Source: Owenia fusiformis
Lineage: Eukaryota; Annelida; Polychaeta; Sabellida; Oweniidae
Assembly: GCA_903813345.2 (NCBI GenBank)
Contig: CAIIXF020000012.1
Span: 4,443,318 to 4,507,317 of the forward strand
Direction of reading: 5' to 3'
DNA length: 64,000 bases
In this document: piece by piece, positions 1 through 64,000 of the stretch
Position numbering within the stretch: position 1 is the first letter of the stretch
Layout of the letters: every line of letters starts with the position of its first letter
The notes under the pieces: generated by a model
The model's input: the letters and a program-made list of their open reading frames with translations, nothing else
Told to the model about the DNA's origin: nothing
Database searches by the model: none
Position numbers and translations under genes: made by a program

Positions 1-969
1 AAGTAAAAAAGAACCTTACTATTCATTTGCCGAGGGATTTTCTCCAAAGCCTGGAAGATGTTTTCTCATATGACTATCAATTATATAGCCATCTTTACCC
101 CTCTTGCAAGATGAGATCTACTTGTGACATCACTGGTTTATAAACTTCAACAACATGACAACCGATACACCGTTGCTATGAGTATCTATGCTCATTCTAC
201 AAAACTAAGCTGTGGTGGCATGCCGATTGAACTTTTTTGCCATGCGAATTTGAAGCTATTTTTCACTAAAAAATCATAAAAAATGTAAAAACTATTTCAT
301 AATACTATAATACTTACTTGTACAGAGCCATACATGTATGAGAAAAACTTTCTTGTACTCGTACCTGTGCAATATCATCCATTCTTGACTCGCTTTGATA
401 ATGTTTGTACAGATACTCATACAAGAACGTCTACTCTATATCTACATGAAATGTAGCTTGACTTCATTTCCAATGTTTCCATATTTTCAGAATTTTTTCC
501 TCAATGGGAGCAAGGACTCGTATAGATGGCAGTTAACTACTAGGTCACTACATTTATCAAATATCTATAAAATTTCCCTTCATTATTATTTACAAACACG
601 TTTTAAGATTCAAAATCATAAGGTTTTGGATTTTTCAATAAAATTTATCTTGGGAAATTTTTGGAGCAAATTTTAGATGTTCGAGCATCCTGTTAAACCA
701 ACTGAATTTTATGCCATCTATTGACAGTCCTGAAGGCCATAAAAATAGGTCGAATATTTATGATAAAGGATAGGTATCGATATCGAGAACTGAATTCAAT
801 AATGTTTTTCTCTTAAACCAATCATTGAAAACATTCTGTAAAAGAACATGGTATTTTATGTAATGTTGACAACAATTTAATGCGAAAATTATTTAGAAAT
901 ATTTCATATAATTATTTTTGTTAACATTTTTTGTTTTTTTAGTGCTTTTGTTTTTGCTCCTTTCTACCA
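1..969. other. AT-rich intergenic sequence, nothing recognised
   Basis: Only short chance reading frames are present. I see no splice-flanked coding block, RNA gene or clear repeat boundary. Confidence 0.4.
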
Positions 970-1480
970 ATTCTTGAAAATGAAATAAAACGTCTTTCCG
1001 AACCTTGTTGGAACTAAATAGCATATACAACATGTTTTAGACTTCTCAATATTAAAGTTATACAAAGGAATCTTTGGTTGATTATAAAAAAGTATTCAAA
1101 AAATTAAAACAAAATCCCCCCAAAATAGATAAAAATCAAGAAAAAACTTTTATTTCATTAACAAGATACTTTTTTAAAATCAACCAAAATTTCCTTTGTA
1201 CAATTACAATATTGAGAGACCTAAACATGTTGTGTTTATCTCGTTTTGTTCCAATGAGGTTCGGAAAGATGTTTCATTTCACTCTGGAAACATGATACCA
1301 AGAACAAAACAAGTGTTTGATGTGTTTTTTAAAACAATATAGATGAAATTATGTATATCTATTTCAAATTATATCGTTACCATTCAAAAGATGGCCATTA
1401 AATTGACAATTTGTACGATTTTCAAAAATTTTTGATGACTGGTTTAAGAGAAAAGTGTGTTCAAAAAGTTCGCCATATCG
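970..1480. repeat. Foldback repeat plus dispersed repeat unit
   Basis: An imperfect inverted repeat pairs about 970-1073 with about 1190-1295 (for example TCTTTCCGAACC on the left against GGTTCGGAAAGA on the right), leaving a loop of about 115 bp. The adjoining stretch 1376-1480 (ACCATTCAAAAGATGG ... GATGACTGGTTTAAGAG) recurs near 41612-41720 and 42468-42590. The order of the two blocks is kept in the 42.3-42.6 kb copy, so this is a dispersed non-coding element, probably MITE-like. No coding capacity is seen. Confidence 0.55.
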
Positions 1481-2589
1481 ATACCCATTCTTTGATGATT
1501 TTTTGAAAATCGTTATTCCCATCTAAATTCAAACATAAAGAGGCTTTGTGGAGTTGAAACCAAAAAAGAGCTGAATCCCCGATTTTACCCCATAATAATG
1601 GACGCCATTTTGAAACAAGGCAAGCTTTTGAGACGCCACTTATGGAACAATTGACAACCTTATATAGACACATTATAAAAGTGAAAGAGTTCCATCTTGT
1701 TGAAAACCAAAATTTACTTGTTATCCAGTTGAAAATATGTGCCTTGCCAAAAGAACGTTTTCGTCTATTCCTTCGTTCAATTTTATTCCGGGCTGTTAAA
1801 AATAATTGTCCTTGTTTTTCTGATGATGGTTTCCGGGTTTTCAATTTTGTATCCGGGTTAAGGAGTAAAACTCCGGGTTACCCTGATAAAATTCCGGGCA
1901 GAGAATAATTATTATTGTATTAACTTTTTGTATTTTTAACCATTTGTTTTTTACAGGTGAGGATGGTGAGATTTTCATAAATCCCTTAATCGTATGAGTC
2001 GTCGCCTTTTTTCAATGAACATCATGATCCACGTACACCAAACCATGATTGCTCATGTATCGTTTACAAAGGGACATTATTTTCACAAAACTAAATGCCA
2101 TTGCTGGCTTTTTAAAGTTACTTTTCAAAAACATCCAGTTTCTTTATAAGTTACTAAGTTCATATTGTTATATCTTCAGTTTTTAAACAAAACATAATGT
2201 ACATTTCCACTTATTTTGGGAAATCACCCAGGCACGTAGTTCAAATTCAAAATAAATCTCCTCGTTCAGTTAGTTGGCACTTAATCAAAACATCGTCTTT
2301 TTTATTACACCCAGATCATTTATGTTTGAATTCATCAATGAATAAAAACAAAGATTTAATAAAAACCCATACAGATAGATAGATGTGCCGGAATCTATTC
2401 GTTACATCACGGTATGTAACCGTTACGTTAAACGACAATGTGGCAACGAGGATGTGAAATTTATTTCAAAATGGGAACAGCCTATAACTGTCATGTATAA
2501 TATCATAATATCATGTATATGTCAAGTGACATGAAATGAGTCATCTATTCATTACATTAAAATATGCCTCGGTTCGCAAGTTTACTTTT
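1481..2589. other. Intergenic sequence, nothing recognised
   Basis: No coding block or RNA gene is supported. Reading frames at 1461-1908 overlap each other on opposite strands and lack splice or family signals. Confidence 0.35.
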
Positions 2590-2945
2590 ACGGGGAATGT
2601 GTTCCTCCAGGGGTTTTAAAGATATCAATTATGGGTGACCAAGATTAAGCTGAAAGCAATGGATCGCATGAGCTGTCCCTATGGGAAAATAACATGAGAA
2701 ATATTGTTTTCCACTTTATCTAAAAGGAATGCATTATTCCTTTTAAGGGGTTAACTGTGTCTCAAAACGCAACATATTGATGCAACAAAAAATTGAAAAA
2801 GCAGGTGTGGAAATTAGGACATCTCCGAAGAAACATGTGGGTGATTTGTGTGCACATTCCCTGTCTCAAAGTCCAAATTATCTTATCATCTTTAATCTTC
2901 TGAAATCTGCTGCAATACTTTCCTTCGCAATGTAAGTAAAGTAAA
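2590..2945 (+). repeat. Dispersed repeat, copy of the arms at 13.1-15.1 kb
   Basis: This block carries the landmarks of the palindromic element at 13085-15065, in the same order: ATGGGTGACCAAG, then a run around CCCTATGGGAAAATAACATG, then CAACATATTGATGCAACAAAAA, then AACATGTGGGTG and CTGTCTCAAAGTC. It is a single arm without its partner, so probably a truncated copy. Confidence 0.6.
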
Positions 2946-4539
2946 GAAAATTAAGTCCTATTATCCCTATTGATTAACTTATGAAGGGGAGTGTAGCAGG
3001 GTGAAATTAAAATTGCCTACAAACTTTCGAAGGAAGTGTTATGGGATGAACTTAATTACATACGCGAGCAAAAGTCAAAATTGTGCTGTCAACATACACA
3101 CACATAATTAAAAGCTTATTTTGTAAAGTTTATGCGAATGTTCAAGGTGAGCAACGAGGATGTAAAATGCTCAGTAAATAGTACTATACAAATGAACCAA
3201 TAGGAACGTTGAAGCAGTTAACCTAGTCTAAAAAGACATAAAAAGTCCTAAATAGAGACGAGAATGAAATTAATGAAAGTCTGAAAAAGCCTCGTATATA
3301 CAATAGACTTAGTTCTCTTTATTTGAAAATTTCTCAGGTTATGCAAAATGAGGGCACACATCAAAATTCTGGGTTTAACTAATATCCTCGTTTTAGGAAG
3401 AAAATACTGTTTCTATGGCTATTTATGTTTTTGTTAGGCATGACAGTACTTCAGATGTAAATCAAAATAATTAATTAATTTCTACTGTTCAAAGAGGTAT
3501 TTAGTTTTAGAAAACGCGCGATGTTTTAAGGATTTAAATGTTCAAACTATTCACTATTTAAGTTTATCCAATGTTTTAAAGTCATATTTTTATGAAATCC
3601 AAATTTCCAAAATGCCGAAAGACATGTTGCAAACTCCTAGATTTGAACAGGTGTTGGTGTACTATCTTCGCTTATCCCCTATACTTCTTTCAATTCTTTT
3701 TGATATTGTATGATATTGTATCTGAGAAACAGAGTTTCATTGTATTTTGTAAAAAAAGTAGATTAGCGAATTATTTATCACGGAGATCGAAACTATGGAA
3801 ATATTCTCAAAATGACATCCGACAGGTAATTGCATTTTAAAAATCTGTATTTTGACTTTCATAATTTTAAATCATGAAAGGAGATCACTATTGAATTCTG
3901 GTTTCAGATTTGGGAGAAAATCTTGAAAGAAATCTCTCATCGTAAAACAAAATATGATAATAAAAAGTACTTACTTTTGTTTAGTAAATTAGAAATTATC
4001 AAGTCCAGACGGTACGCGATGCCAGCTATGATCAAAACAATTTAAGTGTTCACTAGCAACGTGGCATATCAGAATGCTAGATGTGCATAGAGAAAATCAC
4101 ACACCAGATGATAACGATAAATTATATGACAGGCTGTAACAAAAAGAAGACACAAATAACTTTCCCAAATGAATGGGTCGTCGTATCTTGGTTTAAAACT
4201 GCATGAATGTCAACAACTATTATAAAGTTCTAAAGTTATTTTAAGTTAATGTATTTTACGTCAACCTTTTATATTGTTCATTTTATCTTATATGTCCATT
4301 ATATAACTTTTAGTGTATACTTTAGCCTATCACGAGGAGAAATTATATTGTCTTCACCTCGCAAACAGTTTCGTATAGCTAATGCCGTGGTGGATGTATT
4401 CCCTATGCCAAACTTGTTTATTTGTAGGTTATTTGAGTTTAATACTGATTAATAAATTGTAGTAATTGTAACTTGCTATTGTTTTTTTTAGGTTATTGTT
4501 ATTTATTTCTATATAATTCAACATAATTATTTACATAGA
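2946..4539. other. AT-rich intergenic sequence
   Basis: No gene, RNA or clear repeat structure recognised. The 82-aa frame at 3592-3840 has low-complexity hydrophobic composition and no flanking splice sites. Confidence 0.35.
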
Positions 4540-5131
4540 TTGTGAGGGGCCGAGGCTACGTAGCATTATTGGCCCCCCTCTAGAAAGTTAAAAACATATA
4601 ATAAATCACTGTGTAGGATTGAAACGGACAGACGGTCGTCCACCAGGTCTTGCCCATGATGATGTATATGAGTGTTAATGAGAGATGATGTGAAATGAGG
4701 AGGATGGTCATTCTAAGATGTTATCGATATAATTTGAAGATAGTTGAAGGCATTTTGTATTCAGTTCACTATTTAAATTTTCATCAAAATAAAGTATAAA
4801 TTCTATTTTTTGCTTTCTGGATTTTCCAGATAGCACATAATATCAAGATTATCTAACTTTAGGTTTTGTTCTGTATGTAATCATTTCTATGTATGGCGGT
4901 TAGAGGGCAGTCGAGTAAAAGATGAATCTTATCTTGATCTCGGTGGCCACAGGGGCAAGAAGGATCTATGATGTTGTTGGAATTATGTCTAAAAAGTCAC
5001 TTTTAAGGGCAAGGTCGCTTCTTATTGTATTAAGTTTAGTTTCAGAAGACCTTTCCAAATTAAGATTTTTTGTTAAAATATTCTTTTTATGAAATGTATA
5101 TTTCTTATTATAGTTCTTCTTAAAGATTGCT

Positions 5132-5202
5132 TACCCTTTGCATTCGTTTGACTTCACTTCTTAAAAGAGAGCTTCGTTTAACTAGACTCTGCACGCAGGG
5201 TA
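5132..5202 (-). repeat. 71-bp micro-repeat with TACCCT...AGGGTA ends
   Basis: The segment starts TACCCTTTGCATTCG and ends CTGCACGCAGGGTA, giving short inverted termini. A 64-bp version in the opposite orientation occurs at 31260-31323, and a half copy lies at 11706-11745. It could be part of the LINE or an independent miniature insertion. Confidence 0.5.
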
Positions 5203-6250
5203 AAGATTTCTAGGGTTGGCGATGTTTTTATTTCAGTTGAAAGATTTTTCCAAATGGAGATAGGCTTTATGGCTGGTGAATTTAGGTATTTTACAGACGC
5301 TCTCACGGGCAAAACATATTCTCTTCTGGAGCGGAGTTCCCTCCTTTCGGCACCAGGATTGGACAGTTTTTCATATATAGAGACTACATAAGAGGGGGTC
5401 AAATTTGATCGGACAGAAACTATTAGGGCTGCTCTATAATGGAGTTTGTCTAGTTGTTCCAGAGCATCTTGCTATGCCGAACCATAGATTAAAGAGCCGT
5501 ATTCGATTTTTGAGAGGATGAAAGAAGTGTACATTGTTCCAAGATGTTTTGAGTTTACTCTCATTTTCATTGCTGATAGGGGATTTAGTAGTTTGTCAAT
5601 TTTTGCTCGGACTTCGTTTATATGAGTTTTAAAGTTTAAGTTTTTATCAAGAGTTACGCCTAAATGTTTATGTGAATCCACTCGGTCAATTGAATTGTTA
5701 TTAAGTGTCAAAGTTGGATATGGCCTTTCAAAGACGGTTTCTTTACAAAATATTATCTCTTTTGATTTCGAAGGCTTGAAGTTCATTTTCCAAGTTTGGG
5801 ACCATTTAAAAATATCGTCAAGATCTTTTTGGAGGATTTCGTGAGTGTTCTGAATTGGATTATCTCTAGGTACAGGTAAGTAGATGGAGGTGTCGTCTGC
5901 ATAGATGTAAGATGTTGAGTCAATTACTTCCGGTAAATCATTTATGTATAATAAGAAAAGGATTGGCCCAATTTGGCTCCCTTGAGGCACCACTGTTTAT
6001 GTAATTGTCTTCTGATAAATTTGATAAGATTCCGTTTACTCTAGTTTGAACTTTTCGATTTTTAAGATATGAGATTCAAAGTGTCAGCACCAAAACTATT
6101 GCTATTGTGTATTTTTCTTTGCCCATATAAATTAGCCTTTCTTAGAAATATTATTATTATTTTCTGTGACCATGCCACGTCTTATAAAGCTTTTTTGTTT
6201 ATGTTGGTATATGCGAATTTAGTCATTTTCTGTTCAATATCCAGAACCAA
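5178..6250 (-). pseudogene. LINE reverse transcriptase, frameshifted remnant
   Basis: The 5472-5993 segment encodes the RT palm: VPQGSQIGPILFLLYINDLP, then the catalytic YADDT, then HKHLGVTLDKNLNFKTH, which are diagnostic of Jockey/CR1-type RTs. Upstream, a different frame reads LKNRKVQTRVNGILS (about 6000-6070) and earlier pieces resemble the finger region, so there is an indel next to VPQG and several stops. Downstream 5178-5402 continues the C-terminal part (SNPGAERRELRSRREYVLP) and ends at a stop. The endonuclease domain is absent. It cannot make an active enzyme as it stands. Confidence 0.75.
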
Positions 6251-6340
6251 AGGAAATTTTGTTATCCTTGATAGACTGTTGCATTTTATCGAGTTTAAAA
6301 AAGTATTAAAACTTTAAAAGGGGACATGCCATTAAGAGGC

Positions 6341-8700
6341 CATTCTCTGACGTCATTTTTCAAAAAGTTTGAAAATAAAAAAATTCATGAAAAGTTCTTA
6401 AAATATTCTGAATAACAAGTTGAATATATATATTTAATGATGGCACAAGCAAAAGTCTGACAATTAACATGAAATGAAGGGTTTTGACAGATGCAAAAGA
6501 TGGTAGATTTGTGATGAAGAAATAGAGGTTTTTGCAGTAACAACACAATTACCTCGAACTTATCCGTTATGAGAGGCTGAGGACTAAACTTGACATGATT
6601 TTCAATCTCAGATTATCAGTAGTATCTAACTTAAGCTGGACAGCCACTCAAAATGTATATGGAGCCCATAAGATTCATTTTTCTCAATTGAAGTCACTAT
6701 TTCTGTTTTTAGCTTCAGAGGATAGGAGGTACATGAACATGCTAAGTTTACCTAGATCACAAGCCTTACCACAAATATAAAGTATATAGGAATAGAGTTG
6801 ATATGTGTGAAAGCCTTAAACTTCCCATTTTATTGGGGATGGAACTTGTGGACCATGTGTATTTCTAACTTCTTCACATGTGCATGGATCTAAAATTGTG
6901 GCAGCCATCTTGGATTTGTCATATTATATGGACATGGTTTTGGTTGTGCTGAATTTGTTTCAAAATAACATTTCTTGTATACCTTCGATAAGTGAGATAG
7001 GCATTTAAAATTAAATACAGATAGTATACTTGACATTTTATGCAGTAAACAGTAATACAATTCATTCTTACATAATAAGTGAGTCCAGACAAAAAGTTGT
7101 TATTGTGTTAGTTTAACTGGGCATAAATTACACTCATTGGCCTTGGTTTTCTTAATTGGCTTGGATAAAATGTTGTTCTGTTTATTCAGAAAAGGAGTAT
7201 AGTTCAATATACAAGTTCACATTCGTTCCATCCTCTTGTAGAAATGAATCTCATATTATTTCATCTCAAATATAGAACACAAAAATATAATAAAAAACAA
7301 GTTTCTATTAATTGCAAAAGTTAGCTTCTATGTCATGACTGAGTTTGGGTTCCTCTTAGACATCCATCTGGAAATATCGTATTGACAATTGCTATACACT
7401 CCATATTTAATCCTCCTAGTAAATAACATTGATATACAGTATACAAGTATATATGACATCGAGGATCTGGGGTTTGGGTAATGTGAGACATGAGGCCACT
7501 TGTCTTTTTGAATCTCATATTCAATATTCTTTCTTTAAACCCTCATATTTAATATTTTTGGAGTGATAATTCAATTATGTACCTATTTTTTATTCTTTAT
7601 CCCATAGTTGAACTCTGTTCCACTCTGTTAGGTAACATGAAAACATATTTATGATATTTTGCAAATGCGTGGAAAAAGTGATATCTGTGGAATACGGAAA
7701 ATTTTTCACAGATATCATCTTTTGGCAGGGATTTGAAAACTACCACCAATATGATGTGTTTTGTTACATAGTGATTTCATGACATCACGGGGATGAATGA
7801 ATGAATGGATGTTGTTTTGATATGCTTTGTTTAGTTTTAGAGGTGAACTATGGGAAAAATAGAACATCCTATGAATTTTCGTGATATTGTGTTAATCCAA
7901 CTCATTGATATCAATATCTGCGCTAACCACATTCTCATATGTTATATAGTTTGGCACAGGCCATCATTTATTTTCCTTGAATTCATGCTTTTGTTTCTCG
8001 TTTTAGAAATGAGAGGAAATCTTTGATTTTCCTTGTATTTAAGTTGCTTAAATGTTGCCCTGTGATGTTGATAAAAGTCAATAGTAATCCATTACAGTCA
8101 TTGCTAGCCCAGAACCTACCAAAATAGCATTTGCATTTTGTCAATATTGCCCTATGTGCTTTTCCATGAAAATAATTTTAATCGTATCTTTTCTTCAGTA
8201 TTTCATATATTACATTTTAATATATTTAAATTGGTTAATATTTATATACTATTTACTTAGACAACAATAAATAAAGATTTTTTTGTAAAAACACCACATA
8301 TGGTATATGATCTTTAAATGACTGGTGTGTGAACATCAAAGGTCAAAATTCGCTGAAATTGTATTTTTATAAAGCACAAATGATTTTTCTTCTATATGAT
8401 ATGCATTATTATCAGATATCTTTGGGGGCTAAAAAGGGCCCTTAATGACACCCGTCCTTTGTTTTGTTTGTTATTGATTCTTAACATCAACCCCATTTTC
8501 AGTTCCCAAGAATTGCATGATATCAATAATTCCATAATCGTACACTACCTATTCTGTTATTGTATTGTATTGCCAAAATGGGAGAATTGTCTGTGAGAGG
8601 GATGAACTATGTATTTAATTCACTAGTCCGGATTCTAGATTATATCGAGTGTATCAAAAATGAGCTACTACTTATGGCATTACCAAAAAGTGGTGACATA
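6341..8700. other. Intergenic sequence; only a small hairpin noted
   Basis: No gene supported. A 10-bp perfect stem, GATATCTGTG with CACAGATATC, lies near 7680-7716. The rest is AT-rich with chance frames. Confidence 0.35.
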
Positions 8701-8704
8701 TTCT

Positions 8705-8780
8705 GGTGGTCTCCGTTTTTTACGGCGGTTTGAGGTTGGTGGTTGGCGGTTGGTGGTCGGCGGTTGGCGGTTGGCGTCTA
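8705..8780. repeat. G-rich simple repeat (TTGGCGG/TTGGTGG)n
   Basis: Visible run of GGTTGGTGGTTGGCGGTTGG-type units over about 70 bp. Confidence 0.8.
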
Positions 8781-8809
8781 AAACAAATTCTTACAACTTC
8801 CAATAACTT

Positions 8810-9590
8810 AACAAATACTGATTATATCTCAACAGTTCAAATCTGACTATAGATTTGACCTTCAAGGAATTCTCAAGGTCAAAAAAGATTTGACCTAAAA
8901 TGACATTCCCATGGTCCAAAAGGTCTTCTTCATCTTGCTTCATCTGTCAACTTCCAATAATTTAACAAATATACTGTATAGATTGACTTCAATTTTTTCA
9001 AAATCATCTATCTATATGGTTTCAGAAGTTCAATTCTGACTTCATGTTCAAGATTTGACCTTCAATGACCTTTTAAGGTAAAAAAGGTCTTTTTTCAACT
9101 TGCTTCAAATTGACCATTTTTTCTAAATCATCTACAAGTTATCAAAATTTCAAATCTGTCTTAAGATTTGAGATTGAATAACCTTCTCAAGGTCACAAAA
9201 GGTCAAATAGATATTTTGTCAACTTGCCTCAAATTGACCAAACTTTTTTCAAAATCATCTCGGGTTCTCAACGCTCAAATCTGACTATAGATTTGACCTT
9301 CATTGAATTCTCAAAGCTAAAAAAGATTCGACCTTAAATGAGATACTCAAGGTCAAAAGGTCTTTTTCATCTTGCTTCAGATTGACCTATCTTTTTTCAA
9401 AATCAGCTTTATTTTCTCAGAAGTTCAAATCTGACTTTAGATTTGAGATTTCACCTTTAATGACCTTCTCAGGGTCAAAAGAGGTATTTTTTCAACTAGC
9501 TTCAAATTGACCAGTTTACTTTCTCAAAATCATCTACAAGTTCTCAGAAATTCAAATCTGACTTAAGATTTAACTCATAATATTGTGAGC
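8810..9590. repeat. Degenerate tandem repeat with AAATCTGAC..AGATTT units
   Basis: About six copies of a unit containing TTCAAATCTGACTATAGATT followed by GACCTTCAA..AATTCTCAAGGTCAAA occur at irregular 115-195 bp spacing (near 8838, 9032, 9150, 9270, 9425, 9550). The core is itself a short palindrome. No coding frame persists. Confidence 0.7.
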
Positions 9591-9627
9591 AACTAGGTGG
9601 TGACATTTTGTCTTGTTAATGCGTTGT

Positions 9628-10909
9628 CACGGTGTATAACCCAAACGCTCCTACATGCACGACGGAGCGTTTCATTTACGCGGAAACGCTCCGAAGCGAA
9701 ATAAAATGGCGGCTAATGAAGATTCCACTATGACCGTAAGTATTGTTTTTCTCGTTTCTCTTGCATATCATATGTTATGGTGAAATATTATGTACCATTC
9801 GATGAACAATACCGTGAGCAAAGATCTTATTTATTCAACTTCTGGTGGTAAACTGTTATTTGCTTGATCAAAGCTCCGTAGTGTAGCTCGAACGAATCTG
9901 AAGATGACGATTTGACCACAAATTACGAATTAAACTAGTATTTCTATGAAAACGTTAATCTTTCTGTTAAAGTAGTAGATCACAAACTCGTATATTTTCA
10001 TTTCCTAAAATCCCAGTCCGAATCCATTACTTGTTCTCGAGAAATCGCTTGTTTTCCTCGAAACGCTCCGTCGATTTAGAACACAATTTTAGAAACGCTA
10101 TTACCATTTTCTTTTGATATCATTTTCAGATTATTAGAGAAGAGTTCCGAATCGAATCTATCTCTCAAAAACGTGTTGTACTTGTTAGGCAAATTGAAAC
10201 ATCTGAACCTGGTGGTGCTAAACGTGCAACTAGCTGATTTAAGCCTACATTAGATGATGTCATGCCTACATATGTGCTAAAACATAAAACTAAAGAAAAA
10301 TTTACATGTGAATTAATCTTTCTTTTTTGATGCCAATGGGTATAATAGATCTTTTTTCTCTTCCTGAAAAGGAAAGGCAAGCTATATATTTCCTAAACTG
10401 ATCTAGACTACCGGAGCGTTTCCAGTTCACTGTGTTAACCAGATCGGAGCGTTTCTTGAATATGAGAACGTCATCATTTTTAAGACTGGATTTTCGGTCA
10501 TCAAATCACTATTACGATAATGTATGGTGCGTTGAAGCATTGGAATTTGACTAAAATATGCGTTGGTGCTCTAATCTTGGCTCAACTAATCACATGTATC
10601 GACAAAAAGAGGTTTTTACCGGTAGAATGACAAATACGTTTTTGAATTTTGATAACTATACTGCTTAGTACAGCTCTTCCTAATTACTTCAAACGTCAAC
10701 AGCCAGCCAAGTACAACATGAATATCACACCCATCGAATGGTATACTTGAAATATGTAACTCATACCTCTTATTCGCATTATTGGGGAAATCGTCAGACG
10801 GCTCATCTTTCCCGCCAGCCAGTTTTCCTACTCTGGAGCGTTTCTTTGTTTAATTTCAGTAATGAAACGCTCCGTCGTGCATGTAGGAGCGTTTGGGTTA
10901 TACACCGTG
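9628..10909 (+). mobile_element. TIR DNA transposon with CACGGTG ends and 5-bp TSD (non-autonomous, Transib-like ends)
   Basis: The left end CACGGTGTATAACCCAAACG and the right end are perfect inverted repeats of about 47 bp. Both sides are flanked by GTTGT (9623-9627 and 10910-10914), a 5-bp target duplication. The motif GGAGCGTTT (or its complement AAACGCTCC) recurs about nine times, clustered at the two ends, which looks like subterminal transposase binding. A 5-bp TSD with a CAC-starting, RSS-heptamer-like terminus is known for the Transib/RAG group; assigning it there is inference because no transposase is present. The left end carries a start codon and an intron (next entry). Confidence 0.8.
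9706..10237 (+). CDS. Two-exon 45-aa reading frame carried by the TIR element
   Basis: Exon 1 is 9706-9735 (MAANEDSTMT) with donor ACC|GTAAGT. Exon 2 starts at 10130 after the acceptor ATATCATTTTCAG. The phase is 0 on both sides and the frame ends at TGA 10235-10237. Past that stop the same frame continues coding-like (FKPTLDDVMPTYVLKHKTKE) to a second TGA near 10330, so the real exon was probably longer and has acquired a stop. The start codon sits inside AAAATGGCGGC, a YY1-type initiator motif. I do not recognise the protein. It may be a captured host exon or the remnant of an element gene. Confidence 0.45.
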
Positions 10910-10914
10910 GTTGT

Positions 10915-11705
10915 TGGAAATTATTGGAGGGACACTATGTATTTTTAGTACCTCAACTGAAATACTCGATTCTGATTGGTTGATTAGCGGTCAACAATAT
11001 GTCCTGTTGACCGCTTCTGGGTACTGTTGACCGCTACTTTTGAAAAATAAGTTTCATTACGTCATAATGTTTACAGAAAAAACATGGTAGACGGACATAT
11101 TGTAAACGTTGATGAAAGTGTTATTTTGACTTTACTAGAAAACAAGTATAGCAAAATACAAACAGAAACGTAAAAATAACATTAATTTACTTATGAGTAT
11201 GCATTGCTGGCGTGGTTCGGAGAAAAGATTGTGAAATGAAACGATTGATGATTGTCGTCTATATGTGTATAACTAGTTTCTTCAGACTAACAAAACAACT
11301 GTAGATCTCTCCATTCGGTCAACTGTCAAACTCATATACCTCGACTGTAAACCTTGAAACTACTGTTGACCTCAACCTTCGGTCTCTGTCACAAGTAGAT
11401 TCTCGGTTTACAGTCTCGGTATACAATTTTGCCGGTTGACGTCAACAATTGTATATGGTACCACCATTGAAGGAATTCTAGGCGACAGGAGTGACAAAAT
11501 ATTGCTTCTGGGATGAGATTAAATGACTTTGACACATTCTTTACCCTACCTATTTTGTAATTTAACAATCAACACAACTATACATTCAATATTTAATCAG
11601 AAATCTGAAAATTGATAAAAAATGTTGATCCATATAATCATCGATTACTCAACCGGAAGTGTGTTATGTGACCGCGACGAAGAAGAAGACGTTTACAGTC
11701 AATTT
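10915..11705. other. Gene-free stretch with repeated GTTGACC motifs
   Basis: No gene recognised. GGTCAAC/GTTGACC occurs several times (for example about 10990, 11009, 11026, 11330, 11374, 11437), suggesting the subterminal region of another degraded element; no clean ends found. Confidence 0.35.
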
Positions 11706-11745
11706 TACCCTTTGCATTCGTTTGACTTCACTTCTTAAAAGAGAC
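11706..11745 (-). repeat. Half copy of the TACCCT...AGGGTA micro-repeat
   Basis: TACCCTTTGCATTCGTTTGA and the following TTCACTTCTTAAAAGAGA match 5132-5170, then similarity stops. Confidence 0.6.
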
Positions 11746-12137
11746 TTTGTTGTGTTTGGTCTTTTGACCGGCCCTTAGGAGAGGGAGAGAGGGATCCGAG
11801 TCGGACCGATTGTCTCATATTTTAGAACATTTGTTAAAATGATCAAGAATGCTGTCGACACCTCACTAGACCTGAAAAGGTGTGTACAAACAGTTGGTGG
11901 ATAGATACCAGGGTGTATTAATGTAGTGTATTAATGCAGAAGGACATTATTTTACGTATCTAGGTTGAATTTTATCTTAAATAGGATTGCACAGTTGGAT
12001 TTAGTTTTTCAGATTTTCAACATAAGTTATAATGTCAATATGAGCTCAAATCCTGGACCAAGTGCTCCTACCACGGGGTAGAAAAGTGTGATTTAGAGAG
12101 TTCTAAAAATAAATCATTTTGAAAATTCCCTGCTGTA

Positions 12138-12924
12138 CAGTGCGTCCCAAAAAACGCAACAAAGAAAAAAATTGTTAAATCACAAAACCAGTGATGATTG
12201 CATCAATTTCATTTCATTTCTCATTAAGCCACATGTCTCCCCTTTCCAATGATATGTCATTTGTTCATATCTGATCATGAACCACTGAAAAATCATTGTT
12301 TTTCGTACATGGGTGAAAAGGCTTTTGTGCCAAGTTATGAAATATCAACCAACTGATCCTTATTGTGCAATCAGGTAAATCATTATGTAATTGGTACTGG
12401 GGATTAATACTCACATAACAAAAGTTTCTAATTTAGATGTACTAAGAAAAAGAAAAATGAAAAGAAAATTTAACTTCAAGTGTTCATCAGTATCCTTGTT
12501 GCATCAGTATCCTTGTTGGTTCAGTTAACGAAACATATGGAAAAAGGAGGCAAAAACAGTCGTTGTCTGTCATGAAAGATTACTTTCCGACCACTATTTC
12601 TCTACACACAGAGACTGGCAGGTGTCTGGGTGTATCCATGTCGCACACCTCTTTGAATCATCTGGGGTTCTGGCAGAGAGCAGCAACCCCATTGGTGACT
12701 CTCTGTTAACTGTTGCAATGTCTAAAACTTGGTCCAGAGCAGATTTTGGCCCGTTGTGCAAAGGGAATGATTATTCAGTGATCTGTGGTTGTATATGAAT
12801 AGTTGACATACCATTGGAAAGAGGAGACATGTGGCTTCCTGGTAAACTAAATCAAACTAATGTGATCATCACTGGTTTTGTGATTTTACGATGTCTTTTT
12901 TTGTTGCGTTTTTGGGACGCATTG
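12138..12924. mobile_element. MITE, Tc1/mariner-like
   Basis: The left end CAGTGCGTCCCAAAAAACGC and the right end GCGTTTTTGGGACGCATTG are inverted repeats. Similarity continues inward for about 70 bp on each side (AATCACAAAACCAGTGATGA on both). The left side is preceded by TA; the right side has TT, a decayed TA duplication. Nothing inside resembles a transposase. Confidence 0.75.
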
Positions 12925-13264
12925 TTTAGGCAAATAAATCATTAATACTGTGTATAGGCTTCATTAAGTGATTTCCTTTACTTAAGAAAAAGAGACAGAA
13001 TTTTTATCAGAACTTCTGGATCGGCCTTTGTACATGTAGTACTGTTTTGACTTTCCCGCTTCATAAAAAGAACATTATCACCATTTACTCGAATTGTAAA
13101 GGAGGAGGAAAATTATTGCAACAGATTTTGGACAGTCATATGTTTGATTTTGGCCATTTCCTGGGGATTTAAACAAGTGCATATGTTAGGTGAATGCATT
13201 ACCTCCAGGAAAATCACTTCTAGAGATGATGAAATAATTTCGACTTTGAGACAGGGTAGATGCA

Positions 13265-13372
13265 AACACATCCTCCGAACGCAGGGTTCCAGACATCATC
13301 CACAAAGTTCCTTCCTTCTTCTGGAAGAAGGAGGTGCGAGTTCTGGAGGCCTGTGTTCGGAGGATGATGCAA
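13265..13372. repeat. Long hairpin inside the left arm
   Basis: CATCCTCCGAACGCAGG pairs with CCTGTGTTCGGAGGATG, and CCTTCCTTCTTC pairs with GAAGAAGGAGG, around a TGG turn. This makes a nearly closed stem of about 45 bp per side that interrupts the repeat arm (the 14.9 kb arm lacks it). Confidence 0.65.
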
Positions 13373-14053
13373 ACAACCCACCCACATGTTTTCTTCTGAA
13401 ATGTTTTCCTGATTTTCAACCCATTCCATCCCTGCTTTTTTAATTTTTCTTCCATCAATATGTTGCAAACAACCCACCCACATGTATTTTCTGAAATGTT
13501 TTCCTAATTTTCAACCCCTTCCATCCCTGCTTTTTTTTAAATTTCTTGCATCAATATGTTACGTTTTGACACACAGTTAATCCCTTAAAGAAATAAATTA
13601 TTCCTTATAGATGAAGTGGAAAACACTATTTCCCATGTTATTTTCCCATAGGGAAAAATCATTGCTTTCAGCTAAGTTTGGTCACCCATAATGGGTATCT
13701 TTAAAACTATGGATTTTTTTCTGCATCTTTATTCGATTTTCACACTTTTGTATTTGATTACAACCATTCGATATTCCACTCTATTAAAATGATTCGAAAC
13801 ACGTAATAAATTTGTTTGTTTTTACACATTTATATTTGATTTATGTACCTATATATGCGGTAAATGCACTTGTATATGCGGTTTATGTTATTCAGTGTTT
13901 GGTAAAATATCACATATTTAAGTCCATGTACACACACGAACAAAGACAGTTGACACATATATTTAGAACACGCATCAAATACAAATACACTTTAGAACCA
14001 AACAATGTTCATTTACCGAACAATCATAGAGTACAAAATAGCACGGACATATA

Positions 14054-14464
14054 GTGACTTACCCCACAAAATTAATGACATGTTTCGCATAAAATTATGT
14101 GGGGTAAGTCACGTGACACATGCTGCATGTAGCATAAAACCATTCGGTAAATCACGTGACCAGTGACGTAGACATTTCAAAATGGATGAAACAAGCGAGG
14201 AAAAATAATTTCAATATGATTCATATTCACAATTCAGAGAGGAAATTGAGAAGTTATTAGATCATTACAACAGGCATATGGCTACATAAGCGACCCTTTC
14301 TTAATAGAAGATACGTTTTCGCGATTGGAGAATCACACCAGAGCTCTTTGAATATATAGATGGCGCAAGTCACATGGTCGAAGTCACGTGACTTACCCCA
14401 CATCAAAACAGTGAACAATGGTTTATATAAAATCATTCGGTAAGTCACGTGACTTACCCCACAA
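14054..14464. promoter_or_regulatory. Cluster of palindromic GTCACGTGAC sites
   Basis: GTCACGTGAC occurs at 14108-14117, 14383-14392 and 14444-14453, with ATCACGTGAC at 14151-14160. Most are joined to TTACCCCACA, and GTGACTTACCCCACA at 14054 forms a hairpin with 14098-14112. GTCACGTGAC is the CLEAR-type E-box used by MiT/TFE bHLH-ZIP factors. Whether it is regulatory here or a transposon end motif cannot be told from sequence. Confidence 0.5.
14182..14289 (+). pseudogene. Short coding-like frame with one in-frame stop
   Basis: ATG at 14182 begins MDETSEEK, then TAA at 14206, then the same frame continues FQYDSYSQFREEIEKLLDHY to a TAA at 14287. Composition is coding-like, but no homology is recognised and no splice sites are assigned. 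It lies between E-box motifs in the centre of the palindromic composite. Confidence 0.3.
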
Positions 14465-15069
14465 ATGAATATGTTTAGCACAAATGAATATGTTTACCCA
14501 ATACGAATGGTACTTGGCATCGCACATATCTAAAATACTTATCAAATTTATATTTGATCGGGTCGAATACACTTTTGAAGCATCTTACATATTTGTTGTG
14601 TAAGACAGTCAATTATATGTGGGATAGTAGGTACCATTTGTTGTAACTGGTTTTGTTTATGTTCGGTTTAACTTACTCCGTGGGGTAAAAACCGAAGATA
14701 TTAATGTTACGAATATTGATGCAATAAATACACTATATAAAACCCCCGAATGAATCACTTATTCCATCAAGTGGTTAACTATGTGTCAAAACGTAACATA
14801 CTGATGCAACAAAAATTTTAAAAAAGCAGGGATGGAAGGGGTTGAAAATTAAGAAAACATTTCAGAAAAAACATGTGGGTGGGTTGTTTGCATCTACTCT
14901 GTCTCAAAGTCGAAATTATTTTATCATCTCTAGAAGTGACTTTCCTGGAGGTAATGCATTGGCCTAACATATGCAATTGCTTAAATCCTCAGAAAATGGC
15001 CAAAATCCAACATATGACTGTCCAGAATCTGTTGCACTAATTTCCCTCCTCCTTTACTCATTCGCAGTT

Positions 15070-16010
15070 CGTTCAGGTCGCACAACATTGATGTGCAACG
15101 TCGTATAACGCGCCCCTTAGTCTAGAAGGTCATCATGACCTGATTACAGAACGGTATGGTCGCCATCGATTTTTGAATCATTTCAAAATTCTTAAATCAC
15201 CTTCCCGTCTGAGAACGTTCATGAAGTTCGTAAATAGTCCTTAGAAAGTTGCAACTACGTTCATTCCGTTCGCACACAGTTTAAAACCAGTTTTGAAGAA
15301 CGTACTTGCAACTTGTTTGGTGTGATAGCTATATGTTTGCTAACTCGTTCATAACTCGTCCACCCGTGTAGCTCAGCTGTAGCGCATGTACCTCTTACGC
15401 AATAGGTCCCGGATTCGATCCCCGGTTCAGGCAAGACTAAATTTGCTTGTTTGCGTGAAGTACTTCAGGGTGTTTGACTGAGTGGTCCGCAACTCGTACA
15501 AAAGGCTGTGGTGTGTACTTGCATGTCTATGTATAAGTGCACATAAAAGAACACAGGGGTCCTTTGAGGAGGGGTTTCTGGGTCTATCTTCCAGGTTAAT
15601 TACGTAAATTACGACCGTATATATATATACGGGATATACCCAAGAGATATTGCTCACCTTCATTGGTGGTAAACAAAATACAATACAATATAAGCAGTCT
15701 TTAATACGTTCTTAATCAGTTGAAACCCGTTTGCAATTAGTTCTACCTCGTTCTCAATACGTCCTCAGACAGTTCAACTCGTTCTAGAAACGTCCCTGGT
15801 ACGTTCTAATTGTAGAACGAGACGACCACGAGAGCATTTTGAGCATGTTTTAAGTTCTAGAGGATCTACCCGTTCAAGTTCGTTCGATGAAGTTTGTAAA
15901 TAGACCCCAAACGGTTCTAAGTACGTCCAGTCCGTTCGTACACAGATGAAGCCCGTTTTCGAGAACGTCGTGAGAACTAGTTTTGTGTGATAGTAGGGTT
16001 ATATGATCTT
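15070..16010. repeat. CGTTC-rich dispersed repeat, duplicated and split by a SINE
   Basis: Two related blocks, 15195-15345 and 15880-16005, share GAAGTTCGTAAATAG, then CCGTTCG.ACACAG, then a GTGTGATAG end. A third GTTTGGTGTGATAG end occurs at 20889-20905. ACGTTC/CGTTCT is greatly over-represented. The SINE at 15362-15690 separates the blocks. No coding frame is seen. Confidence 0.55.
15362..15690 (+). mobile_element. tRNA-derived SINE
   Basis: The head has RNA polymerase III boxes: A box TAGCTCAGCTG (15369-15379) and B box GGATTCGATCC (15411-15421). A tRNA-unrelated body follows, including GTAAGTGCACATAAAAG-like sequence, and the end is ACAATACAATA. The head is not a functional tRNA: the acceptor arms do not pair and there is no clear anticodon stem. 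Confidence 0.7.
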
Positions 16011-16687
16011 ATTATCTCACCCCAATCTTTAATCAATAAACACACTACCCTACCATGTGACCACGTTTAAAAGGGATACAGGGTACAGCTAAGTTGCAAA
16101 TGGAGGACGTGGGTTTAATTCCATATTTCTGAACGAAAAATACATTTTACATTTATTTCTAGTGTTCTACCAGGCATAAATTGATTCACCAAGCAGTTTG
16201 TAGAATATTGTTGGCAAAAAAATACTATAGGCAAAGACAGAAAATAGTGGGCGCAGTGAAGCAAAACTCGAATGCAATACAATATACATTTCCGTAAATC
16301 CAAGTTCAGCTGGAAAGTAATATTTTGGTAAAAATTGCTATACCTGCACATGTTATTTTCTAGTATTTACATTTCTTGTACCCTGTATTGATCAACATTT
16401 GCAGCTCTGTATCCTGTACTATGGCATATAAAATATTTTAACATTTAAAACGATATTATTTATATTCTTTCTTCAACCATCATATAACTTTGAACATGGA
16501 CTTCACTATTGCACCACTGAAGTTCAGCGAATGACAATATTGACTCACTCCGAGCACAAAACGTATCAACATGTTGACTATACAGTCCATATACTCAAAA
16601 GCGACCTGGTTGAAAGCCAAAAATTTTGCGCATGCGCGATCGAGGTAGGGTAGTATCATAATAGGTAAATGTAAATTCAGCAGTTGT

Positions 16688-16765
16688 TTATCAAGTATAC
16701 GCTGCCCAGAAGTTGTATACGCTATCCAGGAGTTGTATATCGTTCTCAAGAGTTGTATACGATGA
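16688..16765. repeat. Short tandem repeat, AGTTGTATACGCTATCCAGG unit
   Basis: Four imperfect units of about 20 bp: GTATACGCTGCCCAGAAGTT, GTATACGCTATCCAGGAGTT, GTATATCGTTCTCAAGAGTT, then GTATACGATGAG. Confidence 0.7.
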
Positions 16766-17736
16766 GTGTTGGTTTTATACTGCAGTTATACAATGCTATT
16801 ATACAATCATAGCACTTAGGGATAAAATCGGACATCGATTGCAATACGTGTACACACCGACATGGTGCGATCTGAACGAACTGCAAATGAGATGGCCGTA
16901 TTGAAGACTGTTTATGAACGAAGCAGCTAACTATTTTAGACATATTTCACGACTACAGCTAGATTTAGCCCGTTTTTGGCTTTCTGTAGGACACTGTGGC
17001 TAGTCGATCTATGTGGATGCAGTCAAGCACATGTAATGTTTCGTGAGTACCCGCCTCTGTACTTTTCAATGGAAGAAATTTGCACTTTTGTTTAAATAAT
17101 CTACATTTACTCATCCGTGTATATCATACTTCATTGATTTACCAAACCAAAGCAACGCTATAAACACACATTCTCTGATAATTTTACAGCGAATAGATAA
17201 CTCAAACGAGTTCACTCGACCAGTTTTATCACCTCGCTCATATCCGTGAGAAGGTATGTATAATTTGCCATAGGTTTACCTTATAATGGGGAATAAAAAA
17301 TTCAAGTAATATAATTATTCCACGTACACAAATATGTCCGTGTGAAGTAAAATACAAATACAACGCATTTTATACTATTTTTGGGGTTATGGTATGAAAT
17401 ATCCGCTTTAAAAAAGCAATTTAATTATGATGTATCATGTGGATTAGTAGACGTTCTAATTGGATTCAATGAACAGACTGGCTAGGTTTTAATTGAATCA
17501 TTTTGAATGTGTGTATTTTTAATATTTTACATATATTTCTTAAACGCTCTCATTGGATACATCAGGAAGAAACAAATATGGTTACATATAAACTTGAGTT
17601 GGGACAATAATTCAACAAAAATATAATTTTACAGTAGTATATGGTGAATATTTGATGCCCAACGATAATCTGATGTTTACTCAAGATGATGGACATTTTG
17701 ATTTTATTTTCAATATATATCACAACTATTTTGTAG

Positions 17737-17925
17737 ATGGATCTGGTTGTCGTACAGCCAGTGGAGGAAACTGCCCCAACACGCCACATGTGCGACGAAT
17801 GCGGCAACCTTTTCAATAGCTAAAGCGCACTAAAAATGCATGGTAAAGAACCATGGCCTCCTCCACCAATGTGCTACTGCAATACTTATAGCGAAGCCTG
17901 TGTTGATCAGGACCATTTTTATTAG
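17737..17925 (+). pseudogene. C2H2-like finger exon with one in-frame stop, truncated by nested repeat
   Basis: It follows a plausible acceptor (CACAACTATTTTGTAG). The frame reads MDLVVVQPVEETAPTRHMCD and then ECGNLFNS, with TAA at 17821, and continues in frame SALKMHGKEPWPPPP. The CxxC followed at the right distance by SALKMH is the pattern of a C2H2 zinc finger, so the stop falls inside the finger. The frame ends exactly where the hairpin repeat at 17922 begins, suggesting that the nested insertion cut the exon. Remnant of an element-encoded or captured protein. Confidence 0.45.
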
Positions 17926-19790
17926 ACTCCAGATGTAAATCTGGAGTCTATAGCTTTTGTCAGTATTCTTCTTCTTCTTTATTCTTCTACACACGTTTTC
18001 TCCTTAACTAGAAGACATTGAGTCAAGTCCTGTATATGGTCAATTTAGGTCCAGTATCTAGTTTCTCGGAAATTGGGTCAATTTTTTATCTAGGTCAAAG
18101 GTCAAGAACTAGGTCAAATCTTAAATCTGTCTATTATCTTCGTCGTTATTTATCGAAACAACTTTGTCTTTTATCAACATGTAGCTTAGAAACAGCCCTT
18201 TCATAAGTGTGCCATCAGATTTTTGATTACTGTTACCGATTTTGAGATATGGTGTCCGGAAAGTAGGTCAGAACAAAAAATTCTCCAAATTCGAGATGTG
18301 AGTTATGATATAAGTGTAGAATGATCTCAGGAATCCGAATCTGCAAACCAAATTTGACTTCCGGTTCTGAAGTTATTGCGTTTTGAAAGCTCAAAAATCG
18401 CTAAATGTGGTGCCCATGTTAAGTCAATGGGAAAAAAAGATTTTTTTGAAGTGAAAAATACGAAATATAGACTGAGTTCAGCTAAATACAATGAAAGCTT
18501 TTAAAAGAATGGAACCTCAAAAGCCATCTAGCTTCAAAATTTGGACACCAAAGTGCCTAGGTCAAAATCTAGGTCAAATTCAAAGTTTTTCCTTATTTTT
18601 GCGATTCTGACACTACACTTTAATTATATTCTTCGAAATGGTGTATACATGTAGCCAAGAGTGTGCTAATAGTGTTAGCTTTTTGCCGTCAGAAAGTATT
18701 TTGACCCAATTTTGAGATATGGCGTCCGAAAAGTAGGTCAAAATAAAAAGTTCTCCAAATTCAACGTATGAGTTATGAATTAAGGATAGAACTTTCTCAG
18801 GAATCAAAACCTGCAAATCAAATTTCGATCCGACTTCTGGTTCGGAAGTTATGGCGCTTTGAAATTTCAAGAAAAATTCGATCTGATGATAACCTTATAG
18901 AAAGTCAAGAAAAGTGAAAAAATTGAAAAAATACCTTTCCAGTCCATTTCCAGGTTCAAGTCAAGGTCCAGTCCAGGTCCAAGTCCAGTGTTTGTCTAGG
19001 TCCAAGTCAAGTCTAGGTCCAAGTCCAGTCCAGGGCCTAGGTCAAAATCTAGGTCAAATTCAAAGCTTTTCCTCATTTTTTCGATTCTGACACTACACCT
19101 TAATTATATTCTTCAAAATTTGGTATATATGTAGCCAAGAGTGTGCTTATAGTGTTAGCTTTTTGCTGTCAGAAAATATTTTGACCCACTTTTGAGATAT
19201 GGTGTCTGAAAAGTAGGTCAAAATAAAAACTTCTCTAAATTTAACGTATGAGTTATGAATTAAGGATAGAATTTTCCTAAGGGATCTGAATCTGCAAACC
19301 AAATTTCGATCCGACTTATGTTATGGCGTTTTAAAATTTCGAGAAAAATCGATCTTATGGTATCCTGATAGAAAGTCAAGAGAAGTGGAGAAAATGTTGA
19401 AAAATCCATCCATCCTTCCACCCATCCTTCCTATCTTATCCTTCCTTCTATCTATCTTTCCTTCATATCTTTTCCTTCCTATCCTTTCCTTCCTATCCTA
19501 TCCTTCTTTCCTACTCTATCCTATCGTTCCTTCTTATTCTATCCTATCCTTCCTATCCTATCCCATGTTATCATATCCTATCCTTCTTATCTATCCTTCC
19601 TATTCTTTCCTTTCCTTCCTATTCTATCATTCCTTGCTATTCTATTCTATTCTATCTCATCCTTTCCTATTCTATCCTATCGTTCCTTCCTATTCTATCC
19701 TATCCCTCCTTCCTATTTCATCCATCCATCCATCCATCTTTTTCTGGATGACTCAGTTTATTCTGGATGACTCTGGATAAATAAGAAGGA
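17922..19790. repeat. Nested repeat starting with a perfect hairpin; internal duplication
   Basis: It begins TTAGACTCCAGATGTAAATC, a perfect 12-bp stem (TAGACTCCAGAT with ATCTGGAGTCTA) around GTAA. The interior holds a tandem duplication of about 490 bp (18550-18915 and 19039-19385), recognised by GCCTAGGTCAAAATCTAGG and AGCCAAGAGTGTGCT in each. The right part becomes a pyrimidine-rich simple repeat. No coding frame. Confidence 0.6.
19405..19740. repeat. Pyrimidine microsatellite (TTCCTATCCTATCC)n
   Basis: Continuous C/T-rich plus-strand run built from CCTTCCTATCCTA units and ending CATCCATCCATCCATC. The open frame across it (19385-19780) is a composition artefact. Confidence 0.85.
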
Positions 19791-20035
19791 AATTGAACTT
19801 GTTCAATTTCAAAAGTCTAGTTATATTTTATTATCATAAGAATTAAAAGTAAAAATGAATAAAGTCTTACCTCAGAAACTTCCCGTGAAACAGACGAAAG
19901 CCCATGAACCAAAAGTATTTAGTTTCCTTTCTGTATCTTACTTGTTTGGCACATGGAGCGGTGAAATAGTCCACAGTGTCCAAAAACAATAATAATCCTA
20001 TATTGGTAATTGGAAAGATTCCACTTACCACGATT

Positions 20036-20408
20036 TCAAAAAATTGTAAATAGATGATATAATTCTTGAATTTGGGTCATTTTTTCAAGGAATCTGTAGG
20101 CTCTTTCAGCTGACCTGACAAAATCACCAAGATTTACAGATGGTCCATCTGTTGGCTGCCCATTGTCACTTTCAAGGAATGTTAATGGCTCTGAAACTTG
20201 ATCTGTGGGTATTTCAGTGGGTTGATGGTTCTTGGGCTCTGAATTCACTTGATTGGCGTACCTAATTTCAACATCTTCATTGTCATTATTACATGTTATG
20301 GACCCGTTTTTCAAATTAACAGTATTAGGGATGAAACCATAGTTTTTCCTTCTGTAATGGCATTTTCCAGTTGACGGGACTATATAAAGTCTATCAATTT
20401 CAATTATT
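20036..20408 (-). CDS. Unrecognised minus-strand reading frame inside the CACTGTG element
   Basis: Open for about 123 codons from 20408 down to a TGA at 20036. It contains VPSTGKCHYRRKNYGFIPN, then an E/P/T/N-rich middle, then GDFVRSAERAYRFLEKMTQ, a probable helix. Composition is coding-like, unlike neighbouring chance frames. The 5' edge may be an acceptor (…TTGATAG) but lacks a strong pyrimidine tract. No family recognised. It could be the last exon of the element's own gene or a captured host exon. Confidence 0.4.
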
Positions 20409-21396
20409 CATGAGGGTGTATTGTAATGGTGTGGCTAATTACTTCACTAAATAAGGAATGTTTATCCGAACAATGGATACAAAGAAAATCTGGCCAGTTG
20501 TCCATCTGTAAATAAATCATCATGATAAAAGCATAATTTAATATAGCATCCATTTGTTACCGTTCTGAATCCAAATGATACATAGTTGAATCCATTTGAT
20601 ACATATATGTTGACGTTTACAAAATGTTGTTCAAATATCTTTCCTATAACAGGACTATGCTAGCTGCAACTTTCACACATTGTCATACTATGTATATTGA
20701 ATATGTATGCAAGATTTCAAGTCAATATGTTCAGTAGAAACTCTGAGATCACTTTTCTCGATTTTCTGTCATATTTTTTCAACGACCCCATTCATTATAA
20801 TGTACGCGAGAACCCACGAAACATTGCATATAAATGACTGCATCCACATGGATCGACTAGCCACAGTGTAGGACTGGAAAGAAAGGTTGAAAACTCGTTT
20901 GGTGTGATAGGGAGATGAATACGCATAGGTGTGCACATTGACTTCAACCTATGAATTCTTGAGTATTATTCCGGGATCACGCCTTTTATACGAAACGGTG
21001 AGCAATACCAAAATCGAACGATCGATTTGCTAAACGATATGCATTACATTGCTGAATATTCTACTAAAGTTTCGACTGACCGACCGACCAGTTACAGTCA
21101 AATTTTGTGGAGGGGGTTATTCCCCCGTGTATATGATTCCCCATACACCTTCACGAGTTGCACTTTAAACTGGATTAATGATAAGTGCTCCGGTTTGACA
21201 ACAAATATCAATAGAAGTATGATAAAATGTACCCGTGATATATACACACTTGGTGCTAATAAACAATTGGAGGTGATATACGAGGATTAATGTCACAAAC
21301 GGAAATAAGTGCTCATACAAAACCAGTAACTCAAATATAAGCTATAATTCCGACACACAGAATACGTATACGTTGAGGCAGAAAGGGGAAGGTTGC

Positions 21397-24300
21397 ATGA
21401 AGATGTGGAGTCTAAAGATAGTCACGTTGATTGCAGTGTTGGGCTTGGTTCAATGTTCAAAGCTGTATAACCTGGGCGGTCGACAGATGCATATTACATG
21501 CTACAATGAACAAACAAATCATGTCAGGGCTTTCACCGTCAATAACGGAGCTTGGGTGCAAGTATGTTTATAATCCTCTGAAATGCCTTGGTCACATTTG
21601 CTCCGATTTTCACTACAATATTGAGCAAAACGTTTAATCGGCCGAGCGCCGGCCGATGGATCGGGACAAATGTGACTTACACCCCAGTCACATTTGTCGT
21701 ACGGAGGCCGTGTGTCGACCGCAGATCGATTAAATCGGTGTATCTATGCGGCGAGCGTAAGAAAACTACGCTCGCCTTGCGGCCTCCTTACGGCGTATCC
21801 AGTTTTTTTACAGGCCGCAGGGTCGCCGTAGAGATTATAACTCGGAGTTATAATATTTGTTCCTTTCCAGGCCTCCTAGACTTCCAACAACGCGAACATC
21901 AGTTCTGATACCGCGAACTACGTTCCTTGCACTCGAACCACGAATCTCATATCGCGAACGTGAAATTTTATGTCGCGAACCACCATTTCCTTGTTTCCGA
22001 ACATATTTCTTGTATCGCGCACAGAGATCCGTAACCGCGAACCACGCATCTGATTGAAAAAAATTCCGTAATTTTGTTCGTATTATTACGCATAAGTAAA
22101 ATTCCAACGAGGTGTTTTCATATGGAATTCGGAAGAAACATTTTCCCAGTTTTTCATGCATGTGAATGAATATCCAATCATTGACGATAAATGTATTTTA
22201 TTGCGTTTGAGTCACGTAGTACGAATTAGCAAGAAAATGATTTCTATTTGGTCGTTTAAAATAGAACGGTAATTGTGAATGCAGTATTACTGAGTGAACG
22301 GTGTATGTATTCGTGAATAAGATCACTTCGGCTCTAAGCGGCGAGATAAACGGACGTTAGTTACTACCAACTCATAATCGTCACCTTGAAAATAATACGG
22401 CCATGCAGGCACAAGCTTACTGAAGGAATTCTCGGAAACAAATCCCAACAAACGGAAAATAAAATGAAGCTAAGAATAATCACTCTAAACAGAAAAACTT
22501 TCTATCAATTCAAAGAAAAACAACATAATTTGGAAGAAAAATGGGCACAAACAACAGTACATAGACAACAAAGGAATTGACGAGAAAGCGGACCATGCAT
22601 TTGCAGAACAAACGGCCATTTGTATGAGGCATGCATAGTTTAAAAAAAAAAGGGTAAGGAACTTTTGTCAGATTTAAATTGAAGTAATCATTTAAGAAGA
22701 CCAGAGTGGGACTGGTTGTGGTACTTTGGCAGGATATCAAAAGCTAATTTATGAAGGTTACAAATAAATATAACAAATACAAAGAAACCTATATTATCAT
22801 ATCAATATCTGTAAGTTGAATAATCTTATTCAATGAATATAAGCGATTATTTTGTGTAATCTATAATCTTTAAAGTTAAAAATTTGATAACAATAGATAC
22901 CAATCAGTCAGTGAAAGTTTCAGGCAAGATGACCGCACAAACAATGATGGGGAAAATGAAGCAGACAAAGAAGCTCATCGATGGTTCAACAAAAGGGATT
23001 TAATACGGCTGCGGAATTATAGAAAGACAATCTGCTAAGTGGGTATTACAAGAACCCAAACTGCACAATTAGGGGCACATCAAAGACTAAAAAGATAAGT
23101 ACTAATATACCTGAAAAGGAATTTGTTAACTGTTGGGGATAGTCTTGAAGAACATGCTAGTGTTTGGCTTTAAATAGAAGAAAATGATAAATGTAAGTTT
23201 AACATGTATATATGTTAAGATTTTGAAAAGGAAAAACATATCAAGTAATTTTAAGAAGAATATATATGCTTGATGTAAAATGTAAAAATTTTCTTAAAGG
23301 ATGTAAAACGTAGTACCAATAATAGGAAACGGTAAAGCATGAACGATCTAATGAGGGGATTGTAATATACAGCTGTACATGATAAGGGGGATCGGAGTAC
23401 CCATAATAAAGGGGGATTACCTATGAGAAAGCAATCGTAGTGTCACATAGATGGGGTATTGTAGTACCCATGATTAGAAAAGATTTAGTATCAATAATCA
23501 AGGGTATTGTAGTAAGCACAAAAGTAACAGTTTAGCTCTCAATATAATGGCAAGTTAGAATAAATGAATGACCACTGAGAGTGGTACCTTGATAAAGGTG
23601 AGTGTGGTAATATTCATACTACACGAAACAGTCAAAACATGATAATATAGTACTCATATATTTTTATTGAAAGAAATATTTACTATTAGTTAAATGAGGA
23701 AGCGAAATATGAATGTTAAGTACAAGGCTGAACTGAGACAGTAAATCAAAATGAAATAATGAAAGATTGATAGTGTTATTCTCCTTCAAATTATATATTA
23801 TACGTTTAAGGATACTATATGAAGGATGTCATTGGTAAAATTGACTTGCCGTTTGCACAGAGCAAAGTGGAAATGATGCACTGGATTGTTAAAAATGTTC
23901 AGTACACAACAGTGATAATATGTATTTTGTCTTTGTTATCAAATGACCTTGAATATATCAAAATGCTATAATGGTTTTCAGAAAATAGCAATAGTAGTTT
24001 GTTAAGATTATATAAATGATAACAGCTATCGGCAATGTTGACAGGTTGATGACAAAATGTTTATCTATAGATATCAAAGAATCTCAAAGTTGGGACTGCT
24101 ACATGTATATTTAACTGTCTAAAATGCAGAAACAGAACAGTTTTGGTTTCAAAATTTGACAAAACTGAACGGCAAGGTCGTATCAGTCTCCAAGAAAAAG
24201 GCATTTGGTATCTTCAGATGCTAGAGATTCAGGTTGACGGTTATTCAGTGACATGTGAATCAAAAATTTGTTTCAAACATTGACAGAAACTTATGAAAAT

Positions 24301-27300
24301 GAGTGGATCGAACTTAAAAAGGGTGTTCTGATGGTGGTTAGAATCATTTCTGCACTTGTTTCAGAGGAGAGTCTCTAAAATGGTTTACGGATAACACATA
24401 TTTTGAAATTATTGTGAATATAGGTATCCCAAAACCTCATTTGCAAAGTCTAGCTGCTAGAAAATTGGTAGATTACGAGGACTGCGGAATCAGTTTTTTT
24501 TGACAATTTAAATAAGATACAGTCAGTTATGTTAGTCTCAGATCACACTGTTGATCGTTTTGAAAATCAAAACAAAAATAAATTAATTTTGTCGACGCAT
24601 TCTCATAGAACCGGGGCGCAGATTTAAGCAGAGTATTTTCAGGAGTAAAACTTAAAAAAATGCAGGCAAATACATGCATTGGACAAAAAGTTCAGGTACC
24701 GGTTGATAGTTTCAAAAATGGCAATCAGCTATTTCTTGGCCAAGTATACACAATGATAGAACATTTCGTTCCTTTATCAAACAAGTCCTTGAATACAATG
24801 GTTTATTACTTAACCGGGATTACATATGGAGTCAACATTTCAAGAAACCCTTTTCAGAGGTACGAATTATTTGCATTGAAAATATGGTGTAAGTGAAAGA
24901 CTGAAATTTTACAAAATGTTAAATTGACAATGAAGAGATGTGAAAATAAAATAAAATATTAGAGGCTGTTTAGATTGTAGAAAAAGGCAAATCTTAAGGG
25001 AATTGCAGTGACCAAGATAAATGGAACTATAGTACTCATGAAAAGTGAAATTTATAAAACATAATGATAAAGAAAATTTGAAGCGCCCAAGATAGGGGGA
25101 ATAGTACTAAACATGATAAGGGAAATTGTAGTATAAAATGACCAGGGGAATTATAGTACCCATGATAAGTACATTTGTAGTACCCACGATACAGGGAATT
25201 GTAATACCCATGATAAGGGGAATTGTAATACCCATGATAAAGGGAATTGTAGTACCCATGATAAAGGGAATTATATTTTCATGATGAGGGGAATTGTAGT
25301 ACCTATGATGAGGGGAATTGCAGTACACATGATAAGGAGAATTGTAGTATATTCATGATAAGTGGATTTATAGTACCTATGATAAGGAGAATTATAGAAC
25401 TCAATATGAAGGGAATTGTAGAACCCATAAAGGTAACTTTTACTGCCCATGATAAAAGGGGAACTGTAGTATTCGAGAATTGTAATACCCATGATAAGGG
25501 GAATAATAAAGCAAATGATAAGGGGAATTGTAGTACCAAAGATAAGGGAATTGTAGCACCAAAGATAAGGGGAATTGTAGTACCCAAGATAAGGGGAATT
25601 TTATAGTACCCATGATAAGATTGTAGTACTCATGATAAAGGGAATTGTAGTACCTTAGATAAGGGGAATTGTAGTACCCGAGATGAGGGGAATTGTAGTA
25701 CCCGAGATGAGGGGAATTGTAGTACCCGAGATGAGGGGAATTGTAGTACCCGAGATGAGGGGAATTGCAGTACCCGAGATGAGGGGAATTATAGTACCCG
25801 AGATGAGGGGAATTGTAGTACCCGAGATGAGGTGAATTGTAGTACCCGAGATGAGGGGAATTGTAGTACCCGAGATGAGGGGAATTGTAGTACCCGAGAT
25901 GAGGGGAATTGTAGTACCTGTAATAAGGAAAAGTGAAGCTTTCACTATAAGCAAATTGTATTACTCGTCATAGTGGTAAGTTGTGATTTCACAAGTGAAA
26001 ATCTAGAACACATGCATAAGGAATTGAAGAAAATGGTAAGCAGTTTTATGAGTAATACACGAAATAACAATAATTACATAAGAAAAGTATTTTCATTTCA
26101 TAAGAAACATTTATAGGTTATATACTTTTGCCGGGGAGAGTTTAAGGTACAAAAGGTCGGAAGGAGACATGTCTGTGAAAATCACTGGAGTAATGATACT
26201 GTTTTCTTTTTTATTGTAGAAAATAAGGTAACATAGCAGATATCTGGATATGGCGCATTGTTAAATGGCATATATTGTATTTGGCCTATACATGTTTTGT
26301 TGCCTTTGTAATAAAATGAGATTGAGTATATATGTTTGAAAAGTACATATACTGGTTTTCAGTGGCTACCAAATCATCCAATGAAAAACGACAACTTGAG
26401 CATCCAGATTTAAGACAGCTTAAAGAGAAGCTTCCGGGTGTGATTTAGGCAGCAAAGCCACAAACACAATAGGGTCATACGGCAGTGCTTTCGACAGATG
26501 GTCAATGTGGGTAAACAATTGCCCCGAAGTATGTATTTTGTCAGCTAAGACATGATTTTGCAAATCATTGACATTAGACAGTAGTGGAATCAGCCTAACG
26601 AACACTAGAGAAACCGACTTCTAATAAACACACATTTACAACAAATATAATACAGTTTTTATCAGATCACATGTTAATTCAGATTTGTTTAAAGTTTACA
26701 TTTATCATAGCTCTTAGTTTAGCAAGGTTTTCTCAGATTTGATGATATTTGTCATATTAGAAATTCAGACTGTCGTTTTATGACACTAATATTTGTATCA
26801 ATATAAGATATTTAAAAACAGTATATAAGAAGGTAGCAAGTGCGTCATTGTAGCAACATGCTCAGATTTTTGTCCAGTAACTTTATAATATAAGATGGTT
26901 TAAAAGAAGCAAACATAAGCAATGAAAATACGTTTTTAGAGCAATTTTATATCACAAATCACAAAATCATATGTGTTAAAGTTTAGTGATAAAGCTATAA
27001 GCTACACAAGGTGCAGATAATTTATTGTAAAGGCATTTAAGTCATGTGGTGACATGATACGTTGTTTAGAACGCAATATTTAAGACCCCGCGGTGCAACA
27101 ATGGCCGCAAAGAAAGGCAGTTCAGATAGGAGACTGTTAAAGATGGTTTTATCCAGCACACGTTGAAAAAAGGATTACGTGTTTCAAAGAATTTAGGATT
27201 ATAATTATAAAGATATTTTAAGAATCTTACTCAACAGTTTATGTAAATGTCTGTGCTTAATAATCAATATAAATTTTCGCTTACTGACTTTAACACTTCA

Positions 27301-30300
27301 CGCAGCCGCAGAGCCACATGCTAGTAAATGTTATGTTTCTTAAGTGTAAGTTAGAATAGAAATGTATTTTATTGCGTTTGAGTCACGTAGTACGAATTAG
27401 CAAGAAAATGATTTCTATTTGGTCGTTTAAAATAGAACGGTAATTGTGAATGCAGTATTACTGAGTGAACGGTGTATGTATTCGTGAATAAGATCACTTC
27501 GGCTCTAAGCGGCGAGATAAACTAAGTAAATGTCTTTAAAATGTAATGAAAATTTTTCGGACAAACCTTTTTCCTTTAACCTCAATTGTTGAGGATTTCA
27601 AAGATTTTTAGCATCATGTTCTCAACAGAATAATAATGGGCATTAATGAGTGTGTGATGCTAAAGATAGAAAAGGTTTTACAGGTGGTCGGAAATTTTTT
27701 AATTTTGAAAATGAGATTTGTTATTACTACATTATCGAGTAAGCTAATCAATTGTCCATTATTAACATTTTTGTATATTTTCCAGCGGCGACGCAGCCGC
27801 AGAGCCACATTTTGGCAACCAGCATGTACATACAATAACATTATTGTACAAATAATACACTCGGTTTTTCTGCAGCACGCAGCCGCAGAGCCACATGCTA
27901 GTAAATGTTATGTTTCTTAAGTGTAAGTTAGAATAGAACAGTATTTTCAAGTTCTAGGAAACACAAAATATTGGGACTACCTTGCAATCACGCGCATTGA
28001 GATTTTCCAAAACCTGACTTTTGAGTAACAACACGTATGTCCAAATTAGTGACAGCCTTTTCCAATGTTGTCTATTTGAGCCGATGATTGCATCATAATA
28101 AAGAAATGAGTTACCCTATGTACAATATTCCTGATTTTATAGAATATTTGATGTGCTATATCTGTAGCTCCAGCTACTGATAATTTGAAGATGCTACCCT
28201 TTGCCTTTAAAACGTTTTAGATGAAAACTTAACTTAAATGTTGCCCCCCCCCCCCCCATTACGGCTTGTGGGATTAACTGTTTACATACAGGATAATAAC
28301 AATCTATCATCCTGATAAAGATTTTAACACTTGGTTGACTAAATCGTAATTTTAGGGTAAGGGCTAAGAATACTTTATCTGTCTAATCTTTGACCGTCTG
28401 AGATAAATGTGTGTTGACGAGTCCTGTACTTAATTAATCTTGGTTTTAAAACCGAAGCTTTCATTGTGGGCTGTTTTGTCCCACCCATGGGCCATTTTGC
28501 CATACTCTCAACATTTTTTTCGAACACTGAAAAATCACAGAAAATGTGAAATATAATCCCTTCATAAGATGGAACATCAAAGTTCGCGATGATTGACAGA
28601 TTAGAAAAACCTCTGGACGGATCAAATTATTATGAGGGCCGTTTTGCCCCATGTTCCCAAAAGATTCCTGACTTCAGCAACCAGGACGATATCTGACCCA
28701 AGACGTGTGGAGCGCTAAAATGTCGGACCCATTTTTTCTGGGCCCATCTCAGAGGTCGCATGATGCTAAACAGGAAAAGACAAAACAGGAAGTAATAAAA
28801 CCATGCTTAATTTTAAACATTTTTTGAACCAAGATATGAGAGTTCTGTTTTGACCTCCAGTCAGTTTAACTAGTTCCACATACCATTTACATGACAAGAA
28901 TCACACTGACCATGGTCAGAATGACCCTAACCATGATGAAATAACTTTTTTAGCCCTCTGAAAAGGTCACTGTAAATAGCTTTAAGTAGGAGCATAGGAA
29001 AGGTCAATGAACAGAATATTTTGAATTTTTCAGAAAATGTGCCCAATATATTGCTTTAAATGATACAATCTTTAAAATTTTAGAAACTTGTCTGAAAAAA
29101 GTGGCGGTCATTTAAAGGAAAAAAGATAGCTTTTTAATTCAGTTGTTTTCATTTTTTCTTTTTCAACGAATGATATCAAATTTCCCGAGATTGTATCACT
29201 AAGAGCAATATATTAGGCACATTTTCTGAAAAATGCAAGGGATTCTGTTCTAAGCTCCTACTTTTATCTATTTTTCAGTCACAAATTTTAGAGGGCTGAA
29301 AAAGTATTTTCATCATGTCTAGATCATTCTGACCATGGTCATTGTGATCCTGGTCATGTAAATGGTATGTGGAACTAGTTAAACTGACTGGAGGTCAAAA
29401 CAGAACTCTCATATCTTTGTTCAAAAAATGTTTGAAATCCAGCATGGTTTTGTCACTTCCTGTTTTGTCATTTCCTGTTAACTACCATGGCACCTAAAAC
29501 CAGTGTAAGAAAAAAGATTAACTATACAAAAACGGTAGATCTACCTAAAATCAGCTGAGTCTCTCTGCTATCCGTTGCATATTGGTATATACATGTAACT
29601 TGGAATCCCAAACACCCGGATGTATTATGTACAAATTGTTCGCGGTTACGGATCTCTGTGCGCGGTACAAGAAATATGTTCGGAAACAAGGAAATGGTGG
29701 TGCGCGACATAAGATTTCACGTTCGCGATATGAGATTCGTGGTTCGAGTGCAAGGAATGAATTTCGCGGTATCAGAACTGATGTTCGCGTTGTTGGAAGT
29801 CTAGGAGGCCTGATTTCTGAGGTCCCCGTAGAAATCAACTGGCTAAACAAGATTGAATCATTATTTGTCAATTTTTCACGATCACTTTTCATTTGATATT
29901 ACATCCTAGCACTATGAATAACATTTATAAATTGTCCCGATGTAAATAAAATGAAAAAGTATTATTTATCAACAGAAATTTAAAATTCACCGTGCGGCTG
30001 CCGTGGGAAATGTGACTGCAAAAGTATGAGAGCGCAGAAATTCCACGACGAGCGTAGAAATGTTACTGGCCGCAGAAATGATAGACCGCAAGGTCGCCGT
30101 AGGAAATGTGACTTGGGTATTAGGCATTAAAACCGTACTCCCTATAATGCATTGGTCACATTTGCTCCGATTTTCTCTACAGTCGGCCGATTGAATATAT
30201 TATTTTGAACAAAATACTCATACTTAGATACTTAAATAGTGGGCGTGCTTTCCTCGTAGGCAGAAGCTGGTGTTAATTGCCCGTATACAACATGGGGTTG

Positions 30301-31967
30301 GTCACGTTTGAGCAATTGTCCTATCACGTGCAGTTGGTTCATCTCCCGTGCTCTAGCAGATAGCTTGAAAGGTAAATTCTTGTTGTTTCTTAAAACATAT
30401 TTAAAACTAGTAAAATAGACCATTCGTGCCATGTCAGGCATAGTTTATTTCTAATACTAGTATGTTAATCCAACCGCTTACTCAACAAATACCAGCAATG
30501 AAAACAATTACTTAGTTGTCTCTAAAATTTGGTAACCACATTATCTTTTTTTTTATTACAGCAAAGATATCTGCTTTGGCGTCGTTCGAGAGCTGCAAAC
30601 GCGTCGGCGCCTGTTGTCGCGGGTGGGGTAGTGTCGCTTGTATAGGACTTGAGAACAATCACAAGAAAGCAATCGCCAGTTCCAAGGCCAATGCAGTAGC
30701 TTCCGGTACAATGAACAGAATGGGTGTCGTGATGGGGTACTTCTGTCCGGGACAAATTGTCGTAAAGGGTTCTTTGGGAGGAAATGATAAGCCAGCTATT
30801 TGTACACCAAGTGAGTAAACGCCATTTTTTATCCACAATATCGTGATCCTGGTTGTCAGGCTAATGTACGGCCCTTCACTGGATTTGGATAATTGTCTTT
30901 CTCCAGAAGTTGTAATGGAAAATATCCTAACGAATTAAAAAGAAAAGAACAACTGTCAAAATGAAAAATCACACCACCCAAAGATATGATAACATGATAT
31001 CATGAAAACTCTAACATTTCTAGATGGCTGTAGCGGTCCAAGTGGCACCAAGTCTGCAAGCGGAGGAGTAGCAGTCACGACAGTATGTATGCTTATAAAC
31101 AAACATGGGTTAACAGCTCAATTATGAACAGTTGCAAAATACATATATGTCATGGTATTTTTGTATAAATATCAACTCCAGTAGCAGCACATTTGACTGA
31201 TAACTTAAGTTTAGAGACCTTTCTCTAAACTAATTGATGCTCATGAGATATTTATCCTACCCTGCGCGCAGACTGAAGACGAAGAGCTCTCTTTTAAGAA
31301 GTCGAACGAATGCAAAGGGTATATTTATCCCGAAGGGCCTATAAACAAATCATTTACCTGCTCTAATAGTCTCATCTACGACGCGAAAAATTGATTTTCA
31401 CAGTTTTATCTGCAATGTTTGGCCTCTGCAGTGTAGTAGTAAGCTACTCACTTGCTTACAACATTTTCCAATATGATTCTACTTCAAGACAAACTTCAGT
31501 TTTAGTCTTTTCTGTGAAATGGTCTAAGGCGCAGTTGCCTCGCATTTCAACCAGATGTCGTGATATAATTACTATCTTTGCTACTTGTCTAGATGTGTAC
31601 ATCCCAATTTTGAAACATCATTTTAGAAAGTTACATTTGAACATGGATTATTGAAATCTCAAATACTATGAAATTTCAGAATTGGTAAATTGTTTTTTTT
31701 GTGTCACTCTGTACGTCATCAGTTTTCTTTATTTCACAGACGTTCAGGAATACGCATCCCCGATCTGTCCTGCTTATGTGGATCACATTTAGCGGAACTG
31801 TTGAGCCGAGTAAAGGTTGGCGATTGGCTCCGGGTGGCACTGTTAGGATTAACACAAATACCGTTCATCCATTCGTGGCCAAGATTGACGGAACCAATGA
31901 GTGGGTTAGAATAGCAGGCCAGTGCAAATATTACCCCAAAGCAGGAAGTGTCGACATTGCTCATTAA
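21397..31967 (+). CDS. Secreted Cys-rich protein, four exons (about 231 aa), family not recognised
   Basis: Exon 1 (21397-21561) encodes a signal peptide: the MKM start, hydrophobic IVTLIAVLGLV, probable cleavage after VQC. It continues through GRQMHITCYNEQTNHVRAF and ends at donor CAA|GTATGT. Exon 2 (30567-30810) encodes SFESCKRVGACCRGWGSVAC and KMGVV-like hydrophobic sequence. Exon 3 (31024-31082) reads GCSGPSGTKSASGGVAVTT. Exon 4 (31740-31967) includes GWRLAPGGTVRINTNTVHPF and ends GSVDIAH-stop. Exon 2-3 and 3-4 phases match. Exon 1 is phase 0 and fits exon 2 only if the second of two tandem acceptors is used (CAG|CAAAG|ATATCT); the first AG shifts frame to an early stop, unless a small exon is missing. 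About nine Cys in the mature chain suggest disulfides. Intron 1 (9 kb) is almost all transposon. A weak TATA-like AAATATAAG lies near 21332. Confidence 0.65.
21891..22042 (+). promoter_or_regulatory. Phased CGCGAAC heptamer array, left arm
   Basis: Eight copies of CGCGAAC or one-to-two-mismatch variants start at 21891, 21912, 21932, 21953, 21974, 21996, 22016 and 22036. The spacing is 21, 20, 21, 21, 22, 20, 20 bp, close to two helical turns. The 13-15 bp spacers are not repeats of one another. The array is preserved in the opposite arm. Best guess: a multimeric protein-binding array facing one side of the helix. Confidence 0.75.
22189..27938. mobile_element. Split-direct-repeat element (PAT/Ngaro-like tyrosine-recombinase architecture), non-autonomous
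   Basis: Repeat A (163 bp) occurs identically at 22189-22351 and 27360-27522. Repeat B (63 bp) occurs at 27299-27361 and 27876-27938. The order is A1 ... B1A2 ... B2, with B1 and A2 abutting and sharing only AA. Joining the two outer ends (B2 to A1) would recreate exactly the internal B1-A2 junction (GAATAG-AA-ATGTAT). This arrangement is the hallmark of split-direct-repeat YR retroelements such as PAT and Ngaro. AA is present at all three junctions and there is no target duplication. No RT or recombinase is seen inside, so it is a non-autonomous derivative. Confidence 0.7.
23340..25940. repeat. 24-bp minisatellite, GGGGAATTGTAGTACCCGAGAT family
   Basis: Degenerate units (AATTGTAGTACCCATGATAA) are scattered from 23340 to 23530 and dense from 25107. 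From about 25668 to 25919 roughly eleven nearly perfect 24-bp units (GAATTGTAGTACCCGAGATG) run head to tail. Because 24 is divisible by 3, long repetitive frames such as TTIPLISG appear on the minus strand; these are artefacts. It lies inside the split-direct-repeat element. Confidence 0.85.
28780..29490. repeat. Foldback repeat (long palindrome)
   Basis: The left arm (ACAAAACAGGAAGTAATAAA ... AACTAGTTCCACATACCATT) and right arm (AATGGTATGTGGAACTAGTT ... TCACTTCCTGTTTTGTC) are inverted over about 300 bp each, around a centre of about 100 bp. A second, one-and-a-bit-armed copy lies at 56640-57110. Confidence 0.8.
29638..29789 (-). promoter_or_regulatory. Phased CGCGAAC heptamer array, right arm
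   Basis: The mirror copy, written GTTCGCG on the plus strand, starts at 29638, 29658, 29678, 29700, 29721, 29742, 29762 and 29783: spacing 20, 20, 22, 21, 21, 20, 21 bp. The flanking spacers match the left arm closely, so the arms are homologous. Confidence 0.75.
29990..30126. repeat. Terminal AAATGTGACT repeat cluster of the long-TIR element
   Basis: The motif CGTAGAAATGTGACT recurs in variants at 30002, 30033, 30053, 30071 and 30098, with spacing of 18-31 bp. These lie next to the right terminus and are candidates for terminal binding sites of the element. Confidence 0.45.
31260..31323 (+). repeat. 64-bp TACCCT...AGGGTA micro-repeat in intron 3
   Basis: Starts TACCCTGCGCGCAGA and ends CGAATGCAAAGGGTA. 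Matches the reverse complement of 5132-5202 with small indels. Confidence 0.65.
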
Positions 31968-32089
31968 ACTCAATGTCTCGTTGTTTGAACTATGATGAAC
32001 TTTAAAGACGGTTTATATTACTCAATATATATATCTTTTATTGACTCTTTAGATGTCATATCATGACATATTAGTCAGTAAGGTAGAGC

Positions 32090-32344
32090 AGTTCTTCCCA
32101 TTGTCGAGTTGAAGAACTGGTATCTTTATCCTGGCTAGAATAGACAATTCTAGCCAGCGTCAGCCTTTTATCGAGTTAGCAGCACTCTAGTAATCGCCGG
32201 TATAGGTCAGTAGTCATAGGTCAAAGAAAAATCACAAGAAGTGCTGTGACCTTGGTTTGAACCCAAGACCTCTACTTTTCAGCCTGAAGCCAGACTTCCT
32301 ACTTTTCAGACCAATGCCTTAACCACTAGGCCAACCCGGCGACC
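32090..32344 (-). mobile_element. tRNA-derived SINE
   Basis: Read on the minus strand from 32344: GGTCGCCGGGTTGGCCTAGT with A box TGGCCTAGTGG, then B box GGGTTCAAACC (32263-32253). The A-B distance is lengthened by an internal duplication of CTGAAAAGTAG, so it cannot be an ordinary tRNA. The lower-coordinate body is tRNA-unrelated. The 3' boundary near 32090 is approximate. Confidence 0.7.
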
Positions 32345-34088
32345 ATAGATGATGGACTATCATTATTTGAGCAGAATTTTCTATGAAAAATGATAAATAT
32401 AAATAAAAGTTACACTTATTAGTACGTAAATAATTTGTCTGAAATAAGATAAAATAAAAAAATAAAAAGTACTTGCCGATACTTTATGTAAACATATGGA
32501 TATGGATCGAATCGAATAGATTTAATGTAAAAGGTGGATTGGACCAGAAGTTGAGACAGAATATGGAATTCCCTTATTCCCTTATGCAGACTGTTCTATA
32601 CGAAAACAAGCGGTGTGGATATCATGTGCGCAATGTGCGGATATTAACGGACATTTTTTAATTTGATTTCGTGATATTTCACTCTGTTATATTTATACAT
32701 GTCAACAGGATCCGTAATAAAAAGTTATCAATTGTGTAAATAGTGTAAACAGCTATACATATATTCATAAAAAAGTTTCTTTCATTTCAGTCTCAAAAAT
32801 AAATCATTCTGCATTGAATAAAGACATGTCTTTGTATGATCAGCTGTACATACAGGTATACACATTCTATAACATTATGATGTTGAGATTCATATTAATT
32901 TATTGAAAATAATCATATCATCTGATTTATTTTATGATACTGAAATAAAAAAATTGGAGCTAGACTCTCGCAAAGTGTGGCCCTTGAAAAATTACACTCA
33001 CAGAAACATTTTCAAATGATTTTTAATGGCATTTGCTTGATTGAATCGAATATATGGATAAAAGGTATCATCCTGTTCAACAGGATTAAATGCTAAGAAT
33101 GACAAGCAGCTAATAAGGACGAAAAGATCCATCCACCCACACAACGACCCAAATGTGTTATTGTTTTACATTTATATTTCATTATACAATTCGTTCTTTT
33201 ATATTTTAGAAAAAAGTTCTGGGCAATTATATTTCCTAACCTTAATACATCGCTTTCTATGTACATAATTGTCTCCAATTTCAAACAATCATGTTCGCAA
33301 CGCGACTTATCTAGCTGATATATAAGACAGGTACACTCTACGGTTTACCGTCTTGATTGTTTGAAAGTGAATTAGGTTTACTTGGGCTGTTTCCCGACAA
33401 TCACGGTCCCGCAGGGCCACAGTTCCGCAGAGCTGGTTGGAGGACCCCGCGCATGGTCTCAACTCTAGCACCGATTGTCTCCCAAGTTAATACCACTTAA
33501 TTGCTTATGCATATACGCAATTGCGTCACAACGGTGACTTTGCTATCATTTTCAATGAACATTCTTTTGAGGCATAGGGAATAAAGCCAATTAATAGTTG
33601 ATTGTATATATTTGTATGCAAAATTAAATATATTTATATTTTCTTGTTTCTAATTGATTGTTTTGTTGTTAGACATAAACTTATCATATTTAAAATGTTT
33701 ATATCATTAATAATAATAGAGAATTATCGAACAAATCAGTGTGTAAAGTTAGATAAAATCCCTAGATGACCTCACGATGCCACCGGGAGTCGTAAGATAA
33801 TCGTGCGATGACCGTACGGGACACGGCTGGGTGGGTACCGATGAGTTTGGTTGAGAAAAAATCGCCAACACATCGGCAACTTTTATCTGCGCGATACGAT
33901 ACCCGGGTTCGCCGGCCGATTTTGATAAAAATATTCATCGGCCTAGCGCCGTAGTCAAAATCAGAGCATATGTGACCAAGGCATTAGACTGATTGTATAT
34001 TGTCTACAATTTATTTAGCAATGTGTATTGTGTGTATTTATTATTTCTCAATAAATATAATACATACTTATGATTTTACTTTTCTGTG
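32345..34088. other. Intergenic region between convergent genes
   Basis: No coding block found. A plus-strand AATAAA at 32402 could end the secreted gene's transcript. A minus-strand AATAAA at 34037-34042, 47 nt past the sulfotransferase stop, is that gene's likely poly(A) signal. The inverted element end at 33983 also lies here. Confidence 0.5.
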
Positions 34089-35321
34089 TCAGTAATCATA
34101 ACCAAACAATACAAGGTCATTCTGATAGACCAATTTCAGTCTGTATAACATGTCTTTCGGCAGATTAGCATACTCAGCTTTTTGTGTTTTTAACGGAAGG
34201 TATAGCAAATTAGTTTGGTTACTTTTATCCATACGATTAAAGACCAATTGAGTCAAATTTGATGCAATATTTGGTCCATGCGGTATTTCTAACAAATCAT
34301 GAATTGAGTTGGCGTCTAACGGTTCGATATACCCATGGCTGATAAAGTTTTGGACAATTCTTACAACGAATTCATTTTTAGAAAAACAGAATTTCAATTT
34401 TGGAAACTGAGAAAATGACCCCTCGATCTCACGATTTATTGTTACTCTTCGTAGTTCCAAGCTAGGGGTGTCGGCCGTAGGAAGTCGTATTTTATCTCCT
34501 GCTCCAATAGTACGCAGTACGTGCTGAATATCGTCATGGAATGTCTCCATTTTCCCTACAATGTCGTATTTGATCAGACACGGATCACACAAGACATCAA
34601 ATGGCTTCCAATGAGAATCCATGACATTTTCGAAATGTTTTTCAAAACTTGATATAACGAAACTTAGGAACTCGGCAAATGCAACATCATAGCCACAGGC
34701 CTGGGATTTATTGCTCGGGTTTTCACGAAATGTCTTGACTAAATGCCGGCCAACTCCTGACCAATAGGGAACATTTATAGTGACAAATTTATTTTCATAT
34801 GCAGAAAAAAGTCTTCTCAGAGGATCTCTGACAAACATTACCTTCGTATATGTTCTCAGAATTTCATCTTGCTCAGTTTCGTTAAAATCCTTTAGCGTTG
34901 GCAATTTTTCGCCATGTATGCTTCCGGTTAATTGGTGAGCGTAGGTTTTAAAGGGATTTTTCTCAGTTAAGTTATTGAGCAATGTTTTAAAAATTGTCTT
35001 CAAAAATGTGCTTCCAACTTTGGCAATAGGGCAAAGTAGAAATTTATATTTTTGATTGATATACAAGTTACTATACAATGTGTCCCGATGCTTAGTTAAA
35101 TCCCGATAATATCGAGTGTGTTTTCGACATTTTTCCTGCATGAGGTTTTTTCTTTCTTGCATTTCTTGTATTCTAATCGTCTTGTTTCCATGTTGCTGGT
35201 AGTATCGCCTCGGTTTTGGCACTTTAAATATATCGGTATGATATGCCTTGTAAGTTAATAGGCATATCCCGGCTACAATAAAAAGTAGTGAAGTTCCCAA
35301 TAACACGTTGACTCTAGGCAT
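34089..35321 (-). CDS. Carbohydrate sulfotransferase, HNK-1/CHST8-14 type (Sulfotransfer_2)
   Basis: A 410-aa single-exon protein predicted to transfer sulfate from PAPS to a glycan in the Golgi lumen. A type II signal anchor lies at residues 6-26 (LLGTSLLFIVAGICLL). The 5'-phosphosulfate loop is CPIAKVGST (97-105) and the 3'-phosphate site is VRDPLRRLFSAY (164-175). The family signature DSHWKPFDVLCDPCLIKYD (235-253), followed by VGKME, is present. Several NxS/T sites (for example NKT, NLT, NET) fit a luminal enzyme. Length and motif order match the HNK-1 sulfotransferase family, so it looks intact. Stop TGA; AATAAA follows 47 nt later. The acceptor sugar cannot be told; chondroitin, dermatan, GalNAc and HNK-1 enzymes share these motifs. 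A lack of introns suggests a retrogene or an intronless local expansion. Confidence 0.9.
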   Translation of the reverse strand: MPRVNVLLGTSLLFIVAGICLLTYKAYHTDIFKVPKPRRYYQQHGNKTIRIQEMQERKNLMQEKCRKHTRYYRDLTKHRDTLYSNLYINQKYKFLLCPIAKVGSTFLKTIFKTLLNNLTEKNPFKTYAHQLTGSIHGEKLPTLKDFNETEQDEILRTYTKVMFVRDPLRRLFSAYENKFVTINVPYWSGVGRHLVKTFRENPSNKSQACGYDVAFAEFLSFVISSFEKHFENVMDSHWKPFDVLCDPCLIKYDIVGKMETFHDDIQHVLRTIGAGDKIRLPTADTPSLELRRVTINREIEGSFSQFPKLKFCFSKNEFVVRIVQNFISHGYIEPLDANSIHDLLEIPHGPNIASNLTQLVFNRMDKSNQTNLLYLPLKTQKAEYANLPKDMLYRLKLVYQNDLVLFGYDY

Positions 35322-36704
35322 CCTAGCGGTGAACTGCTTTCTTCATTTATAACTGCTATGAATATTGATTTATATGTTCACCCCATTCATAGTGAGGGTA
35401 AGCTTACCGTTACGACGACTGTGGTTCCACGTTTTCATGATGGAGATTTTACTGAGAATTTTTGAGTCAGCCCTCTGTCATTTGGTCAATATTTTATAGA
35501 GCAAAAATTGCAAATTCCCTTTATCCCCATTTTCCGGGTATTCCTGCCACCCGGTACATACATTGATTTAAAATTTGATATTATATTTTATAATGTTCGC
35601 ATAATGTCGGTACTCATCGGTAAATGGGTATAAAATAAGTTTAATATGAGATAGATATGGGTTTAATATTAGAGAGATTTCGCAACTCACTTAAAGCATG
35701 CTTATTATTCCCGTATCTTCACCCCCTTGGACACAAAAATGGAAACATTGAAACCGGGTAAATAATTTAAAGGTACAGTAAAACCTGTCTTACTGAATAC
35801 CTCCTTCGCACGTATAACTTATGAAACGTTTGATTACGTCATCATTTATTGCGCAGCTCTATACGTCCATAAGTGTGATATTCTAACGGACGACAATCTA
35901 TAAGATCATCACACTTACGGAAGTATAGAGTGACATATAATTTCTATTATTGAGCGATATGTCATTACCTTCGGAGAAAATACCCTTCATATAACCGATA
36001 ACACAACAGAACTTGGAATATCGTAACAAAGGAACAAAACGAGCAAGAATTGCTGAAATTACAAAACTGATGAAGAAATCGTATCCCTTTCCGCCATTCT
36101 ACAGCTGTAAAGATAACGGAAACTACAGTCATCTGAAAGTATACTCCAGTGTAACTTCTATTCCTTACAAATATTAGGTAACAAGCTAAGATGGTAAAAC
36201 CCTAAAAGAGAATAGGATGGGGACATTCAACCCCTAAAAATAAAAGTAAAACTCAAGAGAGAACGATACAGCTAGGACCCGCTCTAGAGTACCATTGGTA
36301 CTAAGACAGATCTTACAATAGCGTGGAATGTTGAAAGAACAAATTATTGTATATCTTTATTTATTCACCTGGCAATCATGATACTTCTATAGCATAGATA
36401 CAGTTTAATAAATTGAATTGTTTATACTCTGTAGATATTATAATGTGGGTTTTGAAGAAACAGAATGTATTCTATTGCTCTTTTTCTTATATAATCTTGC
36501 AATATTATTCGTAAATGTTTCTTCTAAAAAAGCAAATAAACTAAGGCAATTCTTGCTCGTTTAGAGTCGTTCGTTCTGGAAATGAGAAAAAATAGAATTT
36601 GTTTTGATATTTCAAGTTTTATTTCAGAAATATAGACCGAAGAGCAGGGGTAATATCGTCGAATACACCCCGCAGGGCTAGGCACAAACGTTTTCTGTTT
36701 GAAA
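35322..36704. other. Upstream region of the sulfotransferase; one hairpin
   Basis: No second gene. A hairpin at about 35853-35927 (CTCTATACGTCCATAAGTGT with ACACTTACGGAAGTATAGAG) suggests a small MITE. GAGCAAGAATTGC near 36040 recurs inverted near 36545. Confidence 0.45.
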
Positions 36705-36823
36705 GGTAACCGGACAACTCGGACCCAGGACAACTCGGACCCAGGACAACTCGGACCCAAGACAACTCGGACCCAAGACATCTCGGACCCAAGACAACTC
36801 GGACCCAAGACAACTCGGACCAC
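36705..36823 (+). repeat. MULE left terminal inverted repeat, seven 16-bp units
   Basis: GGTAACCGGACAACTCGGA followed by repeats of CCCAGGACAACTCGGA, CCCAAGACAACTCGGA and one CCCAAGACATCTCGGA, ending CCACTTTTTGAAAT. Confidence 0.9.
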
Positions 36824-38088
36824 TTTTTGAAATGATGATATTAACATCATCATATGGGGTTTTAATTTTTTGTTTTATGTTTAGATGGCATATATTATAT
36901 TTTCTGATTTGATATATTATGTCAATTTGATGAAATTGTTTTTAATAAACTTATTTGATGGGAGTTAAGAAGAAAATATTTAATCTAAAGACCCAAGACA
37001 ACTCGGACCACATTTTGAAATTATGATTTTTATGGTACCATTTTTATCATTATATTGTTTTTTATTTTAGTTTTTTATGTTTAGTGTGACATATATACAT
37101 ATTGTGAATTCAAATATTGTGTTAATTTGATTTAATTGTTTTAAATCAACTTAATTGGTGAGATTAAGAAGAAAATATTGAATCTTAAGACCCAAGACAA
37201 CTCGGACCACTTTTTGAAATTAAGATTTTTATGGTACCATTTTTATTATCATTATATTGTTTTTATTTTATTTTTTTATGTTTAGTGTGACATATATACA
37301 TATTGTGAATTCAAATATTGTGTTCATTTGATGTAATTGTTTTAAATCAACTTAATTGGTGAGATTAGGAAGAAAATTTGAATCTAAAGAACCCCCAAGA
37401 CAACTTTTTTAAATTATGATTTTTATATCATTATTATTATTATGGAATTATGATTTTTATATTATTAAATAGGGTTTTAATTGTTTGTTTTATATTTAGT
37501 ATGACACCATATTATATTAATTTGATAAAGTTGTTCAACTTATTTGATGAAAAAAAATATTGAATCTAAAAACCCAAGACAGCTCGGACCACTTTTTGGA
37601 ATGATGATTTTTATCATTATATGGTTTTTAATTTTTTGTTTTATGTTTAGTATGGGTAACCTTAGTTTGCCATATATTGCAAATCACATTTCATAAGAGA
37701 TTTTACATAAAAATAATGTCAAGTAAGTATGTTGTTTTAAATAAATCTTGGTTATGGTATAGTAGGGGAATTCATTGATAAAAAATTGAAAAAATCTGAA
37801 TGATCATGGCTTGTGGGTCTTAAAAAATAAAGCAAAACTAAAGCACTAAGATAATTGAACAAAATATTTATTTGAAGCAGTATTTTATTTATTTACATTC
37901 AAAATTACATTAGTGTTTTACATACATTTATGTTTTATAGAATACAGAAAAATAAAGATGAACATAAATCATAATTGGCAAGGATATTAATCTGGACTCA
38001 GTTCAAATTATATTGTGTACAAGTAGAACTGTGCAAGAATGTTATTTCAGGCAGTTCAGTGTTCAACAGTTGCAAATGTCCTGATGGT

Positions 38089-39849
38089 TCAAACTTTAAC
38101 AAGTTTGCTGATCTTTCTGATAAGCTTGGATGTTGTTATGGAATCCTCTTCGTACTGCTCCCAGTATTTCATTATTCTTCCTTGAAGGTTGGTGTAGACT
38201 CTTCTCTGGTAGCGTCGCAACTTTCCATCTTTGACTAGGCGTTTCTGCAATAACGCAAGTTGGGCTTCCTTGTAGAGGACTGGAACAAGGAGGTAGTAGG
38301 GCAGCTTCGCTCTCCCAGCCTTACCATTGATCCGCCTGTGGTATCCCTCTACATCATTGTTGGTTCGTATAGGCTGGTTGAACACGCTCCATACGGCAGG
38401 AGGCCACATTCTGCTGGTGATCCATGTTGTCTCTATGTAAGACACTAGAGGTAACAGTGCCGTAGAGCTGCGATCGGCTAGTACATAGAAGGCTTCTTCT
38501 ATATGCTCAGATGGTAGGTAAGGAAGGGCAAGAAGTTGACGAATGAACCTGTGCACAGCGACATCCTCTCTGTAAGCCACAACCAGTCCTAGCTCTTGGA
38601 CTTTACGCCACACTGCCTGGGTCCAGTGAAAAACACAGCCCTGTATTTCAACATCAGGGTAGACTTCTCTTGCTGCTTTCCATGCTGCACGTTCAAAGTC
38701 CAGCATAAACTTCTTCACGGAGGAGTTTTGTATCAATGCTTTAATACACTCCAGAACTGCTTTATAGTCTCCTAGTTGACGGCTTGACATCATGGCAAAA
38801 AGCAAAGGTACCTGCTTGATGTTGTCATCATCACCTTTCAGAAATGCATGAACCCCAAATAATTGGGCAAATGGCAGACTGATGACTTTGAAGGTGCCAT
38901 CCATGTACCATGTCTTGGCCTGGCGAAGTAGGTCCAACTGCTCCTGGCTGGCATATACCATATGTCTGGCTGCATCTAGGCGCAAATCTCCTTGAAGAAA
39001 GCCTTCTGGGATGAAGTTGTCGTCATTATCAAAGTTTAGATCTGTAGGTTCCTGCGGTCGTAGACGTTGCCGAACCCTGTTGGCATTTCGACCCAGATTT
39101 GGGACTGCTACTGTTGTACCATCATTAGCACTTCTTATCTCATCGAGGATGACATCTTCTACAAGGCATGATGCTGCTTTAAACAGTTCTCCCGTTGCCC
39201 GCAATTGCAATTTAGTGGCTGTAGATATCTTGGAAAGAAGCACTTGTCCTTCCTTAGGTTGATGGTTGTGGTTGTATTGTGTGTACGGAAATGAGGTTCC
39301 AACTTGTGAGACAGTCATAGGGCATTCTCCCATTGTTCTGCTTCTAGATTTACATCTCCACGTTGATTTCCGCTTTCCAGCTCTCTTGATGCTATACATA
39401 TAGCCATTAGAGTCTGCTAGGAGATTGTTTCCACGCTGAGAATGCTGAGGTAGGAGCTCAAATGTCACTTGTTGGTTTGCTGGTGCTGGAACTGAATCTG
39501 GCAACGTCGCATCCTGTATAGTATCCTCAATGTGGCGCTCAGGAATGTCGAATGAACTGTTTACTTCAAAGGACGCATTCACATTTGGCACAACATATGT
39601 GGCATTCATATGTTGTGAAATATTTGGCACAATGTCCATACTTTCATGTTCCATGGGTTCAGCTTCCATGTAGTCTAGTTGTGGGGGAGCATCAGTATCA
39701 GTTATGTTAATAGCAGTACATTCGGCCTGTGGAAGTCCAACATGGCACACTCTGTGTTGCCATCCTTGGCATGATATGCAGATCAAATGCTGTTGGGTTC
39801 GCCTCACTGTATTGCCACAGTTACCAAGGCAGGGATGCACTGGTGGCAT
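38089..39849 (-). CDS. MULE transposase with N-terminal Cys/His finger and FLYWCH-like finger
   Basis: A 586-aa DDE transposase. Residues 7-36 form a small Cys/His finger (CLGNCGN ... CISC ... H..C). Residues about 129-197 fit a FLYWCH-type DNA-binding finger (RGNNLLADSNGYMYSI, WRC, GECP, HNHQ). The MULE catalytic core follows: D317 in TWYMDGTFK, D384 in FMLDFERA, the hallmark CxxH at 405-408 (GCVFHWTQ), and E501 in NNDVEGYHRRIN. A basic C-terminus follows. No stop or frameshift interrupts it. The start is the first ATG after an upstream in-frame stop. It presumably binds the 16-bp ladder at both element ends. Intron-less. Similar proteins are common in molluscan genomes, where they are often labelled uncharacterised. 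Confidence 0.92.
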   Translation of the reverse strand: MPPVHPCLGNCGNTVRRTQQHLICISCQGWQHRVCHVGLPQAECTAINITDTDAPPQLDYMEAEPMEHESMDIVPNISQHMNATYVVPNVNASFEVNSSFDIPERHIEDTIQDATLPDSVPAPANQQVTFELLPQHSQRGNNLLADSNGYMYSIKRAGKRKSTWRCKSRSRTMGECPMTVSQVGTSFPYTQYNHNHQPKEGQVLLSKISTATKLQLRATGELFKAASCLVEDVILDEIRSANDGTTVAVPNLGRNANRVRQRLRPQEPTDLNFDNDDNFIPEGFLQGDLRLDAARHMVYASQEQLDLLRQAKTWYMDGTFKVISLPFAQLFGVHAFLKGDDDNIKQVPLLFAMMSSRQLGDYKAVLECIKALIQNSSVKKFMLDFERAAWKAAREVYPDVEIQGCVFHWTQAVWRKVQELGLVVAYREDVAVHRFIRQLLALPYLPSEHIEEAFYVLADRSSTALLPLVSYIETTWITSRMWPPAVWSVFNQPIRTNNDVEGYHRRINGKAGRAKLPYYLLVPVLYKEAQLALLQKRLVKDGKLRRYQRRVYTNLQGRIMKYWEQYEEDSITTSKLIRKISKLVKV

Positions 39850-39894
39850 TATTGCTGCGTCTGTACCAATATATAATTTACTCTTTTCTTAACC

Positions 39895-40018
39895 CTGCTG
39901 GTCTCTGCTACCGTGCTGCTGGTTTCTGCTGCGTGCTGCTGGTTTCTGCTACTGTGCTGCTTGTCTCTGCTACTGTACTGCTGGTCTCTGCTACTGTGCT
40001 GCTGGTCTTTGGTAATGG
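39895..40018. repeat. Minisatellite TGCTGCTGGTCTCTGCTAC inside the MULE
   Basis: Five to six units of about 21-24 bp (GTGCTGCTGGTTTCTGCTAC variants) lie directly upstream of the transposase start. Confidence 0.8.
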
Positions 40019-40204
40019 TTGATGTATTTATTGAAATATTCACAGGTGTTGCTTCCAGTGTATAATAATTCAATATGATTTGAATGACAAAATATTTGAC
40101 TTTATATACCATGAAAGGTACCTTGATGACATAATTAGCTTTTTTAAATCTCAAATCTATCTTAGATAATAAATCAAAAGGATTAAGCTACCTCCTGTTA
40201 ACTT

Positions 40205-40515
40205 GACATCAATGTTTCTTTTTGTAATTCAGTTGTTTGTAATTTCAACCCAGATTAACTTATTTCAACCAGATTTGCTCTTTATTGTAATTCTGTTGTT
40301 TGTTATTTCAACCAGATTTACTATTTATTGTAATTCTGTTGTTTGTAATTTCAACCAGATTTACTTATTTCAACCAGATTTACTATTTGTTGTAATTCTT
40401 TTGTTAGTTATTTCAACCAGATTTTCTTATTTCAACCAGATTTAATAATTTCAACCAGATTTACTATTTATTGTAATTCTGTTGTTTTTTATTTCAACCA
40501 GATTTACTTATTTGT
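40205..40515. repeat. Tandem repeat ATTTCAACCAGATTTACT inside the MULE
   Basis: About ten copies of ATTTCAACCAGATTTACT, in blocks separated by TTGTAATTCTGTTGTTTG. It falls between the transposase and the right TIR. Confidence 0.8.
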
Positions 40516-41489
40516 AATTTACTATTTAGAAATTAAGCAAGTAAAAGCAAAGATGTTCTCCATGAATAACCCATGACAATTACAATATATTTTTCAAAAT
40601 CAGTAATATGAATACTACGTTTATCAGGTGAAAATTCAAATAAAAAATATTGAGATCATGAGAAAAATAATCTGTTCTATATTGAGAATTAGGATTTACA
40701 GAATACAAACACTTCCATTGATCTAAATATGGCATCAATCTTTCAGTGAGATTAAGATTGAATGATAAAAAATTGAGGATTTAGCGAATTTAAACTTTCA
40801 ATTGATCTCAATGTGACATTGATCTTTCAATGATCAATGAGTAGAAATGAGATAAGAAGATTAGGATTAAAATTATTAGTGTTGTTAATCCCTTAGTGAC
40901 TTTCCATTAGAGTTGGTATTAACTGTATGCAAAGATTCATTGGCATCTCTTTATATACTTAGATACAAGTAGTACATCTGGCGTTTGATATGGTTTAATA
41001 CAAAATAAGATTTTTTTTCATATAGCATACAAACATGTCACAAGTGATTTAAACTGCTAAATTGACAATTACTATAATTCAAAAAGTGGTCCAAATTGTC
41101 TTGGGTCTTCAGACTCATTATCCTCTTACTGGTCTTACTTCCCAACTCTCATCAAATAAGTTAATTGAAATATCTTCATCAAATACATGTAAACACAAAA
41201 TATGAATTCACAATATATCTAAAATGTGTCATGCTAGATTAAAACAACTAATCCAATATTAAGATAATGATAACAAAAAGGTACCTAACAGAAACTATCA
41301 TTTCAGAAAGTGGTCCGAGTTGTCTTGGGTTTTTAGCTTCAAGCTTCTACTTAACCTTTATCAAATAAGTCATATTAAAACATTTTCATAAAACAAATTA
41401 GTACAAAATATGTATTCACAATGTATAATATATTTAATACTAAGCATAAAACAAAAAAATACCCCAAACAATGATAAAAAATCATTATT

Positions 41490-41599
41490 TTAAAAAGTGG
41501 TCCGAGTTGTCTTGGGTCCGAGTTGTCTTGGGTCCGAGATGTCTTGGGTCCGAGTTGTCCAGGGTCCGAGTTGTCCTGGGTCCGAGTTGTCCGGAAACC
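41490..41599 (-). repeat. MULE right terminal inverted repeat, six 16-bp units
   Basis: The mirror of the left end with one unit fewer. Even the variant ACATCTCGG unit is shared with the left end, so the ladder is ancestral rather than formed independently at each end. Confidence 0.9.
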
Positions 41600-41611
41600 G
41601 TTTGAAAGCTT

Positions 41612-41720
41612 TTGTTACCATTCAAAAGATGATCATTAAATTGACGATGTGTAAATTCTTTAAAAAAAAATTTGATGACTGATTTAAGAGAAACATGTGT
41701 TCAATTTAGTTCGCCAGTAG
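41612..41720 (+). repeat. Dispersed repeat copy flanking the MULE
   Basis: GTTACCATTCAAAAGATGAT ... GATGACTGATTTAAGAG matches 1376-1480 and 42468-42590. The MULE therefore landed in or beside an older repeat. Confidence 0.65.
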
Positions 41721-42249
41721 AAGGTTTATTTGCTCAATGTGACAATTGAATTTGTCAAATCTCCAAATTCCCTCTATTTTTGAAATAAAAATAATTATTA
41801 ATCATCGTCTCCGGCAATTGTGCCTTGTTCCGGCATTTGGAGCATGTTTTGTTAATGACCATAAAAGTGTTACCATTGGGGCTAAACCAAAGAAACATAA
41901 TAGAATGAAAGAACATTGAACGAGGTTTCATTGTTCAAAATATGACTTCCCATGAGGAAAGACTGAGTGATAAATATACATTTGTTTGGGTTACTTCTTT
42001 GGCTACCCCTGCACATGTAAAAGTGTCAAATGACAACCTAATATTACACATCAAATATTATTATCCATCCCAATTGCCCATGATCTATTCCCGTATTATG
42101 GATCGTTTTCCAATCCTTGAGGCTGGCTTACTGGCTCCAGTATTTGAACCACGTGACACCCCACAAGTTTGATCACGTGATGTAAGATTCCGCCCAGGGA
42201 GCTCAGGTAATGGTTCATATTCTGTACCAAAATTGTAAAATTCTTTCAT

Positions 42250-42590
42250 TGACATTTTTCTCTTGAAGACTTTAGAGAATTCTTCTCGTTCACCATTTTC
42301 AGTATCTTGGAGTATCTTAGACCTCTCAATATTGTAGTTATACAGAGGAGATTTTGGTTAATTTAACAAAAAGCATGCAAAAACTTAAAACAAACCCCCC
42401 CACCCAAATAGATAAAAATTAAGTTATACCTTTTATTTCATTAACAAGATATATATTTCAAATTATAATGTTACCATCCAAAAGATGACCAGATCATTAA
42501 AATGTGTGTAAAATTTTCAGAATGTTTTGATGACTGGTTTAAGAGAAACGCGTGTTCAAAAAGTTCACCATATCGATACCACTCCTTTGT
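42250..42590 (+). repeat. Dispersed repeat, same family as 970-1480
   Basis: Contains GACCTCTCAATATTGTAGTT, then AAATAGATAAAAATTAAG, then TTTTGATGACTGGTTTAAGA, in the same order as 1190-1480. Confidence 0.65.
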
Positions 42591-42779
42591 TTTAATATCA
42601 TCTAGCATTGACTATACCAAAAACAAGAAATTTAAATAAAAATAGGATTATTACTAACTTGGGAAAAACAATTAAGATAAATCATAAACATTGCTAAAAC
42701 TGAAAATTTTGAAATGAAATAGTGCCTTCTATATATTTAATTCATTTATACCACCCCATTTTGACTACTGCGAACTGCA

Positions 42780-43480
42780 AAACTCTTAACATTGGATAGA
42801 CTTCATTATCAAGTAGCTTGCCTCAAGTGTCAGGTGCAATTCATGGTTCAAACACTTCAAAAGTTTTATCTTTACTCAACTGGAAAACGTGAGCTTCCAG
42901 GAGAGAAGAACATCTCAAAATCTTTGCTTTCATGGCTAGATACAATTATTTTCCCCTTTTCATTTGTGATTTAGTTAGCTCATACGAGAATATTGAAAAT
43001 AGGCCCCTAAGGCAACCTATAGAATTCCCTCTTCTATCAGTAATCCATTCAAAAAATCAACTTTTCTCAGGGCTCTGACCCTGTGGGATGACATACCATT
43101 CACTGACAGGAAAGGCCAACCAATCTCCAGATTTAAAAGGTTAGTAAGAGGAAACGGGAGCCCCGACTCTCGTGTTTCTACTACAAAAATGAATATGACA
43201 ATGCCAAGGAAAATTGAAATTCTGTTTAACAGATTTAGAGCTGGTCTGGTTCTAAAAGCACATGTATAAACCCACAACTCTGCGACAGTAAATGACCCAT
43301 TTTGTATATGTGGTGCCAAACAGCAAACGACACTTCACTTCTTTATAAACTGCCCTCTGCTGCAACAAGAAAGATGCACTCTCCTAGCAGGACTCTAAAA
43401 CCTTAGGATTTCTCAACAGTTTCCAAAACTTAAACTCCAATGAAAAAATTCAATTTTTATTATTTGGAGACAGAAAATCT
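42780..43480 (+). pseudogene. Second LINE remnant (C-terminal half), plus strand
   Basis: Pieces in shifting frames read LDRLHYQVACLK (42790), a GSNTSK/NWKTLASRREEH stretch, then MPRKIEILFNRFRAGLVL (43200), and the terminal CxCG knuckle FCICGAKQQTTLHFFINCPL (43300-43360). These are typical of the region after the RT and the C-terminal zinc knuckle of Jockey/CR1-type LINEs. Several frameshifts and stops make it dead. The RT core is missing. Confidence 0.65.
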
Positions 43481-44843
43481 AACAGTAATGGAGAATGAAC
43501 AAATTATTCAAATAGTTAGCCATTACATCTATTTAGTTCTTGATATTTTAGATTGAACACCTAAAATATAAGTAACATTCTTTTATATCTCCTGACATAA
43601 CGTACATATGTCGGCCCATCATTTGGAGATGAAACAAAAACCTTTGAATTACGTACTGGTTTCACATTTTGCTATCCTTTTGCTCCTCAAATTTTAGAAT
43701 GCGTCAGATTTACAATACAAGTACAGCACAAAATTGTTTAATTTTTATCTTTCTATGTTACGTATATGATGTTATATTGAATTTGATATGTAAATATGCA
43801 AAATTATATATTGTGGTTGTTATTAATCGCTGTTTGTCATATTGTAATATAACAATATATGATTCTGTTTACATAAGTAATCACTGATTATTGTATGCAT
43901 GTGTAGAATAAATAAATCCAACACCTGGATGTATATTTCATCAACGGTAGACATTAACCAATTGTTTATCGCAATCGCTGTATTGACGTCATTACACAAA
44001 CAATATATCATGGTAATTGGCTAGACAATATATTGGCTAGACACCATTTGTGTCCCATAAGGTAGATAATGCGTTAGAGATCTTACCGATTTCGAGCAAC
44101 TATATAATGATTTGCAAGTATGTTTTGTTCTTTTAAATAAGTGTATCTTAAATACAAATATCTCCAGGAAAGTACAAAGAAGGATGATTAAGTTAGCTTC
44201 AACTAAAATGGAAGCCTATGCATATCATAAACGACAATTATGGTAAAATTTTAGACAAGTCTAGGAACTCTGCTATTGAGTTTAGGGAATCATAATTCCA
44301 TTTTAATCCTTTTAACATGCACAATCAAGGCATTGTATGATAGACGTGATAAGCAATCAGAATGGCGGCTTAACTAGTACTACTTAGATAAAAAAAACAT
44401 TCGTGAGAACCCCAATTTCAACTGACCAGAGGGAACCTCCCCCGGAATTCCTTAAAACCATGGAGATTTACCCATGTTGAGCATGTTTTCAAGTTTCTTT
44501 TGGACAAAAAATGGCCCATTTAAGCCGTCCCTTGTATTTTTCAAAACTGCCCCTTGTCAAAAGCTAACTATGCCTCTGTCGGGGGCTCTGGGACCCGGGC
44601 TGTGACCAATCACTGAATCAGCGATATAGATACGGACTAAGTGCCCCCATACCCACTTGGTGCATATCATGCCTGTAGCTAGCGGGAGTTCGCACGAACA
44701 AAAGTTCAGAAAATAAATTAAGTAAGATTTAACCCATCAATGAGAAAGACTGGCCTTCATATTTCTCGTTGAAGGCAGAATGTGATGAGTATCACAATGG
44801 ATTTAACCATTTACTGTGCTCATGTGGGGCTATGTAGCGTATT
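43481..44843. other. Gene-free AT-rich stretch
   Basis: No coding block, RNA or clear repeat ends recognised. Confidence 0.35.
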
Positions 44844-45687
44844 ATGCCTGGGTCACATTTGCCCCGATCCATCGGCCGGCGCCCGCTCGGCCGATTGAGT
44901 GTTTTGTTCAAAGGACTAGTATTAAGATGGCAAGAGATTTTGGAAAGCTGTATTTTTGGTCATGGGTATTTCCAGACCATACAGTGAACATTTTGTATTA
45001 AAACAATATCTTGACTTCAACTAAAGTGCATGAAAAAAATAAAAATCTCATTTTAATAATGAGATTAGCCATGGATTAGTAACCCACCTCCTCACTTTTT
45101 CAATAATGTTGACCTTATATTGAAAAAGAGGACCATGATTATCAAAGTTTCTGTGCAAAATTAGATTGCAACATTAGTTATCAGTAATCTCATATATAGG
45201 AAAATTGGATTGAATTCCTAGTTTTTTTAAAGAATTTTGGGCTCTCTCTCTCCAAGAAATACTGAAATAATTGCTATGTGATATTTATAATATATTCAAC
45301 ACAAATAGATGGCAACACAGTGTCATAATATCTGGTGTAAAATTTGGAACTCATGTTTTGTACTCATAGTGTCAGCTACTGAATGCAGTTTATTCATACA
45401 GGATTATATGGCATTGTGACTTGCAAACACTTGAGTAGTATTATATCCAAGAGCATTTATATAGAAGGTATCAGAAAATGTTTGAAGGATACATGCTGAT
45501 AAAAGTCATGCTCATAGTAATTTGAGTAATGGCTGATGATTGAATGTATTTTTTTTTCTCCAGCACTTCACATTGCCTTGACATTATATCCTTTATGTAA
45601 CCCAATCCCAAAAGAGGGGTGTATAAATTCATAAATCTGGCAAACTTCATTACACTTTCATTTGGTTGGGATATAGCGAGGTTTTTT

Positions 45688-46763
45688 AGCTCACATGGTG
45701 AGCTTTTGCAATCGCTCACTTGTCCGTCTGTCCGTCCGTCCGTCCGTCCGTCTGTCCGTCTGTCTGTCTGTCCGTCTGTCCGTCAACAATAGTGGCACGT
45801 TTTAAAACCTTTGTCGATAGGATTCCTGTTTTAAGTTATTTCTGTTCAACATCAATACAGAAAACTCCCCTATGACTCCTGGTTCAAAAGCTCTCCTATT
45901 TTCAAAATGGCCGCCATTTTTGTCTCGCGAAATTCACTTTTGACCCATTTCCTAGCTTTACAAATAATTTCAGGTGTCCTACATTGTAAAATCCATGTCA
46001 ATGTAAAGAGTAGATATATGAAATAATTTTGTTACAAAAAATCAGCGAAAAATTATATCCATTTTTTTTATTTTCAGCCATTTTAGTAAACATTGATTTG
46101 TCCATCTGACTCGCGAAATCCACTTTTCCGTCAACAACAGTGGCACGTTTTAAAACCTCTGTCGATAGGATTCCTGTTTTAAGTTATTTCTGTTCAACAT
46201 CAATACAGAAAACTCCCCTATGACTCCTGGTTCAAAAGCTCGCCTACTTTCAAAATGGCCGCCATTTTTGTCTCCCGAAATTCACTTTTGACCTATTTCC
46301 TAGCTTTACAAATAATTTCAAGTGTCCTACATTGTAAAAATCCATGTCAATGTAAAATGTAGATGTATGAAATAATTTTGTTACGAAAAATCAGCAAAAA
46401 ATTATATCCATTTTTTTATTTTCAGCCATTTTAGTTATCTCTGTCTGTCAACACTTGGCTTTTTATAAATCCTCTGTAGATAGGATTCCCGATTTCAAAT
46501 ATTTTTGTTCAACATCAATAAAGAAAATAAACCTGTGACTCTTGCTTCAAAATCTCGCCTATTTTCAAAATGGCCACCATTTTTGTCTCGGGAAATTCAC
46601 TTTTGGCCGATTTCCTAGCTTTACAAATAAGTTCAGATGTCCTGCATTGTAAAAAGCCATGATGTCTTTGTAAAGAGTAGTTGTATGAAATAATTTTGTC
46701 ACAAAAAATCTGCAAAAAATTATATCCGTTTTTTTTTCACTTTTGAGCAACACCATGTGAGCC
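45688..46763. mobile_element. Non-autonomous element with CTCACATGGTG ends and triplicated core
   Basis: The left end GCTCACATGGTGAGC is itself a hairpin; the right end is CACCATGTGAGCC, inverted to the left. A GTCC/GTCT microsatellite (45718-45785) follows the left end. The core unit of about 310-345 bp is repeated three times (start points near 45783, 46130 and 46448), each with TTCAAAATGGCCGCCATTTT or a variant. No coding frame. Confidence 0.7.
45718..45785. repeat. (GTCCGTCT)n microsatellite
   Basis: Uninterrupted GTCCGTCTGTCCGTCCGTCC-type run. Confidence 0.9.
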
Positions 46764-47829
46764 CAGTACCCACGGTACTAATTTTATTACTCCAGTCTTA
46801 TTCCATATAATTATATAAATATGGTGAGGTAGATTGCTAATTATAAATTCCATTCAAAATGGGTTAGTACAAAACATGGCACCGTGTCATGGCACAGGTA
46901 CACCCTATGGCATAGGCTACGGCACCCCCCATGCCATACTGTAGGCACTAAAACACTATTTCAAGTCAAATTCTTGCATATTTATGTAGATTATGATTAC
47001 CCTTACAAATGTCTACCCTTCCAAACATTGTACTTGAGCCTCTTACTAAAGTTATATTATCTTTCTTGGCATAGTTTGCCATGAATGAACATTTGTAAAT
47101 CTGAATAAAGTTACAGACGTATAAAGTACGTACTCAAGGACCCATTCTCTCTTTGCCAAAAACAAAACCTTAGTAAGAGGATCAAGAACAAAAATAATCG
47201 AAATAAATCTGAATTAATATTCAAAAGCCAATGACACAGGGGTGCTATAGAGTATGCCATGGCTTAGTGCCATGTTTTGTACTAATCCCATTTTATAAGC
47301 CTTGTCTATTTTTATTTTCTAATCAAAATACGGGTGTTTGTGATTCATTTCTGTAAATGTTAAGAATATAAATTGAAACGATACACAATTAGATGAAACT
47401 GTGTAAGAGGCGAAGATACAAGGCGAGCAAATAAAGGTAACCAAAAAAATGTTTGCTAATAACTCAGTCATTCAGCATGGGTTTAAAATCATATTTGGCA
47501 CAATTAAACCTTGTTCAATTTCGGTTCATTATACATTTAATTCAATTATTTTGCAGTTAAAAGTTACATAGGTCAATGCCTTGCGCAATGTGCATTACAG
47601 GCTAGCGTTTTGAAATGAATATAGATCAAATTAATTAACTCATTGAGTGAGTTATACTTACAAATGTCCCAACTGGTTGCCTACACTCAATGGTGAAAAG
47701 TAAATCAGAATAAATTGGGTTAAAACCTTGGTCAATGTTCTTTCATTCTACTAAGTGTCATTGGTCTATCTATAGTAGTCACGATTTTATGGTTCTTTAC
47801 AGAACATGGTCAAAATACCGAAATGTGTC

Positions 47830-48195
47830 TCACCGACTGACATAAATCCCACCAGAGTTTTATCTTTGGGCCTATTTTCTACACTAACATCCCTTGAAAC
47901 ATAGAAACAAGAGATAAGAAGGAAGATAAGAGCCATAACACAAGATGTTTATGAGCGTGTTGTGTACAACTAAGCCCAAATCATTCAAGTTGGTCTTCAA
48001 ACATGAATCCCATATTTTGTGGCATGTTTTGTTAAATAGCCATAAAAGTTTAACCACTAGAAATAGACCATTAAAACTTGGTAGAACTAGAATGACAATA
48101 TATTGGACAAGGCCTAATTGTGCCAAATGTGACACAAAACCTGATTTATTAATATTTGTTAGGGTTACCTTTTTTGGCTCACCCTGTACATACAA
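47830..48195 (-). repeat. Mariner-like MITE end, CAGGGTGAGCCAAAAAAGG family
   Basis: On the minus strand from 48195: TACAGGGTGAGCCAAAAAAG, a typical Tc1/mariner-type terminus after TA. Related internal and terminal sequence (GCCATAAAA.T..TACCATTGGGGC, GGGTTAC.TCTTTGGCTA) occurs at 41830-42015 and 56215-56385. The frame crossing it (47884-48195) is not a gene. Confidence 0.55.
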
Positions 48196-48744
48196 TTTAC
48201 AAGTATCAGCAACATAACAAGGTCAATGATTATGGCAATGTACCATACCATACATGTAAAATACTTTTGTGAAGTATAGGCCGTTCAATAAGTAATGACA
48301 CTAAGGCTCTCATTTTGTCAAATTTTGCTTGTTTTATTTAAAATTTTCACCATATGTTGAAAATACACTTGTCTATTCATATGCGGAAAATCACCAGATA
48401 TAACTAATAATTACCAGTAATTTGGTTGCCATAGCAACATGAGGATACAGCACTTGACTTGGATCCAAATCGATAAGAATGATGGCCCATCAGTACATGT
48501 TTTATACCCCTATCTTTCTTGAGTATAGTGGATTTCGAAGCATAATTTTTTTTGTGTTTATGTTTTATATTTTGTGTTTATGTTTTGTGTGTATGTTGCT
48601 ATGGTTACTAAATGGTATGACATCACAGTTAATTTCTCAAAAGTAGGGAATCCAATGAGTCATAATGATCATAGACTCCCTCAAAAAAGGGAAAAGTCCT
48701 GAAAACTGGCACTACAGCAAAGGAGTTCAATAAGAACATTTGTA

Positions 48745-48969
48745 TTGCTTGGGAAACAAGCAAAAGATATAGTGCAGTATATCCAGGAGGCGTATGGTGT
48801 TTTAAAGAAGGGACTTAGGGGACAGCACTTCGCATCAGAACAGGAACTCTTGACTGAAACAAAGAGAATTCTCAGAAAGGCTGAACAAAGTGGATTTCAA
48901 AATGTCTTTGATGAATGGGTGTTGAGACAACAACGATGTATAGATGCTAATGGAGACTATTTTGAGTGA
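48745..48969 (+). pseudogene. C-terminal fragment of a mariner-like transposase
   Basis: The frame ends FDEWVLRQQRCIDANGDYFE followed by a stop, which resembles the C-terminus of Tc1/mariner/SETMAR-type transposases (…W..RW.KC….GDY.E). Upstream residues KGLRGQHFASEQELLTETKR fit the helix that precedes it. The catalytic DDE/D core is absent. GTTCAATAAGTAATGACA at 48285 may be its left end; no matching right end was found. Confidence 0.5.
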
Positions 48970-49969
48970 CTTTGAATTCATATGTGCATGCAGCTTGTTA
49001 TGATATAATTATACTAAGGGGTATAAATCATTATAATATTTGTCAATCTTAAAGAATATCAATATTCGTCAATATTTTGTGTTATAATTTTACATGTGCT
49101 TCAGATCTTTCAAAATCCCAAGTCAAGTGGCGTGTCCACTATTTTTTATAAAGGGATAATTGTACTTCAGTGAGACTTTAGTAAGTGTATATATTTGCCA
49201 GTGGAGTCTCAGTACTACAAAATCTGACTGAGTCTTGAAAACGTCAATAGGACAACAGAATCACATACTCGTAAATTTCAATGGGTCATTTTATTTTGCA
49301 TTGGTATCTAATGAGACTCAATTGAATTTTCCCCAGAGTAGCTCTTGTGGTATTACAATGTGAGAGTAACTCATGCGGTATTGCAATGTCAGAGTAACTC
49401 TTGTGATATTACAATGTAGAGAAATACATGTGGTATTGCAATGGCAGAGTAACAAATGTGGTATTGTACTGTCAGAATAGCACATGTGGTATTGTCAGAG
49501 ATTGAAAAATGGATTACAAATTGTGGAACTGTTACCAAAATCAGTATCATAATCCATCCCCTTTTCATACATTTTCACATTCATACATAGCTTTACTGTA
49601 CATCAGTTTTTCATAGGTCCAGTATAAGTCAGTCAATGTTATTATATTCATGCCTCATTGGATACTCTGGTATTGAATTAAATCCCCTCACATAAATAAT
49701 GGATTATATTGGTTTCCCATGACCTAGCAAACTGTCATGCATTCATTAGCTGTCAACACATACATACATTTACAAATGTTCCTTCATTAATGCATCGATT
49801 TTCTCAAAGATGGCAGATGGGTAAACAGAACTTTCAAAGATGGACAGGGCGAACTCCATAACATGGGATTTCCCATTGGATAATCCTCATTGCCATGTAA
49901 CTTTCATATTAACTTTTCAATCCACATGCCCTTATATGAAGTGAATGCCACCTTACAGTGTAATCTTAT
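48970..49969. other. Gene-free AT-rich stretch
   Basis: Nothing supported beyond a loose array of GTGGTATTACAATGTCAGAG-like units (about 49350-49500), five degenerate copies of about 35 bp. Confidence 0.45.
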
Positions 49970-50305
49970 ATTGCAAAAAATATGAAAAATCATGGTAATC
50001 TTTTTCAGTAATAAGGTCAATATTATTGAAGGTGGCTTACTAATCCATGGCTAATCTCATTATTAAAATGAGATTTTTATTTTTTTCATGCACATTTGTT
50101 GAAGTCAAGATATTGTTTTAATATAAAATGTTCATTGTATGGTCGGGAAATATCCGTGACCAAAAATACAGCTGTCCAAAATCTCTTGCCATCTTAATAC
50201 TAGTCCTTTGTATTCAATTTTGAACAAAATACTCAATCTGCCTGGCTCCGTAGTGAAAATCGTAGCAAACGTGATCAAAGCATGTGCCCCGTTCGAAACT
50301 ATTAC

Positions 50306-51510
50306 CACGGTGTTATAGCATGACGGTTACGACAAGGTGATTTGCAAAATTTTGCGGTAACGATAACAAAAAATGGCGGATTGGAAAGGCAGCATGTCCC
50401 CTTTCTCGCCTGTAGGCAAGATTAACAGATAAGATTTCCTTTTAAACTAGTTCCATTCGGTGATGTATAAATGGATGGTTATAAACACTGGGTCAAATCT
50501 GCCAGGTGGTCTACAAGAAGCAGAATATAAGCTGTAAACCTACCGACTGAGATATCCAAGTTCATAATTTTTAGTCCATTTTCGTGTTGTCTCAGTATTT
50601 GTGTTTCAGAGCCACTCAAACTATTAACAGTAAGTAAACTGTGTATAAACAAGCCATAAAATGACAAATCCAGAACAGGAACGTGGTCATATTGTAAATA
50701 ATAAGGTTTCAAACGAAATGTCGTTAGACGACTACGTATGAATTCTATGGACGGTAACGTATTGTATTCGATGTACATTAGATATTTAGAGGACGGTTAC
50801 GTGCATGTACATCTTTCAAGTTAAGGTTGCTAGTTCTGATAGCCTCTTTCCGTGTAATTGTTATAATGGGAAAGAAACGGAATATTGAATTGATTATATT
50901 TTTGTTTTCAGGACTCGCAAGAGACGCTCTTGTTTGAGCCTCTATAGGGCAAGGAAAACAATGTATCTTGCTTTATTTATGAAACTGATTTAAGTCAAAA
51001 AGATAGCAATGAAGAGGCAAAAGATGAATTAGCATCAAGTACTGATGAATATGACAAAATTTATAACAATGAATCTGGGATACATATTTGATTGAGTAGA
51101 ACATATTAGGTGGTTTCCAATGCTCAATTGGCTTTTTATGATCGTATGTAGGTTACATCTATATACCCCGAGGTCGTTAGGCAATGTAGACCATGCCCTA
51201 ACGACAAAAAAAGCAAATTACTTAATTTTGTGTAGTTTTGAATTTCAAAATCAACAGTTTTTCGCTTATTTCATGTTATCCCCGGGCATCAATTTGCAAA
51301 GAATACGTTCAAAATATACATAACTTAATGCACCACCGAATGCGATGCCTACAAAAATCGTTCATCCTTTCATTGATACACTGTAGAAGAAAATAATGCA
51401 CCAACCTTAGTTTTCTGTTCCATCGCGGCCATTTTATTGGATAAATCAGTGATCGTAGTCGGCTAATCTTGTTTTCAGACGTGTCGTAACCGTCATGCTA
51501 TAACACCGTG
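50306..51510 (+). mobile_element. TIR DNA transposon with CACGGTG ends and 5-bp TSD (second of its type)
   Basis: The terminal inverted repeats are perfect over 29 bp, beginning CACGGTGTTATAGCATGACG. Flanks are ATTAC (50301-50305) and ATAAC (51511-51515), a 5-bp duplication with one change. GGTTACG/CGGTAACG recurs near both ends. The heptamer is the same as in 9628-10909 but the rest of the TIR is unrelated. An AAAATGGCGG start codon is again present near the left end, and a splice acceptor with a coding-like exon lies at 50912. Confidence 0.78.
50912..51091 (+). pseudogene. Coding-like exon with one in-frame TAG, inside the CACGGTG element
   Basis: It starts after a good acceptor (TATATTTTTGTTTTCAG). 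The frame reads DSQETLLFEPL, TAG at 50945, then GKENNVSCFIYETDLSQKDS and an acidic Ser/Asp/Glu-rich tail to TGA at 51089. A possible first exon near 50363 begins MADWKGSMSPFSPVGKINR. No family recognised. The layout (start codon near the left TIR, intron, one interrupted exon) copies the 9628 element. Confidence 0.4.
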
Positions 51511-51515
51511 ATAAC

Positions 51516-52759
51516 AAGGACGGGATGTCTAGTAGGAGCAAAATCGTTTCGACATCAGGATATTACAACATAGTAATTGGCCATTTAATTCAATCTTGAT
51601 AATAGATTTTTTCTGAAAAGTTACGAATTCACAATGAAGCATCTGTGGATCTTTTTAGAATCAATATTTTATCATGAAGTGTACTTTCAAAGTTCTAAAT
51701 CTTGAATAAAATAAGATTAGCGTCAGAATGAAAGCAATATTTACCACCACTTTGACGTTACATATTGCTCAGGTCGATATAGTAAAATGAATGCCTTCTT
51801 AACTAGCACTAAAACACCTGGAACTGGCCCGGCAAGGTGGTAATAATACAATTTAATAAATTAGAAATATAGGAACGGTATATACTCTTTTATGATCAAT
51901 ATTCAATCGTGTTGAGTTTTGACTCATATATGGACAAACTAGTGACAATTACCCGGTGCTCAGTTTACGTAGAAGTAATATACCCGTACCCGACAAGTGG
52001 AATCTATCCATTTGTTGAGTTTTTAAAAACTTATGACAAATTAACTTTTCTATTTATTTTTACTTTTTACCGAAGCGAACACTTATATTCCGTAGTAAGG
52101 TATTCAAATTCAGTGCCACGGAATGATCATAAGGAAGGGGTGTAAATGGCGTTCTTTAAAATACTAAACCCATTGTTAATGCATTGAAGTGCAGTAAAAC
52201 ATACAAAAGTGGGAGGTAGTACTGAATTCGATTCGATGAAACAGTGGTATTCTGTTTAAAATAGCCAGAGCAGATTAAGTTATTGATTAGGCCTTGTGAA
52301 TAAATGAAACATGAGATTAGGCATTTGATACTTTGTATTGCGTCTTGGTAAATAGCAAAGTGGTCACTGGTGCAAAGAAAGCAAACACTCATTAAATACA
52401 CAGACCAGTTGGGAAATGTTTACAAATATTTATATCACATGTTATCATAGACCAAAATATGCACTATTTGACAAAGTCACATTCGGGATAAATACCCGGG
52501 AATCGTTATTTGGCTTCATAACGACATTTGAACGTATTTGTTCTTCTGATTTACTTAAAATCACACTGGCAGGGGATGTAAAACAAATAATCTACGTTAT
52601 ATGGCCTAATACTTGTAATACAGATGTTACTAATTTTGAACCAAAATAATCAAAGGGACAAATCTGTATCTTATATCGATGATAAAAGAAACACGTACGA
52701 TGCAACTGTGGATCTTTACCAACTCGGACACGTTATCATTGTAGTAGTTTTCTATACTT
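51516..52759. other. Upstream region of the GT49 gene
   Basis: No coding block or clear core promoter recognised in 1.2 kb. Chance frames only. Confidence 0.35.
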
Positions 52760-55700
52760 ATGAATGGGAATATGTATCTTATATCATGGTTTAAATCGAA
52801 AACTAAAGCAATTTGGATTGGATTGGTTCTTATTGGACTATTTGTCGTATATTCAAAAACCTCAATATTCGAAGGAGTGAAAATGATCCAGGGAGATGTA
52901 CTCAACATACAAATGAACGACAGTATCTCAAATAAAGCTTACAAAATACGGAAAATGGCACACATTATTGGTAATTTCTCTTATCTTTTTCGTGCAAAGT
53001 TATGAAATAACACCAATTACTTTTTTTAGAGTTTATCATCTAGTCTGATTTTTTTAAAATTTTGAATGAAAATATTCAGATTGAAACCCTCATATGTTAA
53101 ACTTTGCTATTAACAGTATTTGTTTACTTGGAAGACGTGCTATTCAAAAATGGCCGATGGAGTTAAAATTAATCTGCATATTCTTTACTTCCACAAGCTC
53201 AAATTGTTGCTATCCGATGACCATTTCATTGAGGATGTTGGCCTATTTTTCAGATTTCTCTTCATAAACGGTTTAAATGAAAAATGTTGAATTTAGTTCA
53301 CCCCAAATCAAAACCAGTCCTTTACTTATTAATAAACAGGTGACACAGGACGTAAAACATAAGTTGTATCTACGTAATTATAAAGAATTAAATTAATGGC
53401 TAGTCAGATAAAATCAGATCGACAAATCAGACTCAAATAATATTGTATGGGTTTTTAATTCTAAGATGGGCATTAATTAAGCAGGAAATAGTTCTGACTT
53501 TCATTTACTGTTAAAGTTGTTAAAAAAGTCTTGTACATTGGCAGAATATGTACTAAAACACATATCATTGATAAAAAGCCAACACCTTAGGATTGCGAAT
53601 AAATATATATTTGTGTACCATATTGGTTCTTTTGGTATGTCACATTCGATGTTCTTAACACTGTGTCGATACACACACGAATTGAGTAAGTTGAACCTAA
53701 AAATCTCAAAGGAAATGGATTTTTATATTCTTCAAAAATAGTTGTTCAAATAAACCATTTTAAAGCCCGTCCCTGGCCTTTTCAAAATATCCAAGTTGAT
53801 CTGAATGAATTATTGATTTATATAGGCCTAGATCAATTAGATTTAGGTTACATAGAGGGCGTACCTACATAACACATGGCTGATGCGTGATGGACGCATG
53901 TGCATGGTACGGTACAACGAAAGGGCGAAATTTATACATGTTAGATATTGCACATCCTAGACATTTTTAATTCATTTATTTAAACATATGTAATGATATA
54001 CAGGCACATTTTACAAGACGTTCAGCTATTTTTCACACCACCTCGGTCGTTCATATGTGAATGGGCTTTCGCCGTTAAGTCATCCTCACACATATATTGG
54101 TAAAATTCGTTCCAAAGTAGCTTTTGGTGTACGTATGGATGCACTTGTGAGCTATTGCGTCCGCGATTAGTATTTTGTCGTTTAAGACCTCACGTATGAA
54201 CGAAAACTCCCGACGTCAACTTCAAAGTCGTGTATTGGCGAATAGGACTTGAGTATAATTTGTTCCCATTAGTTTATGTACGTTGTACATCGTCGGGGCG
54301 TTCGTATGCAGAAGTACCCCTTCGGAAACCATCTAACGGCTTCAGAAGCATGCGCAAAGTTGCGCTTCATTTCGCATTTTTACGTTTCCAATTGGCAGAA
54401 TTGGCAATATTCCATTAATTAACTTTAGTACGTTTAAAACAAGGGTACAGCCCAAGTTTTAAGTTATTGACAAATATTTTCATTTCTGATAATTTGATTT
54501 ACCTCTATTTAGCAAGACTTAGTATTTTAACGATATCATAAAAAATGTAACACTCCATTACGTTGTAGAATACAACTTTTTCATTTAATGCACTCATTTT
54601 ATTACTCTGTTTATTTAACAATATTTGTAAATAACTGATTTTAAAATGCAAGGTAACGCACAAAAGTTTGTCTTTCGTAAATATATAAAGAGAGAGGTAT
54701 AAACACTGAAGCTAAGCCATACATTGATATGATACGTGTGTACATCACGTTGCTGATTCCTCTCTTATTCCTTCAATTCTCTATTTGTAGATAAGCACTC
54801 GCCAAACTTCACTTCCACTGCTGCAATGCATGATTATAAAAAAGATGGAGGGAAGGAAAAACCAAAAGCAATACATCAACAAGATCGAGAACCTGCAGAA
54901 ATAAATACACATTTAACACATTTAACACAGCTTATAGAGACTAATAAGAAGATATACACAAACGATTCCAAGAAGAAACAATTAAGCGCAACGTTTCTGC
55001 GAACGTTAAATGGTTCCTTTCCAAAGATTAAAGGGCGCACTTACGATAATTGTAAGCGTCTTATCTCCGAGATCAAACTACGTCACAAAGTCAAGTATTT
55101 TGTGTTTCGATACAGTTATGACCCATCGCCTATAGATGTCACCTTATTAACTCATCTAACTCTAAACAGGTATCAGATTTATAATTATGGTTAATAATGC
55201 TATGATTTGTAGATTGTCGATTATAAGGGCCTGGGACGAATATGGTGCTAAATGGAAATAATAGATGTAAAGAATGGGAGGTATGGCTTGGATTTGTAAA
55301 TGATTTAAGGCATGTCGATGTCTAAATACACTGGTGTTATAATAGTGGAAATAACAGTTGCAATATATACACTATGACCCACTCTTTATCTTCAAACGAA
55401 AGTTTTAAATGGCAAACTGGGCCCCAGTGGACTCATTTTTACCTCAGTCCTTTCCTTCTGTGCTTTCACTAACTAATGTCTACTCTTTTTAGTAAGTTCG
55501 TGTATTGAAGAGGAACTAAGTATCGTTCTGAGGACATTCATCTCGACAGCTTTTTTTCGATTTTTAGGGATGGGGCGACCATTTGAAAACTAGTTTGTTG
55601 TGACTTGGAGGTCAATATCCTATGAATCGGGATACTTAATTCGTATCTTATGTTAAAAATGACAGCTTTGCAAAATATTGCTATATTAGCTGTAAAGTAA

Positions 55701-58267
55701 GTCAGAAAAATGAAAATAGTCCTTCTGTGCGATTTGAATAACAAAAACAATTCAAAAAGCCACATAAGATATGACAAGCTTTTTCAAGGGGCTATATCTT
55801 TAGTTCGAAGAACACTTTAACCGCAAAAACAAATGGTTCTGTTAGATCCATGTCTTATCTTCAATAAATGACATTAGGATGATAATCAAGTTGAATGGAT
55901 TATCTCTTAAGCTGTCCTTAATCCACCTATCTTCACCAATTTCCTCTAATTCTGACGCAATTTTCACCGATTTTTAGTGTATTGAACATTTAGACATGAT
56001 TTAAACTGTAAAGGGGAAAAGTTAATTGTGAACCTACTTTTTGGTAATTTTTTCGTGAAAAATTATCAGTATTTTTTCTGATATTATAAAGTGCTTCATA
56101 CTACTATTATACAATAACAAAATAGAGGGTACCTCAGTGTCATAAATACACTGTTTCAAACACTCAACTAGGGTTGTACGTGTTGACATTATCTTAGAGA
56201 TAGCCTGTAGTCATGAGATGAGGCTGGCATTTTGGACCATGTTTCGTATATAGCCATAAAATCCTGACCATTGGGGCAGGGCCAATGAAACTTAGTAAAA
56301 TGAAAGAACATTAAACAAGGTTTTATTATGCGAAATAACACTTTAACAATTTGTTTGGGTTGCATTTTTGGCTCACTCGGTATTAGAGTACACTTTGATA
56401 GCATGCATGAAGTCATATGTTGGGTGACAGGCGACGATTAACCTACTTTTAATGGCAAATTCATTTTAATATGAATGAAATAGTGGCAGGTACTGAGCGA
56501 TTAAATAGTAGGTTGATGTGGCAGCTGTTAGTTGAATTCGTGAATACTACTTATCATGGGCTTCCAAAGCCCGTGGTCAACTATGTAGTTTCTTCATCCT
56601 AGGTCAAATCCACCCAAGAATGCCCTTAAGCTGCGGTAATAGTTAACAGGAAGTGACAAAACAAAAAAGTTTCAAAACCATGCTGGATTTTGAATTTTTT
56701 TTAACCAAGATAAGAGTTCTGTTTTGACCTAAAGTCAGTATAACTAGTTCCACATATCATTTACATGACCAGGAACACAATGGAAATGGTCAGAATGACC
56801 CTAAACGTGATGCAATAACCTTTTCAGCTCTCTGAAAATGTGACTAAAAAATAGCTAAAAGTAGGCGCTTAGGAAAGGTCATTGAACAGAATCTTTTGAA
56901 TTTCTCAGAAAATCGTTCTAAATGATACAATCTTTGAAATCTTAGAAAATTGTCTGAAACAAAAATGGCGGTCATAAAAAGGAAAATAGATCGCTTTTCA
57001 ATTAATGTTTTTTAATGTTTTTTCTCTTTCTATGAATGACATCAAATTTTCAAAATTGTATCATTTAGAGCACTATATTGGGCACATTTTCTGAAAAATT
57101 CAATCTACTGTAAAAAAATGTTTGCCATAAAAGCTGAAATAAAATGCTGCATTTTTGGTGAAAATTGCGTCAGAATTAGGGAAAATTAGTGAAGATGGGT
57201 GGATTAGGGACAGCTTAAGAGATAATCTAATCAACTTGATTATTATCCTAATGTCATTTTTGAAGATAAGACATGGATCTAACAGAAACATTTGTTTTTG
57301 TGATTAACGTATTCTTCGAACTAAAGATATAGGCCTTTGAAAATGTTTGCCATATCTTACGTGGCTTTTTATTCTTCATTATTTCCTATTTTAAGTTGTC
57401 TCGTAGTAAAAACAGTGACCAAATATACAATACTTAAAATGAGTAGGTCGTCCACCTTACATACTGTAGCTACATGATTCTCTTCTTGTTTTGTACATTT
57501 TCTAGAGGTATACATAGAATTGGAAAGATTCTTGCACAGTGGCCTGGGCCTGCAAGTGTATCTGTTTTTGGAACTGATAAAGAAGTTAAAAAGTTCCTAA
57601 ATACGGCACACTCTTGGAAACGAAAAAATGTTGGGATACACGTAGTATATCAACGGAATGCAGTAAGTGATACACCTTTCAGGGACGAAACGAGACCCTG
57701 CCAAAATAGAATGGTCTTTACTTTCACGTTTTGAAGCGTTTGTAATATCGTTATAGGATACTTCTTTGAGATTTTGGTATATAGTACATTCCACGCATAT
57801 AAACACCACATGTAAATAAACTAAAATTATTAATAATCTCAATTTTATTTACAGATACATTATCCAGTAAACTTTATGAGAAACGTTGCTCTATATGGTG
57901 CTAATACTTCCCATATTTGGATGATTGATGCCGATTTCACTCCAAATAAGGATGCATATCAGCTTATAAAGAAACATATACACCAATTCAACTGGAATGT
58001 AACTCGAACGGTAAGTAATCTAGTACCGCGCATCTTTTTTAACCTTTGGCCATATGTGGATTATTTTTTAAATATCTTTACAAACAAAAGTCTATTTCCA
58101 TATGCTATTTTTTGGTATTTGCTGGGTTTCTTTATTACTTACGTACATATCCAGGCATTAGTAACACCAGCATTTGAGACGAACCTAACTGAGGGTGGAG
58201 TGCCCGACAACAAAAGGCATCTGTTACAGAGACTGAACCACAAGCCTAAAACAATACATACATTCAG
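52760..58267 (+). CDS. GT49 glycosyltransferase (LARGE/B4GAT1-like), five exons, 3' incomplete
   Basis: Exons: 52760-52970, 54791-55169, 57506-57662, 57855-58010 and 58155-58267. All junctions have GT/AG sites and matching phases, giving 338 codons plus two bases. A type II anchor lies at residues 17-31 (AIWIGLVLIGLFVVY). A basic stem follows. The catalytic domain starts at DVTLLTHLTLNR (186-197) and runs through GKILAQWPGPASVSVFG, YPVNFMRNVALYG, the metal-binding DxD (DAD, 274-276, in HIWMIDADFTPNKDAY) and LVTPAFET (303-310). This order is that of LARGE and beta-1,4-glucuronyltransferase 1, which extend matriglycan on dystroglycan in the Golgi; a single GT49 domain after a short stem favours B4GAT1. 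The last part of the domain is missing: after donor CAG|GTAAAG the sequence passes into a MITE and a gypsy element. The remaining exons may lie beyond 64000 or be lost. Confidence 0.85.
52971..54790 (+). other. Intron 1 of the GT49 gene
   Basis: Donor ATTATTG|GTAATT, acceptor TATTTGTAG|ATAAGC. No recognisable repeat ends or nested gene in 1.8 kb. Confidence 0.6.
55730..57390. mobile_element. Inverted-repeat element in intron 2 of the GT49 gene
   Basis: The left arm (55730-55975) and right arm (57150-57390) are inverted: ATATCTTTAGTTCGAAGAA against TTCTTCGAACTAAAGATAT, and GGATGATAATCAAGTTGA against TCAACTTGATTATTATCC. A copy of the 28.8-kb foldback repeat (56640-57110) and a mariner-type MITE fragment (56215-56385) lie between the arms. 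No transposase. Confidence 0.7.
56640..57110 (+). repeat. Second copy of the 28.8-kb foldback repeat
   Basis: TAACAGGAAGTGACAAAACA, AACTAGTTCCACATATCATT and GAACAGAATCTTTTGAATTT match the left arm and centre of 28780-29490; the second arm is cut short by the right arm of the enclosing element. Confidence 0.75.
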
Positions 58268-58434
58268 GTAAAGAATTTATGACATTGACTTTCTAGCTAC
58301 AAAACATTGTTCAAATTGACAGATGTTACATACATTGACAACAGCAATGTGGTCACCCTGCTGATGAATATATGCTGGCATCATGTAATGAGAGCTAAGA
58401 AGAACACAAACTTTTGTTTTCATAGTATTATATA

Positions 58435-58953
58435 CAGGGTGGTCGAAAAACGGGACACCACATCCTTCTTAAAAATAAGATCATTTTAATAAACCATCGG
58501 TAGCATGCCAAAAGATTGGCAAACTGATGGACTTTGATGAGATATATTCATATCCTACATATCTCGAATGCTGTAGAAGTTGTGAAGATTTTAGGTTGTG
58601 TAGGTAAGAGAAAATGCTTTTTTTCAAAAATGCTTAGGATTCTTCGGGTGAATGGCGCAAAAACATATTAAAAAGCTACAATATTTTTGAATTTAAATTA
58701 AAGAAAAACGATGTAAAAATAGTGAAAAATAATGAATTTTACCTTAAAATAAATTCTTCACAATCTTAATATCTGCTTTCGGCGGTCAGGTACCACGTGC
58801 CAAGCAAAAAAATAATGAAAACGTGTATCCTTTGAAATTTATAGGTACATCCACCAATCCTGGAACTTTATTTTCATACGTTTCATACATTTAATTCATA
58901 TAAGCTCTCAACTAGGATGTATATGAGTGTCCCGTTTTTATTTGCCCACCCTA
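58435..58953. mobile_element. MITE, Tc1/mariner-like, after GT49 exon 5
   Basis: The left end CAGGGTGGTCGAAAAACGGG and right end ACGGGACAC... inverted (plus strand GTGTCCCGTTTTTATTTGCC, then CACCCTATA) with TA on both sides. No coding content. Confidence 0.7.
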
Positions 58954-59399
58954 TATATATTGTAACAGTTTGGCCTATTTTTGTGGATATACGTGGTAGC
59001 GTGGCTTATAATAGGCCCACTGTTTAGTAAACGGTGTTTACTTGGTGAGTTACACGGCACACGTTAAATGTGCGATTGTCCCTAAAGAATTAAACAGACA
59101 TATACAATTAAATATAAATATAAAACAGTATATTGTGGCGTTTATAAGCCCAAATAAAGATGTACATTAAATTTCAAGTCTAATTGTAAGAGTGTTACGA
59201 TTTTAATATCTCTCTCAAAACTCACAACTCAAAAGTCCATATAAGCTAATAATAATCACTAATAACACAATATCCAGAGTCCATATAAACTAAAGTTGAT
59301 GATCACTATATACCACTGTTGTATCTCCAATATTAAAAGTCCATATATGTTGTAACCCTTGTAAGTCTTGTATTGTACTTGTAACTTGAACCTGAAATA

Positions 59400-60510
59400 G
59401 TAATCTCCTGGATCCTCTTCTATGTAGTGTAGTATGATTCAAGTTTGATGATGTGAAATCATCTAAGTCAACTACCAGCTCGGTAAATGGCTATCTCCTG
59501 GATCCTCTTCTCTGGATTATAGTGTAATTCAACTTTGAGGATGTAAAATCATCTAAGTCAAACTATTGCTCTGTAAACGTAAATCTCCTGGATCCTCCTC
59601 TCTGTGTTGTAGTATAATTCAACTTTGATTATGTGAAATAATCTAAGTAAAACTATTTCTCTGTAAACGGCGATCTCCTGGATCCTCCTCTATGTGTTGT
59701 AGTATAATTCAACTTTGATTATGTGAAATAATCTAAGTCAAACTATCAAGTCTGGAAACGACTATCTCCTGAATCCTCCTCAATGTGTTGTAGTATAATT
59801 CAACTTTGATTATGTGAAATAATCTAAGTCAAACTATCAGTTGTGTAAACTCCTAAGTCCTGGATCCTCCTCTCTGAGTTGTAGTATAATTCAACTTTGA
59901 TTATGTAAAATAATCTAAGTTAAACTATCGGCTCTGTAAACGGCTATCTCCTGGATCCTCTTCACTGTGTTGTATTATAATTCAACTTTGATTATGTGAA
60001 ATAATCTAAGTCAAACTATCAGTTGTGTAAACTCCTAAGTCCTGGATCCTCCTCAATGTGTTGTAGTATAATTCAACTTTGATTATGTGAAATAATCTAA
60101 GTCAAACTATCAACTCTGTAAATGGTTATCTCCTGGATCCTTCTCTCTAAGTTGTAGTATAATTCAACTTTGATTATATGAAATAATCCAAGTCAAACTA
60201 TCAGCTCTGTGAACGGCTATCACCTGGATCCTCCTCAATGTAGATGTATATTCTAACTTCAATGACACAAGATCATCAAAGTCAAAATATCTCGCTGGAT
60301 AATCTGCTAAGTCCTGGAACGTCCTCTCTGTAGATGTATATTCTAACTTCAATGACCAAAAATCATCAAAGTCAAAATATCTCGTTGAATAATCTGCTAA
60401 ATCCTGGAACCTCTTCAATGTAGATGTATATTCTAACTTCAATGACCCAAAATCATCAAAGTCAAAATATCTCGTTGAATAAACTGCTAAGTCCCAGAAC
60501 GTCTATCTCT
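59400..60510. repeat. 90-bp minisatellite within the LTR, about 12-13 units
   Basis: The unit starts ATCTCCTGGATCCTCCTCTC and contains GTAGTATAATTCAACTTTGA and AATAATCTAAGTCAAACTAT. Starts at 59403, 59493, 59583, 59673, 59764, about 59853, 59945, 60034, 60127 and 60219, then three diverged units from about 60305. The 92-aa frame across it is a period-of-three artefact. Confidence 0.9.
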
Positions 60511-61304
60511 ATAGATGTATAAGTCAAACTATCACAATCTTCAAACTACCAAGTCCAAGGACATCTAAAACACGGCATCAACTGCTAAGTCCATGTAGCC
60601 TACTTCCTTCACAATTAAATAATAAGGCTACCTACAAATATAGCATGCACACAACGACATATGCAAAAATATAACATGTGAAAATATTTGACCTTTAAAA
60701 TAACTAAGTTCATTTAATGTTAAGTGATACTGATATTAAAATATTCTAAGTTAAATATTTCTATCTCCAAAAATAACAAAGTCCAAAATAATGTTTCACC
60801 AAATACTGACTAAGTCCAATAATGTTGTAAATCGTCTAAGTTCCTTGATGATCAAAATAGCTTGTTTCTCAAACACAAGTTATGTCAGCATTTCCTCTCA
60901 GTCTATGAAGGCTGGACAATACGTCTAATGCTTTGCGCTGGGGATAGCTTCACCCTGTTGAAGTTCTGTCCAGTTTTGTAGATCTCCCTTACTTTCAGTG
61001 CGATAAATAAACTAAGTCTCAAACACTTAGTTGCATCAAAGTTTTCCCAAAATTCCAATCTCCAAAACAAACTAAGTTTCCCACACTTAGTTTCTTCAAT
61101 CTGCCCTTGTATACTGCAAACGTATAGCTTGGCTCATCAGATGTATTCTACTAAGGTACAGCTTCTATCTTCATGTTGTGTATACTGCAAACGTATAGCC
61201 TCAACACCACAAAATCGACTAAGTTCTATAAAACTTAGAAGATTTTAGCTGTTTCCCGAAATTCCGCTCTGGAGGTCCTTCCTCGACAACATCTGGCATC
61301 GCAC

Positions 61305-61351
61305 TGACGAGCCTTCAACAGCGAGATACTTATATAGGTCCGATGACGTCA
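61305..61351 (-). promoter_or_regulatory. LTR core promoter: CRE, TATA box, initiator
   Basis: On the minus strand: TGACGTCA (61351-61344), then CCTATATAAG with TATATAAG at 61336-61329, then CTCGTCAGTG whose A (61305) is 31 bp from the first T of the TATA box. Spacing and order are those of an RNA polymerase II TATA/Inr promoter with a CREB/ATF site just upstream. It implies a U3 of about 490 bp. Confidence 0.75.
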
Positions 61352-61798
61352 TTAATTTTCGTACAAGATTTCAACTGTGAATTACAGCTTATTTACGCCA
61401 TATTTCGCTTCAATATTGATCATACAGCAAGATTATAATATTGACTCAAGAAATATAACAGTAATTAATCACTATCTAGTCTAATTTCTCTTCGATTCAA
61501 TCGAATCAAAAGCAGGAAGTAAAATAATAAAGTTGTCATGTTAGACTACCGATCAACTACAAATTAGACTGCCAGATAAGACTGCCCGATCAACATAAAC
61601 AAAATCGTGATCAGATAAATAAAACATGTGAACTATTTCACCTCTGTAAGTACAACCTAAGTGCTGCAAATGATACTACATTTATAAATCTTAATAATCT
61701 CAATGGGAAATTACTTTCCAAGTGTAATAATTACCTAATGTACAAAAATACAGCACTTTATCAAAAATCAAAAATTTTACATTTAAAATTCCGTTACA

Positions 61799-61810
61799 CT
61801 CCCCCCTACC
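61799..61810 (-). other. Polypurine tract of the gypsy element
   Basis: The minus strand reads GGTAGGGGGGAG immediately before the LTR start TGTAACGG. This is the expected plus-strand primer site for reverse transcription. Confidence 0.85.
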
Positions 61811-62066
61811 AAGATATTGGTACGTCCTCGTACCAAGCTAAGACATAAATGTACTTTCTAACTAACTACAGACTTACAAAATGTATAACTTACAAAAAAT
61901 GTTTAACCTGTCAATGATGTTCAACCCCGGGGTTAACTAACTATCAGTACAATGTTCAAGTTTCTAATTACTTGAATATCTAACTATCTAAAGTTATCTA
62001 GATATATAACAAGTTAACACCTAACTATGTTTCACTTCACATATTTAAAATTATACTCATGTGAAT

Positions 62067-62378
62067 TTACTCTCTTTTGTAGCGCTTCCTGGATGATTGA
62101 GACCTGGACTTCCATCGTCTATCATGGGTTCTGGATCTCCAATCCTGATCCCGGCTAACCCTTCTGTGACGCGGGAAACTGTCTGGAAGGTCTGCTTCAC
62201 GAGTACAGTTTGTCCTGTTAAGCTCACTTGATGCTCTGTGTCTCAATCGGGAATGTCTATCAGAAAAATGAGCTGATCGATTTCTGTCATGTCGGTATTC
62301 CGATCTCCTTGACTTCGGACCATAATTATCTGATCTCAAATCATGTCTGTAGTCAGGTGACCTTGAATACGGCCTCGA
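62067..62378 (-). pseudogene. Arg/Ser-rich tail continuing the gypsy pol frame past a TAG
   Basis: Directly after the TAG the same frame stays open for 103 codons with strong RS/RD/RH bias (SRPYSRSPDYRHDLRSD ... WKSRSQSSRKRYKRE) and ends at a TAA-type stop at 62067. The composition runs smoothly across the TAG, so it was probably one protein with a CAG-to-TAG change, or the stop is read through. The tail could bind nucleic acid or target splicing bodies (inference). Confidence 0.55.
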
Positions 62379-64000
62379 CTAATGACTATCTCTGCTTGTT
62401 CCAGGCTGGTTATACACATCATTATGTTCAGAAACCTCAGCCACAAAATCATCCAAGTGTCTGGGACGTTTGCGTTCCCTCCTGGAAGGTTTGTCATCCA
62501 CTTCCTTCTTGGGTGATGTCTTGACAGTTTCCTTGGAGTCTGGAGTTTCATCTGGGAGAATAGGTTGAGAGTCTCTTTCAGGCTCTACTTTAGGCTCTTC
62601 TTCCTGATCCTTCCATTTCACAGTTTTAGAGATAGGCTTAGAAGAACATGGAACCTTGTCAGTAATTAACTCCTGCACGGGGTCATCTGTAAGAGGTTCC
62701 ATAACTATCTCTGGCTGTGACTTTGGTTTACGCCAATCATCTGGCAACTCAGCTTCATATGGCTTGAGCATATTAAAGTGAATAACTCTTGGTTTCTTGC
62801 CTTTGATCTGTATTCGATAGGTGACATCGGAGATCTTCTTTATGATTTGGAAAGGACCCTTCCATTTACTCTCCAATTTTGGCGACACTCCTTTCCTTTT
62901 GGTATTGTCCAAATACCAGACAGCATCTCCTTCACTGTAAGAATGTCCAGCCAACTTCCGATCATACGCCACCTTCTGTCTTTCTGCACTGAGTTTAAGT
63001 TTCGCTCGTGCACGATCATGGGCTTCACTAAGTTTCTCTCTTAAATCAGTGACATAGTCACTTTCCTCGGTATCCATTGGTGGGACTTCAATTAATGTCT
63101 CCAGAGGAAGTTTCAGCTCTCTACCTAGCATCAACATAGCTGGCGTCTCTCCTGTGGATTCATTTACTGCCGTTCTGTAGGCCATTAGTGCAAACGGAAT
63201 TTGTAAATCCCAGTCTGTCTGGTGGGGTTCTGGCTGAAGGAGCTTCGCCAAAGAATCTAACAACGTCCGGTTGTAGCGCTCTATCATCCCATCCGACTGG
63301 GGATGGAATGGTGTTGTCCTCGTCTTTTCTATACCCAGCAAGTTGCACATCTCTTGAAAGACCTTCGCTTCAAAGTTACGTCCCTGATCGGAATGCAGGG
63401 TCGCAGGCATTCCTAGTCGACATACAACTTCAGCCACTATCTTGTCAGCAACAGTACGGGCCTCTTGATTTGGTAAAGCAAAAGCCTCCATCCACTTGGA
63501 AAAATAGTCCCCACATACAAGTATAACTTTGTTTCCCCTTGGAGTTTCTGGGAAAGGCCCAAGGATATCTATGGCTATCCTTTCCATGGGATTACCAACT
63601 CCATGTGTCTTCATAGGGGCACGGTATGGTTTCATGGGTTTCTTCCTTGCACCACAAATCTTGCAAGTTCGCACAACAGCTCGTACATCATTACGTTGTT
63701 CATGCCAATAGAAGCGCTGTCGACTCCTCATGAATGTCTTCTTAATGCCAAAGTGTCCAGCAACTTTGTTACTGTGGCTCATCTCTAACACTATTGGCCT
63801 AAGAACTGCTGGTGCCAATATCTGAAGTGATGCAGTATTTCCTTCATCATCTTCCCAACTTCGGCATAAAACTCCCTTATTTAGCACAATGCGATCCCAC
63901 TGATTCCAATAGTGCTTGATAGCTGCACTGTTATAGCTTATTTCATCCCAAGATGGTCTCGCTTCAGACTTAAGTTTTGCTTTCAGTATTGGCCCAATAT
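62379..64000 (-). CDS. Ty3/gypsy pol: integrase end (5' partial)
   Basis: The frame is open from the window edge. Upstream of the HHCC finger it reads PSWDEISYNSAAIKHYWNQW, typical of the RNase H-integrase linker. Numbering from the V at 63887: HHCC finger H38, H45, C75, C78; catalytic triad D107 (IAIDILGPF), D167 (LHSDQGRNF), E203 (MIERYNRT), spacing DD-35-E. The GPY/F module follows (SKWKGPFQIIKK ... HFNMLKPY). A charged tail ends QPGTSRDSH at TAG 62381-62379. The RT, RNase H and protease would lie beyond 64000. No frameshift seen in the visible part. Confidence 0.9.
   Translation of the reverse strand, partial: IGPILKAKLKSEARPSWDEISYNSAAIKHYWNQWDRIVLNKGVLCRSWEDDEGNTASLQILAPAVLRPIVLEMSHSNKVAGHFGIKKTFMRSRQRFYWHEQRNDVRAVVRTCKICGARKKPMKPYRAPMKTHGVGNPMERIAIDILGPFPETPRGNKVILVCGDYFSKWMEAFALPNQEARTVADKIVAEVVCRLGMPATLHSDQGRNFEAKVFQEMCNLLGIEKTRTTPFHPQSDGMIERYNRTLLDSLAKLLQPEPHQTDWDLQIPFALMAYRTAVNESTGETPAMLMLGRELKLPLETLIEVPPMDTEESDYVTDLREKLSEAHDRARAKLKLSAERQKVAYDRKLAGHSYSEGDAVWYLDNTKRKGVSPKLESKWKGPFQIIKKISDVTYRIQIKGKKPRVIHFNMLKPYEAELPDDWRKPKSQPEIVMEPLTDDPVQELITDKVPCSSKPISKTVKWKDQEEEPKVEPERDSQPILPDETPDSKETVKTSPKKEVDDKPSRRERKRPRHLDDFVAEVSEHNDVYNQPGTSRDSH

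Follow-up and report, generated by a model that had tools for sequence, protein, structure and literature searches.

Tn7 leaves a 5-bp target-site duplication (TSD) and has tips reading TGT...ACA. RAG/Transib elements also leave 5-bp TSDs and have 5'-CA...TG-3' tips, reading CAC..., while hAT elements have short terminal inverted repeats (TIRs) and CAG tips, usually CAGGG or CAGTG. Repeats within long TIRs are known from foldback elements, and multi-site ends are likewise a known kind. For Tn7-like elements, the account given in PMC8649781 describes TnsB arrays of three and four sites, with 22-bp inverted repeats and a median first-site offset of 12 bp over 18 elements. According to the description of Hermes in PMC10368747, each end holds several short subterminal sites for the BED domain of the transposase. 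The hAT5 group, as presented in PMC12730594, is a hAT group defined by 5-bp TSDs, and the D. willistoni Galileo elements described in PMC4168063 have TSDs of 7-8 bp and, in one copy, ~140-bp tandem repeats.

The array described here was noticed in a window of 64,000 nucleotides of Owenia fusiformis DNA (by 'the window' we mean this whole stretch). The original prediction, made from the letters of the window, reported eight CGCGAAC-like heptamers phased at two helical turns and mirrored in the opposite arm of an element. The left-arm heptamers do start at 21891, 21912, 21932, 21953, 21974, 21996, 22016 and 22036, in steps of 21, 20, 21, 21, 22, 20 and 20 bp, and the right arm (29638-29789), read from its own tip, has identical steps. 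The 175-bp left arm has five exact copies of CGCGAAC, versus 0.008 expected under letter shuffling (none of 5000 shuffles reaches five); with up to two mismatches it has ten, versus 2.35 expected (one of 5000 shuffles reaches ten). These starts, steps and shuffle counts confirm the array in both arms. Its phasing near two helical turns also holds, with a mean step of 20.7 bp and a coherence R of 0.92 at 10.5 bp (0.95 at 10.36 bp). The predicted extent was right in counting eight sites per arm, but the arm itself is longer, running from the element tip (21868 or 29812) to the last base of heptamer 8. A coding repeat, already excluded in the original prediction, can be rejected: the step lengths are not all multiples of three, and a comparison of 15 copies contains no frame over 106 codons. 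The parts of the window copy are as follows.

21868..29812, no strand: whole window copy of the non-autonomous element, 7945 bp, made of the ~2.1-kb element plus a nested insertion (from the inverted TIRs and comparison with paired copies)
21863..21867, plus strand: left target-site duplication remnant CTTTC, pairing with ATTTC with one mismatch
21868..22042, plus strand: left TIR, 175 bp, eight WTCY-N5-heptamer units, ending at the last base of site 8
21882..21897, plus strand: left site 1, TTCC-AACAA-CGCGAAC
21903..21918, plus strand: left site 2, TTCT-GATAC-CGCGAAC
21923..21938, plus strand: left site 3, TTCC-TTGCA-CTCGAAC
21944..21959, plus strand: left site 4, ATCT-CATAT-CGCGAAC
21965..21980, plus strand: left site 5, ATTT-TATGT-CGCGAAC
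21987..22002, plus strand: left site 6, TTCC-TTGTT-TCCGAAC
22007..22022, plus strand: left site 7, TTCT-TGTAT-CGCGCAC
22027..22042, plus strand: left site 8, ATCC-GTAAC-CGCGAAC
22043..22190, plus strand: left subterminal region, common to other copies
22191..27938, no strand: nested insertion, foreign to the element (junctions against uninterrupted copies)
27939..29637, plus strand: remaining element interior, common to other copies, without a long coding frame
29638..29798, minus strand: right sites 8 to 1, units at 29638-29653, 29658-29673, 29678-29693, 29700-29715, 29721-29736, 29742-29757, 29762-29777 and 29783-29798
29638..29812, minus strand: right TIR, 175 bp, the same eight units, six differences from the left TIR
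29813..29817, plus strand: right target-site duplication remnant ATTTC, pairing with CTTTC

The two arms of the window copy (21868-22042 and 29638-29812) are 97% complementary over 175 bp, and the copy is an ordinary element split between 22190 and 27939 by an insertion of ~5.7 kb. No TSD was seen at either junction of this insertion. Its ends resemble split direct repeats: segment A1 (22191-22351) is found again as A2 at 27362-27522, segment B1 (27299-27361) again as B2 at 27876-27938, and the B1-A2 joint is present. We take the insertion to resemble tyrosine-recombinase retroelements of the PAT/Ngaro kind, a likeness against which stand the ~350 bp separating A2 from B2 and the longest listed frames, which derive from its tandem repeat. 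A 24-bp tandem repeat array lies within the insertion at 25102-25986.

The spacers between heptamers, originally described as unrelated, are not so. A WTCY tetramer stands exactly 9 bp before all eight heptamers in the consensuses of two subfamilies of the element, termed old and new (in the window, left site 5 has ATTT in this place, one letter off). The unit is therefore bipartite and 16 bp long, WTCY-N5-CGCGAAC, with its two putative half-sites about one turn apart. The 9-bp offset was chosen after being noticed, and our control was motif-free, taking the best four columns at any offset over the seven spacers. Anchored on the downstream heptamer, these columns hold 6.15 and 6.03 bits in the old and new consensuses, values that none of 3000 within-spacer shuffles reaches; anchored on the upstream heptamer the signal is weaker (4.18 and 4.14 bits, 8 of 3000 shuffles each). 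Variation in step (20, 21 or 22 bp) is confined to the linkers between units, of 5, 4, 5, 5, 6, 4 and 4 bp, and both consensuses retain all eight sites and identical steps.

Across the genome (498 Mb in 525 contigs), at least 393 termini match the outer 22 bases with no more than two mismatches, as against none for a reversed control. From 100 termini listed among the 393 we took 27 facing pairs (L009-L035), a 28th region (L036) having no facing pair, and we fetched 20 divergent short elements and a number of longer copies as further loci. The tip CAGGCCTCCTAG is present at both ends in 27 of the 27 paired copies, which were selected on both tips matching the search pattern; the element tips are CAGG...CCTG, the tip reading CAGGCCTCC. 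A perfect 5-bp TSD flanks 41 of the 51 loci scored; two others have one mismatch, seven have two or more and one has no recognisable end, and all ten of these imperfect loci except L023 belong to the divergent short set. The duplications are AT-rich with no fixed word. The window copy is outside the 51, and flanks read by eye gave AAATA/AAATA for L126, TGTTT/TGTTT for a 27-kb pair on C4 and TGATT/TGGTT for L125. Because a TSD of constant length accompanies tips of the form CAGG...CCTG, the family is a cut-and-paste (class II) DNA transposon, non-autonomous. Fifteen of the 27 pairs measure 1.7-2.4 kb, nine are longer and three are under 0.5 kb, the divergent short elements being about 0.4-0.75 kb; the 15-copy comparison gives an element of about 2.1 kb with no gene-like frame.

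Some loci depart from this plan. L023, L033 and L081:182-399 are near-palindromic elements of ~200 bp built from two facing arms; by eye, L033 has about two sites on one side and six on the other, and it has a perfect 5-bp TSD, as does L081 (GGGTC). Solitary ends (L063-L068, L070, L071, L074, L076 and L080) keep the tip, with the first base changed in L074, and break off or degenerate inside the array at varying points. L063/L064 and L065/L066 have common flanks and look like duplicated loci. At the inner break of L065, L068, L070 and L071, no TSD was seen by eye. Cut-and-paste transposition alone does not explain the broken solitary ends.

An array repeated at both ends of a transposon is best read, as the original prediction had it, as an array of protein sites. 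We consider it probable that each end carries eight phased bipartite transposase sites, lying within the TIRs of a non-autonomous cut-and-paste transposon. A transposase made elsewhere would bind the eight 16-bp sites of each end. Since about one helical turn would separate the WTCY and CGCGAAC half-sites, and successive sites follow at intervals of about two turns, eight protomers would line one face of the DNA. The bound protomers would pair the ends, cut at the CAGG tip beside site 1 and insert the element with a 5-bp stagger.

The original prediction called for the autonomous copy and its DNA-binding protein; among the copies read, we found neither an autonomous copy nor a transposase. The long copies L057 (7.6 kb), L058 (9.2 kb), L059 (9.0 kb) and L062 (4.6 kb), like that of the window, proved to be the ~2.1-kb element interrupted by other DNA, and so did the ~17-kb copy L060/L061, in which the left tip is not recognised. 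Frames named by eye are reverse-transcriptase-like in L057 and L129 and gag-like in L060/L061. The 27-kb copy on C4 (C4:3187932-3214997), of which only the ends were read, has standard ends and its TGTTT duplication is perfect. The interiors of L028 (5.2 kb), L125 (5.0 kb) and L126 (4.6 kb) are largely unlike those of other copies, and no transposase was recognised in them. L028, which has intact tips and TSD, contains a frame with four C2H2 zinc-finger matches (L028:2417-3055) that may be a captured piece of a host gene; L125, from a third subfamily, contains on its minus strand (L125:2311-3024) a 238-codon frame with zinc-knuckle-like and coiled-coil-like stretches, identified by eye. Neither frame is recognisable as a transposase. 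As far as they were read, the solitary ends L063-L066 are not autonomous copies either; by eye, the 9-kb stretches on the inner side of L065 and L063 contain host-like frames.

Could a hAT transposase move the family? Our profile searches of the genome covered hAT (PF05699) and RAG1 (PF12940). The RAG1 profile had no match in the genome, its controls being silent too, and the hAT profile had 138, the mark of many hAT remnants. With these remnants, a 5-bp TSD and CAG...CTG tips, the family might be hAT5 and be moved by a hAT5 transposase, which would be compatible with an array of transposase sites. However, the TIR was found at none of 20 hAT loci, taken from the 138 matches and searched for ~1.5 kb on the downstream side of the dimerisation domain; no PF05699 match lies near any terminus listed (the closest, by eye, at about 21 kb); and the tip is CAGGCC, not CAGGG or CAGTG. 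We therefore regard a hAT5 origin as conceivable but on the doubtful side. The 19-base tip had no match among viral contigs, and our literature search returned no paper that pairs CAGGCCTCC with 'terminal inverted repeat'. In the papers surveyed, titles and abstract openings name no such element, and a relative catalogued in Repbase or Dfam is possible.

The original prediction expected heptamers to be more conserved than spacers, and named equally conserved spacers as the outcome that would count against it. We assessed this on 58 new arms and on 41 old ones, the latter from L029 and its relatives. In the old arms, agreement is 0.938 for WTCY, 0.860 for N5, 0.922 for linkers and 0.926 for non-CpG heptamer positions, falling to 0.792 at the CpG positions of the heptamers, which are prone to decay. 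Linkers thus equal heptamers among these 41 divergent arms, and at the level of consensus changes the figures are 0/33 and 2/56, respectively. When the heptamer mask is rotated along the arm, an equally large difference is obtained at 51 of 161 positions for old arms and 14 of 161 for new ones; for a mask of heptamer plus WTCY, these values become 2/161 and 11/161. Taken alone, heptamers do not clearly exceed the rest of the arm in conservation, and with respect to the linkers the result is the one named as adverse to heptamers standing alone. Old, decayed copies have insertions and deletions in every class, WTCY and N5 included, so that the rigid step holds for the consensus and not for each decayed copy.

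Linkers as conserved as heptamers, eight units with both submotifs in the same order, and the occurrence of one-sided and truncated arms would all suit a decayed ~21-bp tandem repeat within long inverted repeats of the foldback type, with no binding role, in which the units are alike by shared descent. We hold this to be unlikely: the 9-bp step from WTCY to heptamer is kept in every consensus unit while the linker varies from 4 to 6 bp, the end of the array coincides with the end of arm homology, and differences between subfamilies fall in N5 and spare the linkers (1/33 across arms, 0/33 between consensuses). The linkers also count against our preferred reading of transposase sites, as they would be free to vary if only the 16-bp unit were read and they have hardly changed.

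Change between subfamilies is concentrated in N5, the internal part of the unit; the heptamer alone, taken as the site in the original prediction, is too narrow a description of a 16-bp bipartite motif. We aligned 140 arms and kept 136 (L050_a, L051_a, L057_b and L114_b were dropped for gaps). Diagnostic positions, defined over the 136 arms by a second letter at 10% or more and no CpG transition, number 18 of 40 in N5, 3/56 in heptamers, 2/32 in WTCY, 1/33 in linkers and 0/14 in the tip (hypergeometric P for the N5 excess 4e-9, with positions that are not independent). The old and new subfamilies were defined by how they were found and not by N5; the third comprises seven arms (both of L125, both of L126, L106, L075 and L129), and its N5 excess is partly a matter of choice, its first members having been spotted by their N5 letters. 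The three consensuses differ at 24 of 175 positions: 21/40 in N5, 2/56 in heptamers, 1/32 in WTCY, 0/33 in linkers and 0/14 in the tip. Between old and new, the differences are 17 in N5, two in heptamers, one in WTCY and none in linkers or tip; the new left-arm consensus has one linker change, at position 157. N5 is identical in all three consensuses at sites 1 and 3. Counted by blocks, 6 of 8 N5 segments changed versus 0 of 7 linkers (P = 0.007), and as adjacent N5 changes are probably not independent, P values at the level of positions are optimistic.

The left subterminal region just inside site 8 serves as a local reference. Of the 124 positions compared there, 12 distinguish the old consensus from the new (built from 21 and 31 rows, respectively, which were sorted by six diagnostic letters, four of them in N5), against 17/40 in N5 (P = 1.2e-5) and 3/135 in the rest of the TIR (P = 0.015). 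N5 has changed faster, and the frame of the TIR more slowly, than this flank, which may itself be constrained. Among the 12 subterminal substitutions, ten fall into five pairs with a separation of exactly 3 bp (at offsets 3/6, 32/35, 52/55, 64/67 and 75/78 after site 8), a pairing that may be due to chance.

Is N5 an unread spacer of fixed length, or a segment that is read and whose preferred sequence has switched? The first alternative, in which N5 would evolve neutrally while the rest of the TIR is constrained, is compatible with transposase sites and fits a segment that measures 5 bp in the consensuses with a varying sequence. Against it, change in N5 was roughly fourfold that in the possibly constrained subterminal region, and N5 of sites 1 and 3 is invariant. 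The two bases before the heptamer bear on both alternatives: they are CT in 4 of 8 sites of the old subfamily (P 0.011) and AC in 4 of 8 of the third (P 0.012), which speaks against an unread spacer, whereas the new subfamily, with 3 of 8 (P 0.23), has no such bases common to its sites. This modest sharing is suggestive, though not proof, of an array-wide change of preference. We lean slightly towards a segment that is read, an unread spacer being a serious possibility that falls a little short of our preference.

The same changes are found in both arms. Using sequence inside site 8, we assigned 23 old arms to the left, 15 to the right and three to neither side, and 29, 28 and one, respectively, of the new arms. 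Within either subfamily, 3 of the 175 positions separate left from right arms, whereas arms of the same side differ between old and new at 21 (left) and 23 (right) positions, 20 changes being common to both arms. In old and new alike, left-right homology extends to the final base of site 8 and no further. Given the few left-right differences within a subfamily, the shared changes and the end of homology at site 8, the likeness of the arms, limited to the array, has been maintained during the divergence of the subfamilies. Its source may be selection or conversion between arms, and the data do not discriminate between the two. A change confined to one submotif of most sites and common to both arms could also look like escape from a repressor, if a host protein (a zinc-finger silencer or chromatin factor) read the sites in place of a transposase and the N5 changes freed the element from it. 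That heptamer and WTCY stay conserved between subfamilies speaks rather for a factor on which the element depends, and none of our data suggest a host factor; a host reader seems to us quite improbable.

If the array loads a transposase, as we favour, the three subfamilies would provide a naturally occurring set of related end arrays, in which a 5-bp submotif accounts for almost all differences between the sites. With such a set one could ask how specificity shifts jointly in a transposase and in sixteen copies of its site, which is hard to address with single-site ends. We put forward only tentatively, and think somewhat unlikely, the stronger proposal of a eukaryotic lineage whose symmetric end arrays are Tn7-like and had most of the eight sites of both arms re-tuned together, at one submotif, as a new subfamily emerged. 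The array would then record a switch in the DNA specificity of the transposase, and subfamilies would no longer mobilise each other.

How do these ends compare with known systems? Titles and abstract openings of the papers surveyed hold no account of symmetric arrays made up of eight phased bipartite units in which change is concentrated in one submotif. RAG/Transib elements have the same 5-bp TSD and 5'-CA...TG-3' tips, but their tip is CAC... and here it is CAGGCCTCC, which does not place the family among them. Foldback and Galileo elements (P superfamily) likewise have long TIRs with internal repetition; membership in P/Galileo was rejected on the TSD, 7-8 bp there versus 5 bp here, and the repeats of ~140 bp contrast with eight units of ~21 bp per intact arm. 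The hAT5 group has 5-bp TSDs and CAG tips in common with the family, but hAT TIRs are short versus 175 bp here, and no hAT transposase is linked to these ends. Hermes may be likened to them more loosely through its subterminal BED-domain sites: several short sites per end, here putative transposase sites, are found in both, but the Hermes sites, which are AAGT motifs, are not the same at both ends, in contrast to symmetric 175-bp TIRs with phased 16-bp units. The closest analogy is with Tn7-like elements. These share arrays of ~20-bp transposase sites (predicted ones here) at each end, a first site set back from the tip and a 5-bp TSD; they differ in being bacterial, with three and four sites, whereas the Owenia element is eukaryotic, with symmetric ends of eight sites each and no transposase seen. 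Tips of CAGG...CCTG, not TGT...ACA, exclude membership in the Tn7-like elements themselves. The eight-site phased layout would nevertheless most likely work like the TnsB arrays of Tn7, and if it does load a transposase, multi-site, phased ends, so far best known from Tn7-type elements, would gain a eukaryotic example.
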